The translations under genes were made by a program, and so were the position numbers. Below the pieces are notes generated by a model that did no database searches, was not told the origin of the DNA, and was given only the letters and a program-made list of their open reading frames with translations. Positions 1 to 39,138 of a stretch of DNA of 39,138 nucleotides are shown here, one piece after another; the stretch's first letter is position 1, and every line of letters starts with the position of its first letter. The stretch spans positions 1 through 39,138 of the IMG/VR virus record IMGVR_UViG_3300044815_000078; one strand, 5' to 3'. Origin of the DNA: a virus.

Positions 1-127
1 CGCTTCTCTGTGTGCAGAACTGTCCCAGCTGGGACAGTTGGTCAGACGCTGGGCAGCGGCTCGGTCGGGCCGTCGCTGCCGTCCGCGTCGCCGACCGCGG
101 TGTCCAGGCCACCGAGGTTCGCGGCGA
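1..127. repeat. Terminal direct repeat, left copy (circular overlap)
   Basis: Bases 1-127 are identical to 39012-39138. A perfect repeat of exactly 127 bp at the two ends is the usual signature of a circular contig from a de Bruijn assembler run at k=127, rather than a biological terminal repeat. The real unit is 39,011 bp, so the minus-strand gene ending at position 42 directly faces the plus-strand gene ending at 38,962. Confidence 0.95.
18..39. promoter_or_regulatory. 22-bp perfect palindrome between convergent gene blocks
   Basis: The core ACTGTCCCAGCTGGGACAGT is flanked by A and T, giving 22 bp of uninterrupted dyad symmetry with no loop. It lies between the terminator hairpin at 38974-39015 and the end of the last late gene, and its second copy is 39029-39050. 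The half-site TGTCCC/GGGACA recurs in other palindromes of this genome (20005-20029, 28450-28464, 29482-29496, 31669-31683, 38217-38231). A loopless palindrome suits a dimeric DNA-binding protein better than a terminator. Function is inferred. Confidence 0.6.
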
Positions 128-353
128 GCCGGTCGTACGCCTCCTGCGCCGCGGCGTCGAGGGTGGAGTTGCCGGTCTCGACGGCGGTCTTGAACGCGTC
201 AAAGTCGGCGCGGATGTCGCTGACCTTGTCGTTGAGCAGGTTGAGCTGCTCGGCGGCGGAAGCCATCTGGTGCTCCAATCGGTGCAGGGCGGACAGGATG
301 CGCTTACGCGCTCCGACGTACTGGCGCACGCCGGCGATCAGGTCGAGGAACAC
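42..353 (-). CDS. Small coiled-coil protein, last gene of the lysis cassette
   Basis: The 103-residue protein starts at GTG, 3 nt after the holin stop codon. A short hydrophobic/basic N-terminus (FLDLIAGVRQYVGARKRIL) is followed by a heptad-like region around residues 22-90 with alternating hydrophobic positions and many Ala, Asp and Leu residues. The tail is acidic and Gly/Pro-rich. There are no cysteines and no clear transmembrane segment. Position directly after the holin suggests a lysis or tail accessory role. I do not recognise a named family. Confidence 0.75.
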   Translation of the reverse strand: MFLDLIAGVRQYVGARKRILSALHRLEHQMASAAEQLNLLNDKVSDIRADFDAFKTAVETGNSTLDAAAQEAYDRLAANLGGLDTAVGDADGSDGPTEPLPSV

Positions 354-356
354 GGC

Positions 357-581
357 TCAGTCCTGGCGGACGGCGCTGGGGTCGTTCGGTTCACCGATCC
401 CGGAGGTGACGATCGACGTCAGCACCGACAGGACAGCCGCACCGCCGGCCACACCGGCGCCGAGGGCGAAGTCGGCGTGCAGGACGTTGAAGCCGTCGAG
501 CGCCCACAGCCCGAGCAGCGACTGTGCTGCGGACTTCACGGCACGCTCACCGGCCTGCTTCCAAAAACGGGACGTCCACAT
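357..581 (-). CDS. Holin, r1t type
   Basis: This holin would form the inner-membrane lesion that releases the endolysin at the end of the lytic cycle. The protein is 74 aa from ATG 579-581, chosen because a GGAG ribosome site lies just upstream; an extension to 638 would only add an unlikely Arg/Pro-rich leader. It begins MWTSRFWKQAGERAVKSAAQ, an amphipathic start ('FW..A.ERAVK..AQ') that is the hallmark of the r1t-like holin family of actinophages. One or two hydrophobic segments follow (about residues 20-35 and 40-62, GAGVAGGAAVLSVLTSIV). The short C-terminus is charged. It lies with other membrane and coiled-coil genes behind the endolysin candidate. Confidence 0.88.
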   Translation of the reverse strand: MWTSRFWKQAGERAVKSAAQSLLGLWALDGFNVLHADFALGAGVAGGAAVLSVLTSIVTSGIGEPNDPSAVRQD

Positions 582-707
582 GCTGGTGCTCCGATCTGTG
601 CAGGGATATGGGCGCGCCGGACCGGCGTGGGGGCACACGGGGGTCCAGTCCGACGCGGGTCGGGGATGGACGCTGCCGCTATCGCCACGAGCGACCGACG
701 AGTTTTG

Positions 708-1097
708 TCAGGCGAGAGGGGTCGGGCCGTCGCCGATGGATTCACGCAGGCGGTCCATCGTCATCGCCGGGTCGTGGATCAGGCGCAGCACCATCGCCAG
801 GTAGCGGGCGAGCTCGTCGACCTGGATCTGCACCCGGTGCGCGGTCTGCTCGGCCTTGTCGGCGCGGGCGTCAGCAGCTTCCGCTTTGCGTTCCGCGTCG
901 TCGGCCCGCTCCCAGGCCCGGTCGGCGGAGGCCTCCAGCTTCGCCGCCCAGTCGAGCGTGGCCTGATTCAGCTGAACGTGCGCGGCGATCCGGACCGGCC
1001 GCCGGCGCAGGAACGCGCGGACCACCGCGCCGATGCCACCAGCGCCCATCAGCGTGCCGGTTACCTGGGCCATGGACACCCACTGGTCGCCGGTCAC
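708..1097 (-). CDS. Coiled-coil protein with hydrophobic N-terminus, lysis region
   Basis: The 129-aa product starts at GTG 1095-1097, overlapping the previous stop as GTGA. The Gly-rich hydrophobic N-terminal stretch (TLMGAGGIGAVVRAFLRRR, about residues 14-32) could be a membrane anchor. A long Ala/Glu/Arg coiled coil follows (about 35-95; DWAAKLEASADRAWERAD). The architecture, membrane-proximal with a rod, resembles spanin-like or chemotaxis-like helpers, but no lipobox or defined family is visible. Coupling to the membrane protein upstream suggests the two work together, probably in lysis. Function is inference. Confidence 0.72.
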   Translation of the reverse strand: MTGDQWVSMAQVTGTLMGAGGIGAVVRAFLRRRPVRIAAHVQLNQATLDWAAKLEASADRAWERADDAERKAEAADARADKAEQTAHRVQIQVDELARYLAMVLRLIHDPAMTMDRLRESIGDGPTPLA

Positions 1098-1543
1098 CCC
1101 TGCACCTTCCGCCGGATGGCCCGCAGGTCGCGGGTGACGGTGACGCTGCGGCGCACGTTGGCGTACATCCAGGTCGCGCACAGGCCGCCGCCGATCAGCG
1201 CCTGCCAGCCGAACACCGTGACGACCGCCGCGGTGTAGACGACCAGGGCGCCGGTCAGGATGAGCAGGCCGGCGCGTTCGATCTCCAGGCTGCGTTCGAC
1301 GTCGCGGTTCCAGTGCGAGCCGGCCAACGCGACCAGGCCGCCGAGTAGCAGGCCGATCGAGAACACGTAGAAAGCTGGGCCGTTGACCAGGGAGGCCAGG
1401 GAACCGGGGCGCGGCACGCCTGCAGTGAACAGGACGCCGAGGATCACGGCCCACACGTTGAAGGCGACCTCATGGGGTTTGTCACGGCCGAGCACGACGA
1501 CGATCGGCGGGAGGCCGCCGTCGCGGGCCGGGCCGTCGGTCAC
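1094..1543 (-). CDS. Multi-pass membrane protein of the lysis region
   Basis: The 149-aa protein starts at GTG overlapping the endolysin-like stop (GTGA). Hydrophobic segments lie near residues 26-42 (VAFNVWAVILGVLFTAGV), 56-74, 90-106 and 107-122 (FGWQALIGGGLCATW), so three or four membrane spans are likely. The C-terminus is basic (RRSVTVTRDLRAIRRKVQG). It sits between the putative endolysin and the holin. It could be a second holin, an antiholin or another envelope protein; the sequence does not decide. Confidence 0.72.
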   Translation of the reverse strand: MTDGPARDGGLPPIVVVLGRDKPHEVAFNVWAVILGVLFTAGVPRPGSLASLVNGPAFYVFSIGLLLGGLVALAGSHWNRDVERSLEIERAGLLILTGALVVYTAAVVTVFGWQALIGGGLCATWMYANVRRSVTVTRDLRAIRRKVQG

Positions 1544-2262
1544 GCCTTGGCCGGTAGCTTCGCGGCCAGTTCGTCGACCTTGGTCAGCAGCTTCAGCGTG
1601 TTGTTCTCGGCCCGTCGGGCGGTCGCACCGACGTAGAACAGCGACTCGGCCGGCGTCACGGTCGGGTTGCCGTCGGTCTTGGCGACCGCGTCACCGTTAG
1701 CATTCCACCGCGGCGAGACGTCGCCCACGCGAGCGTCGACGGCGCGGACCGCTTCCTCTCGGACGATGGTGCGCATCTTGGCCCAGTCGGCATCGGTCAT
1801 CGGCACGTTGATCAGCTCCTCGAAGCGGAAATTGAAGGTCGTGTTGTTGTCGGCCGCCTGGCTGTAGGTGCCCTCGACGTGGACGTGTTCGCGGTGCTGG
1901 TCGTCGCCGTAGTACGTCTCGGCCACGAAGCCGTTAACCGCCTGGTAGATCTTGCCGTTGAAGATGATGAAGCGGACGACGGACGCGAGGCCGGGCAGGT
2001 GGCGGACGTGGTCGACGTACTGCTGTGTGGTGACGCCTGGGGTGCGCAGGTCGGCGTCCATGTCCCAGGCGCGCCACTCGGGCAGGGTGTCCGGGTCGCC
2101 GTTCCACGTCGGCTTGCTACCGGCGGTGTCGTCGGGGTTGTGGCCGGAGCGGCGCAACCGGTGAGGCTTGTCGCCCACGCCGCCGTCGGAAGTCCGGTCG
2201 CGGGTGGGGAACGCCGTGTCGGTCTGGCGGCGCATGTTCTGCAGCCCGAGCGTCATGGGCAT
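1540..2262 (-). CDS. Putative endolysin / M15-like peptidase (tail-lysis boundary)
   Basis: The 240-aa protein has a strong ribosome site (GGGAGGA, 8 nt before ATG). Residues 39-130 carry a His/Asp pattern like zinc peptidases of the M15/VanY fold: SGH at 39-41, DMDAD at 67-71 and EHVHVE at 125-130, which could ligate zinc and cleave peptidoglycan stem peptides. 'LPEWRAWDMDADL' is common in actinophage proteins next to holins. The C-terminal half (about 145-240) is helical and lacks a recognisable wall-binding repeat. It begins the lysis cassette, immediately after the tail fibre genes. A structural tail-associated hydrolase is the alternative. Confidence 0.62.
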   Translation of the reverse strand: MPMTLGLQNMRRQTDTAFPTRDRTSDGGVGDKPHRLRRSGHNPDDTAGSKPTWNGDPDTLPEWRAWDMDADLRTPGVTTQQYVDHVRHLPGLASVVRFIIFNGKIYQAVNGFVAETYYGDDQHREHVHVEGTYSQAADNNTTFNFRFEELINVPMTDADWAKMRTIVREEAVRAVDARVGDVSPRWNANGDAVAKTDGNPTVTPAESLFYVGATARRAENNTLKLLTKVDELAAKLPAKA

Positions 2263-2326
2263 AGGGAGTCCTCCCTGCTGCGGGTTGGGTTACGGATGAG
2301 TTGGGCTCGGTAGCCCCGATCAGGGG

Positions 2327-2923
2327 TTACGGGCGGACGTACTCCAGTTCCAGCACCGACGAGTTCGGTGACGACACGTTCGTGTTCTGCGCCGACGTAC
2401 CGGTGTTGGCCTGCTGGCCGAGCAGCTCGATGTAGTCGGTGGTGCCGTTCAGCGCGGCCAGGCATTCCGTGAACACGGTGCCGGTCACCCCGGATGGACC
2501 CGAGGCCGGAGCGGTCTGCATGGCCAGGCCGCCGAGCCGCCCGCCCGGCGCGATGGCCGTAGATCCGTTCAGCCGGAAGTAGGCCTGAACCACGGTGTAG
2601 GTGGTGCTGGAAGCCATGCTGATCGACCCGCGGAGCCGGTAGATGCCCGCCTTGGTCGGCGTTACCCGGGTGGTTGAGCCGCCCGTGTTGAAGGAGCCGT
2701 TGGTGTCAATGGTCTCCGTGGTGAAGGTGATCGCCGTACCCGTGTTGTGCGGCAGGGTCTGCGCCACGGTCTGCACGAGCTTCACCACCGGGAAGTCCGC
2801 GCTGGCCAGCGCCTGCACGTCGGTGTCGATGTCGGTCGCAAGCTCCTGGAAGTGTTCCCAGATGCGGTCGTGGTCGCTGCTCTGCGGGTAGGTGTACCCG
2901 CGGTTCGGGGTGTTCGTGGTCAT
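2327..2923 (-). CDS. Tail fibre / receptor-binding candidate with C1q-like fold
   Basis: The 198-aa protein begins with a short helical segment (about 15-45, DHDRIWEHFQELATDIDTDV) typical of trimeric fibre N-termini. A beta-rich domain follows with the pattern GIYRLRGSISM ... AYFRLNGS ... TDYIELLGQQ ... VLELEYV, which resembles jelly-roll C1q/TNF-like trimer domains used for surface binding. It lies last among the tail genes, before the endolysin candidate, where receptor-binding proteins commonly sit. Function is inferred from position and strand pattern. Confidence 0.7.
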   Translation of the reverse strand: MTTNTPNRGYTYPQSSDHDRIWEHFQELATDIDTDVQALASADFPVVKLVQTVAQTLPHNTGTAITFTTETIDTNGSFNTGGSTTRVTPTKAGIYRLRGSISMASSTTYTVVQAYFRLNGSTAIAPGGRLGGLAMQTAPASGPSGVTGTVFTECLAALNGTTDYIELLGQQANTGTSAQNTNVSSPNSSVLELEYVRP

Positions 2924-2932
2924 CCCAGGGCC

Positions 2933-3691
2933 CTATCGCTGGTATCGGATCGTGAGGCTGAATGCCGCGCCGTAGCCACCCCGGCCTTCGAGGATGACGT
3001 ACGGGGAGCCGGACGAGTCGTAGAGGGCGAGCCCACCGGCGGTGCCGTCGACCATGGACTGCGCCCAGCTGGTCGGGAGCGTGAGCGTGCCGGACGCGCC
3101 CCACTTCAGCCGCGGGCCGGACGTCGAACTGCCCAGCGTCGGCGCCCCGGACGGGCGGGTTTTCTGCGTGACCAGCCACAGGGTGGTGGACTGGGCGGCC
3201 GTGATGCCGCCGGCGCTGCGGCGCTTCGCTTTGATCGACGCCGACAGGACTGTGGCGCCGGCCAGGGAGCGCGGGCCCTGCCCGTAGAACGAGCAGCCGA
3301 CGTGGTTGCCGTTGCCGCCGTACTGGCCCTGGTAGACGTCGTCGTTGTCGGTGCGCCACTTCGTGCCCTGCCGCGATCGGGTCTCGACCGGGTTGAAGGT
3401 CCGGGTGCCGGTGACGATGGTCGGCTTGGGCGACGGCGGTGGGGGTAGGGGTTCGACCGGCGGGACCGGGGCCGAAACCCCGTAGCGCTGCACGACAAGC
3501 CACAGCCCGTTGAACCTGACGAACGAGACCGGGTCCCCGGCGGCGATCGCCACATCCCGCGGGGCCTGCATGGTGATGTCCTGCCCGCCGACTGTGACGA
3601 GGACGGTGCCGGAGGCCTTCGCCGTGGCGGCGATCCCGTAGCCGCTGGGCACGTTGGCCAGGCTCACCCGGTTGCCTGCCGGGTCGCTCAT
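2933..3691 (-). CDS. Minor tail protein with proline linker
   Basis: The 252-aa protein starts at ATG 3689-3691, overlapping the preceding stop as ATGA. An N-terminal beta barrel-like part (1-72, RFNGLWLVVQRYG) is joined by a Pro-rich linker (about 75-92, PVEPLPPPPSPKPT) to a larger beta-sandwich region rich in Gly/Ser/Thr. The second half contains ITAAQSTTLWLV and SSGSPYVILEGRGGYGA, consistent with a carbohydrate-binding or adhesion domain. Two-domain tail-tip proteins of this form follow the tail-tip hub in many actinophages. The exact role is unknown. Confidence 0.75.
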   Translation of the reverse strand: MSDPAGNRVSLANVPSGYGIAATAKASGTVLVTVGGQDITMQAPRDVAIAAGDPVSFVRFNGLWLVVQRYGVSAPVPPVEPLPPPPSPKPTIVTGTRTFNPVETRSRQGTKWRTDNDDVYQGQYGGNGNHVGCSFYGQGPRSLAGATVLSASIKAKRRSAGGITAAQSTTLWLVTQKTRPSGAPTLGSSTSGPRLKWGASGTLTLPTSWAQSMVDGTAGGLALYDSSGSPYVILEGRGGYGAAFSLTIRYQR

Positions 3692-4773
3692 ACCGTGCTC
3701 ACCACCTTCAGGGTCATCGCCCCGGCGACGTACGGCAGCGTCAGTGCCTCGACGGTGCAGAGCAAGTTCGTCACGTAGTCGGTGGTGATCGCCACCGGGT
3801 CGCCGAGCTGGATCGTCGGATCGGGTGTGCAGGTGACGGTGAATTCCCGCAACACCGCCTGGCGCATCTTGCGGCGCAGGATGGTGTACGCCGCGCTGAT
3901 GCACTGGAAGTTGGTGGTCAGCAGTGGTGAGGAGAAGGCGTACGGCACCGGCAGCGGATTCGCCGCGCCGCCGAAGCGGGACCAGGGACCGTTGTTCACG
4001 TCGGCCACGCCGCGGACCTCGCCGCCGTCGGCGGCGTACCCGGTCACCACCACCACGTTGAAGCCGCCGTCACGGGTGGAGCTCCCCGAGGCCGACACGA
4101 GGGTGCCGCCCCGGGCGTTCGTGAAACTGCGCACCGCGGCCGTCGGCGTGACGTCCGGGACCACCTCGAGATAGCCCTGCTCGTTGACGAACATGTCCGC
4201 CGCCCACACGTCGAGCAGATCGCGCAGCGCCGCGAGCCGGTCGTTGTCCCAACTGGCCGCGAGCCCGGCCGTCACCGACCGGTCCGCCGGGGCGGAGTCG
4301 AGGTCGGCCGTCAGTGCCGGCTCGATGAGCTGCCGCAGGGTGGAGGCGATCGTGCCAGTCGGCTGGAACGGGCTGGCGAACTTCGCCTCGTCGATCAGGT
4401 AGAGCAGCCCGGCGGCGGTGACCCGGATGGACTCGCCGTCGTCGACCGACTCGATGATCAGGAACTCGCCGCGCTGGAACCATTCGATACCGGCCGTGCC
4501 GAGGCTCACCCCGAGTGTCACCTTGAGGGTCTGCCCTTTGGCGGCGAGCGGGTGCGTGTCGGTGGTGGGTGTCCAGTCGAACCCGTCGGCCTGCCGGGGG
4601 ACGGTGAACGAGACCCGTTCCGGCACGTTGAGGCTGCGGTCGCTGTCCTCGGTCGCCGCGGCCACCGGGACCTCGTCGGCCAGCAGCGTCTCGCCAAGCC
4701 AGGACGACACCCGCAGGTGGTAGGTGTAGCTGCCGTCGAGGATCGCGCGGGCGGTGGCGCTGACCGGGATCAC
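3688..4773 (-). CDS. Minor tail protein, tail-tip hub (DUF5047-like)
   Basis: The 361-aa protein is read from GTG 4771-4773, 1 nt after the previous stop; a longer GTG start at 4813-4815 would overlap the upstream gene by about 40 bases. The opening (ATARAILDGSYTYHLRVSSW) and the later 'VPERVSFTVP....DWTP' block are characteristic of a conserved actinophage minor tail protein family. The middle holds a hub-like beta region (GEFLIIESVDDGESIRVTAA), and the C-terminus ends with beta strands (LGDPVAITTDYVTNLLCTVE). It is likely a structural part of the baseplate-like tail tip. Confidence 0.8.
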   Translation of the reverse strand: MIPVSATARAILDGSYTYHLRVSSWLGETLLADEVPVAAATEDSDRSLNVPERVSFTVPRQADGFDWTPTTDTHPLAAKGQTLKVTLGVSLGTAGIEWFQRGEFLIIESVDDGESIRVTAAGLLYLIDEAKFASPFQPTGTIASTLRQLIEPALTADLDSAPADRSVTAGLAASWDNDRLAALRDLLDVWAADMFVNEQGYLEVVPDVTPTAAVRSFTNARGGTLVSASGSSTRDGGFNVVVVTGYAADGGEVRGVADVNNGPWSRFGGAANPLPVPYAFSSPLLTTNFQCISAAYTILRRKMRQAVLREFTVTCTPDPTIQLGDPVAITTDYVTNLLCTVEALTLPYVAGAMTLKVVSTV

Positions 4774-4774
4774 G

Positions 4775-6202
4775 TCAGATCCAATCGGTTTGGGCGACGT
4801 CGAGGAGGGTCGCACCCGCGCCCATGTAGGTGGCGATGTCCGCGAGCGTGCCGGTGGGGCCGATGTAGTTCGCGATGTCCAGCAAGGTGTAGCCGCGGGC
4901 CTGCAGCACCGCCGCCCACCCGTCGGTCTCCGCGTACTCGATCGTGATGAGCCGGCGGGGGTCGGAGCCGTCCTGGCTGAACCGCTTCTCGGTCACCCGG
5001 TCCACGGCCAGGTAGGCGTCGATGCCGTCATACGGGTCCCCGCTGACGGTGCTCACGCCGGGTTGGCGAATCTGGACGGTGCCCTCGGTGGCGTCGGCCA
5101 GCAGGGCCATCAGGTTGTCGCGGGAACTGGTCGTGTCGGTGAACAGCTCGTAGCTGCCCTCGGCCTGACCCATCTGCCCGGTGATCACGATGTTGCGCCC
5201 GCCGACGTTGAACCGTGCCGAGCTGGACGGGGCGTAGGTCTTGTCCCCCACGGCGGTCACGACGACCTCGGCCGCCGCCCCGGTGATCGCGTCGGTCAGG
5301 GCGACCTTCCCGCCCGGCAGGGTGTACGTCGTCGTGGCCGTGACGTACTCGGCCTGACCCTCGACGACAGCCACGTACCGCACCGGCACCCCGAACGGGA
5401 GCTCGGCGTCGACCACCACGTACGCCGCGTCGATCGTCGCGTCCGTCGTGGCCCCGCGGACCAGGGTCCGGACGCCCGCCACTTCCCGGTAGACGGCAAC
5501 GCTGTCACCGATCGTCAGCCCGCTGACCGTGATCAGCGCCCGGTGCGGGAAGACGTCCTGCTCGATGGTGGAGATTGTCGCCGCAGGCTTGAGCGCGAGG
5601 ACGGTCGCCCGGCTGATCGCCGCCGCGCCGCCGGTCACGGTCAGGGCGGCCGAGATGATGTCGGCCTCGGCCGTCTCGACCTTCGTGTAGACCGCCAGCG
5701 TCGCGTCGTCGCCGGTCGTAACCGAGGAGAACGCCGCAGCCGTATAGCCGGACGGGACCGTGATCGAGGTCGCGTCGTCCTGCTTCCACGCCGCGATCGT
5801 CACCGCCTGGCCTGGGCCGGGGACGTCGAGGGCCGGATAGGTGACGTTCTGCGCGGAGGCGTTGAGGAGACCGGCCGACACCGAGGCGGTCAGCGCGTCC
5901 GGGCTGACGCCGCGGTGAGCAAGGATCACCGCCTGTGTGTCGGCGAGGGCCACCCCGCCCGCGAAGGCGACGGTTGGGGCTGTGACGCCGGCCGCATACC
6001 ACCGGCCGAAGATCGCCAGGTTTCCCGAGGTGGCGATCGGCGCCCAGCCGGTCGGGGTGCTGACGGTGCCCGCCCCGCTGTTGCGGATCGCCGCGGTCAG
6101 TACCAGGAGGTCACCGGTCACAAGCCCCGTCGGCAGGGCGGGCACGACTGAGGCGTTGACCCCTGCTGCGACCGCGCCGGCACCGACGTAAGTGATCGTC
6201 AT
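4775..6202 (-). CDS. Minor tail protein (distal tail / tail-tip component)
   Basis: The 475-aa protein overlaps the tape-measure stop codon (ATGA), the position of the distal tail protein. Residues 1-205 form a beta-rich domain (GWAPIATSGNLAIFGRWYAA, ALADTQAVILAHRGV) resembling lectin/jelly-roll modules that package aqueous or carbohydrate ligands. Residues 215-475 contain further strands and a C-terminal segment with two short repeats (TLLDIANYIGPTGTLADIAT, TYMGAGATLLDVAQ) reminiscent of LysM-like spacing. No catalytic motif is seen. It probably joins the tail tube to the hub. Confidence 0.8.
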   Translation of the reverse strand: MTITYVGAGAVAAGVNASVVPALPTGLVTGDLLVLTAAIRNSGAGTVSTPTGWAPIATSGNLAIFGRWYAAGVTAPTVAFAGGVALADTQAVILAHRGVSPDALTASVSAGLLNASAQNVTYPALDVPGPGQAVTIAAWKQDDATSITVPSGYTAAAFSSVTTGDDATLAVYTKVETAEADIISAALTVTGGAAAISRATVLALKPAATISTIEQDVFPHRALITVSGLTIGDSVAVYREVAGVRTLVRGATTDATIDAAYVVVDAELPFGVPVRYVAVVEGQAEYVTATTTYTLPGGKVALTDAITGAAAEVVVTAVGDKTYAPSSSARFNVGGRNIVITGQMGQAEGSYELFTDTTSSRDNLMALLADATEGTVQIRQPGVSTVSGDPYDGIDAYLAVDRVTEKRFSQDGSDPRRLITIEYAETDGWAAVLQARGYTLLDIANYIGPTGTLADIATYMGAGATLLDVAQTDWI

Positions 6203-7902
6203 CGGGTGCCCACCTTTTGCCGGTACGCCGCGCGGCTCACCGCCTCGTCGACCGTACGATTCGTGTACTCCCGGAACTGGCGCCCGTCGAGGTCGACCCG
6301 GACATTGGTCTGGTTGTCCACGGTGACCGCCGCCGGCCCGCCCGTACGGCCACCGCCCGCGCCGTTGGCGAACGCGAAGCTGCTGGACGCGGCAAGGTTC
6401 GCTTGCGGGCCCAGCTTCCCGAGCCGCGCCTTGTTGAGTGCCCCAGCGTTGACCTTCACCGTCACCGTGACGGTCTTGCCCTGCACCGCGCTGATCGCCC
6501 GCCGGACCTCACGGGCGTTCTCCAGGGCCTTGGCCGCCTCGAGCGAAATCTTGGTGTCTCGCTTCGACGGGATGCCGAGCAGTTGGTTGGCCAAGTTCCG
6601 TGCCTCGCTGGCGCCCTTTCCGGCCTTCTCTGCCAGCCTGATGAAGCTGCCCCGCAGGGTCTCGGCGAGAGCAGCGGACTTCGGGCCGACGCCGTTGACC
6701 TTGACGAACGCGTCGTAGTTCTGCCTGGCCGCCTGCGCGACGCTCGACAGTGCGTCGCGGTTCTCCCGGCCTTTCGCGCTGTTCAGCGCGAGGTTCCGGC
6801 CGTTCTCGCTGATCGTCTTGCTGGCGTTCGAGATGGCGCTGGCAACGCTGGTCGTCGACGAGTAGAGCCCGTTGTTCTGATCGGTCAGTTGACGGGTGGC
6901 TTCACGCATCGCGTCTGCACTGGCCGTCGTGGACTGCAACGCGGTGGCCATCTTGTCCGCGCCGCTCTTCGCCGCCTGGAACCCATCGGCCGCAGCGAAT
7001 GACCCCGAACCGGTCTTGCGGGCAGACTCGCCGGCCCTGTCGAACTGCTGGGCGACCATGCCGATCGGGCCAGCCAGGCCGTACGCGAGCTGCTTGATGA
7101 CCCCGAACTTGGACAGCACCTCGTAGACCTTCGTGAGCCCGGCGATGACCGGGCCGAGGATCGTCAGGAAGGAACTGAGGACGTCGAAGATGTCGCGCAG
7201 GGCCGCCGCGGCACCGCCGGACTGTCCGCCGATCTGCTCGAACAGGTCGCCGACGCTGTTGCCGAGCTGGGCCAGGCCGTCGCTCAAGGCGGCGATGACG
7301 GGACCGGCATTGGCGACCAGGGAGTCGATGCCGCGCAGGATGCCCTCGAAGCCCTTGGTGGCGCCGTTGACCAGCGGTTCGACGAACCGCGACGAGTTGG
7401 CGAAGATGTTCTTGATCCGGCCGTTGACCCGGTCGAAGGAGTCGCCGATCGTGTCGATGGCCTTGAGGACCGGCTGGATGAACGGCACGGCGTCCTGCTC
7501 CAGGGAACCAAGCAGCCGGGTGCCGAGGTCTTTACCCGCGGCCTGCACCCGGGCGTCGCGGGCGGCCAGCAGGACGCCACCGATGACACCGCCGATCCCG
7601 GCGCCGCCGATGACCGCGGCGGACAGGGTGGCTGCCAGCAGCGGCGCGGATGCCACCAGCCCGCCGACAAGCAGCGGCCCACCAGCTGCGCCGGCGTCTG
7701 TGAGCGTCTGTGTGATCCCGGCGGCGAGCTTCGGCGAGAACCGCTCGATCGCGCTGACCAGGCCCTCGGCGACCCCGTCGCCGGTCTTCTTGCTCTCGCG
7801 CTTGACGTTGTCCGATGTGCGCTTGAAGGCACGCTCGGCGGCGGCGAGGGCTTCACCGGTCCGGTCGGACGCGGTCACGTTGATTTCTACGTCGCGGGCC
7901 AT
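6199..7902 (-). CDS. Tape measure protein
   Basis: The 567-aa protein starts at ATG 7900-7902 with an excellent ribosome site (GGAGGGGGTGAGC). It opens with a typical sequence (MARDVEINVTASDRTGEAL), then a helical segment, and a Gly/Ala-rich hydrophobic zone (about 80-135, SAAVIGGAGIGGVIGGVLLA) thought to insert into the host membrane. A long helical rod follows. Length sets tail length in the family; 567 residues would predict a fairly short flexible tail of roughly 80-90 nm at about 1.5 angstrom per residue. It lies after the chaperone genes as expected. No lytic transglycosylase or peptidase motif is visible. Confidence 0.92.
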   Translation of the reverse strand: MARDVEINVTASDRTGEALAAAERAFKRTSDNVKRESKKTGDGVAEGLVSAIERFSPKLAAGITQTLTDAGAAGGPLLVGGLVASAPLLAATLSAAVIGGAGIGGVIGGVLLAARDARVQAAGKDLGTRLLGSLEQDAVPFIQPVLKAIDTIGDSFDRVNGRIKNIFANSSRFVEPLVNGATKGFEGILRGIDSLVANAGPVIAALSDGLAQLGNSVGDLFEQIGGQSGGAAAALRDIFDVLSSFLTILGPVIAGLTKVYEVLSKFGVIKQLAYGLAGPIGMVAQQFDRAGESARKTGSGSFAAADGFQAAKSGADKMATALQSTTASADAMREATRQLTDQNNGLYSSTTSVASAISNASKTISENGRNLALNSAKGRENRDALSSVAQAARQNYDAFVKVNGVGPKSAALAETLRGSFIRLAEKAGKGASEARNLANQLLGIPSKRDTKISLEAAKALENAREVRRAISAVQGKTVTVTVKVNAGALNKARLGKLGPQANLAASSSFAFANGAGGGRTGGPAAVTVDNQTNVRVDLDGRQFREYTNRTVDEAVSRAAYRQKVGTR

Positions 7903-7904
7903 GC

Positions 7905-8357
7905 TCACCCCCTCCGGATCTGCTCGGTCGCCCGGTCGAGGGCCTTGTCGATCTCGGCGCGCCACTCGGTGGCTTCCTCGACCGGCTTGGTGAAGAAGCC
8001 CGGCGGGACGCTCTGGGTGTGCCAGCTGCCCCTGCTGCGCCGGCCCCAGGACGGGTGCCGGACCCGGCCGCGGTCCAGGGCGTTCATGTCGGAGCGACCG
8101 CCGGTGGAGTTCCGGCCGCCCTTGATCGTGATGCTGGCCGCGCGGGAACTCGTCTTGATGGCCAGGTTGATCCGGATGCTCGCGGCCCACTTGTTCAAGC
8201 CGCCACGGCTAGGCAGCGTCTCGGTGGCCCGCGCCCGGATCGACTTACGCACCGCAGGAAGCGGCTTGCGGATGCCCGCGCGCAGCTCCTTGAGCACCAC
8301 CTTGCGGTCGCGGAACGAGCGCAACTCCCGGACGAACTCGTCGATGCTCGTGGCCAC
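7905..8357 (-). CDS. HK97 gp10-like minor tail / tail completion protein
   Basis: The 150-aa protein starts at GTG 8355-8357, sharing its G with the chaperone-extension stop (TAGTG). It is rich in Arg/Lys, with helix-strand patterning (ELRSFRDRKVVLKELRAGIR, then AASIRINLAIKTSSRAASIT) typical of HK97 gp10-type tail completion proteins. The C-terminal 'WHTQSVPPGFFTKPVEEA' is also common in that family. Placement between the tail chaperones and the tape measure is less usual than among the connectors, but it occurs in actinophages. Confidence 0.78.
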   Translation of the reverse strand: MATSIDEFVRELRSFRDRKVVLKELRAGIRKPLPAVRKSIRARATETLPSRGGLNKWAASIRINLAIKTSSRAASITIKGGRNSTGGRSDMNALDRGRVRHPSWGRRSRGSWHTQSVPPGFFTKPVEEATEWRAEIDKALDRATEQIRRG

Positions 8358-8572
8358 TACCCCTCCAATGCCGCCGGGGCTCCGGTCCGCCTGCGCTGCT
8401 CTTCGATCAGTTCCTGGAGGTACATGACGTCCTGTGCCTCCCAGACCTCGATCAGGTCCCGGAACGACACCTGCCAGCCGAGCAGGGCCGCCGCGTTGGC
8501 GCCGAGCGTGATCAGGCCTCGGCGGACGGAGTCCGGTTCGTAGGGTCCAGCTCGGTGTCCTCGTCCTCCGGG
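8357..8572 (-). CDS. Tail assembly chaperone extension (T-type, made by -1 frameshift)
   Basis: This frame opens after an in-frame TGA at 8573-8575 and runs to TAG at 8357-8359. It has no good start codon near its beginning. It is offset by -1 relative to the upstream chaperone gene, which stops at 8512, so the two frames overlap by about 60 bases. The encoded peptide (LITLGANAAALLGWQVSFRD, then a helical tail ending in EEQRRRTGAPAALEG) looks like the helical T domain of G/GT tail chaperones. The G-T fusion would guide tape-measure folding. I see no canonical slippery heptamer; GGACCCT in 8541-8550 is the best candidate. Confidence 0.6.
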   Translation of the reverse strand, partial: PGGRGHRAGPYEPDSVRRGLITLGANAAALLGWQVSFRDLIEVWEAQDVMYLQELIEEQRRRTGAPAALEG

Positions 8573-8796
8573 TCACTGGCCTCGACGCACACGGCGTCGA
8601 ACGCCGGCCACGACAGCTTCGTCAGGCCCTGACGGCGGCTGGCCGTCCAGGCGATGAAACGGGTCATCGTGATCCGCTTGCCAGGGTCGTAAAAGTCCTG
8701 GGCCTCGTACTTGGCGACGTCGCGCTGATCAGCGACGACGGTCCACTTCTCGCCGCCATCCATCTCGACGGAGGCGCGGATCTGCATTGCCGGCAT
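8512..8796 (-). CDS. Tail assembly chaperone (G-type)
   Basis: The 94-aa protein starts at ATG 8794-8796, just after the major tail gene. It begins with a beta-rich part (MQIRASVEMDGGEKWTVVAD), followed by KYEAQDFYDPGKRITMTRFI and an acidic C-terminus (EASDPEDEDTELDPTN). The length, the acidic end and the overlap with a second open frame in the -1 register match gpG of G/GT systems. It should act during tail tube assembly with the tape measure and would be absent from the virion. Confidence 0.8.
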   Translation of the reverse strand: MPAMQIRASVEMDGGEKWTVVADQRDVAKYEAQDFYDPGKRITMTRFIAWTASRRQGLTKLSWPAFDAVCVEASDPEDEDTELDPTNRTPSAEA

Positions 8797-8818
8797 CGGC
8801 GGCCTGCCCTTCTCGGCG

Positions 8819-9235
8819 TTACGCGGACTGAGTGAAGACCGGCGCGCCGATCACGGGGATCGTCACGTCGAAGGTGCGGAAGTTGCCCTGCTCGCCGCCG
8901 AACGGGATCTGCGTCGGGCGGATCGTGAACGTCGCCTTGTCCTGCCCGGTCCCAGCCTTGGGCTGGTAGACCACGTCCAGGTCGGCGCCCGCGGCGGCAG
9001 CGGTACGCAGGGCGGCGCCGAGGCTGAGCGCGCCGAAGTCCTGCACGCCCGCGAGTTCGAGCTCCCACACCGGGCTGTCGGTGTCGGTGATCGTGCCGTC
9101 CGGCACCATCGTGCGCAGCGTCTGGGTGTCCTGGTCCGGCACGAGCCGGATCTTCGTGGCCTGGTTGGCGTAGTCGTCCTCGTCGACCGTGAACACGGCG
9201 TTCTTGATGACGTGGGCCCGCGCGTAAGCGACCAT
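8819..9235 (-). CDS. Major tail (tube) protein
   Basis: The 138-aa protein starts at ATG 9233-9235. Sequence and length fit a compact tail tube subunit: MVAYARAHVIKNAVFTVDED, a central WELELAGVQDFGA, then IRPTQIPFGGEQGNFRTFDV with a strand-rich end. The pattern 'F.....P......T' near the C-terminus is common in actinophage major tail proteins. It lies between the terminator-like gene and the chaperones, the canonical place. No C-terminal Ig-like extension is present. Confidence 0.85.
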   Translation of the reverse strand: MVAYARAHVIKNAVFTVDEDDYANQATKIRLVPDQDTQTLRTMVPDGTITDTDSPVWELELAGVQDFGALSLGAALRTAAAAGADLDVVYQPKAGTGQDKATFTIRPTQIPFGGEQGNFRTFDVTIPVIGAPVFTQSA

Positions 9236-9237
9236 TC

Positions 9238-9588
9238 CTATTCGCCTCTCATGGTGAGCATCAGCCCGTAGACGTGGCTGGTTTCGGTGCCGAAGTTGGC
9301 GGGGGTGAAGGCGTCCACGTAGCCGACGCCCTCGGCTTCGAGCGTGTCGACCAGGGCATCCAGGTGGGCGTCGATCCACAGGTTGGCGCTGCGCTCGTCC
9401 TGCGGCAGGTAGATCCCGACCGCCCACGCGATCATGAATTGCCCGGAGAGTTCCTCGCGCTGGCCTTGGTCGAGGTGCGGCCACGCGTCGCCTGGCTTGG
9501 GTGTGCCGGGCCGGTACTCGTAGCCGCGGACGTCATCGACCAGGTCGAGGGCCGCCTTGTATTCGGCGCGCTTGCCGGTGAGGCTCAT
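9238..9588 (-). CDS. Tail terminator-like protein
   Basis: The 116-aa protein has its ATG overlapping the connector stop by one base (TGATG). It shows an alternating helix/strand plan: KRAEYKAALDLVDDVRGYEY at the N-terminus and FMIAWAVGIYLPQDERSANL in the middle, then 'LDALVDTLEAEG'. This resembles tail terminator (gpU-like) proteins that cap the tube and join it to the head. The position immediately upstream of the major tail protein supports this. Catalytic motifs are not expected and none are seen. Confidence 0.72.
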   Translation of the reverse strand: MSLTGKRAEYKAALDLVDDVRGYEYRPGTPKPGDAWPHLDQGQREELSGQFMIAWAVGIYLPQDERSANLWIDAHLDALVDTLEAEGVGYVDAFTPANFGTETSHVYGLMLTMRGE

Positions 9589-10178
9589 CAGGCCACCAGC
9601 AGCTTCCAGTGCGGCTTCTCCAGTCGGCGCACCTCTGGGTCGTACGTCGACTGGACGTTGGGCACGTCGCCCTCGGGTGGGCTGCTGGTGGGCTGCGAGC
9701 GCAGGCTGAGGTTGCGCTGCACCCGCCGCATCAGCGCCCCGCGCAGGTCGTCCGGGTAGAACGCGGGGATCGCGCAGGCCGAGCGCTGAGCCGCGGACTC
9801 CACGCCCAGCGCGTTGGCCAGGTCGCCGTCTTCCCAGGAGTGTTCGCCGAGGTAGCTGTTGACGTCGGCAACGGTCGGCATCGCGCCTGCGGCGGTCGGC
9901 GCCACGGCGGTCACCGCGAACGCAGTGGCGCCGTACAGGGTCGTGGAGACTGTGGCGATGTGCCGGCCGGGCGTCGCGAGTGTGTACGCGGCCCGGCACG
10001 AGCCGCCGTTGATGGCGGTCATTGTCGGGACGGTCGTGGTGCCGTCCGGCTTAGTGATGGTGACCACCGGCGTCTCGCCCGTGGTGTAGCCGTCCAGGTC
10101 GGTAACCCTGACGGTGATCGGCCATTGGTCGCCGACCAGGCGTTGCGTCTGGGTGGAGCTCAGCGCAGCAACCGGCAT
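9588..10178 (-). CDS. Head-tail connector with N-terminal Ig-like domain
   Basis: The 196-aa protein has a GAGG ribosome site. Residues 1-95 look like a bacterial Ig-like beta domain (QWPITVRVTDLDGYTTGETP, then ATPGRHIATVSTTLYGATAF). Residues 100-150 carry the helical connector signature (MPTVADVNSYLGE, DLANALGVESAAQRSACAI) of gp6-like adaptor proteins. Fusion of an Ig-like domain to the adaptor is a notable but known theme in actinophages, perhaps for surface decoration of the neck. Confidence 0.75.
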   Translation of the reverse strand: MPVAALSSTQTQRLVGDQWPITVRVTDLDGYTTGETPVVTITKPDGTTTVPTMTAINGGSCRAAYTLATPGRHIATVSTTLYGATAFAVTAVAPTAAGAMPTVADVNSYLGEHSWEDGDLANALGVESAAQRSACAIPAFYPDDLRGALMRRVQRNLSLRSQPTSSPPEGDVPNVQSTYDPEVRRLEKPHWKLLVA

Positions 10179-10182
10179 CGGG

Positions 10183-10581
10183 TCACCTCGTCTCGAACGC
10201 GGGGTTGGCAGTCAGGGACAGCTCAAGGAGCGCAGCGGCGGTGACCATTTGGGTGCCGCGCACGGTGTGGACCGTCTTGCCGTCGATGCCGGGGGACAGG
10301 CCGAGCGCGCCCGTGGCGGCTCCGGTCAGGACCAGGTCTCCGGCTGGTGAGCGGTGCACCCGCAGCAGCACCCGCAGACCGGCCGCCGTGTCGACCAGTT
10401 CGCTGGCCCGCCCGACGCGCTGGGCGTGGTCGTGGTCGCGCAGCAGCCACACCGGGCCGGTCGTTTGGACCCAGCCCCGCTGGAACCAGAACCGGCGGCT
10501 ACCGGCTTGAGCCGGCCGGTCGTAGGGGACGGCAATCCCGGCGATGGTGCGCGCGGCGAAGTTGACGACCAGCGCATCCAT
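10183..10581 (-). CDS. Second prohead-protease-like protein
   Basis: The 132-aa protein is read from ATG 10579-10581 (AGGGG ribosome site). It carries the sequence landmarks of the HK97/S78 prohead protease fold: 'RTIAGIAVPYDRPAQ' at the start, a His motif LLRDHDHAQRVGRA (about 47-60) matching 'L..HD....VGR', GALGLSPGIDG with the candidate nucleophile serine (about 91-101), and LLELSLTANPAF at the end. The genome already has a full prohead protease at 12703-13428, so this is a paralogue. It could be an active second protease, a degenerate copy, or an assembly factor using the same fold. Confidence 0.72.
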   Translation of the reverse strand: MDALVVNFAARTIAGIAVPYDRPAQAGSRRFWFQRGWVQTTGPVWLLRDHDHAQRVGRASELVDTAAGLRVLLRVHRSPAGDLVLTGAATGALGLSPGIDGKTVHTVRGTQMVTAAALLELSLTANPAFETR

Positions 10582-10644
10582 GCCGACACCCCTGCTCAGT
10601 ACCGGTTTCACCAACCAGTGACGGGCACGTGACCTGCGGGTTTG

Positions 10645-10659
10645 GGTGTCAGTGACACC
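10645..10659. promoter_or_regulatory. 15-bp palindrome between head genes
   Basis: GGTGTCAGTGACACC is a perfect palindrome around a single central base, lying in the 144-base gap between the decoration-region genes and the second protease. It sits between the hairpin at 10686-10716 and the protease start, so it could be an operator for a local late promoter. No clear -10/-35 pair was identified beside it. Confidence 0.35.
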
Positions 10660-10685
10660 AGTTGGCCACAGGCGGGGAGGGTGCG

Positions 10686-10716
10686 CGGGGCCCGGCCGCT
10701 CGGGCAGCGGACCCCG
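10686..10716 (-). terminator. Hairpin after the small acidic gene
   Basis: CGGGG (10686-10690) pairs with CCCCG (10712-10716), and CCGCT (10696-10700) pairs with AGCGG (10706-10710) around a CGGGC loop, with a bulge between the two stems. It follows the stop codon of the gene at 10726-11019 in the minus direction. There is no U-tract, so it may only attenuate late transcription or protect mRNA ends. Confidence 0.45.
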
Positions 10717-10725
10717 GCACGTCTC

Positions 10726-11019
10726 CTACTTGTCGTCCGGCTTCGCGGCCTGCTTGTCGGCAGGCTTCACCGCGGCCTTCGACGCCGACAGGCGCGGCTG
10801 CTTCACTGGCTCCGGCTGCTCGGGCTGTGCCGGTTCCGGGTGCTCACCGTCAGGGGTCGGAACCATTTCCGCCTCCTTCTCCGTGCCGGGAATCAGATGT
10901 GCGTCCTTGTCGGCGACCGGGTTGCCCGGCGCGTACGCGAGGAACTGGCCGTCCTCGTCGCCGTCCCGGACCAGACGGCCGTCGCTTGTGCGCCAGAGGC
11001 GCTCGGTTGCGGTCTGCAC
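10726..11019 (-). CDS. Small hydrophilic head-region protein, function unknown
   Basis: The 97-aa protein starts at GTG 11017-11019 with GGGGGAG upstream. The N-terminal half is compact (TERLWRTSDGRLVRDGDEDG, 'LAYAPGNPVADKDAHL'). The C-terminal half is a disordered Pro/Glu/Lys segment ending in KPADKQAAKPDDK. Small proteins with this opening ('W.T.DGRLV.DGD..A..L.Y..G') occur next to capsid genes in many actinophages. The role may be in head assembly or decoration; none is proven. Confidence 0.75.
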   Translation of the reverse strand: MQTATERLWRTSDGRLVRDGDEDGQFLAYAPGNPVADKDAHLIPGTEKEAEMVPTPDGEHPEPAQPEQPEPVKQPRLSASKAAVKPADKQAAKPDDK

Positions 11020-11029
11020 GTGCTCCCCC

Positions 11030-11440
11030 TTAGTCCGGCATCTCGACGTAGCCGACGACCACGTCGAACGCGCCCGCGGTCAGCGCGGCCACGGCGACGG
11101 TCGCCTGCAGCTTGCGGGCCACTGTGGTCTTCACGCTGGCCGCGCCGGTGCCGACCGGGAGCAGGCTCTTACGCCCGGTCGTGGACCACGGTGCGCCGGA
11201 GATCGCGGCGGCGGCGAGCAGGTCACCGGCACCCTCGGCCATCACGGCGATGGTGGCCGAACCGCCCGAGGTCGGCACGGTGTCGACTTCGATGAACCCG
11301 GTCAGGATGACCGCGTTCGCTGGGATCGCACCGACTGAGGTCAGGTCGATAGTGCTGACCGCACCGCCGTCGACGGCGAAGTCGTACCGGCCGCGGGCCC
11401 ACTTCATCTGGCCGCTGGGGAATCCACCCGTGTAGGGCAT
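11030..11440 (-). CDS. Probable capsid decoration / head fibre-like protein
   Basis: The 136-aa protein lies immediately downstream of the major capsid gene. It is strand-rich and Ala/Gly/Thr-rich with almost no charged helices (MPYTGGFPSGQMKWARGRYD, AIPANAVILTGFIEVDTVP, ATVAVAALTAGAFDVVVGYV). Such low-charge beta proteins after the capsid gene are usually decoration or stabilising proteins. There is no sequence motif that proves binding to the capsid. Confidence 0.65.
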   Translation of the reverse strand: MPYTGGFPSGQMKWARGRYDFAVDGGAVSTIDLTSVGAIPANAVILTGFIEVDTVPTSGGSATIAVMAEGAGDLLAAAAISGAPWSTTGRKSLLPVGTGAASVKTTVARKLQATVAVAALTAGAFDVVVGYVEMPD

Positions 11441-11461
11441 GTCGTTGGTCTCCGTTCCTGA

Positions 11462-12706
11462 TCAGGCGATGCCGGTGACGGTGGCGAACGCCTTCGGGCG
11501 GTAGAAGATCAGCGCCGCGCGGATGTCGGCTCGGATCGCCTGCTTGCCGTTGGTGAAGAAGTCGGCGTGGCTGTTGGAGATCTGCACGTCGATGCCCCGG
11601 CGGACCGCGAGCTCCGAGTAGTTGCCGAAGTCGCCGACCACGGCGGTGCCGGCGGTCAGGCCGAACGCCTCGACGACCGGCAGCCCCCAGATCCGAGCAG
11701 GGCCCGGCTCGGACGGGTTGCCCCAGATGTAGATGCCGTCGCTGGTGCGCAGCAGCCGCACGATCTGCCAGTCGAATGGGTTCCACACGGTGACGTCCGG
11801 CAGCGCCAGCCCGTTGACCTTGACTTTGGTCATGGCCTTGTAGATGGCGTCCGGGATCGGGTCGGCGCCCTTGGCCTGGGTCTGGATGCCCGCGGTGTTC
11901 AGCAGGCCCGTCAGGCTCGGCGCGGTGCCGTTGCCGGACAGCAGCTGGCCGTCCAGGCGCTGGCGGACCATGAACGGCAGCCGGTTGTTGATGTAGGCAC
12001 GCGCCCGGGGCTCGTCCTCGAGCGTCTCGTCGGTGACCGGGATCCACGTGCCGATCTTCCGGACCGGTGAGGTCCGCTCGGTCAGGGCGAGCGCCGACTC
12101 CGGGTACGGGGCGCCTTCGAGGATTTCGCCGGCGTTGTTCGTGAAACCGGTCTCCTCCATGTAGACCACCGCGGCCTGCGACGTGGTGGTCTGCGGGACG
12201 ATGTCCAGGAGCTGGATCGGCCGGGTCACGTAGTCGACGATCCGCGGGCCGCGGACGGTCTCCGGGGTGCCGACCGCCGTGGTGTCGAACAGGGCCTTCA
12301 GAGTGATGTCGAGGCGGACTTCCGGCCCGACCGCGCCCTGCTTGCCCTTGAACGCCATCGACTCGACGAACATGTCACCCAGGCTCTTGGTGACCTGAGA
12401 GCCGCCGCGGGCCTTGAGGTCGCCCTGCTCGGTGCCCTTCTCCTGGCCGCCGTCCCACTCCTTCGAGCGGGCCGCGGCGCGGGCGACGGCCTTGAGCCGG
12501 TCCACCTCGGCGCCGGTGGCGTCGATCTCCTCGTTCAGGGAACGGATCGCTTCCACCTTCGCGGCGGAGTCACCGTCCAGTGACTTGACCTTGGCCATGT
12601 CCATCTCGGGGCCGGCCTCGGAGAAGATGCCGTGGAGCGCCCTGTTCTTCGCGTCGAGCTTGCCCAGCGCTTCCTTGAGCGCCGGGAACTCCAGCATGTC
12701 GGTCAT
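11462..12706 (-). CDS. Major capsid protein, HK97 fold
   Basis: The 414-aa protein starts at ATG 12704-12706, overlapping the protease stop (ATGA). Residues 1-90 form a charged coiled coil (ALKEALGKLDAKNRALHG, 'EAIRSLNEEIDATGAEVDRL'), the scaffolding delta domain that the protease removes. The mature shell begins somewhere after residue 100. Family landmarks follow: 'RPIQLLDIVPQTTTSQAAVV', 'KIGTWIPVTDETLEDEPRA', 'MVRQRLDGQLLSGNGTAP', 'GLLNTAGI' and 'AALIFYRPKAFATVTG' at the end. Gene order portal-protease-capsid matches HK97. Confidence 0.95.
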   Translation of the reverse strand: MTDMLEFPALKEALGKLDAKNRALHGIFSEAGPEMDMAKVKSLDGDSAAKVEAIRSLNEEIDATGAEVDRLKAVARAAARSKEWDGGQEKGTEQGDLKARGGSQVTKSLGDMFVESMAFKGKQGAVGPEVRLDITLKALFDTTAVGTPETVRGPRIVDYVTRPIQLLDIVPQTTTSQAAVVYMEETGFTNNAGEILEGAPYPESALALTERTSPVRKIGTWIPVTDETLEDEPRARAYINNRLPFMVRQRLDGQLLSGNGTAPSLTGLLNTAGIQTQAKGADPIPDAIYKAMTKVKVNGLALPDVTVWNPFDWQIVRLLRTSDGIYIWGNPSEPGPARIWGLPVVEAFGLTAGTAVVGDFGNYSELAVRRGIDVQISNSHADFFTNGKQAIRADIRAALIFYRPKAFATVTGIA

Positions 12707-13428
12707 ACGGTGATACCTCGCGTTCGGGCGATGTGCCGCAGGTACTGGACCTGTACGGCTGGCGGAGTGGTGACGTCGGGCTCGGGGACCACCAGCAGCC
12801 CGGCCAAGCGCTTGCACTGCGCCTCGACCCGGCCGAGCAGCGCCGCAGATTCGGCGCCGAGCCCCTTGCCCTTTTCCTGCCGCTTCGCCATGACGTCCGC
12901 GGCGCGATCGGCGAGAGCTTCGAGGTCGGCCAGGACCGCCTCTGCCTCGCCGGCGAAAGTGAGGCCGCTCTTCACGGCCAGGTTGCGGGTGCCGACACCG
13001 GCACCCTTGATGACGGGCGAAATCTCCCCGCCGGGGGTGATGTGCTCGAGGAACCGGACCTGCTTGCCGTCGAACTCACCGAAGCTGTACTTGTCCGGCA
13101 GGCACGAGTAGGACCACTCCTGCAGCGGGCCCATGTTCTTCACGACCAGGAACGTCTCCCGGCCACCCGTGGTGTCCAGGAAGAACTGACCTTCGAGGAT
13201 GGCCTCCGTGGGGGTGGTCCGGACGACACCCTTACCGACCGGCAGGGCACCCTCCCATGACTTGTGCCCATAGGCGGAGATCATCCATTCGGCGCCGTCG
13301 TCGAACGCGCCGGGCAGGGTCACGTCCCCATCGGCGTCGGTCACATTGAAGGTGGAGAACACCGCGGTCACGAGACCCTGGTCGGCGTCTTTGACCTGCA
13401 CGCCGTGGAGCGCTTTGCTGGTGATCAC
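12703..13428 (-). CDS. HK97-family prohead protease
   Basis: The 241-aa protein overlaps the portal stop (ATGA). It should cleave the capsid delta domain and itself during head maturation. The N-terminal domain shows 'VTDADGDVTLPGAF' then YGHKSWEGALPVGKG, where H is the expected catalytic histidine. EWSYSCLPDKYS supplies the candidate serine, and 'GGEISPVIKGAGVGTR' the conserved C-terminal strand. Residues 165-241 are helical and are probably removed or act as a scaffold. Confidence 0.92.
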   Translation of the reverse strand: MITSKALHGVQVKDADQGLVTAVFSTFNVTDADGDVTLPGAFDDGAEWMISAYGHKSWEGALPVGKGVVRTTPTEAILEGQFFLDTTGGRETFLVVKNMGPLQEWSYSCLPDKYSFGEFDGKQVRFLEHITPGGEISPVIKGAGVGTRNLAVKSGLTFAGEAEAVLADLEALADRAADVMAKRQEKGKGLGAESAALLGRVEAQCKRLAGLLVVPEPDVTTPPAVQVQYLRHIARTRGITV

Positions 13429-14843
13429 TGCTGGCCTCCCGGGACAGGATCGACGGGTTCGATGGTCGGGTCGGTGACCGGCTCGGTGCCGGTTCCCGGG
13501 GGCTGAAGCTGGACGCTGAACAAGCCGGAGTGCTTGCCCGCGAGGCGGGACAGATCGTCGGACTCAAGGAACGCGATCGCTGCGTCGGGCTCGTAACCGG
13601 CGTCGAGGAGCTGCCTCAGCGCGATCGCCTTGATCTGCTGGATCTGGGCGATGTCCTTGGCGTCCTCGCGCACGAACGCGATGTCGCGTTTGTCGATGCA
13701 CAGCTCGGCTTGGCCGGCGGGGCGGGTGAACAGCGTCTCCAGGCTCGCGGCGGCGTCGTTCCACAGGTGGTTCAGGGTGCCGTCGGAGACGTTGCGCCGG
13801 GCCGCCGAGTAGTTGCCCGCGTTGAGGCTGGATCCCGACAGCCCCTCCGACAGACCCACGACTACCGGGTGCACTCCGGCCGCTGCGGCGATCCGGGTCT
13901 CACCGGCCCCGGTGATGCTCTTGAAGTCGAGCTGCTGCATGTCCGCGCCAATGATGTTGACGTCTGCCCCGCCGCCCATGAATAGGGTCTTGTAGGCGTT
14001 GCGCGGGCCCTCGTGGCTGTCCTTGAAGCGGGCCACGAACTGGTCGAACACCTCCGGGTCGACGTCCTTGTCGAGCGTCACCACCGTCTGCAGGGTGGCG
14101 CCGTTCTGGAAGCGCCTGACCTTGTGGTCGGTGGCCGCCCGGTCCGAGGTGATCTCCCGCAGCACAGGCGTCAGCCAGGACATCCCCCGGAACCGGGCGA
14201 TCGGGTCCGGGACGGGCGCGTAGTGGCACACCTCGGACGGCATCAGCAGGACCGGCTTCCGCAGCTCCGAGCTGCCGGTGACCGTGGTCGCGTAGGTGGG
14301 CTCATACATGAGGCCAATGACCTGCGTGTCCAGGGCGTATGGGTCGCCAGAGTGCGAGCCGAGGATGAGGGTCACCCAGTCCGGGCGGAGCCGTACGAGG
14401 CGCTTAGACGGGCCCTGGGCGGCCTTGCCGTACCGACCTTGAGCGTCGCACGTCGTCACGTAGGCGTTGCCCGCGTAGGTGGCGTCGACTTCCATCCACG
14501 ACAGCAGGTTCGTCAACGTGCCGCCGGGCCACGGGCGGCGTAGCAACGCCAGGTCTGGGGAGTCGTAGAACGGGCCGAGCTGCCCGTTGACCCGGTCGCG
14601 CCACAGGAAGTTCCCGTCGGCGAACACCCGCATCCGGGCGTAGCAGCACGCGAACACCGGCCCGGATGCTTTGCCGGCCCCGGTGGCGTAGCCCTCGAAG
14701 TCGTGCTCGATCGCTTCCTTGTCGGGCGCCCACGAGCCGACCAGGGCGTGCCGGAGCGATTCACCCTGCCAGAACGGCGCCTCGGTGAACTGCTTGCGCT
14801 GCACACCACGGCGCTGGGCGGCGACCCGGTCCAGGACGCCCAT
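13425..14843 (-). CDS. Portal protein, HK97 type
   Basis: The 472-aa protein forms the dodecameric ring through which DNA enters and leaves the capsid. Recognisable blocks are ACCYARMRVFADGNFLWRD, 'LLSWMEVDATYAGNAYV', 'RLVRLRPDWVTLI', 'VCHYAPVPDPIARFRGMSWL', 'RRFQNGATLQTVVTLD', and 'GVHPVVVGLSEGLSGSSLN'. The last 30 residues are Pro/Thr-rich. Its start shares one base with the stop of the small membrane gene upstream. Size and order fit the family. Confidence 0.95.
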   Translation of the reverse strand: MGVLDRVAAQRRGVQRKQFTEAPFWQGESLRHALVGSWAPDKEAIEHDFEGYATGAGKASGPVFACCYARMRVFADGNFLWRDRVNGQLGPFYDSPDLALLRRPWPGGTLTNLLSWMEVDATYAGNAYVTTCDAQGRYGKAAQGPSKRLVRLRPDWVTLILGSHSGDPYALDTQVIGLMYEPTYATTVTGSSELRKPVLLMPSEVCHYAPVPDPIARFRGMSWLTPVLREITSDRAATDHKVRRFQNGATLQTVVTLDKDVDPEVFDQFVARFKDSHEGPRNAYKTLFMGGGADVNIIGADMQQLDFKSITGAGETRIAAAAGVHPVVVGLSEGLSGSSLNAGNYSAARRNVSDGTLNHLWNDAAASLETLFTRPAGQAELCIDKRDIAFVREDAKDIAQIQQIKAIALRQLLDAGYEPDAAIAFLESDDLSRLAGKHSGLFSVQLQPPGTGTEPVTDPTIEPVDPVPGGQQ

Positions 14844-15097
14844 CAGCCGCTCGCCTCGTCACGGGAACCGTGGGCGTCGTCCCAGCCGACCTTCACGGCC
14901 GCCGCACACCACGTGGTGGCCAGCCACACACCCGCGACGAGCAGGTGGGCGACCCGGCCGGCGCCGACCAGCAGCCACGCGACAGCCGACAGCAGCACCC
15001 GGGCGAGCCCCAGCATGGTGCGGCCGAAACCCCACTGCCGGGCCTGCGCAGAGATTCGGGCGGTCTGGTCCACCGACAGCGCCTCGATCACGGTCAC
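14843..15097 (-). CDS. Small membrane protein between terminase and portal
   Basis: The 84-aa protein starts at GTG 15095-15097 with a GGAGG site 7 nt upstream. A helical N-terminus (DQTARISAQARQWGFGRTML) leads into one long or two short hydrophobic stretches (about 29-65, ARVLLSAVAWLLVGAGRVAH then LLVAGVWLATTWCAAAV). A membrane protein inside the terminase-portal interval is unusual. It may be a superinfection or late-expressed envelope factor; function unknown. Confidence 0.75.
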   Translation of the reverse strand: MTVIEALSVDQTARISAQARQWGFGRTMLGLARVLLSAVAWLLVGAGRVAHLLVAGVWLATTWCAAAVKVGWDDAHGSRDEASG

Positions 15098-15118
15098 TGC
15101 GGGACCTCCATCAGTTGG

Positions 15119-16666
15119 TCAGGCGTACGCGGCCATCGGGATGCGTGGCCCGCGGCGGTGCACGCGTGGGGTGGCGTCACCGAACACGGCCAGGGAGGCC
15201 GCACCCAAGGTGGCGATATCGCCGGTCAGGTCGTGGCGTTCCCACGCCCACGAGTTGCCGATCTTCCGTTTCGCAGCGGACTCGGCCGCGTCAGTCACGG
15301 ACTGCTGGCCGAGGTGCCACAGGTTCGGCTCGGCGCCGGTCAGCCCGTCGTACACGAGCTGGCACCCGGTCACCACGTCGGACACATTCGCCCGGTGCAC
15401 CACGAGGCCCGCCTTCTCGGCCTCGTCGGCGACGGCCTTGTCGTCGATGACCAGCACCGACGGTTTGTGTCGCTCCAGTTGCTTCAGCCGGGCCACGATC
15501 CAGTGCGTACCGGGCCGGTAGTCGTCGCCGTCCTGGTCGTTGCCGGTCAACTCCATGAGCCGGCCACCACCGACCCGCGAACCTGCAGCCGCGATCGCGC
15601 AGTACGAGCGGTCCGGCGGGACATACACGCCGATCGCCGGGCGGCCCTCCAGGTCCGCTTCCGGGTCTGACTGCCTGAGCCATGCCGCCTGGGGGATGAC
15701 CTGCCAGCCCGGCGTCAAGCTCTGCACCCGCTGGCACAGGCACTCGGTGCGGAAGACGCCCTCCGGGTCGGTAGCCAGCGCGGACGCTAGCGCCTGCTCG
15801 GTGACCGTGAACCCCAGTGACGGGTTCGCCGCCGCCCACGCCCGCCGGTCCTGCAAGCGGCAGTCCAGGGCGTGACCCGACTCGAGGATGCAGGTGCAGC
15901 AGATGTCGTCCGGCGCGGACCACTCGAAGTGGCCCAGGCTGAAGTCAGCGCCATCGCCGGCAGCAGCAGCCCGGCCCTTCGCCTGCAAGTCGTTCAGGAC
16001 GATCGACTTGTCGTCGCCGGCGTTCGAGTACGCCCACACCTGCGCGTTCGGGCGGGCCATCGTCGTCTTCGTGACCGCGCCCCACGAGTCCCACGACTGG
16101 TGCTCGCGCAACTCGTCCATGTTCACGTCGTCGCCGGACAGACCACGACCACCCTTGCGGGACGCAGCGGCGATCTTCCACCGGGACCCGTTGGCCAGCT
16201 TCAGTGCCTTCTTGCCGTTGGTCTTGTCGACGTGCGCGATCTCGGCATTGAGTTCCGGGATGCCCTGGACGATCTCGACGGCCTTGTCCCAGGACTCCTC
16301 GGAGATGTCGAGGTTCTGCGCCGTGCCGATGACCAGCGGCACCTGCAGCACGAACATCTTCCACAGGTTCTTGATCTCGACCAGGGTCGTCTTGCCGTTC
16401 TGCCGGGCCACCAGGACCAGGACCGTGCGGAACCGGAACCGGCCGGTCGGCAGCAGCTCCAAGGCGTGGATCAGCAGCCAGCGCTGCCAGGGCAACACGC
16501 TCAACCCGATGACCTGCTCGGCGAACTCCACCGCCGAGAACCCCAGCGACGTCGCCGGGGTCAGCGCACACCCACACCCGCACGGACCCGGGCGACCGGT
16601 GACCAGCGGAAGGGTGAACAGCCTAGGAGTCGTGCTGCCCAGAAGCTGTGGCGCGTAGCTGAGCAA
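15119..16666 (-). CDS. terL: Terminase large subunit
   Basis: This is the DNA packaging motor and nuclease, 515 aa from TTG 16664-16666 (GGGGG site 7-8 nt upstream); the true start is uncertain. The ATPase part has the Walker A motif VARQNGKTT (about 86-94), Walker B with acidic pair VNMDELRE (about 181-188) and the coupling region around KTTMARPNAQVWAYSNAG. The nuclease half has 'SVLVIDDKAVADEA' and the late 'HDLTGDIATLGAASLAVFG', each giving Asp candidates. The first nuclease strand reads AIGVYVPPD, with Tyr where the family usually has Asp. It overlaps the small subunit end by 44 bases. Confidence 0.92.
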   Translation of the reverse strand: MLSYAPQLLGSTTPRLFTLPLVTGRPGPCGCGCALTPATSLGFSAVEFAEQVIGLSVLPWQRWLLIHALELLPTGRFRFRTVLVLVARQNGKTTLVEIKNLWKMFVLQVPLVIGTAQNLDISEESWDKAVEIVQGIPELNAEIAHVDKTNGKKALKLANGSRWKIAAASRKGGRGLSGDDVNMDELREHQSWDSWGAVTKTTMARPNAQVWAYSNAGDDKSIVLNDLQAKGRAAAAGDGADFSLGHFEWSAPDDICCTCILESGHALDCRLQDRRAWAAANPSLGFTVTEQALASALATDPEGVFRTECLCQRVQSLTPGWQVIPQAAWLRQSDPEADLEGRPAIGVYVPPDRSYCAIAAAGSRVGGGRLMELTGNDQDGDDYRPGTHWIVARLKQLERHKPSVLVIDDKAVADEAEKAGLVVHRANVSDVVTGCQLVYDGLTGAEPNLWHLGQQSVTDAAESAAKRKIGNSWAWERHDLTGDIATLGAASLAVFGDATPRVHRRGPRIPMAAYA

Positions 16667-17042
16667 GCCTGCCCCCCATCGGCTTGTCCCGCTTGAACGC
16701 CTGCCGCGCGGCAGGCGCCCCACCCAGGTCCCGCAGGACACCCTGCAACTGCGGGCCGAGCCAGCCGACCGTCTTGGTCACCTCGCACATCGCCTCGAGC
16801 TTTTTCAGCCGGCGAAGCGCGCTCTCGTCACCCGCGAGATCCCGGCGGACCTGCTCGAGCTCCTCCGCCCGGTCGATCGCCTTCTCGATCTCCTCCGCCT
16901 GCCGCAACGCCAGCGTCTTCATCGCCTCGTCAGCCGGGGTCAGCCAATCCATCGCCCCGACGGCGGACTTCACCGCATCGCGCAGGTCCGGCGCCCGCTC
17001 CCCGGACTTCGACGGGACGGCGGCAAGACGGCGGGCAGCCAT
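16623..17042 (-). CDS. terS: Terminase small subunit
   Basis: The 139-aa protein has a GAGGGAG site 8 nt before ATG. It is helical and charged, with a Ala/Pro N-terminus (MAARRLAAVPSKSGERAPDL), 'DWLTPADEAMKTLALRQAEE' and a coiled coil (KAIDRAEELEQVRRDLAG). The C-terminal 'WLGPQLQGVLRDLGGAPAAR' and the following Arg/Lys run are common in actinophage small terminases. It should recognise the packaging site. It is the first gene of the main structural block, directly before the large subunit. Confidence 0.85.
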   Translation of the reverse strand: MAARRLAAVPSKSGERAPDLRDAVKSAVGAMDWLTPADEAMKTLALRQAEEIEKAIDRAEELEQVRRDLAGDESALRRLKKLEAMCEVTKTVGWLGPQLQGVLRDLGGAPAARQAFKRDKPMGGRLAQLRATASGQHDS

Positions 17043-17175
17043 GGGGGTACTCCCTCGCGGTCGGTGGGTACGGGGGCATTCGGGGGGAGAAAAAGCCTGA
17101 CTGCGGCGAGGGTCTTGGGTCCCCCTAGATCACGTACCTTGGGTGCCCCGGTCCGGTGTGATCTCGATCGTTGCT
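17043..17175. other. Intergenic region before the terminases; candidate packaging (cos) region
   Basis: This 133-base gap lies between the kinase-HNH gene and the small terminase gene, the usual place of cos in HNH/terminase actinophages. It contains G-runs (GGGGGCATTCGGGGGGAG near 17072-17089) and an inverted repeat AGATCAC (17127-17133) / GTGATCT (17158-17164). No overhang can be placed from sequence alone. Confidence 0.4.
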
Positions 17176-17823
17176 TCACCAGTTGCGTGAGCGTGTGATG
17201 CGCGTCGCGGTTGAGCGATTGTGCTGTGCCTTGGCCTGCCCTGCACGCCGGTTGCACCCTCGGTGGGCCAGGCCCTGGTAGCCCTGCCTGTCCTCGGTGT
17301 GGTCGAGGTCGAGGCGTGCTGTGTCGCTGAGCCACATGGGTTGTCCGCATCGTGCGCACGGTTGACCGTCGGGCATGGTGGCCAGGGCCTGGCGCCGGGC
17401 CTGCTGGTGTGCCCACCCGTACCCGCGCTGGTTGGTGCTGCCCCGTGGTTGTGACACCCGTGTCTGAGGCGTGGGGTCTTGTCGTTCGCGGGTGAACCAG
17501 TAGGCCACTGCTGCGACGTGGCGTCGTGGGTTGGTGCGCCGTGCTGCCCGGTGGATGAGGACGTGCTCGGGTTCGACGAGGTGCACCTGTTCGGTGGCGT
17601 GGATCTGCAGGGCGAGTGCCTGGCGTATGCGCCGCCCTGGTGCGCAGCGGATGACCCACGCTGTGCCGTGCTGCATCGCAGCGACCTGCTTGAGTGCGCG
17701 TTTCATGGCACGGGCACCAACAGCGTCCTGGTCGAGGATGAGGTCGCCGGTTTGGGCGTGCTGCTGCACGTGGGTGGTTTTGCCTGCGCATGGTGGCCCG
17801 GTGACGAGGACGACCCGGCGCAT
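17176..17823 (-). CDS. P-loop kinase-like domain fused to HNH endonuclease
   Basis: The 215-aa protein starts at ATG 17821-17823, overlapping the upstream microprotein stop (TGATG). Residues 1-110 form an AAA/polynucleotide-kinase-like domain: Walker A VTGPPCAGKTT (7-17), then 'GDLILDQDAVGARAMKRAL' with a candidate acidic motif, and WVIRCAPGRRIRQALA. Residues 165-205 form an HNH-type zinc module: CARCGQPMW, LDLDHTEDRQGYQG, LAHRGCNRRAG, with paired cysteines, the H of 'LDLDHTED' and the distal 'HRGCN'. HNH proteins beside terminases assist cos cleavage. The fused kinase could act on DNA ends. Confidence 0.82.
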   Translation of the reverse strand: MRRVVLVTGPPCAGKTTHVQQHAQTGDLILDQDAVGARAMKRALKQVAAMQHGTAWVIRCAPGRRIRQALALQIHATEQVHLVEPEHVLIHRAARRTNPRRHVAAVAYWFTRERQDPTPQTRVSQPRGSTNQRGYGWAHQQARRQALATMPDGQPCARCGQPMWLSDTARLDLDHTEDRQGYQGLAHRGCNRRAGQAKAQHNRSTATRITRSRNW

Positions 17824-17918
17824 CAGTTGGCCAAGACGAGGACGACGCCAACCCCGATGAAGCAGGCGACCGGCCAGGCGATGGCGATGGCGATGAGCCA
17901 GTCGGTGCGGGTGCGCAT
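17823..17918 (-). CDS. 31-residue single-pass membrane microprotein
   Basis: Starts at ATG 17916-17918 after a very strong ribosome site (GAGGAGGCGGAC). A basic N-terminus (MRTRTDW) precedes one hydrophobic helix covering nearly the rest (LIAIAIAWPVACFIGVGVVL), ending VLAN. It is coupled by a one-base overlap to the kinase-HNH gene. Strong SD, coupling and a clean TM helix argue that it is real. Function unknown. Confidence 0.7.
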   Translation of the reverse strand: MRTRTDWLIAIAIAWPVACFIGVGVVLVLAN

Positions 17919-17992
17919 GTCCGCCTCCTCGGCGAGGGGCAGCGCACAGCAGGCTGGGGATGCTGCCGTGCGCCACCTTCCCCCGGACGCGA

Positions 17993-18024
17993 AGAAGCCC
18001 ACACCGGCGAGGGTGTGGGCTTCT
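17993..18024 (-). terminator. Strong hairpin terminator at the early/late boundary
   Basis: A perfect 13-bp stem, AGAAGCCCACACC (17993-18005) with GGTGTGGGCTTCT (18012-18024), closes a 6-nt loop. It follows the stop of the HTH gene at 18041 in the minus direction. The minus-strand sequence after the stem reads TCGCGTCC, so the U-tract is weak, but the stem is very stable. It probably separates the small early gene train from late transcription. Confidence 0.75.
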
Positions 18025-18040
18025 CTGCGAACTCTATGGG

Positions 18041-18328
18041 CTAGGACTTTCGCGCAGCCTTCGACATCTGCACCAGTCCGGCAAAGGTCATGTTAGCTGA
18101 ACCGTCAACTACCTGGCGAGGACGACCGAACCGAGACTCCCGCGTGTTGTGCTCCGCGTCGACCAGGTCGTCCCAGCGGAAGATCCAGGCACGTGCCCGG
18201 TTGCGTCCAGCCGGGTTGACTTTCCCCGTGCGTACCCAGCCCCGGATGGTGTCCGCGGTGACGTCCGGCCCGAGGCGTTCGATGGCCTCAGGTGTGGTGA
18301 TGTACTCGACGCCGTTCAGGACCGTCAC
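18041..18328 (-). CDS. HTH DNA-binding protein (MerR/excisionase-like)
   Basis: The 95-aa protein starts at GTG overlapping the previous stop (GTGA). Its N-terminal 55 residues form a winged-HTH like those of excisionases and small MerR relatives: YITTPEAIERLGPDVTADTI, RGWVRTGKVNPAGRNRARAW and 'FRWDDLVDAEHNTR'. The C-terminus (SANMTFAGLVQMSKAARKS) is basic. It is the last gene of the early train, just before a strong terminator and the late block, so it could be a late-gene regulator. That role is inference. Confidence 0.8.
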   Translation of the reverse strand: MTVLNGVEYITTPEAIERLGPDVTADTIRGWVRTGKVNPAGRNRARAWIFRWDDLVDAEHNTRESRFGRPRQVVDGSANMTFAGLVQMSKAARKS

Positions 18329-18606
18329 TGACTGGTCTCCTTCGGGGAGGTCTGTCGGTCGCCCGCCAGGAGCGCGTCGGCCGGGTCAGGAGGGATGACC
18401 CAGGTCTCGCTGTCGAACGGGCGGGTGAGCAGGTCGGTGTCGTCTACGACCAGGGCCGGCCGATCGGTGCTGCCGCATCCCTGGCACTGCCCGTGCATGC
18501 CCCACAGGTAGGCGCTGCGCCCGTTGGCTTGGTCGGCCTGGGTGGTGATGTCGACCAGGTCGACCTCGACGGGGGTGTCGCAGGTCTTGCAGCGGTGCGT
18601 GATCAC
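18325..18606 (-). CDS. Zinc-ribbon protein
   Basis: The 93-aa protein starts at GTG overlapping the upstream stop. Two cysteine pairs, HRCKTCDTPVEV (4-15) and GQCQGCGSTDRP (about 39-50), make a likely zinc ribbon. The second half is acidic with DSETWVIPPDPADALLAGD. Zinc ribbons in phage early trains usually bind nucleic acid or a host protein. No catalytic motif is seen. Confidence 0.78.
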   Translation of the reverse strand: MITHRCKTCDTPVEVDLVDITTQADQANGRSAYLWGMHGQCQGCGSTDRPALVVDDTDLLTRPFDSETWVIPPDPADALLAGDRQTSPKETSQ

Positions 18607-18947
18607 GTTGCAGCCTCTCCGGCCTTGGACAGGATCGCCAAGGCCGCGATGGCGTTGGCCTTCGCGGTGAGCAGCGGCGCGGCGAACGGGTTGCCGCGCT
18701 CGTCGCGGATGAGCAGCCAGTCGTCGCCGTGCTCCTTGCGGAATTCGGCGAGGGACTGACCGATCTCGTGGACCGATTGGGTGAGCTGCTCGGCCAGTTC
18801 TGCGTACCCCATGGCGGTCATCTGCTTCTCCTGTCGCTCGTTCACGCTGTCTCCTGGTTGTTCGACGTGGTTGGGCTGGCCGTTCGGGTGCGATCGAGGA
18901 TCCGGAGCAGTCGGCTCAGGACACCAATTGCAGACCTGGACAGTCAC
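18603..18947 (-). CDS. Small early protein, helical, with CxxC at the N-terminus
   Basis: The 114-aa protein starts at GTG with a GTGA overlap. An N-terminal CNWCPEP pair and a polar linker lead into a helical core from about residue 43 (MTAMGYAELAEQLTQSVHEI, 'SLAEFRKEHGDDWLLIRDE') and an Ala-rich end. An internal start near the core is possible. No known family was recognised. Confidence 0.7.
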   Translation of the reverse strand: MTVQVCNWCPEPTAPDPRSHPNGQPNHVEQPGDSVNERQEKQMTAMGYAELAEQLTQSVHEIGQSLAEFRKEHGDDWLLIRDERGNPFAAPLLTAKANAIAALAILSKAGEAAT

Positions 18948-19675
18948 TGACTGGCCTCCTTCGAGGAGATCTGTTGGGCGAGACGTTCCCAGCTCGCCTC
19001 GATCCAGATGTGAGGGTCGCCGAACTTCCGGTCGGGTTGGTTGCAGCCGCAGCTACGACCGGAGCAACGGCACTTGGTGTTGGTGCACACGACGTGCCAT
19101 TCCTCGTACCGCTCGGAGCTGGTGTCGCGGGCGAGGGACCGTCGGCCGCAGGCCAGGCACTCAGCGGCCATGGGCGCCCGGTTCGGTCCGCACCCGGACA
19201 CCGCGGTCGCGAGGTTGGTGGCGTCGACCAGCGCCCGGTGGGTGGTGTTGATGTTGGCTTGGTCGCCGTCCTGCAGCCGGGGCGCGTTGGTGGATATCCA
19301 GTTGAGGTCGTTGCGGAATCGGTGGTCGACGTCGCCGTTCAGTGGTCGGTAGTCGACCTTGTACTTGCGGCCGCGCATGTGCCAGGCCATGGCGAGCGCG
19401 GTGTGGTTGACGTCCTTGGCGATGGTGTCGCGGGCGTCGATGGCGTTGACGTCCGCCGGCGCCCCGTTGTGCCCGGTGACGAGCTTGCCGTTGCCGAGGA
19501 GTTTCTGCCGGTCGGCGCGTTCGGCGGCGGCTTGCTGGTCGCGCTTGGCGGTGGCGCTTTCGGTGAGCGCTCGCTGGTTGCGCCGGGCGCGCCCGGGGAT
19601 GGTGGCTTCGGCCAGCCACCCCCAGGCGGTGCGCAGCTGCCCGCACTGGGCGAGCAGGTGGTCGACGGTGCTCAC
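18944..19675 (-). CDS. Early protein with C-terminal cysteine-rich zinc module
   Basis: The 243-aa protein has a helical N-terminal 120 residues (LAQCGQLRTAWGWLAEATIP, KRDQQAAAERADRQKLLG) and a central NDLNWISTNAPRLQDGDQAN. The C-terminal part (about 160-225) has many cysteines: CGPNRAPMAAECLACGRRSL, then 'VVCTNTKCRCSGRSCGCNQP', a strong sign of one or two zinc-binding modules. It ends in 'HIWIEASWERLAQQISS'. The protein is the longest of the early train. Nucleic-acid binding is likely, but the function is unknown. Confidence 0.78.
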   Translation of the reverse strand: MSTVDHLLAQCGQLRTAWGWLAEATIPGRARRNQRALTESATAKRDQQAAAERADRQKLLGNGKLVTGHNGAPADVNAIDARDTIAKDVNHTALAMAWHMRGRKYKVDYRPLNGDVDHRFRNDLNWISTNAPRLQDGDQANINTTHRALVDATNLATAVSGCGPNRAPMAAECLACGRRSLARDTSSERYEEWHVVCTNTKCRCSGRSCGCNQPDRKFGDPHIWIEASWERLAQQISSKEASQ

Positions 19676-19851
19676 TGGTCCTGCCTTTCACGGATGGCCT
19701 GGTCTATTTCGCGTTGGAGTTCGCGGCCGAGGCGTCGCCGCACTTGCCGCGGGGTCTTGGCGACGTCAGGGCAGTCGGGTCCGGGTGGGGCCGAGCAGGA
19801 CGGGCACCACGACCGCGATGCCCGTCCCGGGAGGCGGTCGATGGTTGCCAT
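19672..19851 (-). CDS. Small CxxC protein
   Basis: The 59-aa protein starts at ATG 19849-19851, overlapping the microprotein stop by one base, and its end overlaps the next gene (ATGA). It has WCPSCSAPPGPDC (15-27), a likely zinc-binding cluster, followed by a basic helix KTPRQVRRRLGRELQREIDQ. The form 'CPSC.APPG..C......R' is common in small actinobacterial proteins. Function unknown. Confidence 0.7.
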   Translation of the reverse strand: MATIDRLPGRASRSWCPSCSAPPGPDCPDVAKTPRQVRRRLGRELQREIDQAIRERQDQ

Positions 19852-19952
19852 CACTCGGCGTCGCGGTTCCACGGGGTGTTGATCCGGTCGCCGATGAGCA
19901 CTCCGAGGATGAGCACCCACATCAGGGCGGTGATGGTGTCGACGATGTTCAC
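19851..19952 (-). CDS. 33-residue membrane microprotein
   Basis: Starts at GTG 19950-19952 with GGGGAG 7 nt upstream. Residues 3-23 make one hydrophobic helix (VDTITALMWVLILGVLIG) and the C-terminus is charged (DRINTPWNRDAE). Its stop shares a base with the next ATG. It resembles the other tiny TM proteins of this genome (17823-17918, 36191-36289) in size and coupling. Confidence 0.65.
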   Translation of the reverse strand: MNIVDTITALMWVLILGVLIGDRINTPWNRDAE

Positions 19953-20004
19953 TCGCTGCTCCCCTGTTCGTCCGTGGTGGCGGCCACGGCTGGTTCCGTG
20001 CTGG

Positions 20005-20029
20005 GCGGAGGGACACTGTGTCCCTCCGC
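20005..20029. promoter_or_regulatory. 25-bp palindrome, GGGAC-N5-GTCCC operator-like site
   Basis: Arms GCGGAGGGACAC (20005-20016) and GTGTCCCTCCGC (20018-20029) are perfect inverted copies around one T. The core GGGACACTGTGTCCC matches the family at 28450, 29482 and 31669. It lies in the 93-base gap between two early genes. It could act as an operator, a roadblock or a hairpin in the transcript. Confidence 0.6.
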
Positions 20030-20045
20030 GAGGTCGTTGCGTGGA

Positions 20046-20336
20046 TCAGTGCGTGCAGTTGTCGCAGCAGCGGATTCCGCTGTCGCCGTCTTCCGGGTCG
20101 CCGAGCTCTTTGAGCGTCTGGCAGCCGACCGGGGTCACGACGCAGCAGGTCGGCTTCGTCCCGCCGAACCAGGGGGCGACGGTGACTCGCTCGGCTTCGG
20201 TCTTGAGGCCGGCGATGACCTGCCGGTCGAACCAGCCCTGGTTCCATTCGTCGTCGGTGAGGACGTCCTCGGGCCAGATGCGGTCCGGGTCGTCGAGCGC
20301 GCGTTCCCAGTAGGCGCTGAAGTCGGACGGCGTCAT
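20046..20336 (-). CDS. Early protein with terminal cysteine cluster
   Basis: The 96-aa protein starts at ATG 20334-20336, overlapping the upstream stop (ATGA). An acidic helical N-terminus (MTPSDFSAYWERALDDPDRI) is followed by EWNQGWFDRQVIAGLKTEAE and cysteines at 'TKPTCCVVTPVGC' and 'GIRCCDNCTH'. Those could bind zinc or form disulphides. I do not recognise the family. Confidence 0.75.
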   Translation of the reverse strand: MTPSDFSAYWERALDDPDRIWPEDVLTDDEWNQGWFDRQVIAGLKTEAERVTVAPWFGGTKPTCCVVTPVGCQTLKELGDPEDGDSGIRCCDNCTH

Positions 20337-20638
20337 TGGGCATCCCTCGTTTCGTCTGCGGTCACTGCGGAACTTCTGTCGCGGTCTTCCTTGGCCCGGT
20401 AGCGCTGCTGCAGCCCCCACGCCCGGTTCTCGGCGAACACCACGCGTTCGTTCCGCCGCCGGTCCCGGGCGGCGATGGTCTTCGCTACGGCGGCCTTGAG
20501 GCGGGCATCCCAGTCGATGGCGGCGACCGCGGACTGAGCGTCGAAAACCGACAGTGGCACTGCTGGTTTCTCGGCCGACTCTCCGCTGCTGGCGCGGAGA
20601 GTCGGGTGTCCATCGCCGTGGACGTCCTTGGCGGTCAT
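20333..20638 (-). CDS. Charged helical early protein
   Basis: The 101-aa protein has ATGA overlaps at both ends. After a polar N-terminus it has SVFDAQSAVAAIDWDARLKA and a strongly basic helix (AKTIAARDRRRNERVVFAEN), then 'WGLQQRYRAKEDRDRSSAV'. The basic helix suggests nucleic-acid contact. No named domain is seen. Confidence 0.72.
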   Translation of the reverse strand: MTAKDVHGDGHPTLRASSGESAEKPAVPLSVFDAQSAVAAIDWDARLKAAVAKTIAARDRRRNERVVFAENRAWGLQQRYRAKEDRDRSSAVTADETRDAQ

Positions 20639-20949
20639 CCGGCGGCCTCGAGTTCGCGGATCTGTGCCTCGACCCGGGCGGCGTCCTCGGGGTGCTGTTC
20701 GGCGTGCTCGATGAGTTCCTTGATGCGCTGGGTACGGCGGCCGGCGACCAGGTCACGCAGCCACACGTAGGTCCGCTTGTCGGGGCCGAGAAAGTAGACG
20801 GGGGCGGTGCTGCCGAGCCGGGCGTGGCCTTGGATGAGGTCCTGGGCGATGCGCAGCGCGATGGGGTGCCCGTCGGCGTCACGGTGGCTGGGGGCGTTGC
20901 TGTTGGCCTGGCGGCGGTTGAGCGGCCCGCCCTTGTAGCGGATGTTCAC
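20635..20949 (-). CDS. Early protein of unknown function
   Basis: The 104-aa protein is coupled to both neighbours. It has a basic N-terminus (MNIRYKGGPLNRRQANSNAP), a strand-rich middle (GSTAPVYFLGPDKRTYVWLR) and a C-terminal coiled coil (RIKELIEHAEQHPEDAARVE). Members of similar length and pattern occur in actinophage early regions. No function can be assigned. Confidence 0.75.
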   Translation of the reverse strand: MNIRYKGGPLNRRQANSNAPSHRDADGHPIALRIAQDLIQGHARLGSTAPVYFLGPDKRTYVWLRDLVAGRRTQRIKELIEHAEQHPEDAARVEAQIRELEAAG

Positions 20950-21296
20950 GCTGCTGCCCCGCTTTCGTCTCCCTTGCGCCAGTACTCGCGGTCCAGGTAG
21001 GCGGACAACCCGTACCAGTCGCAGGCGTCAGCGAACGCCTGAAGGTCGGCACCGACCTGCTGCAGCCGGTTGAGCTGCGCGACCGTGGCGTGCTCGGCGT
21101 ACCAGGCGCGGGTGTGCTCGGCGTCCTGGGTGGTGCCGCCGCCGCGGCGCACGTACTCGAGGTAGCAGGCGGCGGCGACCAGGTTGTCCAGCCCGCCCGG
21201 GCTCCAGTCACCGGTCGTGGCGCAGATGCTCATGTAGTCGGTGAGCCCGTATTCCGGGTCGAGTCCGTGGAACTCGATGCTGTCGGGGTCGGTCAT
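20946..21296 (-). CDS. Early helical protein, function unknown
   Basis: The 116-aa protein starts at ATG 21294-21296 with ATGA coupling. Helices are suggested by WSPGGLDNLVAAACYLEYVR, HTRAWYAEHATVAQLNRLQQ and 'QAFADACDWYGLSAYLDREYW'. The acidic first 25 residues include FHGLDPEYGLTDYMSICA. It lies second in the train downstream of the origin. No family recognised. Confidence 0.75.
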   Translation of the reverse strand: MTDPDSIEFHGLDPEYGLTDYMSICATTGDWSPGGLDNLVAAACYLEYVRRGGGTTQDAEHTRAWYAEHATVAQLNRLQQVGADLQAFADACDWYGLSAYLDREYWRKGDESGAAA

Positions 21297-21583
21297 GCTG
21301 CTGCCCTCCGGTCGGTGCTGGTGATGAACGGTGCGAGTGCGACGGCCCGGTGGTCGCGTCGGCAGGCCCCTCCGCAGGCGCCGGCGTCGATGGTGTGGAC
21401 GGCGTCTTCGGCTTCCTGGGCGGTGGCCCAGAGCATGACGGTGGTCCCGCGGCAGTAGCTGACGCTGGCGTAGGCGCCGTACCTGTAGCCGGTGACCCAG
21501 TGGGCCTTGGGCCAGGCGCAGCGGGCCCAGGTTGCGGGTGTGCGGTGGGTGCGTTCGCATCGATGGTTGCGGTAGGTGATCAC
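21293..21583 (-). CDS. Cysteine-containing early protein, first gene after the origin
   Basis: The 96-aa protein starts at GTG 21581-21583 with AAGGA upstream. The pattern HWVTGYRYGAYASVSYCRGT ... TVMLWATAQEAEDAVHTIDA ... GACGGACRRDHRAVAL is a recurring small protein of actinobacterial phages and mobile elements. Cysteines at the N-terminus (CERTH..), and at CGGAC could bind metal. It is the first gene read leftward from the origin region, so a promoter in the AT-rich core may serve it. Confidence 0.78.
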   Translation of the reverse strand: MITYRNHRCERTHRTPATWARCAWPKAHWVTGYRYGAYASVSYCRGTTVMLWATAQEAEDAVHTIDAGACGGACRRDHRAVALAPFITSTDRRAAA

Positions 21584-21692
21584 TTCGTGTCCTTTGTGTC
21601 TGGGGACTGGTGCGAGCGATCCGTCGTGGGGCCAAGCGGTGGGTGGGCCTAGTGGGCGGGAGGGTGGGGCTCCCTCATGTGGGCGCTGGGGG

Positions 21693-21724
21693 TTAGTTCG
21701 CTAGATAGTTCGCAGATAGTTCGC
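21693..21724 (+). repeat. Iteron block A (three TAGTTCGC copies, spacing 12 and 11)
   Basis: TAGTTCGC occurs at 21694-21701, 21706-21713 and 21717-21724. Spacing is 12 then 11 bp, close to a helical turn. The outermost copy is preceded by GGGGT, as is its mirror copy at 22075-22082. Confidence 0.9.
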
Positions 21725-21783
21725 AGTGGCCTCTGGGTGCTCGGCAGGGGGTCTGAGCAGCGGCTTTGCTACCCGCCGTCGAC

Positions 21784-21810
21784 TTAGTTCGCTTAGTTCG
21801 CTTAGTTCGC
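21784..21810 (+). repeat. Iteron block B (three tandem TTAGTTCGC, period 9)
   Basis: Three perfect head-to-tail copies of TTAGTTCGC at 21784-21792, 21793-21801 and 21802-21810. The period of 9 is shorter than a helical turn, so neighbouring copies face different sides of the helix, unlike blocks A and D. Confidence 0.92.
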
Positions 21811-21879
21811 AGGCACCAGAGATTGGGGTAGCTAGTTCCTGGTGCTCTAACAGAGAGGATCAAGGCCAGGAGCTGGGAG

Positions 21880-21917
21880 TATTTATAGATATCTATATTT
21901 TCTATTACGTGTATAGG
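21880..21917. other. AT-rich element, candidate DNA unwinding region
   Basis: About 38 bases composed almost only of A and T (TATTTATAGATATCTATATT and the following TTCTATTACGTGTATA) inside a GC-rich genome. It contains the 14-bp palindrome TATAGATATCTATA (21884-21897). It lies at the symmetry centre of the iterons. It might also supply -10 elements for the leftward gene at 21583. Confidence 0.8.
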
Positions 21918-21965
21918 GGAAGCCGCGTACTCCTCCTCGCCCTCCTCGTCTCTGACCCCACCCCC

Positions 21966-21992
21966 GCGAACTAAGCGAACTAAGCGAACTAA
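21966..21992 (-). repeat. Iteron block C (three tandem inverted copies, period 9)
   Basis: GCGAACTAA, the reverse complement of TTAGTTCGC, repeats perfectly at 21966-21974, 21975-21983 and 21984-21992. It is the mirror image of block B about 21888. Confidence 0.92.
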
Positions 21993-22051
21993 CCTCGACC
22001 TGAGGCGAGTTTCCGCAGCTCACAGTGGGTCTCCTTGGGGTTTCGGGGGTT

Positions 22052-22083
22052 GCGAACTATCTGCGAACTAACCTGCGAACTAA
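22052..22083 (-). repeat. Iteron block D (three inverted copies, spacing 11 and 12)
   Basis: GCGAACTA occurs at 22052-22059, 22063-22070 and 22075-22082, mirroring block A exactly. The outer copy contains the replicase TAG stop, tying origin and gene together. Confidence 0.9.
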
Positions 22084-24461
22084 CCCCGCGCACGGCGGTA
22101 GTAGGTCGCCGGCCGCCCGCCGTTGGGTCCGCGGTACGGGTACGCCTCGTAGTCACCGCGGGCGAGCAGCTTGTCGAACAGGGCATCGAGTTCCTTCGCG
22201 GTCTTGTGCCGCTGGAACAGCTCGACCGAGACCGCCTTTCGGCCCTGACCCTCTTCGCGTTCGTTCAGGTACTCCATGAGGCGACCGAGGTCTTTGTCGC
22301 CGGCCTCGGACCCGAACACGTACCGGGTGCTGTCCTCGATGTAGTCCCACGCGGCGAGTGCTGCCTTGACGTGCCGTTCGCTGATCGTCAGCTCACCGTC
22401 GAGCAGCGCGTAGGTCAGCGACATACGGGCTGTGTTGGCGTGCCAGCGGGCGAGCAGGGACTTGACCGGGGATTCGGACTTGTCCTTGCGCCGCTCGTCG
22501 AACCGGCGGTGGTATTCGGCGATCCACAACTTCCGTCCGGCGTCGTCACGGAACAGCTCACCCTTGCCCTCGGATGCCTTATGCAGGGTGGCGCGGGTTT
22601 CGTACAGCCGGTCCCCGAACGCCTTCAGTTCGCTGCTGGACGGCGAGGAGCCCTCGGGCAGGGTCTTGCTCATCCGGGAGCAGACGAGCATGAACCGGTT
22701 GGCGAGCCCGTTGGCCACGTCGGTGCTGCTGAGCTTGGTGACGAGCTCGGCGGGGGTGATCTGCGGGGTGATGACGATGTGGCTGCCGGTCGACTTCACT
22801 GGTGAGCCCGAGGTCATCGATTGCAGGACCATGTCGTCGTACGCCTCGCGGAGCGTCGCCGACAGGCTGTTTCCGTCTCTGCGGGACTTCTCCAGGACGC
22901 TCACGAACTCCGGGGCGTCGACCCAGAGGCGCTTGTCGTGGACGCCTTCGTCGAAGCCCTGCTCGTTCGGGTCGTCGCCGCTGGCGTCCCGAACAGCCTT
23001 GATGAGTCCCTCACCGGTGGAGAGCCCGCTGGCGAACTGGAACGTGTTGCTGCCGAACTTGATCCAGAAACCTCGGGTCACGGATACGGCGGTTCCCTTA
23101 GCGCCGGTCGAGCTGTCGCCGCAGATCAGGGGCCACACCTTGGGGGTGTGGCGCGTGTTGCCGCCAGCGACGAAGTAGCCGGGCCCGTACCAGCATCCGA
23201 CGGTGGCCAGAAACAGGTGCAGAACGGCAGGTGGGTCCGCTTCGGTGTGCGGGTTCCACATACGCACGAAGTCGCCGGCGAGCCCGTGCAGAGCGGCAGG
23301 CCGCAGCAGCGGCCAGGCCGGACCGGTGGAGATTGCTGGCTTGGGCTCCCCTTCGGTGACGGCTGCCGACTGCGGCGGGGCAGAGGGTCCCTGACGTTCG
23401 CCTCCGTAGCCGTCGCGCCGGAGTTGGGCGGCGGCGTTCCGGTTGTCGCCGTTGTGCTCGAGGATGGCGTACGCCCGGAACTTGGTGATGGACACTTCGG
23501 TTGGGAACTCGGTGGAGGTGGACCACACCCACAGCCCGTCGTAGGTGCCACCGGTGCGCGCGGACCACCCGATGCGCTTGTCGTCGCCGGGTCGCCGCCA
23601 GTAGTCCATGTCGCCGCGCCGGTAGACGAGTGTCCACCCGTGCGGCTGGAGGATGTCGGCCCATCCTGTCTGCCGTGTGTAGGCGTCGCCGGGTCGTTCG
23701 GTGCCATCTGAGGTCGGCTGGGCCGGTTCGCGGGGTGCGATCGGCTCTGGCTCGGGCATCTCGTCGAGCACGGCGTGGATGGCGGCGAACAGCGCCACCC
23801 GTTCATCCCAGGTGATCGTTTCGATGCGCCCCGGGACGCTGTTCTTGCTGAACGTCCAGGGCAGCCCTGACTGGTGTACGCGCCCGTGGCTGGGTGCGAC
23901 GACGACGAATCCGCCCTCACCGCGGGTCTCGGCGAGCACATATGGTCGGGGCTGGTTCGGGGACTTCTTAAGCAGTTCGTGGTCGGTGGCGGTCAGTTCC
24001 TCGGACTTCTTCGGTCGGGAGGCGATCTTGGTGTTGCCGGGGACCGCTTTACCGTCGAGTCGATAGATGAAGTGGATCCCGCCGGAGGGTGTGTGTTCGG
24101 CGTAGCCGCTGACAAGCCGCTTCCAGACCTCGTGGACTCCGGCGGCCTTGAGCGCCGGGATGAGTCGGTCGCGGGCGCCCTCGTTGACAGCGCGGCCCTC
24201 GAGCTCGAACATCTCGACGTTGCCGGAGATGGCACCCATGATGACGCCAACCCCGGTTCGACTGGCGCCGTCGTACCACTCGCCGATCTTTTGGGCGGTC
24301 GGCTGTTCGAGCTTGTACGCCTCCCATCCCTTGAGGTCGGGACGCTTCTCGCCGTTCTGCTTGACGGGGACGACGGAGAAACCGGCGGCGTGCCACCGGT
24401 AGGCGGCTTCCCGGACGTCCTCAGCCGTGAACGCGTCGGTGTCGTTGAGGACGACGGTCAC
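22080..24461 (-). CDS. Bifunctional primase-polymerase / DUF3987-type helicase replicase
   Basis: The 793-aa protein starts at GTG overlapping the previous stop (GTGA). Residues 8-235 form a prim-pol domain: FSVVPVKQNGEKRPDLKGWE, VGVIMGAISGNVEMFELEGR (E86, E88 where many family members have DxD), HTPSGGIHFIYRLDGK (H130) and 'ETRGEGGFVVVAPSHGRVH'. A linker domain follows (WRRPGDDKRIGWSARTGG, 'KFRAYAILEHNGD'). Residues 385-720 match DUF3987-type helicase-like modules: WPLICGDSSTGAKGTA (atypical P-loop), 'LWVDAPEFVSVLEKSRRDGN', 'TPAELVTKLSSTDVANGLAN'. It should initiate and prime replication at the adjacent origin. Confidence 0.88.
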   Translation of the reverse strand: MTVVLNDTDAFTAEDVREAAYRWHAAGFSVVPVKQNGEKRPDLKGWEAYKLEQPTAQKIGEWYDGASRTGVGVIMGAISGNVEMFELEGRAVNEGARDRLIPALKAAGVHEVWKRLVSGYAEHTPSGGIHFIYRLDGKAVPGNTKIASRPKKSEELTATDHELLKKSPNQPRPYVLAETRGEGGFVVVAPSHGRVHQSGLPWTFSKNSVPGRIETITWDERVALFAAIHAVLDEMPEPEPIAPREPAQPTSDGTERPGDAYTRQTGWADILQPHGWTLVYRRGDMDYWRRPGDDKRIGWSARTGGTYDGLWVWSTSTEFPTEVSITKFRAYAILEHNGDNRNAAAQLRRDGYGGERQGPSAPPQSAAVTEGEPKPAISTGPAWPLLRPAALHGLAGDFVRMWNPHTEADPPAVLHLFLATVGCWYGPGYFVAGGNTRHTPKVWPLICGDSSTGAKGTAVSVTRGFWIKFGSNTFQFASGLSTGEGLIKAVRDASGDDPNEQGFDEGVHDKRLWVDAPEFVSVLEKSRRDGNSLSATLREAYDDMVLQSMTSGSPVKSTGSHIVITPQITPAELVTKLSSTDVANGLANRFMLVCSRMSKTLPEGSSPSSSELKAFGDRLYETRATLHKASEGKGELFRDDAGRKLWIAEYHRRFDERRKDKSESPVKSLLARWHANTARMSLTYALLDGELTISERHVKAALAAWDYIEDSTRYVFGSEAGDKDLGRLMEYLNEREEGQGRKAVSVELFQRHKTAKELDALFDKLLARGDYEAYPYRGPNGGRPATYYRRARG

Positions 24462-25177
24462 AGAACACCGCCGAGTGGCCCCCGGAACGCCTGCTCGGCG
24501 GCTTCTTCTTTCGTGGGAAGTCCGGCGGCCGTGAGCACGTCGGCGAGGCTGGCCTCGGTGGTGGTGTTGCCGTGCTCGTCGATGACCACGACCGGGCCGA
24601 AAGCGTCGGCCATCCCGGAGTTGACCAGGGCGCGCCGGAGCAGGCCCCTGGTGTTGTCTATGAACTCTTTCGACCAGGGGCCTTCGAGCATGGCGCGCAT
24701 GGCGAAGCTCCGGCCGGCGAGCGGCAGGTACTGCTTGCCCCCTTCGTCGTTGACGAGCCATTCGAGTTCGGCGACGTCCCCGGTGTCCTCTTCGAGGTCG
24801 TCGAGGAACATGGCGTAGAGGTCGTCGTGGCCCATGCCGGACACCCGGAGGATGTCGGTGAGGTTCATCCAGAAGTCGTCGTCGGCGTCGTTGACGAACA
24901 GGGGCCGCACGGTGCCGAACCCGTACCAGTCGCGCTCGCAGGTGACGATGACCGGCCAGCAGTTCCGACTTTCGCAGAAGTTGGCGATCTGGAAGGGCTG
25001 GTCCGCGTCGATGGTGGTCAGGTCGCCGCGGTCGAGCTGCCGGTTGGTGCGGTCGCGGACGCTGCCCGCGTAGTCGGCGGGGGTGGCGATGGCCCGCCCG
25101 GTGGTGGGGGAGCTGGTATGAGTCGTTTCGTCGGTGCTGTCATCGGATACCGCCGCCACGGTGTTATCAGGTACCAT
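24458..25177 (-). CDS. Unknown protein upstream of the replicase (possible Bro-N-like fold)
   Basis: The 239-aa protein has a polar, Thr/Ser-rich N-terminus of about 60 residues, then a conserved-looking core: 'FQIANFCESRNCWPVIVTCE', 'DFWMNLTDILRVSGMGHDD', 'EWLVNDEGGKQYLPLAGRSF' and 'SKEFIDNTRGLLRRALV'. The order (FW.N..DI, then a linker, then 'F...FI..T...LRR') vaguely recalls phage Bro-N antirepressor domains, but this is weak. It ends in an Ala/Glu tail. Coupling to the replicase implies a replication or regulatory role. Confidence 0.72.
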   Translation of the reverse strand: MVPDNTVAAVSDDSTDETTHTSSPTTGRAIATPADYAGSVRDRTNRQLDRGDLTTIDADQPFQIANFCESRNCWPVIVTCERDWYGFGTVRPLFVNDADDDFWMNLTDILRVSGMGHDDLYAMFLDDLEEDTGDVAELEWLVNDEGGKQYLPLAGRSFAMRAMLEGPWSKEFIDNTRGLLRRALVNSGMADAFGPVVVIDEHGNTTTEASLADVLTAAGLPTKEEAAEQAFRGPLGGVL

Positions 25178-25199
25178 CAGATCAACAACTTTCGATATT

Positions 25200-25244
25200 G
25201 ATCACCCCGGCCGCAGCTCCCCAGCTACGTAGGTCGGGGTGATC
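25200..25244. promoter_or_regulatory. Long-arm inverted repeat between xis-like and replication genes
   Basis: GATCACCCCG (25200-25209) and CGGGGTGATC (25235-25244) are perfect 10-bp inverted arms. The 25-nt loop contains the palindrome CTACGTAG (25225-25232). A second, smaller repeat, GATCAA (25180-25185) / TTGATC (25198-25203), lies between it and the ATG of the next gene. On the plus strand a short T-run follows, on the minus strand none, so it is a poor terminator for the leftward operon and more likely an operator. Confidence 0.55.
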
Positions 25245-25292
25245 GTTTTCCGGGGGATGACTTGCCAAGCCCGGGGGAAGGCTCCGGCTGGC

Positions 25293-25529
25293 TCAGGCGG
25301 CCTTTGACTCTTCGAGGCCAAGCAGGTTGAGCAGGTGCTGCACCGGAACGACGGTGCGCCGGCCAGCCTTGAGCGCCGGGAACGGAAGCTCACCAGCGCG
25401 GTAGAGCTCACGTGCTTTGTCCCGGCCGACGCCGAGGACGATCTCGCAGGCGGTGTAGAGGTCGGTTCGGACGCCGAGAGCCTGCACGTCAGCGGCGGTC
25501 CACGTGCGCCGAGTCGTCGTCTTAGACAT
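25293..25529 (-). CDS. xis: Excisionase-like HTH protein
   Basis: The 78-aa protein starts at ATG 25527-25529, overlapping the XRE gene stop (TGATG). The body is a winged-HTH of the excisionase (HTH_17-like) type: RTWTAADVQALGVRTDLYTA, 'VLGVGRDKARELYRAGELPF' and PALKAGRRTVVPVQHLLNLL. Small proteins of this kind bend attachment-site DNA to direct excision. It sits one gene from the replicase in a rep-xis-int-like order. The 'xis' symbol is by analogy. Confidence 0.8.
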   Translation of the reverse strand: MSKTTTRRTWTAADVQALGVRTDLYTACEIVLGVGRDKARELYRAGELPFPALKAGRRTVVPVQHLLNLLGLEESKAA

Positions 25530-25810
25530 CAGGCGGGCACCTTTGAGAGCCGTGGCGGGTCCACTACGGGAGCCGCCTGGAGCAGTGCGAGGACGGGAAC
25601 CTGAAGAACGCTGGCGATGGTGTAGATCAGCCGGGGCCCGGCGTTCCGGGCTCCCGTCTCGATGTTGCGGATGTGGTCCTCGTGGGCTTCGACGCCGTGG
25701 TCTTGCCGGAGCCTGGCGCAAAGGTCTCGAACGCTGAGGCCACTGCGTTCGCGCAAGGCACGGAGCGCAGCGCCGTTCGTGCGCTGGGTTCGTGTGGTGT
25801 TTCGTGGCAT
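25529..25810 (-). CDS. XRE-family regulator, Cro-like, start of the leftward operon
   Basis: The 93-aa protein starts at ATG 25808-25810, chosen because a promoter-like -10 lies 6 nt upstream and no ribosome site exists, which fits a leaderless mRNA. The HTH is at about residues 14-60: 'GAALRALRERSGLSVRDLCA', then 'RLRQDHGVEAHEDHIRNIET' and an Ala/Leu helix. It is transcribed divergently from the repressor, like cro opposite cI. It probably favours lytic expression by repressing the repressor promoter. Confidence 0.85.
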   Translation of the reverse strand: MPRNTTRTQRTNGAALRALRERSGLSVRDLCARLRQDHGVEAHEDHIRNIETGARNAGPRLIYTIASVLQVPVLALLQAAPVVDPPRLSKVPA

Positions 25811-25816
25811 GAGTCG

Positions 25817-25845
25817 ATGATGTGACGGGATCGGGCGGGAGTCAA
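25817..25845 (-). promoter_or_regulatory. Leftward leaderless promoter of the XRE/xis operon
   Basis: On the minus strand TTGACT (25840-25845) and CATCAT (25817-25822) are separated by 17 bp. The -10 is followed by 6 nt and the ATG at 25810, the spacing of a leaderless transcript. The operator-like inverted repeat 25850-25882 lies just upstream of the -35. Confidence 0.65.
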
Positions 25846-25849
25846 GCCT

Positions 25850-25920
25850 TTCTGAGCTTAGATGAGCCCTAATCACTCAGAAGCGGGCCACGGCGGGTCG
25901 AGTTGAGCCCTTCCGAGCCC
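25850..25920. promoter_or_regulatory. Operator region of the immunity switch
   Basis: TTCTGAG (25850-25856) and CTCAGAA (25876-25882) form an inverted repeat 19 bp apart. TGAGCCCT is repeated at 25863-25870 and 25904-25911, and CGAGCCC follows at 25914-25920. These lie between the two divergent promoters, the natural place for repressor and Cro-like protein binding. Confidence 0.6.
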
Positions 25921-25957
25921 GGAACCATTGTTCCCGCCCCTTCCCGTCAACTAGGGT
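25921..25957 (+). promoter_or_regulatory. Rightward leaderless repressor promoter with overlapping palindrome
   Basis: TTGTTC (25928-25933) and TAGGGT (25952-25957) are 18 bp apart. GTG follows 6 nt after the -10, so the mRNA is probably leaderless. The palindrome GGAACCATTGTTCC (25921-25934) covers the -35 and suggests autoregulation. Confidence 0.65.
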
Positions 25958-25963
25958 TCGGCT

Positions 25964-26725
25964 GTGGACACAGAGAACGCTGAAGAGAAGGCGGCGAGAC
26001 GGTTAGCTGCGGAGGTCGAACTTGCCCGTCACAAGCACAAACTGACGCAGCTTGACCTGGCGCGACGTACCGGTCTTTCCCTGACCACGATCCAGTCCAT
26101 CGAAAACGGTCGCGGGGGGAAGCCCCGCAAACGCACGGCGATCAGCCTCGAGGAAGCGCTCGACTGGGCCGAGGGGAGTGTCGCCCGAGTCTTCGAGGGT
26201 GGACGCCCCGCCGAGGGGCGGGATAACCCATTGCCGTGGACGACTGTCGAGGAGTTCGTAGAGCAGTCGACAGTCGATGTCGAGAGCGCCCAGCGGTTGT
26301 TGAAGGAAGTGAACGAAAGCCTGCAGCACGACGGCCTGAGGCGCTCGGCACTCGTGAGCAGGCTCTCGGGCCAGGAGGCCTGGGGAGATGGACGCTTCCC
26401 CAACAGCCTCAACCGTCTTGACGATGCACTCGGGTGGCAGCCCGGCATGTCAGCAGCGTATGCACGAGGCGCCGAGTTTATCGAGGGTGTTCGGGGTCTT
26501 CAGCTAGCCGGATTCGATTTGGAAGGCGACCACCCATGGGGCGAGCCGTACTCCGGTTGGCTGACGCCATCAGATGAGGTGGCGATCACCGGGGCGGGCC
26601 TCTCCGAGGCTGACCAGGAGCTAATAGCTCGATCTGTCGCGAGGTTGCGTATGCGCTACGAGGAGTTCGTCAAGACGGAACGGAACCATCTGATCTCCGA
26701 CTTCGTCAGGAGTAGGAAGTCGTGA
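25964..26725 (+). CDS. XRE-family immunity repressor
   Basis: The 253-aa protein starts at GTG 25964 with no ribosome site. Residues 12-52 form an XRE HTH (RLAAEVELARHKHKLTQLDL, 'ARRTGLSLTTIQSIENGRG'). The middle is helical and acidic (TTVEEFVEQSTVDVESAQRL), and the C-terminus has 'LSEADQELIARSVARLRMRY' and a basic end. It lacks a LexA-like Ser-Lys protease motif, so induction would differ from lambda CI. Its stop overlaps the integrase GTG (GTGA), coupling the two in one lysogeny operon. Confidence 0.85.
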   Translation: MDTENAEEKAARRLAAEVELARHKHKLTQLDLARRTGLSLTTIQSIENGRGGKPRKRTAISLEEALDWAEGSVARVFEGGRPAEGRDNPLPWTTVEEFVEQSTVDVESAQRLLKEVNESLQHDGLRRSALVSRLSGQEAWGDGRFPNSLNRLDDALGWQPGMSAAYARGAEFIEGVRGLQLAGFDLEGDHPWGEPYSGWLTPSDEVAITGAGLSEADQELIARSVARLRMRYEEFVKTERNHLISDFVRSRKS

Positions 26726-28107
26726 AGGGCAGCATCAAGCGGTACTGCTCATGCAAGAGCGTCGAGGGTAAGCAGCTCGGCGCTCGGTGTCCCCAGCTCG
26801 CCAGCGACTCGAAGCACGGCCAGTGGGAACTACGCGACCGACTGCCCACCACTAGCGGCATCAAGCCGTTCCGGCGGCGGAGCATGTCGACGAAGACCGC
26901 AGCGGTCAGCTTTCGCAAAGACGTGTACGCCATCCTCGACCTCTCCCCAGGTGATCAGCGGGGGCGGGAGAAGCTCGGCGACCTCATCTTCGCGGCCACG
27001 AACCGCGGGGGTCTACTGCCGCCAATCGCCGACGTGCGCCGTCGGCTCGGTCTCGGCCTTGCCCTGGACCGGTCGCAGACCGTGGGGGAGTGGCTGGACC
27101 TGTGGCTGGCCAACAAGAAGAAGGCGAAGAAGCGGGACTCCACCCTCGACTCCTACGAGGGGCACGTCCGCAACTTCCTGCGCCCCGCACTGGGCGACAT
27201 CCCCTTGGACCGGCTGCAGCCCGAGCACATCCACGACATGCTCGACCTGATCGAGGAACGCAACGTCGAGATCGAGTTGGCCCGCAAGGAAGGTCGCCGG
27301 CCGAACCTGCCCGGCGACGTCCGCAAGCGCAAGACCGTTACCGGTGGTGCCACCCAGCAGCGCATCTTCGCGACCCTGCGGAACGCGCTGAACGCGGCGT
27401 GGAGGATGCGCCGGATCGACACGAACCCGTGCCACTTCGTGGAGATGCCCGAGGTCAAGCGGGTGCCCGCCCGGGTATGGTCCCCGGAGCAGGTCGTGGC
27501 GTTCCTGGAGCACACCGCAGCCGACCCGCTGTACCTGATGTTCCGGCTGGTCCTGCTGCACGGCCTGCGTCGGGGTGAGGTCACCGGCCTGCGGTGGGCC
27601 GACATGCAGCTGAACGACATGGTGCTCGAGGTGACCCGCCCGCTGGTGAAGGTCGGCGGCCGGACGGTGGAGTCCACCCCGAAGACCGAGGCCGGCGGCC
27701 GGTTCGTCGACTTCGACGAGGACACCGCCGAATTGCTGAAGCGGCACCGGTCGAAGCAGGCCAGGGCGCGCCTGCAGTGGGCGTCGGCGTGGGAGGACAA
27801 CGACCTGGTGTTCCCGCGCGAGGACGGGTCGCCGACGAACCCGGATCTGGTGAGCCGCCGCTTCAAGCAGCTGCTGACCGAGGCCGGCCTTCCGGAGATC
27901 ACGCTGCACATGGGGCGGCACACCGCGGCGACGCTGGCGCTCGAGGCGGGGGTCGACATCAAGATCGTGTCGGCCCGGTTGGGTCACTCGAAGACCAGCT
28001 TCACCCAGGACACGTACCAGCACGTGCGGAGGGCTGTTCACCGTGGCGCCGTGGACGCCGTCATCAAGCTGCTGCCGGGTCGCAAGGAGGACCGCAGCGC
28101 ACAGTGA
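26722..28107 (+). CDS. int: Tyrosine integrase
   Basis: The 461-aa protein should recombine attP at 28197-28253 with a host tRNA-Ser gene. The N-terminus carries a small arm-type module with YCSC and ARCP cysteines. The core-binding domain spans about 119-235 (VGEWLDLWLANKKKAKKRDS). Catalytic residues: R283 in HGLRRGE, K321 in TPKTEAGGR, H396 and R399 in LHMGRHTAAT, H422 in RLGHSK, and Y432 in QDTYQHV. All are intact. Start is GTG coupled to the repressor by GTGA. Confidence 0.96.
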   Translation: MKGSIKRYCSCKSVEGKQLGARCPQLASDSKHGQWELRDRLPTTSGIKPFRRRSMSTKTAAVSFRKDVYAILDLSPGDQRGREKLGDLIFAATNRGGLLPPIADVRRRLGLGLALDRSQTVGEWLDLWLANKKKAKKRDSTLDSYEGHVRNFLRPALGDIPLDRLQPEHIHDMLDLIEERNVEIELARKEGRRPNLPGDVRKRKTVTGGATQQRIFATLRNALNAAWRMRRIDTNPCHFVEMPEVKRVPARVWSPEQVVAFLEHTAADPLYLMFRLVLLHGLRRGEVTGLRWADMQLNDMVLEVTRPLVKVGGRTVESTPKTEAGGRFVDFDEDTAELLKRHRSKQARARLQWASAWEDNDLVFPREDGSPTNPDLVSRRFKQLLTEAGLPEITLHMGRHTAATLALEAGVDIKIVSARLGHSKTSFTQDTYQHVRRAVHRGAVDAVIKLLPGRKEDRSAQ

Positions 28108-28139
28108 CCCCGGTTTGAGTCCACCCTGTGTCCAAGGCC

Positions 28140-28176
28140 AAGAAGGGCCCCCACCTCGGCGGTGGGGGCCCTTCTT
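28140..28176. terminator. Bidirectional terminator after int
   Basis: A perfect 16-bp stem, AAGAAGGGCCCCCACC (28140-28155) with GGTGGGGGCCCTTCTT (28161-28176), encloses the loop TCGGC. A-rich and T-rich ends of the stem supply the slippage tract in both directions. It follows the integrase stop by 32 bases and shields attP from int transcription. Confidence 0.92.
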
Positions 28177-28196
28177 CGTTACTGTGTCCTGACCTG

Positions 28197-28253
28197 CGGA
28201 GGGTGTGGGATTCGAACCCACGGAGACATCGCTGCCTCACCGGTTTTCAAGAC
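28197..28253 (-). other. attP: attP core: 3' part of tRNA-Ser(UGA)
   Basis: On the minus strand this reads as the 3' half of a class II tRNA: anticodon loop CTTGAAA with TGA at 28247-28249, 3' anticodon stem ACCGG, a long variable arm (GAGGC / GTCTC pairing), T stem-loop GTGGG-TTCGAAT-CCCAC and acceptor strand ACCCTCC. No 5' acceptor GGAGGGT or D arm is present, so it is not a functional gene by itself. Identity with the host presumably ends in the anticodon stem, near 28253. Integration would restore a complete host tRNA-Ser. Confidence 0.85.
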
Positions 28254-28275
28254 AGAGTCCTGGCCGACGGGCCGA

Positions 28276-28343
28276 TGCGACCCCGTGTGCGTTCGTGCGA
28301 CTTCGGCAGGTCAGCGGCTATGTGGCTGACGGCCTCATGCGAC
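28276..28343. repeat. TGCGAC repeats, candidate integrase arm sites
   Basis: TGCGAC occurs at 28276-28281, 28296-28301 and 28338-28343, beside the attP core, with spacings of 20 and 42 bp, about two and four helical turns. Two copies extend to ATGCGACCC. Short arm-type repeats next to a core are expected for tyrosine integrases, but the motif is common in GC-rich DNA. Confidence 0.4.
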
Positions 28344-28401
28344 CCGGTACGCCCCCTGTCGTGGCGGCGCGTGTCACTGGTGTGTCCACAGGCGCCCCTC
28401 T

Positions 28402-28429
28402 CAACCGTGGCAACCCACTGCCACGGTTG
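28402..28429. terminator. Hairpin in the attP-flanking gap
   Basis: CAACCGTGGCA (28402-28412) pairs perfectly with TGCCACGGTTG (28419-28429) around ACCCAC. It lies downstream of the minus-strand gene at 28577-28801. No U-tract. The region 28254-28576 otherwise has no supported gene; it holds attP arms, this hairpin and the GGGAC site at 28450. Confidence 0.5.
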
Positions 28430-28449
28430 CCCCCGCAGTGGGAGCAAGA

Positions 28450-28464
28450 GGGACACGACGTCCC
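28450..28464. promoter_or_regulatory. GGGAC-N5-GTCCC palindrome
   Basis: GGGACACGACGTCCC, with flanks on the minus strand GGGGGACGTCGTGTCCCT. The same 18 bases with one change occur at 29480-29498. It lies in a non-coding gap, so conservation is not due to protein sequence. Confidence 0.5.
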
Positions 28465-28576
28465 CCTTGAACCGTGTGGCACAGCGGCCCGGTGGCGTCC
28501 GCCGGACTCAGGTCAAACCGCCACACCCGCCACGGCGGGCGCTTCGGCCCCACCGCGGCGGCGAAGAAGTCCCGCA

Positions 28577-28801
28577 TCACCGGGTACGCCATCGCCCGTC
28601 CTTGTCACGCCAGCCGGGCGTCAGGCGCCGCTCCGGCAGCGGCCCGACGCGCATGTTCAACGCCGTCGGTGGCATCTCCACGACGTAGCCGGCAGGCCGG
28701 ATCTCGACGATGTGCCCGTAGTACTGGAAATTCAGGATGTACGGGTCGCCGTCTTCCTGGTCGAGGATGGTGACCTCGTCACCCACGTGCCACCTGGTCA
28801 T
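28577..28801 (-). CDS. Small SH3-like beta protein
   Basis: The 74-aa protein starts at ATG 28799-28801, overlapping the upstream stop (ATGA). Alternating strands MTRWHVGDEVTILDQEDG, 'LNFQYYGHIVEIRPAGYVVE' suggest a small barrel, ending in a basic tail (TPGWRDKDGRWRTR). It may bind nucleic acid. No family assigned. Confidence 0.72.
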   Translation of the reverse strand: MTRWHVGDEVTILDQEDGDPYILNFQYYGHIVEIRPAGYVVEMPPTALNMRVGPLPERRLTPGWRDKDGRWRTR

Positions 28802-29109
28802 GATTGCTCGGCTTCCCCGGCCAGCCTGATCTGTTCGCTCAGATCGCAAGGATCAGCGCCGTACAGCCGGGCGGCGGGCCTGCGCCGGTATGCCGTGTAG
28901 ACGGCGGGTCGCTCGAAACCCTGCACCGTGTTCTCACCCAGCCAGGTGACATCCCACCCGGGGTGGTCGTCGGTGAGCCGGACGCACATTTCGAGGGCGC
29001 CGTCGGGCCAGCCCTGACGGGCGGCCATGACGGGTTTGTTGGCCCGCATCATCCGGTCTGCCTCGTCGTCTCGGCGCTGCCGCTCAACGAAGTAACGATC
29101 AGTGTCCAT
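28798..29109 (-). CDS. Small basic/helical protein, function unknown
   Basis: The 103-aa protein has GGGGAG 7 nt before ATG. It starts MDTDRYFVERQRRDDEADRM, followed by 'MAARQGWPDGALEMCVRLTD' and a strand-rich region (WDVTWLGENTVQGF). It forms a two-gene unit with the SH3-like protein and is divergent from the HTH gene at 29220. A TAAAGT -10 (29138-29143) could drive it. Confidence 0.72.
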   Translation of the reverse strand: MDTDRYFVERQRRDDEADRMMRANKPVMAARQGWPDGALEMCVRLTDDHPGWDVTWLGENTVQGFERPAVYTAYRRRPAARLYGADPCDLSEQIRLAGEAEQS

Positions 29110-29147
29110 ACCTGCTCCCCAGCTCGGTAAGCCACTGACTTTACGCT

Positions 29148-29171
29148 CGTGCTGTACGACCGTGTAGCACG
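29148..29171. promoter_or_regulatory. Operator-like inverted repeat in a divergent promoter
   Basis: CGTGCT (29148-29153) and AGCACG (29166-29171) flank GTACGACCGTGT. The inner TACGACCG also occurs, inverted, in the palindrome at 31161-31179. It lies between the divergent genes at 29109 and 29220 and is a plausible second target of the GntR-type regulators. Confidence 0.5.
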
Positions 29172-29219
29172 TTGGCCAATCCGCGACCGTGAAGCCTGAC
29201 CGTGCTTAGCGTTCGGATC

Positions 29220-29450
29220 ATGCAACCGGACCGGCCGACGCACCGGCTCATGGGCGCGGCCGAGATCGGCCGGAGGCTGGGCGGGGTGTCCCGGGAGCGG
29301 GTCTACCAGATCACCCAGCGGCGCAACTTCCCTGAGCCGTACCAGAAACTCTCCATGGGTTTCGTGTGGCTGGAGGTCGACGTGGAGGCGTGGATCGCCG
29401 AGCACCGGCCCGAACTGGCCGAGGAGCCCGAGGGGTCTCAGCCGGACTGA
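29220..29450 (+). CDS. AlpA/MerR-like HTH protein
   Basis: The 76-aa protein starts at ATG 29220; a GTG at 29202 would add six residues. TAGCGT (29207-29212) 7 nt upstream suggests a leaderless start. The HTH reads MGAAEIGRRLGGVSRERVYQ, 'ITQRRNFPEPYQKLSMGFVW' and LEVDVEAWIAEHRPE, the AlpA/excisionase-like form used for regulation or directionality. Its end overlaps the end of the convergent GntR gene by 13 bases. Confidence 0.78.
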   Translation: MQPDRPTHRLMGAAEIGRRLGGVSRERVYQITQRRNFPEPYQKLSMGFVWLEVDVEAWIAEHRPELAEEPEGSQPD

Positions 29451-29710
29451 GACCCGTCATCAGTGGTGACGGGTCCGCACAGGGACACGATGTCCCCCCG
29501 CCCTAGGCAGGCCAGCCGCCATGTGCCCCTGGTTGTCGGGCGCGTAACGAGGCCTTCGCGGGCTAGCTGATTGAACGCGCCGGCGAGCACGTGGACGCTG
29601 CTCCCGTACTGACGTTGAAGTTCCTTCTTGAGCGGCAGGTCATCAGGGAAATCCCCCGCCAGGATCCTGCGCCGCAGGTCCGCAGTGACCGCCGCGGTCT
29701 TCGACGGCAT
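29438..29710 (-). CDS. GntR-type wHTH protein without effector domain
   Basis: The 90-aa protein starts at ATG 29708-29710, with GAGGA 7 nt before it; an ATG six bases earlier has no spacing. It is almost only a GntR winged-HTH: TAAVTADLRRRILAGDFPDD, 'LPLKKELQRQYGSSVHVLAG' and AFNQLAREGLVTRPTTRGTW. No UTRA or FCD domain follows. Next to it lie a full GntR-UTRA and a UTRA-only protein. It could compete for operators or pair with the UTRA-only protein. Confidence 0.8.
   Translation of the reverse strand: MPSKTAAVTADLRRRILAGDFPDDLPLKKELQRQYGSSVHVLAGAFNQLAREGLVTRPTTRGTWRLACLGRGDIVSLCGPVTTDDGSQSG
29482..29496. promoter_or_regulatory. GGGAC-N5-GTCCC palindrome inside the small GntR gene
   Basis: GGGACACGATGTCCC near the 3' end of the coding region at 29438-29710. 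Extended similarity to 28450-28464 includes flanking G/C runs. Because it is coding, selection on protein cannot be excluded. Confidence 0.45.
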
Positions 29711-29729
29711 CCGCATTCCTCGTCGAGTG

Positions 29730-30509
29730 CTACTCCTCTGCGGGCAGCTCGTAGGCGATCTCGTACTGCTGGCTCGCCTTGACCATCACGGTCGCCTCGA
29801 TCGCCTGGTTGTCGTCGGTGTAGACGACCCGGAACTGTCGCAGCACGGGCATGTCCTCGGGCAGCTTCAGGGCGATGAACTCCGCCACGGTCGCCAGACG
29901 GGCGCCGACCTGGTCAACGGCGTGCCGCAACGGGAGGCTGAGCTCGGCGAGCACCGCCGGGCTCCCGCCCTTGATCTTCCGGTTTTCTGCCAGTCGGGTG
30001 CCGCGGGCGACGTCGGTCCGGTAGTGGTTCCACACCAACTCGGCTGGCTCCCCATCGAGCAGCAGCAACTGGTGGCGGACCACCACCGGCGTTCCTCGCT
30101 CGATACCGAACGCTGACGCCACCTGGGCCGTGGCGGGCTGTTCGCCGACTGAGATGAGTTCCGTCGACGCGGTCCGGCCGCGTGCGGCGTGGTCGGTCAT
30201 CCACGGGTACGGCTCACCTGCTGGCGCTGGCCTCGGGTAGTGACTGGCGCGGACCACGATGGGGCGGCGTCCAGTCACGTAGGTTCCGCTGCCCTTGGTC
30301 GACTCGACGAACCGTTCCGCGCGGAGGATCGCCATGGCGCGCTGGACAGTCTTGTCGGTGACGCCGTACTGGGCCATGAGCGCGACCACGGTCGGCATAC
30401 GGTCGCCAGGTCGGAGGTCGCCGGACAGGATCAGGGCGCGCAGGTTGGCGGCGATCTGTTGCTGCCGGTCCCGAACGCCGTCGTCGGGGGCACGGTCGGG
30501 CTGGCTCAC
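29730..30509 (-). CDS. GntR/HutC-type regulator with UTRA domain
   Basis: The 259-aa protein starts at GTG overlapping the upstream UTRA gene (GTGA). The N-terminal wHTH (about 12-80) reads RQQQIAANLRALILSGDLRP, 'MPTVVALMAQYGVTDKTVQR', AMAILRAERFVESTKGSGTY. The UTRA effector domain (about 105-255) has 'PVVVRHQLLLLDGEPAELVW', NHYRTDVARGTRLAENRKIK and 'FRVVYTDDNQAIEATVMVKA'. It resembles KorSA/TraR-type regulators of actinobacterial plasmids and AICEs. It probably binds the GTAC-type palindrome at 31161-31179. Confidence 0.88.
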   Translation of the reverse strand: MSQPDRAPDDGVRDRQQQIAANLRALILSGDLRPGDRMPTVVALMAQYGVTDKTVQRAMAILRAERFVESTKGSGTYVTGRRPIVVRASHYPRPAPAGEPYPWMTDHAARGRTASTELISVGEQPATAQVASAFGIERGTPVVVRHQLLLLDGEPAELVWNHYRTDVARGTRLAENRKIKGGSPAVLAELSLPLRHAVDQVGARLATVAEFIALKLPEDMPVLRQFRVVYTDDNQAIEATVMVKASQQYEIAYELPAEE

Positions 30510-31045
30510 TGTGCGCCGTTCCGTGTGCGGTACGACAGGGGTTCGGTGCGGGCGGCGACCATCCGGTTGACGGCGTACTCGACCGGCGTGCCGGCGGTGT
30601 CGCGGCTGACCCGTGCAAGCACGATCAGCGGCTCGTCGGCAGGGATGCCGAGCAGGTCGGCCTCTTCGGGGTCGGGACGTCGTGCGGTGATCTGCTCGTC
30701 GGCGGTGTCGATTCCATGGCCGAGGCCGACCAAGACCCGAACGGCTCCGCCCTTGATCTTCGCGTTCCCGGCGATTGGCGTGCCGTCGACGAGATTGGCG
30801 GGGTAGTACGAGTCGGCGAGCTCGACAGGCTGACCGTCGGCGAGGATGAGGCGCCTACGGACCACGGCCGCGGCGGTGTCGTCCAGCTCGAGCCGGTCGC
30901 GTACCTCCTGGGACATGCGCCCCCGCTCGACACCGAGGAGGGTCTGCGACCCTGCCTTGCCTTGACGTGCAGCGTCGGCCTTCCAGGCGTCGCTGTGGTG
31001 CGGCGTGATGTATGGGGCCGAGGTGCTGCTGTCCTGCTCGCGCAT
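30506..31045 (-). CDS. UTRA-only GntR-like protein (no DNA-binding domain)
   Basis: The 179-aa protein has AGGAGGAGG before ATG. It begins with the GntR linker (SAPYITPHHSDAWKADAARQ, 'SQTLLGVERGRMSQEVRDRL') followed by the UTRA fold (VVRRRLILADGQPVELADSY, 'PANLVDGTPIAGNAKIKGGA', VEYAVNRMVAARTEPLSYRT). The wHTH that should precede it is absent; upstream is non-coding DNA. It may sense a ligand and modify the neighbouring regulators by heterodimerisation. Confidence 0.82.
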   Translation of the reverse strand: MREQDSSTSAPYITPHHSDAWKADAARQGKAGSQTLLGVERGRMSQEVRDRLELDDTAAAVVRRRLILADGQPVELADSYYPANLVDGTPIAGNAKIKGGAVRVLVGLGHGIDTADEQITARRPDPEEADLLGIPADEPLIVLARVSRDTAGTPVEYAVNRMVAARTEPLSYRTRNGAQ

Positions 31046-31074
31046 GTCGCCTCCTCCTGGTTGTGAGTGCTCAG

Positions 31075-31116
31075 ATGATGCTCCCAGTTTCTAGGTACTC
31101 AAGGACCGGGTGTACT
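31075..31116 (-). promoter_or_regulatory. Leftward promoter of the GntR cluster with GTACT half-sites
   Basis: On the minus strand TTGAGT (31097-31102) and CATCAT (31075-31080) are 16 bp apart. GTACT half-sites at 31095-31099 and 31112-31116 flank the -35, matching arms of the palindrome at 31161-31179, which suggests autoregulation. Confidence 0.5.
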
Positions 31117-31152
31117 CCGGGACGGTGAATCGTCATCCGTGTCTCTCTGGCC

Positions 31153-31182
31153 TTGCCATCATAGTACCGGTCGTACTATGTT
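31153..31182 (+). promoter_or_regulatory. Rightward operon promoter with GntR-type operator
   Basis: TTGCCA (31153-31158) and TATGTT (31177-31182) are 18 bp apart. The palindrome ATAGTAC-CGGTC-GTACTAT (31161-31179) fills the spacer and touches the -10. Such placement gives simple repression. The rightward operon from 31312 would be under GntR control. Confidence 0.65.
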
Positions 31183-31225
31183 CTTTGGCAAGGGCCAGGT
31201 GAACTAGCCCCGCAACATGAAGAAC

Positions 31226-31267
31226 GGCCCCGAGGTCGGCGCGCCAACGCCAAGCAACCTCAGGGCC
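31226..31267 (+). promoter_or_regulatory. Leader hairpin upstream of the rightward operon
   Basis: GGCCCCGAGGT (31226-31236) pairs with ACCTCAGGGCC (31257-31267) with one C-A mismatch, in a leader of about 120 nt before the first ATG. It could be an attenuator or mRNA-stability element. No riboswitch class was recognised. Confidence 0.45.
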
Positions 31268-31311
31268 GAACAGAACGCCCCACCAGCCCACAAAGACAGG
31301 AAGGCCATTCC

Positions 31312-31560
31312 ATGTCGGATGGTACTGGCACCCGATACGCCCTGACCCCGAAGTCCCTCGACGACCCCGGCTACCTGGTTGACCTTCTCGGTCCCGAGGC
31401 CGCCGCCGAGCTGACCCCCGCCACGTTCAGCGTCGACGCGATCGATGCTCTGGCCAAACACGTCGCCAGCATGAGCGACCACGACATGCGCCGCGACTTC
31501 CGCGCGAGCGACGACCTGATCGCGAGCCTCCGCGAGCTGCAGGCGAGCTGCGGGTTCTGA
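31312..31560 (+). CDS. First gene of the rightward operon, unknown
   Basis: The 82-aa protein has GGAAGG 8 nt before ATG. It is acidic and helical: TRYALTPKSLDDPGYLVDLL, 'PEAAAELTPATFSVDAIDAL', SDHDMRRDFRASDDLIASLR. A single cysteine near the end. The long structured leader and the operator upstream suggest tight control. No family recognised. Confidence 0.75.
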   Translation: MSDGTGTRYALTPKSLDDPGYLVDLLGPEAAAELTPATFSVDAIDALAKHVASMSDHDMRRDFRASDDLIASLRELQASCGF

Positions 31561-31568
31561 TCCGCCTC

Positions 31569-31663
31569 GACCGGTCGGCCTCCCGCGCGGACCCCCTTGA
31601 GTGGGTCGGACTCGGGGGCATACCGAACCCCGGCCCGGGGTCCGCGTCGGTGGCCGACCGGTC
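31569..31663. repeat. Long imperfect inverted repeat (27-nt arms)
   Basis: The outer stem GACCGGTCGGCC (31569-31580) pairs with GGCCGACCGGTC (31652-31663), and the inner stem CGCGGACCCC (31586-31595) with GGGGTCCGCG (31637-31646). They are separated by a 5x5 internal loop. The apical part is 41 nt and GC-rich. It fills most of the 157-base gap between the first two genes of the operon. Candidates: structured RNA, processing site, or a single-strand replication element. Confidence 0.75.
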
Positions 31664-31668
31664 AGCAA

Positions 31669-31683
31669 GGGACGTCGAGTCCC
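31669..31683. promoter_or_regulatory. GGGAC-N5-GTCCC palindrome beside the long hairpin
   Basis: GGGACGTCGAGTCCC lies 6 bp after the long inverted repeat and 35 bp before the next ATG. It belongs to the same family as 20010, 28450 and 29482 by its outer five bases; the centre differs. Confidence 0.45.
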
Positions 31684-31717
31684 CCTGTTCTTTCAGCGCC
31701 TACCTGTGGAGCCAGAG

Positions 31718-31936
31718 ATGTTCTCTCCCACCAGCGCCAGCCACAACCACAGCACCGCCCGGATGCGTGACGCCGTCGCCGCGCTCTCCATCACCCAGCG
31801 CCAGGCCCTGTACCTGACGGTCGTCGAGGACATGCCCGCCACCGCCGTGGCCCGCCGCCTCGACATGCCGTGCGACCTGGTGGAGCAGATCGCCTCCGCC
31901 GCCCGCACTCACCTCTACGAGGCGGTGGCCGCATGA
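31718..31936 (+). CDS. Sigma-70 region 4-like HTH protein
   Basis: The 72-aa protein has GGAG 7 nt before ATG 31718. Residues 15-70 match the region 4 type helix-turn-helix: 'RMRDAVAALSITQRQALYLT', VVEDMPATAVARRLDMPCDL and 'VEQIASAARTHLYEAVAA'. No region 2 exists, so it is not a complete sigma factor. It may bind promoters, RNA polymerase, or act as an anti-sigma-like decoy. Confidence 0.75.
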   Translation: MFSPTSASHNHSTARMRDAVAALSITQRQALYLTVVEDMPATAVARRLDMPCDLVEQIASAARTHLYEAVAA

Positions 31937-32187
31937 AGACCGCAACCTGCACGACGTGGTGCAAGAAGAAGCTGCACGACGAGGAACCCGGCGAAGAGTG
32001 CTGCCAGGCAGGCATCGCGGACATTGAACACGTCGATGGCCATATGCCGGTCCGGATCTGCTACTCCGACACCGACGTCACCCTCATGGTCTCGCTGGAC
32101 GACCACCTTTTCAGCCTGCCGCAGCTGCAGACGCTGCGCCGCGAACTGGACCGCGCCGAGCGGACGCTGCTTGGGGCGGTGGCCTGA
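31933..32187 (+). CDS. Small cysteine protein, DUF6907-like
   Basis: The 84-aa protein has ATGA overlap with the HTH gene. CTTWCKKKLHDEEPGEECC at the start and 'VTLMVSLDDHLFSLPQLQTL' then RRELDRAERTLLGAVA match the short DUF6907 plan: an N-terminal Cys patch, a strand pair and a C-terminal 'L...EA..L...L..A' helix. The DUF has no known function. Confidence 0.72.
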   Translation: MKTATCTTWCKKKLHDEEPGEECCQAGIADIEHVDGHMPVRICYSDTDVTLMVSLDDHLFSLPQLQTLRRELDRAERTLLGAVA

Positions 32188-32669
32188 TGGCACTGCCCAC
32201 CCGAGCCCAGCTCCGCTTCCTGCTCGACCTCGTCGCTGCGGGCGGCGAAGGCTACGGCGCCGCGATGACCCGGAACCCCCGGACGATCACCACCTGCCGT
32301 ACCGCCCGCTGGGTGGAGTACCTGCCGGTGCCCGACGAGCCGTTCGAGATCGGCAAGCACTACATCACTGACATTGGCCGACGGGTCGCCATGGACGCCT
32401 CACCGGCGGTCTACGCGGCACGTCTGGCGCAAGCCGGTCCCGCGCTGATCACACCACTGGCCGGCGTGACCGCCGACGCGATTGACGCCGCGATTGACGG
32501 GCTGACCGAGGACCACTGGGAGGTGCTCGAGCCCGGCTACATCGACGGCGTGTCGCAGCACATCGGCGACTGGTGGCCGCTCGCGCTCGGGCTGTCCGAC
32601 GACGTCGACCCGTCGCTCCTTTTCTGCAAGCTCTACCAGCGTTCGCTCACCCGAACCTCGGAGAAGTGA
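32187..32669 (+). CDS. Winged-helix-like protein
   Basis: The 160-aa protein starts at ATG overlapping the previous TGA. The first 70 residues have a MarR-like rhythm: TRAQLRFLLDLVAAGGEGYG, 'RTITTCRTARWVEYLPVPDE', YITDIGRRVAMD. The rest is helical/acidic with 'EDHWEVLEPGYIDGVSQHIG'. DNA binding is possible but basic residues are sparse in the second half. Confidence 0.68.
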   Translation: MALPTRAQLRFLLDLVAAGGEGYGAAMTRNPRTITTCRTARWVEYLPVPDEPFEIGKHYITDIGRRVAMDASPAVYAARLAQAGPALITPLAGVTADAIDAAIDGLTEDHWEVLEPGYIDGVSQHIGDWWPLALGLSDDVDPSLLFCKLYQRSLTRTSEK

Positions 32670-32671
32670 TC

Positions 32672-33310
32672 ATGACCGACACCCTCGTGGAACCGACCAT
32701 CGACATCCCGATCGAGCTCACCAGTCCGGCCGAGTGCACCGCTGGCTACAACTGGTGCAACGGCGACGAATGCAACGACCTGGTGCAGGTCGAACCCGGC
32801 GACGAGGACTGGCAGGACGACCCGTACCACTGCGGTGCGATCGCCAGTCTGGCGATGCTGCGGTTCACCGCGGGCGGCTGGAAAGACCTGAACGACACGA
32901 CGCTGCTGATCCGTCATGACGAGAACGAGGGCGACGACAGCCGGCCCCTGATCCTGATCGACTATCCGTCCCGCGAGTGCACCCCGGCCATGACAGCCGA
33001 GCAGGCGCGGAGGAACGCGGCGTGGCTGCTGAACGCGGCCGATCTGCTCGACCCGCTGCCGACCGGCGCCATCGCGACCACCGCAGTGAACGTGCGGATC
33101 GGCGATGAACTGCTGACCGACGACGGCTGGCAGAAGGTCATCGGGTTGCTGTTCGACGCGGAGACCGAACAGGCATCGGTGTTCACCACCGGACAAGACA
33201 TGGACAACTCCGACGGCTGGCCCCTGTCCTTTAACGACCCCGTCAAGGTGCGCCGCTCGGTCCACGGCTCGTGCGCCATCCAGTTCATCGCCCCGGAGGC
33301 AACCCGATGA
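32672..33310 (+). CDS. DUF6907-like protein with C-terminal SH3-like part
   Basis: The 212-aa protein has an N-terminal core TSPAECTAGYNWCNGDECND, 'DTTLLIRHDENEGDDSRPLI', 'SRECTPAMTAEQARRNAAWL' and LNAADLLDPLP, the DUF6907 plan. The second part (about 135-205) reads IGDELLTDDGWQKVIGLLFD and 'FNDPVKVRRSVHGSC', a small barrel-like module. Cysteines suggest metal binding. The function of the DUF is unknown. Confidence 0.75.
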   Translation: MTDTLVEPTIDIPIELTSPAECTAGYNWCNGDECNDLVQVEPGDEDWQDDPYHCGAIASLAMLRFTAGGWKDLNDTTLLIRHDENEGDDSRPLILIDYPSRECTPAMTAEQARRNAAWLLNAADLLDPLPTGAIATTAVNVRIGDELLTDDGWQKVIGLLFDAETEQASVFTTGQDMDNSDGWPLSFNDPVKVRRSVHGSCAIQFIAPEATR

Positions 33311-34206
33311 CCGTCGAGACCCAGTCCACAAAGTCGCTGTTCAGCTACCCGCCTGGATCTTTCGAGCGTCGTCTCTACCAGCGCCTGACCGAGATCAGCC
33401 TGAACCCCGCCTACTCGCAGGGCTTCCGGACCTTGGCCGGCCGCGCCAAGGAGAACTACGACATCGTCATCCGCCCGGCTGGCCTGTCCACCGAAGCCAT
33501 CCGCGACGCCCTGCTCGACGCCGCGAAGAAGGACTACAAGGCGTGGAAGAAGCGCTGGCGTGCCGGTGAACGGGACCTGGTGCCGTTCCCGGAGATCTGG
33601 AAGGCGTTCATCGACACCGCCAAGAACGGCTGCCGGGTCTCGAAGTGGTGCGACGGAAGCTGCGACCCCTCGGTTGTGGGCGACCGCCAGCACTGGAGCG
33701 TCGCGCACTACATCCACGACCCGACCTTCGCCGACGCCCTCGGCCTGCAGATCTTCCAGAACGAGTCGTCCGACGGCGTCGCGGACCCGGCGTACCTGAT
33801 CCTGTCCTACTACGAGGGCGGCATCCCCTGCACCGAGTCGTACGACATCCGGCTCACACCCGTCGAAGCGCGCAAGTTCGGCGAGGTCATGTTCGAGGCC
33901 TGCGACGCGAAGACCGTACGCGTCGGCGCACCGGGCGTGGTGCTCGACGAGGAGTTCGCCAGCGGGGACCGTCTGGTCCTCGAGCGGCACCGCCCCCGTA
34001 CCCGCAAGGACGGATTCCCGGACCGGGACGTCTTCGAGCTCACGCTGTGGCCGGTCGACGAGGCCACGCCGCTGCGGATGTGCTCCGACCACAGCAACCC
34101 GTGGTGGCTCGGCAAGTACCTGATGCTCGCCGCCGACGACGCGGAGGGCGTCATCCAGCCGATGTTCGACGGCTGGGAGTCCGTGGTCGAGGACGCCGGC
34201 CGATGA
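33307..34206 (+). CDS. Longest unknown of the operon, with DUF6907-like segment
   Basis: The 299-aa protein starts at ATG with ATGA overlap. The N-terminal part is helical and basic (LLDAAKKDYKAWKKRWRAGE). The middle has cysteines (NGCRVSKWCDGSCDPSVVGD), followed by 'VADPAYLILSYYEGGIPCTE' and SYDIRLTPVEARKFGEVMFE, resembling the helix end of DUF6907 proteins. The last third is acidic. This may be a multidomain relative of its neighbours; no catalytic motif is obvious. Confidence 0.72.
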   Translation: MTVETQSTKSLFSYPPGSFERRLYQRLTEISLNPAYSQGFRTLAGRAKENYDIVIRPAGLSTEAIRDALLDAAKKDYKAWKKRWRAGERDLVPFPEIWKAFIDTAKNGCRVSKWCDGSCDPSVVGDRQHWSVAHYIHDPTFADALGLQIFQNESSDGVADPAYLILSYYEGGIPCTESYDIRLTPVEARKFGEVMFEACDAKTVRVGAPGVVLDEEFASGDRLVLERHRPRTRKDGFPDRDVFELTLWPVDEATPLRMCSDHSNPWWLGKYLMLAADDAEGVIQPMFDGWESVVEDAGR

Positions 34207-34454
34207 TGACCTCCCTGATCCGCCACCAGGTCAGCACTCAGGGGTACGCGGCACTCGACCTCGACAACCCCGGCGCCCGCGCGCTCGCCGTGGCGTGGCA
34301 GGCCGACGACGGGTGGCGTGTCGGTGTCGCTGACGGCCGCACGGTCGGGTCGAAGCTGACGAAGACCAAGGCGCTGCACCTGATGGACCAGACCGCCACG
34401 GACCAGCTCAACCGGGCCGGCGTGCTCGCCCTCCTCGCGGAGGTGCGGCGGTGA
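34203..34454 (+). CDS. Small mixed alpha/beta protein
   Basis: The 83-aa protein starts at the first of two ATG codons (34203), with ATGA coupling. Pattern: RHQVSTQGYAALDLDNPGAR, ALAVAWQADDGWRVGVADGR, 'SKLTKTKALHLMDQTATDQL'. Strands then helices suggest a small compact fold. No family recognised. Confidence 0.72.
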   Translation: MMTSLIRHQVSTQGYAALDLDNPGARALAVAWQADDGWRVGVADGRTVGSKLTKTKALHLMDQTATDQLNRAGVLALLAEVRR

Positions 34455-34711
34455 GCCTCTACGAGACCAACGACGGTCGGTTCCCGGACGAGAGCGATGT
34501 CGTCGTGCGATTCCCGCTCACCGACGAGCAGCGGGCGGACCGGGGCACCTGGCCGTGGGTGCGCGGCTACGTCGCCGGGCAGTGCGGCCCGAACGAGTGG
34601 GACGTGGTCGTCGAAGGCGCTGGCCCGGTCGACCACGACGGCGACGGGGAGCCGCTGTACCCGAGCGTGTTCCGTGACTCGTCGGAGATCCGCAAGGCGG
34701 TGATCCGATGA
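34451..34711 (+). CDS. Small acidic protein
   Basis: The 86-aa protein starts at GTG with GTGA overlap. It is strand-rich: 'DVVVRFPLTDEQRADRGTWP', WVRGYVAGQCGPNEWDVVVE and a C-terminal 'PSVFRDSSEIRKAVIR'. Many Asp/Glu residues. The alternation suggests a small barrel. Function unknown. Confidence 0.72.
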   Translation: MSLYETNDGRFPDESDVVVRFPLTDEQRADRGTWPWVRGYVAGQCGPNEWDVVVEGAGPVDHDGDGEPLYPSVFRDSSEIRKAVIR

Positions 34712-34914
34712 CCACGTTCCCGCTGCTGGTGACCGCCGACCCGCACGCCGTCCCGGAGCGGTACTGGACGGTCGACGCCACCGACGTCGACGACATGGGC
34801 GAGGCGTACGGCACCCAGGTCTGCAACGTGTGCCGCCAGCCCATCGCTGACCACGTGTGGTTCCTGCTCGCCAGTGAGTCGACCGTCGTGGACTGCTCGG
34901 AGGTGCGGCTGTGA
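34708..34914 (+). CDS. Small protein with one CxxC
   Basis: The 68-aa protein starts at ATG 34708. It contains CNVCRQPIADH (39-49), one half of a zinc ribbon, and 'FLLASESTVVDCSEVRL' with a third cysteine. It resembles small nucleic-acid or partner-binding phage proteins. Coupled to the next gene by GTGA. Confidence 0.72.
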   Translation: MTTFPLLVTADPHAVPERYWTVDATDVDDMGEAYGTQVCNVCRQPIADHVWFLLASESTVVDCSEVRL

Positions 34915-35084
34915 GCAACTACCCGGTCGACCCCAGCAGGACACCGCGGTTCGACGTGACCACGTACCTCGCGCTCGTCCTCGAAGAGTCCGGCTTCCCG
35001 GTCGTGACCCCGGACGACAAGACCCGCCTGAAGTCGCTGATCGAGGGCTTCGTCTACCAGCAGCCGAAGGAGGCAACCCGATGA
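34911..35084 (+). CDS. 57-aa protein, unknown
   Basis: Starts at GTG 34911 (GTGA) and ends at TGA 35082-35084, which overlaps the next ATG. The sequence MSNYPVDPSRTPRFDVTTYL then 'ALVLEESGFPVVTPDDKTRL' and KSLIEGFVYQQP is helical. Both ends are coupled to neighbours, supporting its reality. Confidence 0.7.
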   Translation: MSNYPVDPSRTPRFDVTTYLALVLEESGFPVVTPDDKTRLKSLIEGFVYQQPKEATR

Positions 35085-35269
35085 CCAAGGACGTCACCGT
35101 CGCCGGCCTGCGGGCCGAGATCGACCACCACGTCCGCTGGTGGCCGTCGAACGCCCTCGGTACGGCACAGGCCGCGGTCGGCGCCCTCGAGCGCCTGACC
35201 CAGGCCAAGCCGTCCGAGGTGTTCGCGATCCTCGACCAGCTCCGCGGCGAGGGAGGCGACCGTGACTGA
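35081..35269 (+). CDS. 62-aa helical protein
   Basis: ATG 35081 overlaps the preceding stop. 'TVAGLRAEIDHHVRWWPSNA', LGTAQAAVGALERLTQAKPS and EVFAILDQLRGEGG form amphipathic helices. It overlaps the next gene by 8 bases. Function unknown. Confidence 0.7.
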   Translation: MTKDVTVAGLRAEIDHHVRWWPSNALGTAQAAVGALERLTQAKPSEVFAILDQLRGEGGDRD

Positions 35270-35489
35270 CCTCGCGATCACTGACTTCGACGTCCTGGTC
35301 GACCGGTACGCCGACCGGATCCGCACCGACGCGATCCACGGCCGGGAACGCTCGTACGCGGCCGGGTTCATCGACGCCATGACCGACATCGAATCCCGGT
35401 ACAGCAACGCGAAGCGGCAGCAGCGGGCCGCCGCGATCCTCGCCGCCGCCGACCGGGTCCGTACCGAACGCCTGGAGGTGCTGCGGTGA
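35262..35489 (+). CDS. 75-aa helical protein
   Basis: GTG start overlapping the prior gene. 'TDFDVLVDRYADRIRTDAIH', GRERSYAAGFIDAMTDIESR and a basic helix (NAKRQQRAAAILAAADRVRT). No recognised domain. Coupled GTGA to the following gene. Confidence 0.7.
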   Translation: MTDLAITDFDVLVDRYADRIRTDAIHGRERSYAAGFIDAMTDIESRYSNAKRQQRAAAILAAADRVRTERLEVLR

Positions 35490-35725
35490 CCGCTCTGCCC
35501 ACCCGTGAGGGGATGTTCCGCCAAGCCAGGTTCGAGCTCGACGTGGCGTACCGGGGGCTCGGTGATGCTGCCGACTGGCTTCGGTCGGACTGGCAGCCGA
35601 CCGGGACCAGGCTCAGCGCCGCACAGGCCGAGGCCCGGTCGGACATGTTCGACGCGATCAGCGAGGCGAAGGCCGCGATCAACCGGGCCAAGGGTGCCTC
35701 CAATCGCGCGCTGGGGGAGTCATGA
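35486..35725 (+). CDS. 79-aa helical protein
   Basis: GTG start in GTGA overlap. 'REGMFRQARFELDVAYRGLG', DAADWLRSDWQPTGTRLSAA and a final helix 'FDAISEAKAAINRAKGASNR'. It seems to be an all-helical small protein; role unknown. Confidence 0.7.
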   Translation: MTALPTREGMFRQARFELDVAYRGLGDAADWLRSDWQPTGTRLSAAQAEARSDMFDAISEAKAAINRAKGASNRALGES

Positions 35726-36021
35726 CCGACCATCCGGCCTGGTGCTCCCCTGACCGGTGCGACGTCACCGACCCGAACCTGCCCGCCTACGAGGGTGCGC
35801 ACCGGTCCGAGCCGGTCGACGTGAACACGCCAGGGCTGACCGTCGGGAACCGCATGGTGCAGGCCACCTCGGCATCGCTGTACCAGGCCGCCGCCCCGTG
35901 GAACGTCAGCACCTACCTCATCGTGGTTGCGGACAGTGTGGAGACCTCCATGCCGGTGTTCCAGGCCGCCGGGGCGCTCGCGCAACTTGCCGGGCTCGTC
36001 GACCGGGCGGTGGCGGCGTGA
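35722..36021 (+). CDS. DUF6907-like protein with HPxWC motif
   Basis: The 99-aa protein has ATGA overlap. It starts MTDHPAWCSPDRCDVTDPNL, the 'HPAWC...C' signature seen in DUF6907 proteins of Streptomyces and their elements, and ends 'MPVFQAAGALAQLAGLVDRA'. It is the third or fourth protein of this type in the operon. Confidence 0.75.
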   Translation: MTDHPAWCSPDRCDVTDPNLPAYEGAHRSEPVDVNTPGLTVGNRMVQATSASLYQAAAPWNVSTYLIVVADSVETSMPVFQAAGALAQLAGLVDRAVAA

Positions 36022-36194
36022 AGGCGACCGCCCTGACCGTTGCCGTCCTGCTGGGTGTCGCAACCGGCCTGGTCGCCATCGCCACCGACCGACTCGGCCT
36101 GCCCGGGTTCCTCATGACCGCCGCCCCCTTGGGCGTCGGGCTCGTCATCCTCAGCCGCCGCCTGCGGCGCCGAACGAAAGGACCACGCACATGA
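36018..36194 (+). CDS. Two-pass membrane protein
   Basis: The 58-aa protein starts at GTG 36018 (GTGA) and ends at 36194, overlapping the next ATG. Hydrophobic helices: ATALTVAVLLGVATGLVAIA and LPGFLMTAAPLGVGLVILS, then a basic tail (RRLRRRTKGPRT). Typical of tiny membrane proteins in mobile elements. Confidence 0.72.
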   Translation: MKATALTVAVLLGVATGLVAIATDRLGLPGFLMTAAPLGVGLVILSRRLRRRTKGPRT

Positions 36195-36289
36195 CCCACT
36201 GGCTCGTCGGCGCAAGCGTCGGCATCCCCGCCGCCCTGTACCTGATCGGCCTCGTCCGCCGACACGGCACCAGCAAGGAGACGAACTGA
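36191..36289 (+). CDS. 32-aa single-pass membrane microprotein
   Basis: ATG 36191 overlaps the previous stop. 'MTHWLVGASVGIPAALYLIG' then LVRRHGTSKETN: one helix with a basic cytoplasmic-like end. Coupling at its start and the 1-nt gap to the next gene support it. Confidence 0.68.
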   Translation: MTHWLVGASVGIPAALYLIGLVRRHGTSKETN

Positions 36290-36290
36290 C

Positions 36291-36722
36291 ATGGGAAACA
36301 TGCTCGCTCGCGTGGGGCTGCTCGTCTTCGGCGTAGCCCTCTACTGGCTCGCCTCCCGACTCCACAAGAAGGCCGGCAGCGGCGGACCGCAGGGTGGCAA
36401 GGGCGCCAACCCGAAGAAGGTCATCGCCACGCTGATGGCGTTCCTTGCCGGATGCGCCCTGGTCGGCACGTTCGTTGGCGACTGGGTCGCCGGGATCGGT
36501 AGGGCCTCGCCGCTCATCGCGGCGGCGTTCTTCCTCCTGACGGCGGGCGTACTGGTCATCGACTGGTGGTCCGACGGTGTCCCGGACCGGCCGGCGTTCA
36601 TCGCCGCCGCTCTGCTCCCCCTCGCCGTGGTCGTCGGCTTCGCGCAGATCGACACCGCGTTCGACCAGGTCGGCGACAAGGCCGAGCAGGTCGGCCAGAC
36701 CATCCAGAACGGCAGCAAGTAG
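36291..36722 (+). CDS. Multi-pass membrane protein
   Basis: The 143-aa protein starts at ATG 36291. Four likely helices: ARVGLLVFGVALYWLASRL, 'KVIATLMAFLAGCALVGTFV', 'PLIAAAFFLLTAGVLVIDWW' and AFIAAALLPLAVVVGFAQI. A Gly/Lys-rich loop follows the first (KKAGSGGPQGGKGANPKK). The helical C-terminus is polar. Similar proteins neighbour DUF2637 genes in actinobacterial elements. Function unknown. Confidence 0.75.
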   Translation: MGNMLARVGLLVFGVALYWLASRLHKKAGSGGPQGGKGANPKKVIATLMAFLAGCALVGTFVGDWVAGIGRASPLIAAAFFLLTAGVLVIDWWSDGVPDRPAFIAAALLPLAVVVGFAQIDTAFDQVGDKAEQVGQTIQNGSK

Positions 36723-36735
36723 CAGAGACCCCCGA

Positions 36736-36761
36736 AGCCGGGCCCCCTGGTGGGCCCGGCT
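36736..36761 (+). terminator. Hairpin after the membrane gene
   Basis: AGCCGGGCCC (36736-36745) pairs perfectly with GGGCCCGGCT (36752-36761) around CCTGGT, followed by GGTCTTTGCC. The stem is strong and the T-tract weak. It may partly terminate the operon before the DUF2637-like gene. Confidence 0.65.
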
Positions 36762-36798
36762 GGTCTTTGCCCCACATCCCCACCGTTAGGAGGCGTCG

Positions 36799-37830
36799 AT
36801 GAAGCCGAAGCGCAACTGGCGCGACCGAGACTGGATGGACACCGGCGTGACCACGGTGATTTTCGTGATCCCGTCGGGAATCCTGCTCGCCGCGATTGCC
36901 GCCTCGTTCACACACATCAAGGATTGGGCGCTCAACCACGCTCCCAAGGACACGCACGAGTGGCAGGGGTGGGCGTTTGCCTGCATCGTCGAGCTGATCC
37001 CGATCTTCGGGGTGCTGGTGATGTGGAAACTCCGCAAGGCCAACCACGGCCTGACCGTCCCCCGGTTCATCCTCGGCGCCGGGTTCCTGGCATCCATGGC
37101 GGGTCAGGTCGCCTACGCGGGCGGGCTAGACGCGGGTGTTTCGCGGTTGATCGTCGCGGCCGGTCCCTCGTTCGCCGGGCTGGTCCTCACCGAGGTTCTG
37201 CTCTGGCTTGTCCGCACGATCGTCGAGAAGAACACGATCCCGCTGCCACCACCGACCGGTGTCCCCCAGCCGCCGCCGATGGTCATCCCGGCCCCGCCGC
37301 TGGCGAATGTCCCACCGGCCGCCGCCGATCCTGCTCCCCCGGCAACGGAGGAACCCGCTCCCCCCGCTCCCCAGGAGCGGGAGCACGTGTCCCCCTGGTC
37401 CACTCCCCCCGGAGCACCGGCCAGCGCACCCCCTTCTGCTCCCCTCCCAGTCCAGGGGGAGCAGGGGGACAGGCAGCAGGTCATGGACGCTGTCCCCCCT
37501 CAGCCGCTCCCCTCGGTAGACGGGGAGGGCGCAGGGGAGCAGGCACCCTCCGACAGCGACCCGCTCCCCACCCAGTCCGGGGAGCACGCACCCCAGGACA
37601 CCCCCGAGGAGGACGCCACCCCGGAGGGGAGCACGGCCGACGGGGACAGGGGGACAACCGGTCTTGATCCGCTGGACCTCGAGACGTGGGAGCACCACCA
37701 GAACGGCAAGACCAAGAAGGAACTGTCCACCCTCTACGGGGTTCACGAGAAGACGATTCAGCGGCGCCTGAGCAAGGTCCGGGCCGTCATCGAATCCACG
37801 CCGAAGGATGAGGAGCACGCCGATGCGTAG
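36799..37830 (+). CDS. DUF2637-like four-TM protein with C-terminal HTH
   Basis: The 343-aa protein starts at ATG 36799. Residues 10-145 have four hydrophobic segments: TTVIFVIPSGILLAAIAASF, 'WAFACIVELIPIFGVLVMW', FILGAGFLASMAGQVAYAGG and 'PSFAGLVLTEVLLWLVRTI', the DUF2637 plan found in actinobacterial ICEs and plasmids. A Pro/Glu-rich linker (about 150-285) follows. The C-terminus (about 292-335) has LETWEHHQNGKTKKELSTLY and 'GVHEKTIQRRLSKVRAVIES', a clear HTH. A membrane-anchored DNA-binding role, such as tethering the replicating element, is possible but inferred. Confidence 0.82.
   Translation: MKPKRNWRDRDWMDTGVTTVIFVIPSGILLAAIAASFTHIKDWALNHAPKDTHEWQGWAFACIVELIPIFGVLVMWKLRKANHGLTVPRFILGAGFLASMAGQVAYAGGLDAGVSRLIVAAGPSFAGLVLTEVLLWLVRTIVEKNTIPLPPPTGVPQPPPMVIPAPPLANVPPAAADPAPPATEEPAPPAPQEREHVSPWSTPPGAPASAPPSAPLPVQGEQGDRQQVMDAVPPQPLPSVDGEGAGEQAPSDSDPLPTQSGEHAPQDTPEEDATPEGSTADGDRGTTGLDPLDLETWEHHQNGKTKKELSTLYGVHEKTIQRRLSKVRAVIESTPKDEEHADA
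37438..37585. repeat. Three GCTCCCC / GGGGAGC inverted pairs in a coding linker
   Basis: Pairs at 37438-37444/37456-37462, 37506-37512/37534-37540 and 37563-37569/37579-37585. They encode a loose protein repeat (PLPVQGEQ, PLPSVDGEGAGEQ, PLPTQSGEH). They could be duplicated codons or DNA/RNA hairpins. Confidence 0.6.
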
Positions 37831-38101
37831 AACACCCACGACCGTCGACAAGGCCGAGAAGTCGGCGAACGCCCGGCTGACCGCGAACCAGGACGCGCTG
37901 CACGCCGCGTACGCGCAGGACGTGAAGGAAGGCCCGGCGGGTGGGTTGCGGCACCAGTACCGGGCGGCGGCGGCCTGGCTGCGATCCGAGGCGACCGCAC
38001 TGGGCGGCGAGGACCGGCAGAACGTGCTCAACCACCTGATCCAGTTGTGCCAGAAGGCGAACGCTCAGGCCCGGCAGACGGTCCACCAGCACCGGGACTG
38101 A
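37823..38101 (+). CDS. Helical protein at the end of the main rightward operon
   Basis: The 92-aa protein starts at ATG 37823 with GAGGAG 8 nt upstream, overlapping the previous stop. It is rich in Ala/Gln/Arg: TVDKAEKSANARLTANQDAL, HAAYAQDVKEGPAGGLRHQY, 'RQNVLNHLIQLCQKANAQAR'. No family assigned. Confidence 0.72.
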   Translation: MRRTPTTVDKAEKSANARLTANQDALHAAYAQDVKEGPAGGLRHQYRAAAAWLRSEATALGGEDRQNVLNHLIQLCQKANAQARQTVHQHRD

Positions 38102-38387
38102 AGGTTACGTTACGTGGTGTGCGTGCGTGAGTGCACTTCCGGATGGCAGTGTCCCTGGAGATCCCTCGACAGGCCGCGCTCCCGCCCGTGTGCACACCCG
38201 CGGGTGAGGCTACCCGATGTCCCGGGGACATTCAACCCACCGGTTTAGTACAGACCGGCGGTGACCTGCGGAAACACCCCGTGTCCCCGGGGCATGTCCC
38301 CCGTGTCCACCCCGGGCTTCCGACTTCTATCCCGCATGTGCGTGTCCCCCCACCCGGAAATCACTGTGCGTATAGATCGGAGGTGTC
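38102..38387. other. Gene-free control region with TGTCCC half-sites
   Basis: No coding sequence is supported in these 286 bases. They contain the palindromes CACCCGCGGGTG (38195-38206) and ATGTCCCGGGGACAT (38217-38231). Further TGTCC half-sites occur at 38282, 38295, 38304 and 38343. TATAGA (38371-38376) is promoter-like but too near the ribosome site at 38379-38383 to be certain. Probably an operator-dense region for the last two genes. Confidence 0.6.
38217..38231. promoter_or_regulatory. 15-bp palindrome with inverted TGTCCC arms
   Basis: ATGTCCC and GGGACAT are perfect arms around one G. The half-sites are those of the GGGAC family but with the opposite order, as in the palindrome at 18-39. 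Confidence 0.5.
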
Positions 38388-38696
38388 GTGTCCGCCAGGT
38401 ATGCCCGTCTCGAGGAGCTGAGCGACCGGGCGTTGTGCGTGCACGGCTCACGGCACCTGCCGACCCGGATCTGGGTGAACCCGCTCGGCGTGAAGGACGT
38501 CTGCATCGACTGGCAGGACCGGGCGCCGTACAAGGACAAGGACGGCAAGCAGAAGTTCCGCCACCACCACGTCTGGTACATGAACGAGCGCCAGCGGTGC
38601 CGGCTGTGCGGGAACCTGTCGTTCCTGTCGGACTGCCGCGGGCGCCCGTGCCACAAGACGTGCGCTGAGGTCGAGTGGATGGCGGGCCAGTCGTGA
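38388..38696 (+). CDS. Zinc-binding protein with conserved cysteine motif
   Basis: The 102-aa protein starts at GTG after GGAGG. The N-terminal half has 'LCVHGSRHLPTRIWVNPLGV', then a basic strand region (YKDKDGKQKFRHHHVWYMNE), followed by RCRLCGNLSFLSDCRGRPCH and KTCAEVEWM, with five cysteines and a histidine likely to bind zinc. The form 'CRLCG....D.RG.PCH..C' is frequent in small actinophage proteins. It may be an HNH relative, but the HNH His-Asn-His set is not complete. Confidence 0.75.
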   Translation: MSARYARLEELSDRALCVHGSRHLPTRIWVNPLGVKDVCIDWQDRAPYKDKDGKQKFRHHHVWYMNERQRCRLCGNLSFLSDCRGRPCHKTCAEVEWMAGQS

Positions 38697-38746
38697 CACA
38701 TCGATCGACCGTGCAAGCGTCGATGTCGAGCAGGCATGATGGGCGG

Positions 38747-38962
38747 ATGTTCCGAGTGTCGTTCTGCAACGCCGAGGGAAAGCGCCAGCCCTGGCTCACG
38801 CTGCACCTCCCGGCCGTGCCCGAGGTAGGCGAAGTGATCCGTTTCCGGGAACGCGCCAACCACACCAAGCCCGCTGCGGGTCGAGTGTCCCGGCGAGAGT
38901 GGGACATCGTCGAGCGTGAGCCCGCCGAATCCTGGGTTACCGTGTACGTGACCTTCGATTGA
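38747..38962 (+). CDS. Last rightward gene, small strand-rich protein
   Basis: The 71-aa product is read from ATG 38747. CATGAT (38735-38740) lies 6 nt before it, as at the leaderless XRE start. An alternative GTG at 38693 overlaps the previous stop (GTGA) and would add 18 residues. The sequence MFRVSFCNAEGKRQPWLTLH, 'PAVPEVGEVIRFRERANHTK', 'ESWVTVYVTFD' suggests a small barrel. Function unknown. Confidence 0.65.
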   Translation: MFRVSFCNAEGKRQPWLTLHLPAVPEVGEVIRFRERANHTKPAAGRVSRREWDIVEREPAESWVTVYVTFD

Positions 38963-38973
38963 GACGACAAAAG

Positions 38974-39015
38974 AGCGCCCCATCCGCCCGGCTTGATGCC
39001 GAGGGATGGGGCGCT
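38974..39015. terminator. Bidirectional terminator between rightward and late blocks
   Basis: AGCGCCCCATCC (38974-38985) pairs perfectly with GGATGGGGCGCT (39004-39015). The 18-nt loop contains a nested hairpin CGGC-TTGAT-GCCG (38989-39001). It lies between the ends of convergent transcription units. On the circular map its right arm runs to position 4. Confidence 0.85.
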
Positions 39016-39138
39016 TCTCTGTGTGCAGAACTGTCCCAGCTGGGACAGTTGGTCAGACGCTGGGCAGCGGCTCGGTCGGGCCGTCGCTGCCGTCCGCGTC
39101 GCCGACCGCGGTGTCCAGGCCACCGAGGTTCGCGGCGA
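39012..39138. repeat. Terminal direct repeat, right copy
   Basis: Identical to bases 1-127. It repeats the palindrome (39029-39050) and the end of the coiled-coil gene. It should be trimmed when the sequence is circularised. Confidence 0.95.

Follow-up and report, generated by a model that had tools for sequence, protein, structure and literature searches.

The locus considered here raises the question of what an exactly mirrored array of short repeats does directly 3' of a Prim-Pol gene, and by which protein it is read. It lies in a window of 39,138 nt that constitutes the whole of a complete IMG/VR virus record (IMGVR_UViG_3300044815_000078). A 127-bp exact direct repeat joins the two termini (positions 1-127 are identical to 39012-39138), so that the genome is either a 39,011-bp circle or circularly permuted. 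Since it encodes terminase, portal and capsid genes together with an XRE-type repressor and a tyrosine integrase, we regard it as a temperate tailed phage. No direct DNA similarity to known phages was found; the known relatives of its terminase belong mostly to actinobacterial phages, and because no match to the initiator described below is present in the four longer terminase-relative records examined, the replication module has apparently travelled independently. GntR-UTRA and DUF2637 genes are common in Streptomyces integrative elements, and this genome carries both: a GntR-UTRA regulator adjoins a second, UTRA-only ORF (29730-31045, minus strand), and a DUF2637 ORF occupies 36799-37830 on the plus strand. 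Their presence suggests that the phage is a mosaic with Streptomyces-type integrative elements.

The repeat, TAGTTCGC, occurs 13 times in the window against a chance expectation of 0.43, and none of 100 shuffled sequences reached this count. Twelve copies form the array, while the other, at 4866, is isolated and consistent with chance. Three forward copies (21694, 21706 and 21717; spacing 12 and 11) make up the outer left block (21694-21724, plus strand), which is separated by a 60-bp spacer (21725-21784) from an inner left block (21785-21810, plus strand) of three further forward copies at 21785, 21794 and 21803, spaced 9 and 9. Beyond a 155-bp core (21811-21965) the same order is met in reverse and on the other strand; inverted copies at 21966, 21975 and 21984 (spacing 9 and 9) form the inner right block (21966-21991, minus strand), another 60-bp spacer follows (21992-22051), and copies at 22052, 22063 and 22075 (spacing 11 and 12) form the outer right block (22052-22082, minus strand), the step across each spacer being 68 bp. 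The start positions of all six mirrored pairs sum to 43776, placing the axis exactly at 21888. The initial annotation had described six forward and then six inverted copies equidistant from this base, with outer spacings of 12/11 and 11/12, inner spacings of 9/9 and equal spacers, and in all of this it was correct to the base. It had also reported an in-register TGAGC[A/T]GCGG segment at mirrored positions in the spacers, and indeed TGAGCAGCGG at 21754-21763 on the left is exactly mirrored by CCGCAGCTCA at 22013-22022 on the right; this shared segment might be the site of a second factor or the remnant of an inverted duplication. With the iterons set aside, the two arms agree at 27% of 147 positions, where 26% is expected, and the equal spacing is therefore not carried by overall sequence identity. 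If left-arm intervals are drawn from those found in relatives, the chance that they would exactly copy the right arm is about 3e-4.

Within the core lies the only stretch of the genome with 8 or fewer G+C per 30 bp (21871-21918), which falls to a minimum of 4 in 30 and is a probable unwinding element; it includes a 14-bp palindrome, TATAGATATCTATA, at 21884-21897. That an AT-rich core and a palindrome are present had been recognised at the outset, but neither is centred as was then supposed: the palindrome is centred 2.5 bp, and the AT stretch about 6 bp, to the right of the axis. The left half of the core also contains an inverted repeat, GCACCAG...CTGGTGC (21813-21845, with 7-bp arms 19 bp apart), that has no mirrored counterpart. 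Rfam and tRNA scans produced no match in the array region or elsewhere in the window. GC skew, which had been put forward as a check, placed no origin at 21.9 kb; the detrended curve has its minimum at 17.0 kb and its maximum at 26.8 kb, and gene orientation confounds it.

The gene that ends at the array (22080-24461, minus strand) takes its stop codon from the TAG of the outermost right iteron copy. From Pfam matches, translation and homology, its product is a proposed initiator of 793 aa that joins a Prim-Pol domain, a DUF3987 (MCM-like AAA+) domain and a C-terminal winged helix. We place its start at a GTG at 24461, since similarity to relatives sets in at about residue 108 of the longer ORF and this GTG overlaps the stop of the upstream gene by 4 bp (GTGA). 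The upstream gene is a 239-aa ORF (24458-25177, minus strand) with no family match and no PHROG hit; the two genes are probably on the same transcript and appear to be translationally coupled. Both enzymatic parts of the initiator score above the curated Pfam cut-offs, Prim-Pol (PF09250) with 43.5 bits against 22.8 and DUF3987 (PF13148) with 29.7 bits against 27. Sequence profiles alone gave weak MCM (E 0.05) and MarR matches, and sequence searches of the PDB returned no direct relative of the helicase. An AlphaFold2 model of residues 371-793, built on an alignment with 40 relatives, has a pLDDT of 91, and for its helicase body (residues about 392-718; 22308-23288, minus strand) the best 50 Foldseek matches were all MCM entries. 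The best structural match is human MCM6 (Z 19.5 over 277 residues, rmsd 4.1 A), at a sequence identity to MCM of about 13%. The DUF3987 part is thus predicted to have the MCM ATPase fold. In the same model the C-terminal 70 residues fold as a winged helix (residues about 723-790; 22092-22295, minus strand), the proposed reader of the iterons given this predicted structure and the covariation in relatives described below. We claim no specific winged-helix family for it, because many winged helices match this domain at similar scores.

As a single-sequence query the whole initiator retrieved no relatives in viral or genome contigs. An alignment-based scan, by contrast, yielded 80 viral and 80 genomic loci, and in tblastn the Prim-Pol part was about 40% identical to proteins encoded by Arthrobacter phages and by a Streptomyces plasmid. 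The helicase parts differ between the window and these tblastn relatives, and across the Prim-Pol family the helicase domain recognised by Pfam is DUF3987, D5/SF3, AAA_25 or none. Many loci in the comparison set are in actinobacterial chromosomes. At 127 non-redundant Prim-Pol loci with sufficient sequence, we searched the 590 bp spanning and following the stop codon for five or more exact copies of one 8-mer. Such an array is present 3' of the gene at 60 of the loci; the same threshold is reached by 4 of 1270 random segments and by 11 of 848 control regions, each 3' of another ORF. When at least 80% two-sidedness is also demanded, 52 of the 127 loci qualify, as do 2 of the 848 control regions (Fisher p about 2e-48, which is overstated since the loci share descent), while about half of the Prim-Pol relatives are without an array at the five-copy stringency; one of the named phages, Shambre1, has none 3' of its gene.

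The iteron words vary between groups of relatives (GCAGGGA, TGCGGGGA, AGTGCCGT, TGACGCAT and ACCGATCC), and a common layout recurs: outer block, spacer, inner block, core, inner block, spacer and outer block. Inner blocks are mostly spaced at 8-10 bp, 9 being commonest, and outer blocks at 9-12 bp with peaks at 11-12. The closest parallel to the window is a locus with TGACGCAT iterons (L102), where there are 6+6 sites with inner spacings of 9/9 on both sides and a right outer spacing of 11/12; in the GCAGGGA group an inner spacing of 8/10 is mirrored as 10/8. In the gap 3' of the Prim-Pol gene of the Streptomyces plasmid the iterons are GCAGGGA/TCCCTGC and two-sided; in the Arthrobacter phage Karkharias, copies of AGTGACAC at 9-bp spacing, together with inverted ones, immediately follow the 3' end of the gene. 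Annotated ORF 59 of Karkharias (8496-8837) overlaps this array and may not be a gene. Members of the GCAGGGA group also carry a lone inverted iteron in the left spacer, about +63 to +71 past the stop (in L032 near 4259; likewise in L163, L138 and L176). G+C is lower between the inner blocks than in the gene at 33 of 38 loci, some cores being artificially short owing to a stray site. When left and right arms were exchanged between loci, taking one locus per iteron word, the 17 exactly mirrored pairs of the real arrays exceeded every one of 2000 arm-swapped controls (mean 5.7, maximum 13), and the excess persists without the window (12 pairs; mean 4.3, maximum 10). The mirror is often imperfect in relatives and the iteron number is not always 6+6. 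Mirrored 8-mers in Prim-Pol phages, for which a search had been advocated, do recur as two-sided arrays, but twelve sites are not universal; for the same reason we discarded, as a general rule, a one-to-one match of iterons to the subunits of a six-membered ring.

A separate approach began from the iteron pair and from the helicase. The pattern TAGTTCGCNTAGTTCGC is present in 18 viral contigs of IMG/VR, which a rough estimate puts at about chance level, and none of these has a 12-site array; two of the 18 encode DUF3987 helicases that are 37-40% identical to that of the phage, with the pair at the 3' end of the gene. Independently, among 55 DUF3987 genes obtained by a helicase-only search, TTCGC/GCGAA is the top-ranked pentamer 3' of the gene, and 10 of the 55 loci have at least five copies where 1.3 would be expected. 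One of them (L241) has GCGAA at 2, 64, 74 and 84 followed by TTCGC at 113, 123, 133 and 195, a mirrored array, and another mirrored array is situated 3' of a DUF3987 helicase gene at L231. The two sides of the array at L015 are reversed in orientation relative to the window. At L248, in contrast to the mirrored arrays, eight copies of ACCGCGCA follow a strict 11-bp period on one strand only, 23-107 bp past the end of the DUF3987 ORF.

Which part of the protein might read these words can be approached by comparing their divergence with that of the initiator. Across 50 loci, the similarity of the iterons tracks most closely that of the last 110 aa of the Prim-Pol protein (r 0.70, the highest of the parts). 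The partial correlation for this segment is 0.44 (permutation p 0.002) once the N-terminal and middle parts are controlled for; for those two parts it is 0.08 and -0.19, respectively. The iteron word thus varies together with the C-terminal 110 residues of the initiator and not with the remainder, although common descent that the N-terminal and middle controls do not fully remove could account for part of this signal.

Taken as sequence evidence, these observations make it probable that 21694-22082 is the replication origin of the phage and that it is read by the adjacent 793-aa initiator. The initial annotation had proposed a two-sided iteron origin of a prim-pol phage, and this is strongly supported by the position, arrays and spacing seen in relatives, the covariation of the C-terminus and the predicted MCM-like fold. 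In proposing how such an origin would work, we infer that the initiator binds the iterons, that the core melts first, and that two rings are loaded and both forks leave from here. Each copy of the initiator would bind TAGTTCGC through its C-terminal winged helix, so that copies bound on opposite arms would face each other; the outer and inner triplets of an arm would position one helicase ring, the spacing of the arm setting its geometry. The AT-rich core between the inner triplets would then melt, the two rings would be loaded in opposite orientation to give bidirectional replication, and priming could be provided by the Prim-Pol domain of the same protein. Loading of two helicases in opposite directions would fit the exact two-sided symmetry, and we consider two-ring loading with bidirectional replication from this origin more likely than not, if less secure than the identification of the origin itself.

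An origin that is symmetrical in sequence might nevertheless be used asymmetrically, with both arms binding the initiator, one ring and one fork being produced, and the second arm serving copy-number control or handcuffing. Extra iterons do serve handcuffing in iteron plasmids, the phage has its AT stretch and palindrome to the right of the axis, and one relative that shares TAGTTCGC (L021) has a one-sided array near its gene. Handcuffing tolerates variable spacing, however, and would have no need of the exact mirror that is seen in the 8/10 and 10/8 intervals of the GCAGGGA group and in the arm-swap test, and we consider asymmetric use unlikely.

Explanations that dispense with an origin fare worse. 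The array occupies a 440-bp gap between two genes on the same strand, and the window encodes a GntR-UTRA regulator and an XRE repressor elsewhere, so that the iterons could be operator sites at which the initiator, or some other regulator, holds down transcription through the gap. Yet twelve mirrored sites around the most AT-rich DNA of the genome, and arrays 3' of the initiator in many relatives, would be unexpected of an operator; moreover, no promoter- or terminator-like site was found by a scan of the array region and window, a weak test in a GC-rich genome, and we judge a control region to be very improbable. We attach least weight of all to a partition site or a recent inverted duplication without function. 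Iteron-like arrays can serve as centromeres, but no partition protein was recognised among the scanned ORFs. A duplication would create the mirror in a single step; the arms, however, retain only chance identity outside the iterons and yet have kept their spacing exactly, and mirroring recurs in unrelated iteron families, which argues against a decayed duplication free of constraint. The reading that we prefer remains an origin from which two rings would be loaded in opposite directions.

The structural plan of this origin has a close analogue in the PICIs, in which two iteron sets always flank an AT-rich region immediately 3' of rep (PMC6092414, PMC7581432), an arrangement called unique to PICIs in 2018 (PMC6092414). 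Initiators of PICIs, SaPIs and SCCmec read iterons directly 3' of their own gene through a C-terminal domain (PMC7581432, PMC6092414). In the phage, too, two iteron sets flank an AT-rich region and the array is directly 3' of the initiator gene, the outermost iteron holding its stop codon; the PICI/SaPI helicase is sometimes fused to a primase, as the phage helicase is to Prim-Pol. The predicted winged helix, whose region covaries with the iteron in relatives, is a candidate for C-terminal iteron binding in the phage. The differences are that the phage helicase is of the DUF3987 type, rather than DUF927 or SaPI5-type, and that the phage mirror is exact to the base. A two-sided design is consequently not exceptional, as had been assumed, since PICI/SaPI origins and many of the relatives found here have two iteron sets. 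We rejected the possibility that the whole element is a PICI satellite, as it has its own terminase, portal and major capsid genes, and likewise a classical iteron plasmid origin (Rep_3/RepA with one tandem array), as the array is two-sided and lies beside a Prim-Pol/DUF3987 gene.

Among the SCCmec helicases, Cch resembles MCM, and the C-terminal domain of Cch2 recognises direct repeats downstream of its gene (PMC7581432). Like Cch2, the phage initiator has repeats just downstream of its gene, which its own C-terminal domain would bind, but Cch2 is a D5-type helicase without a fused Prim-Pol, and three iterons are described for it. AICEs, from the same bacterial group, have Prim-Pol (PF09250) replication modules, and the AICE survey does not mention iterons (PMC3218068). 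The archaeal and eukaryotic MCM double hexamer resembles the phage system in the predicted helicase fold and in the notion of an origin that carries two rings head to head, as proposed for the phage; it differs in that no ORC/Cdc6 loader was recognised in the phage and in the low identity given above. The alpha protein of P4, like the phage initiator, unites primase, helicase and short-repeat recognition in one protein, but ori and crr of P4 are two separate sites far apart, while the phage has a single mirrored site. DUF3987 and DUF927 have been predicted to be novel helicases of mobile genetic elements, in proteins whose C-terminal WH domains may recognise origins (PMC5862659). In the openly accessible literature we met with no account of a mirrored origin in Prim-Pol phages.

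The proposed mirrored origin is a widespread, strictly symmetric variant of the known PICI/SaPI-type origin, and the phage array is the cleanest example here of a conserved plan; with it the PICI type reaches beyond PICIs to Prim-Pol phages and integrated elements. A more speculative proposal, which we advance tentatively and would not be surprised to see fail, is that this is a widespread class of phage and mobile-element origin in which one Prim-Pol, MCM-like and winged-helix polypeptide builds two opposed rings on an exactly mirrored site. A spacing code, with tight inner blocks beside the melting core and wider outer ones, would set the geometry of the rings, and the whole might be a loader-free counterpart of MCM double-hexamer assembly, common to initiators with different helicase engines.

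The PICI-type plan, often with exact mirror spacing, occurs in tailed phages, in actinobacterial integrated elements and in one plasmid, and it spans initiators with different helicase types. Many initiator C-termini are now paired with their iterons, and origins in unannotated phages may be sought by inspecting the DNA 3' of the Prim-Pol/helicase gene. For the biology of these elements, the arrangement offers a simple, testable model in which replicative helicase rings could be set on the DNA in opposite directions with no separate loader.
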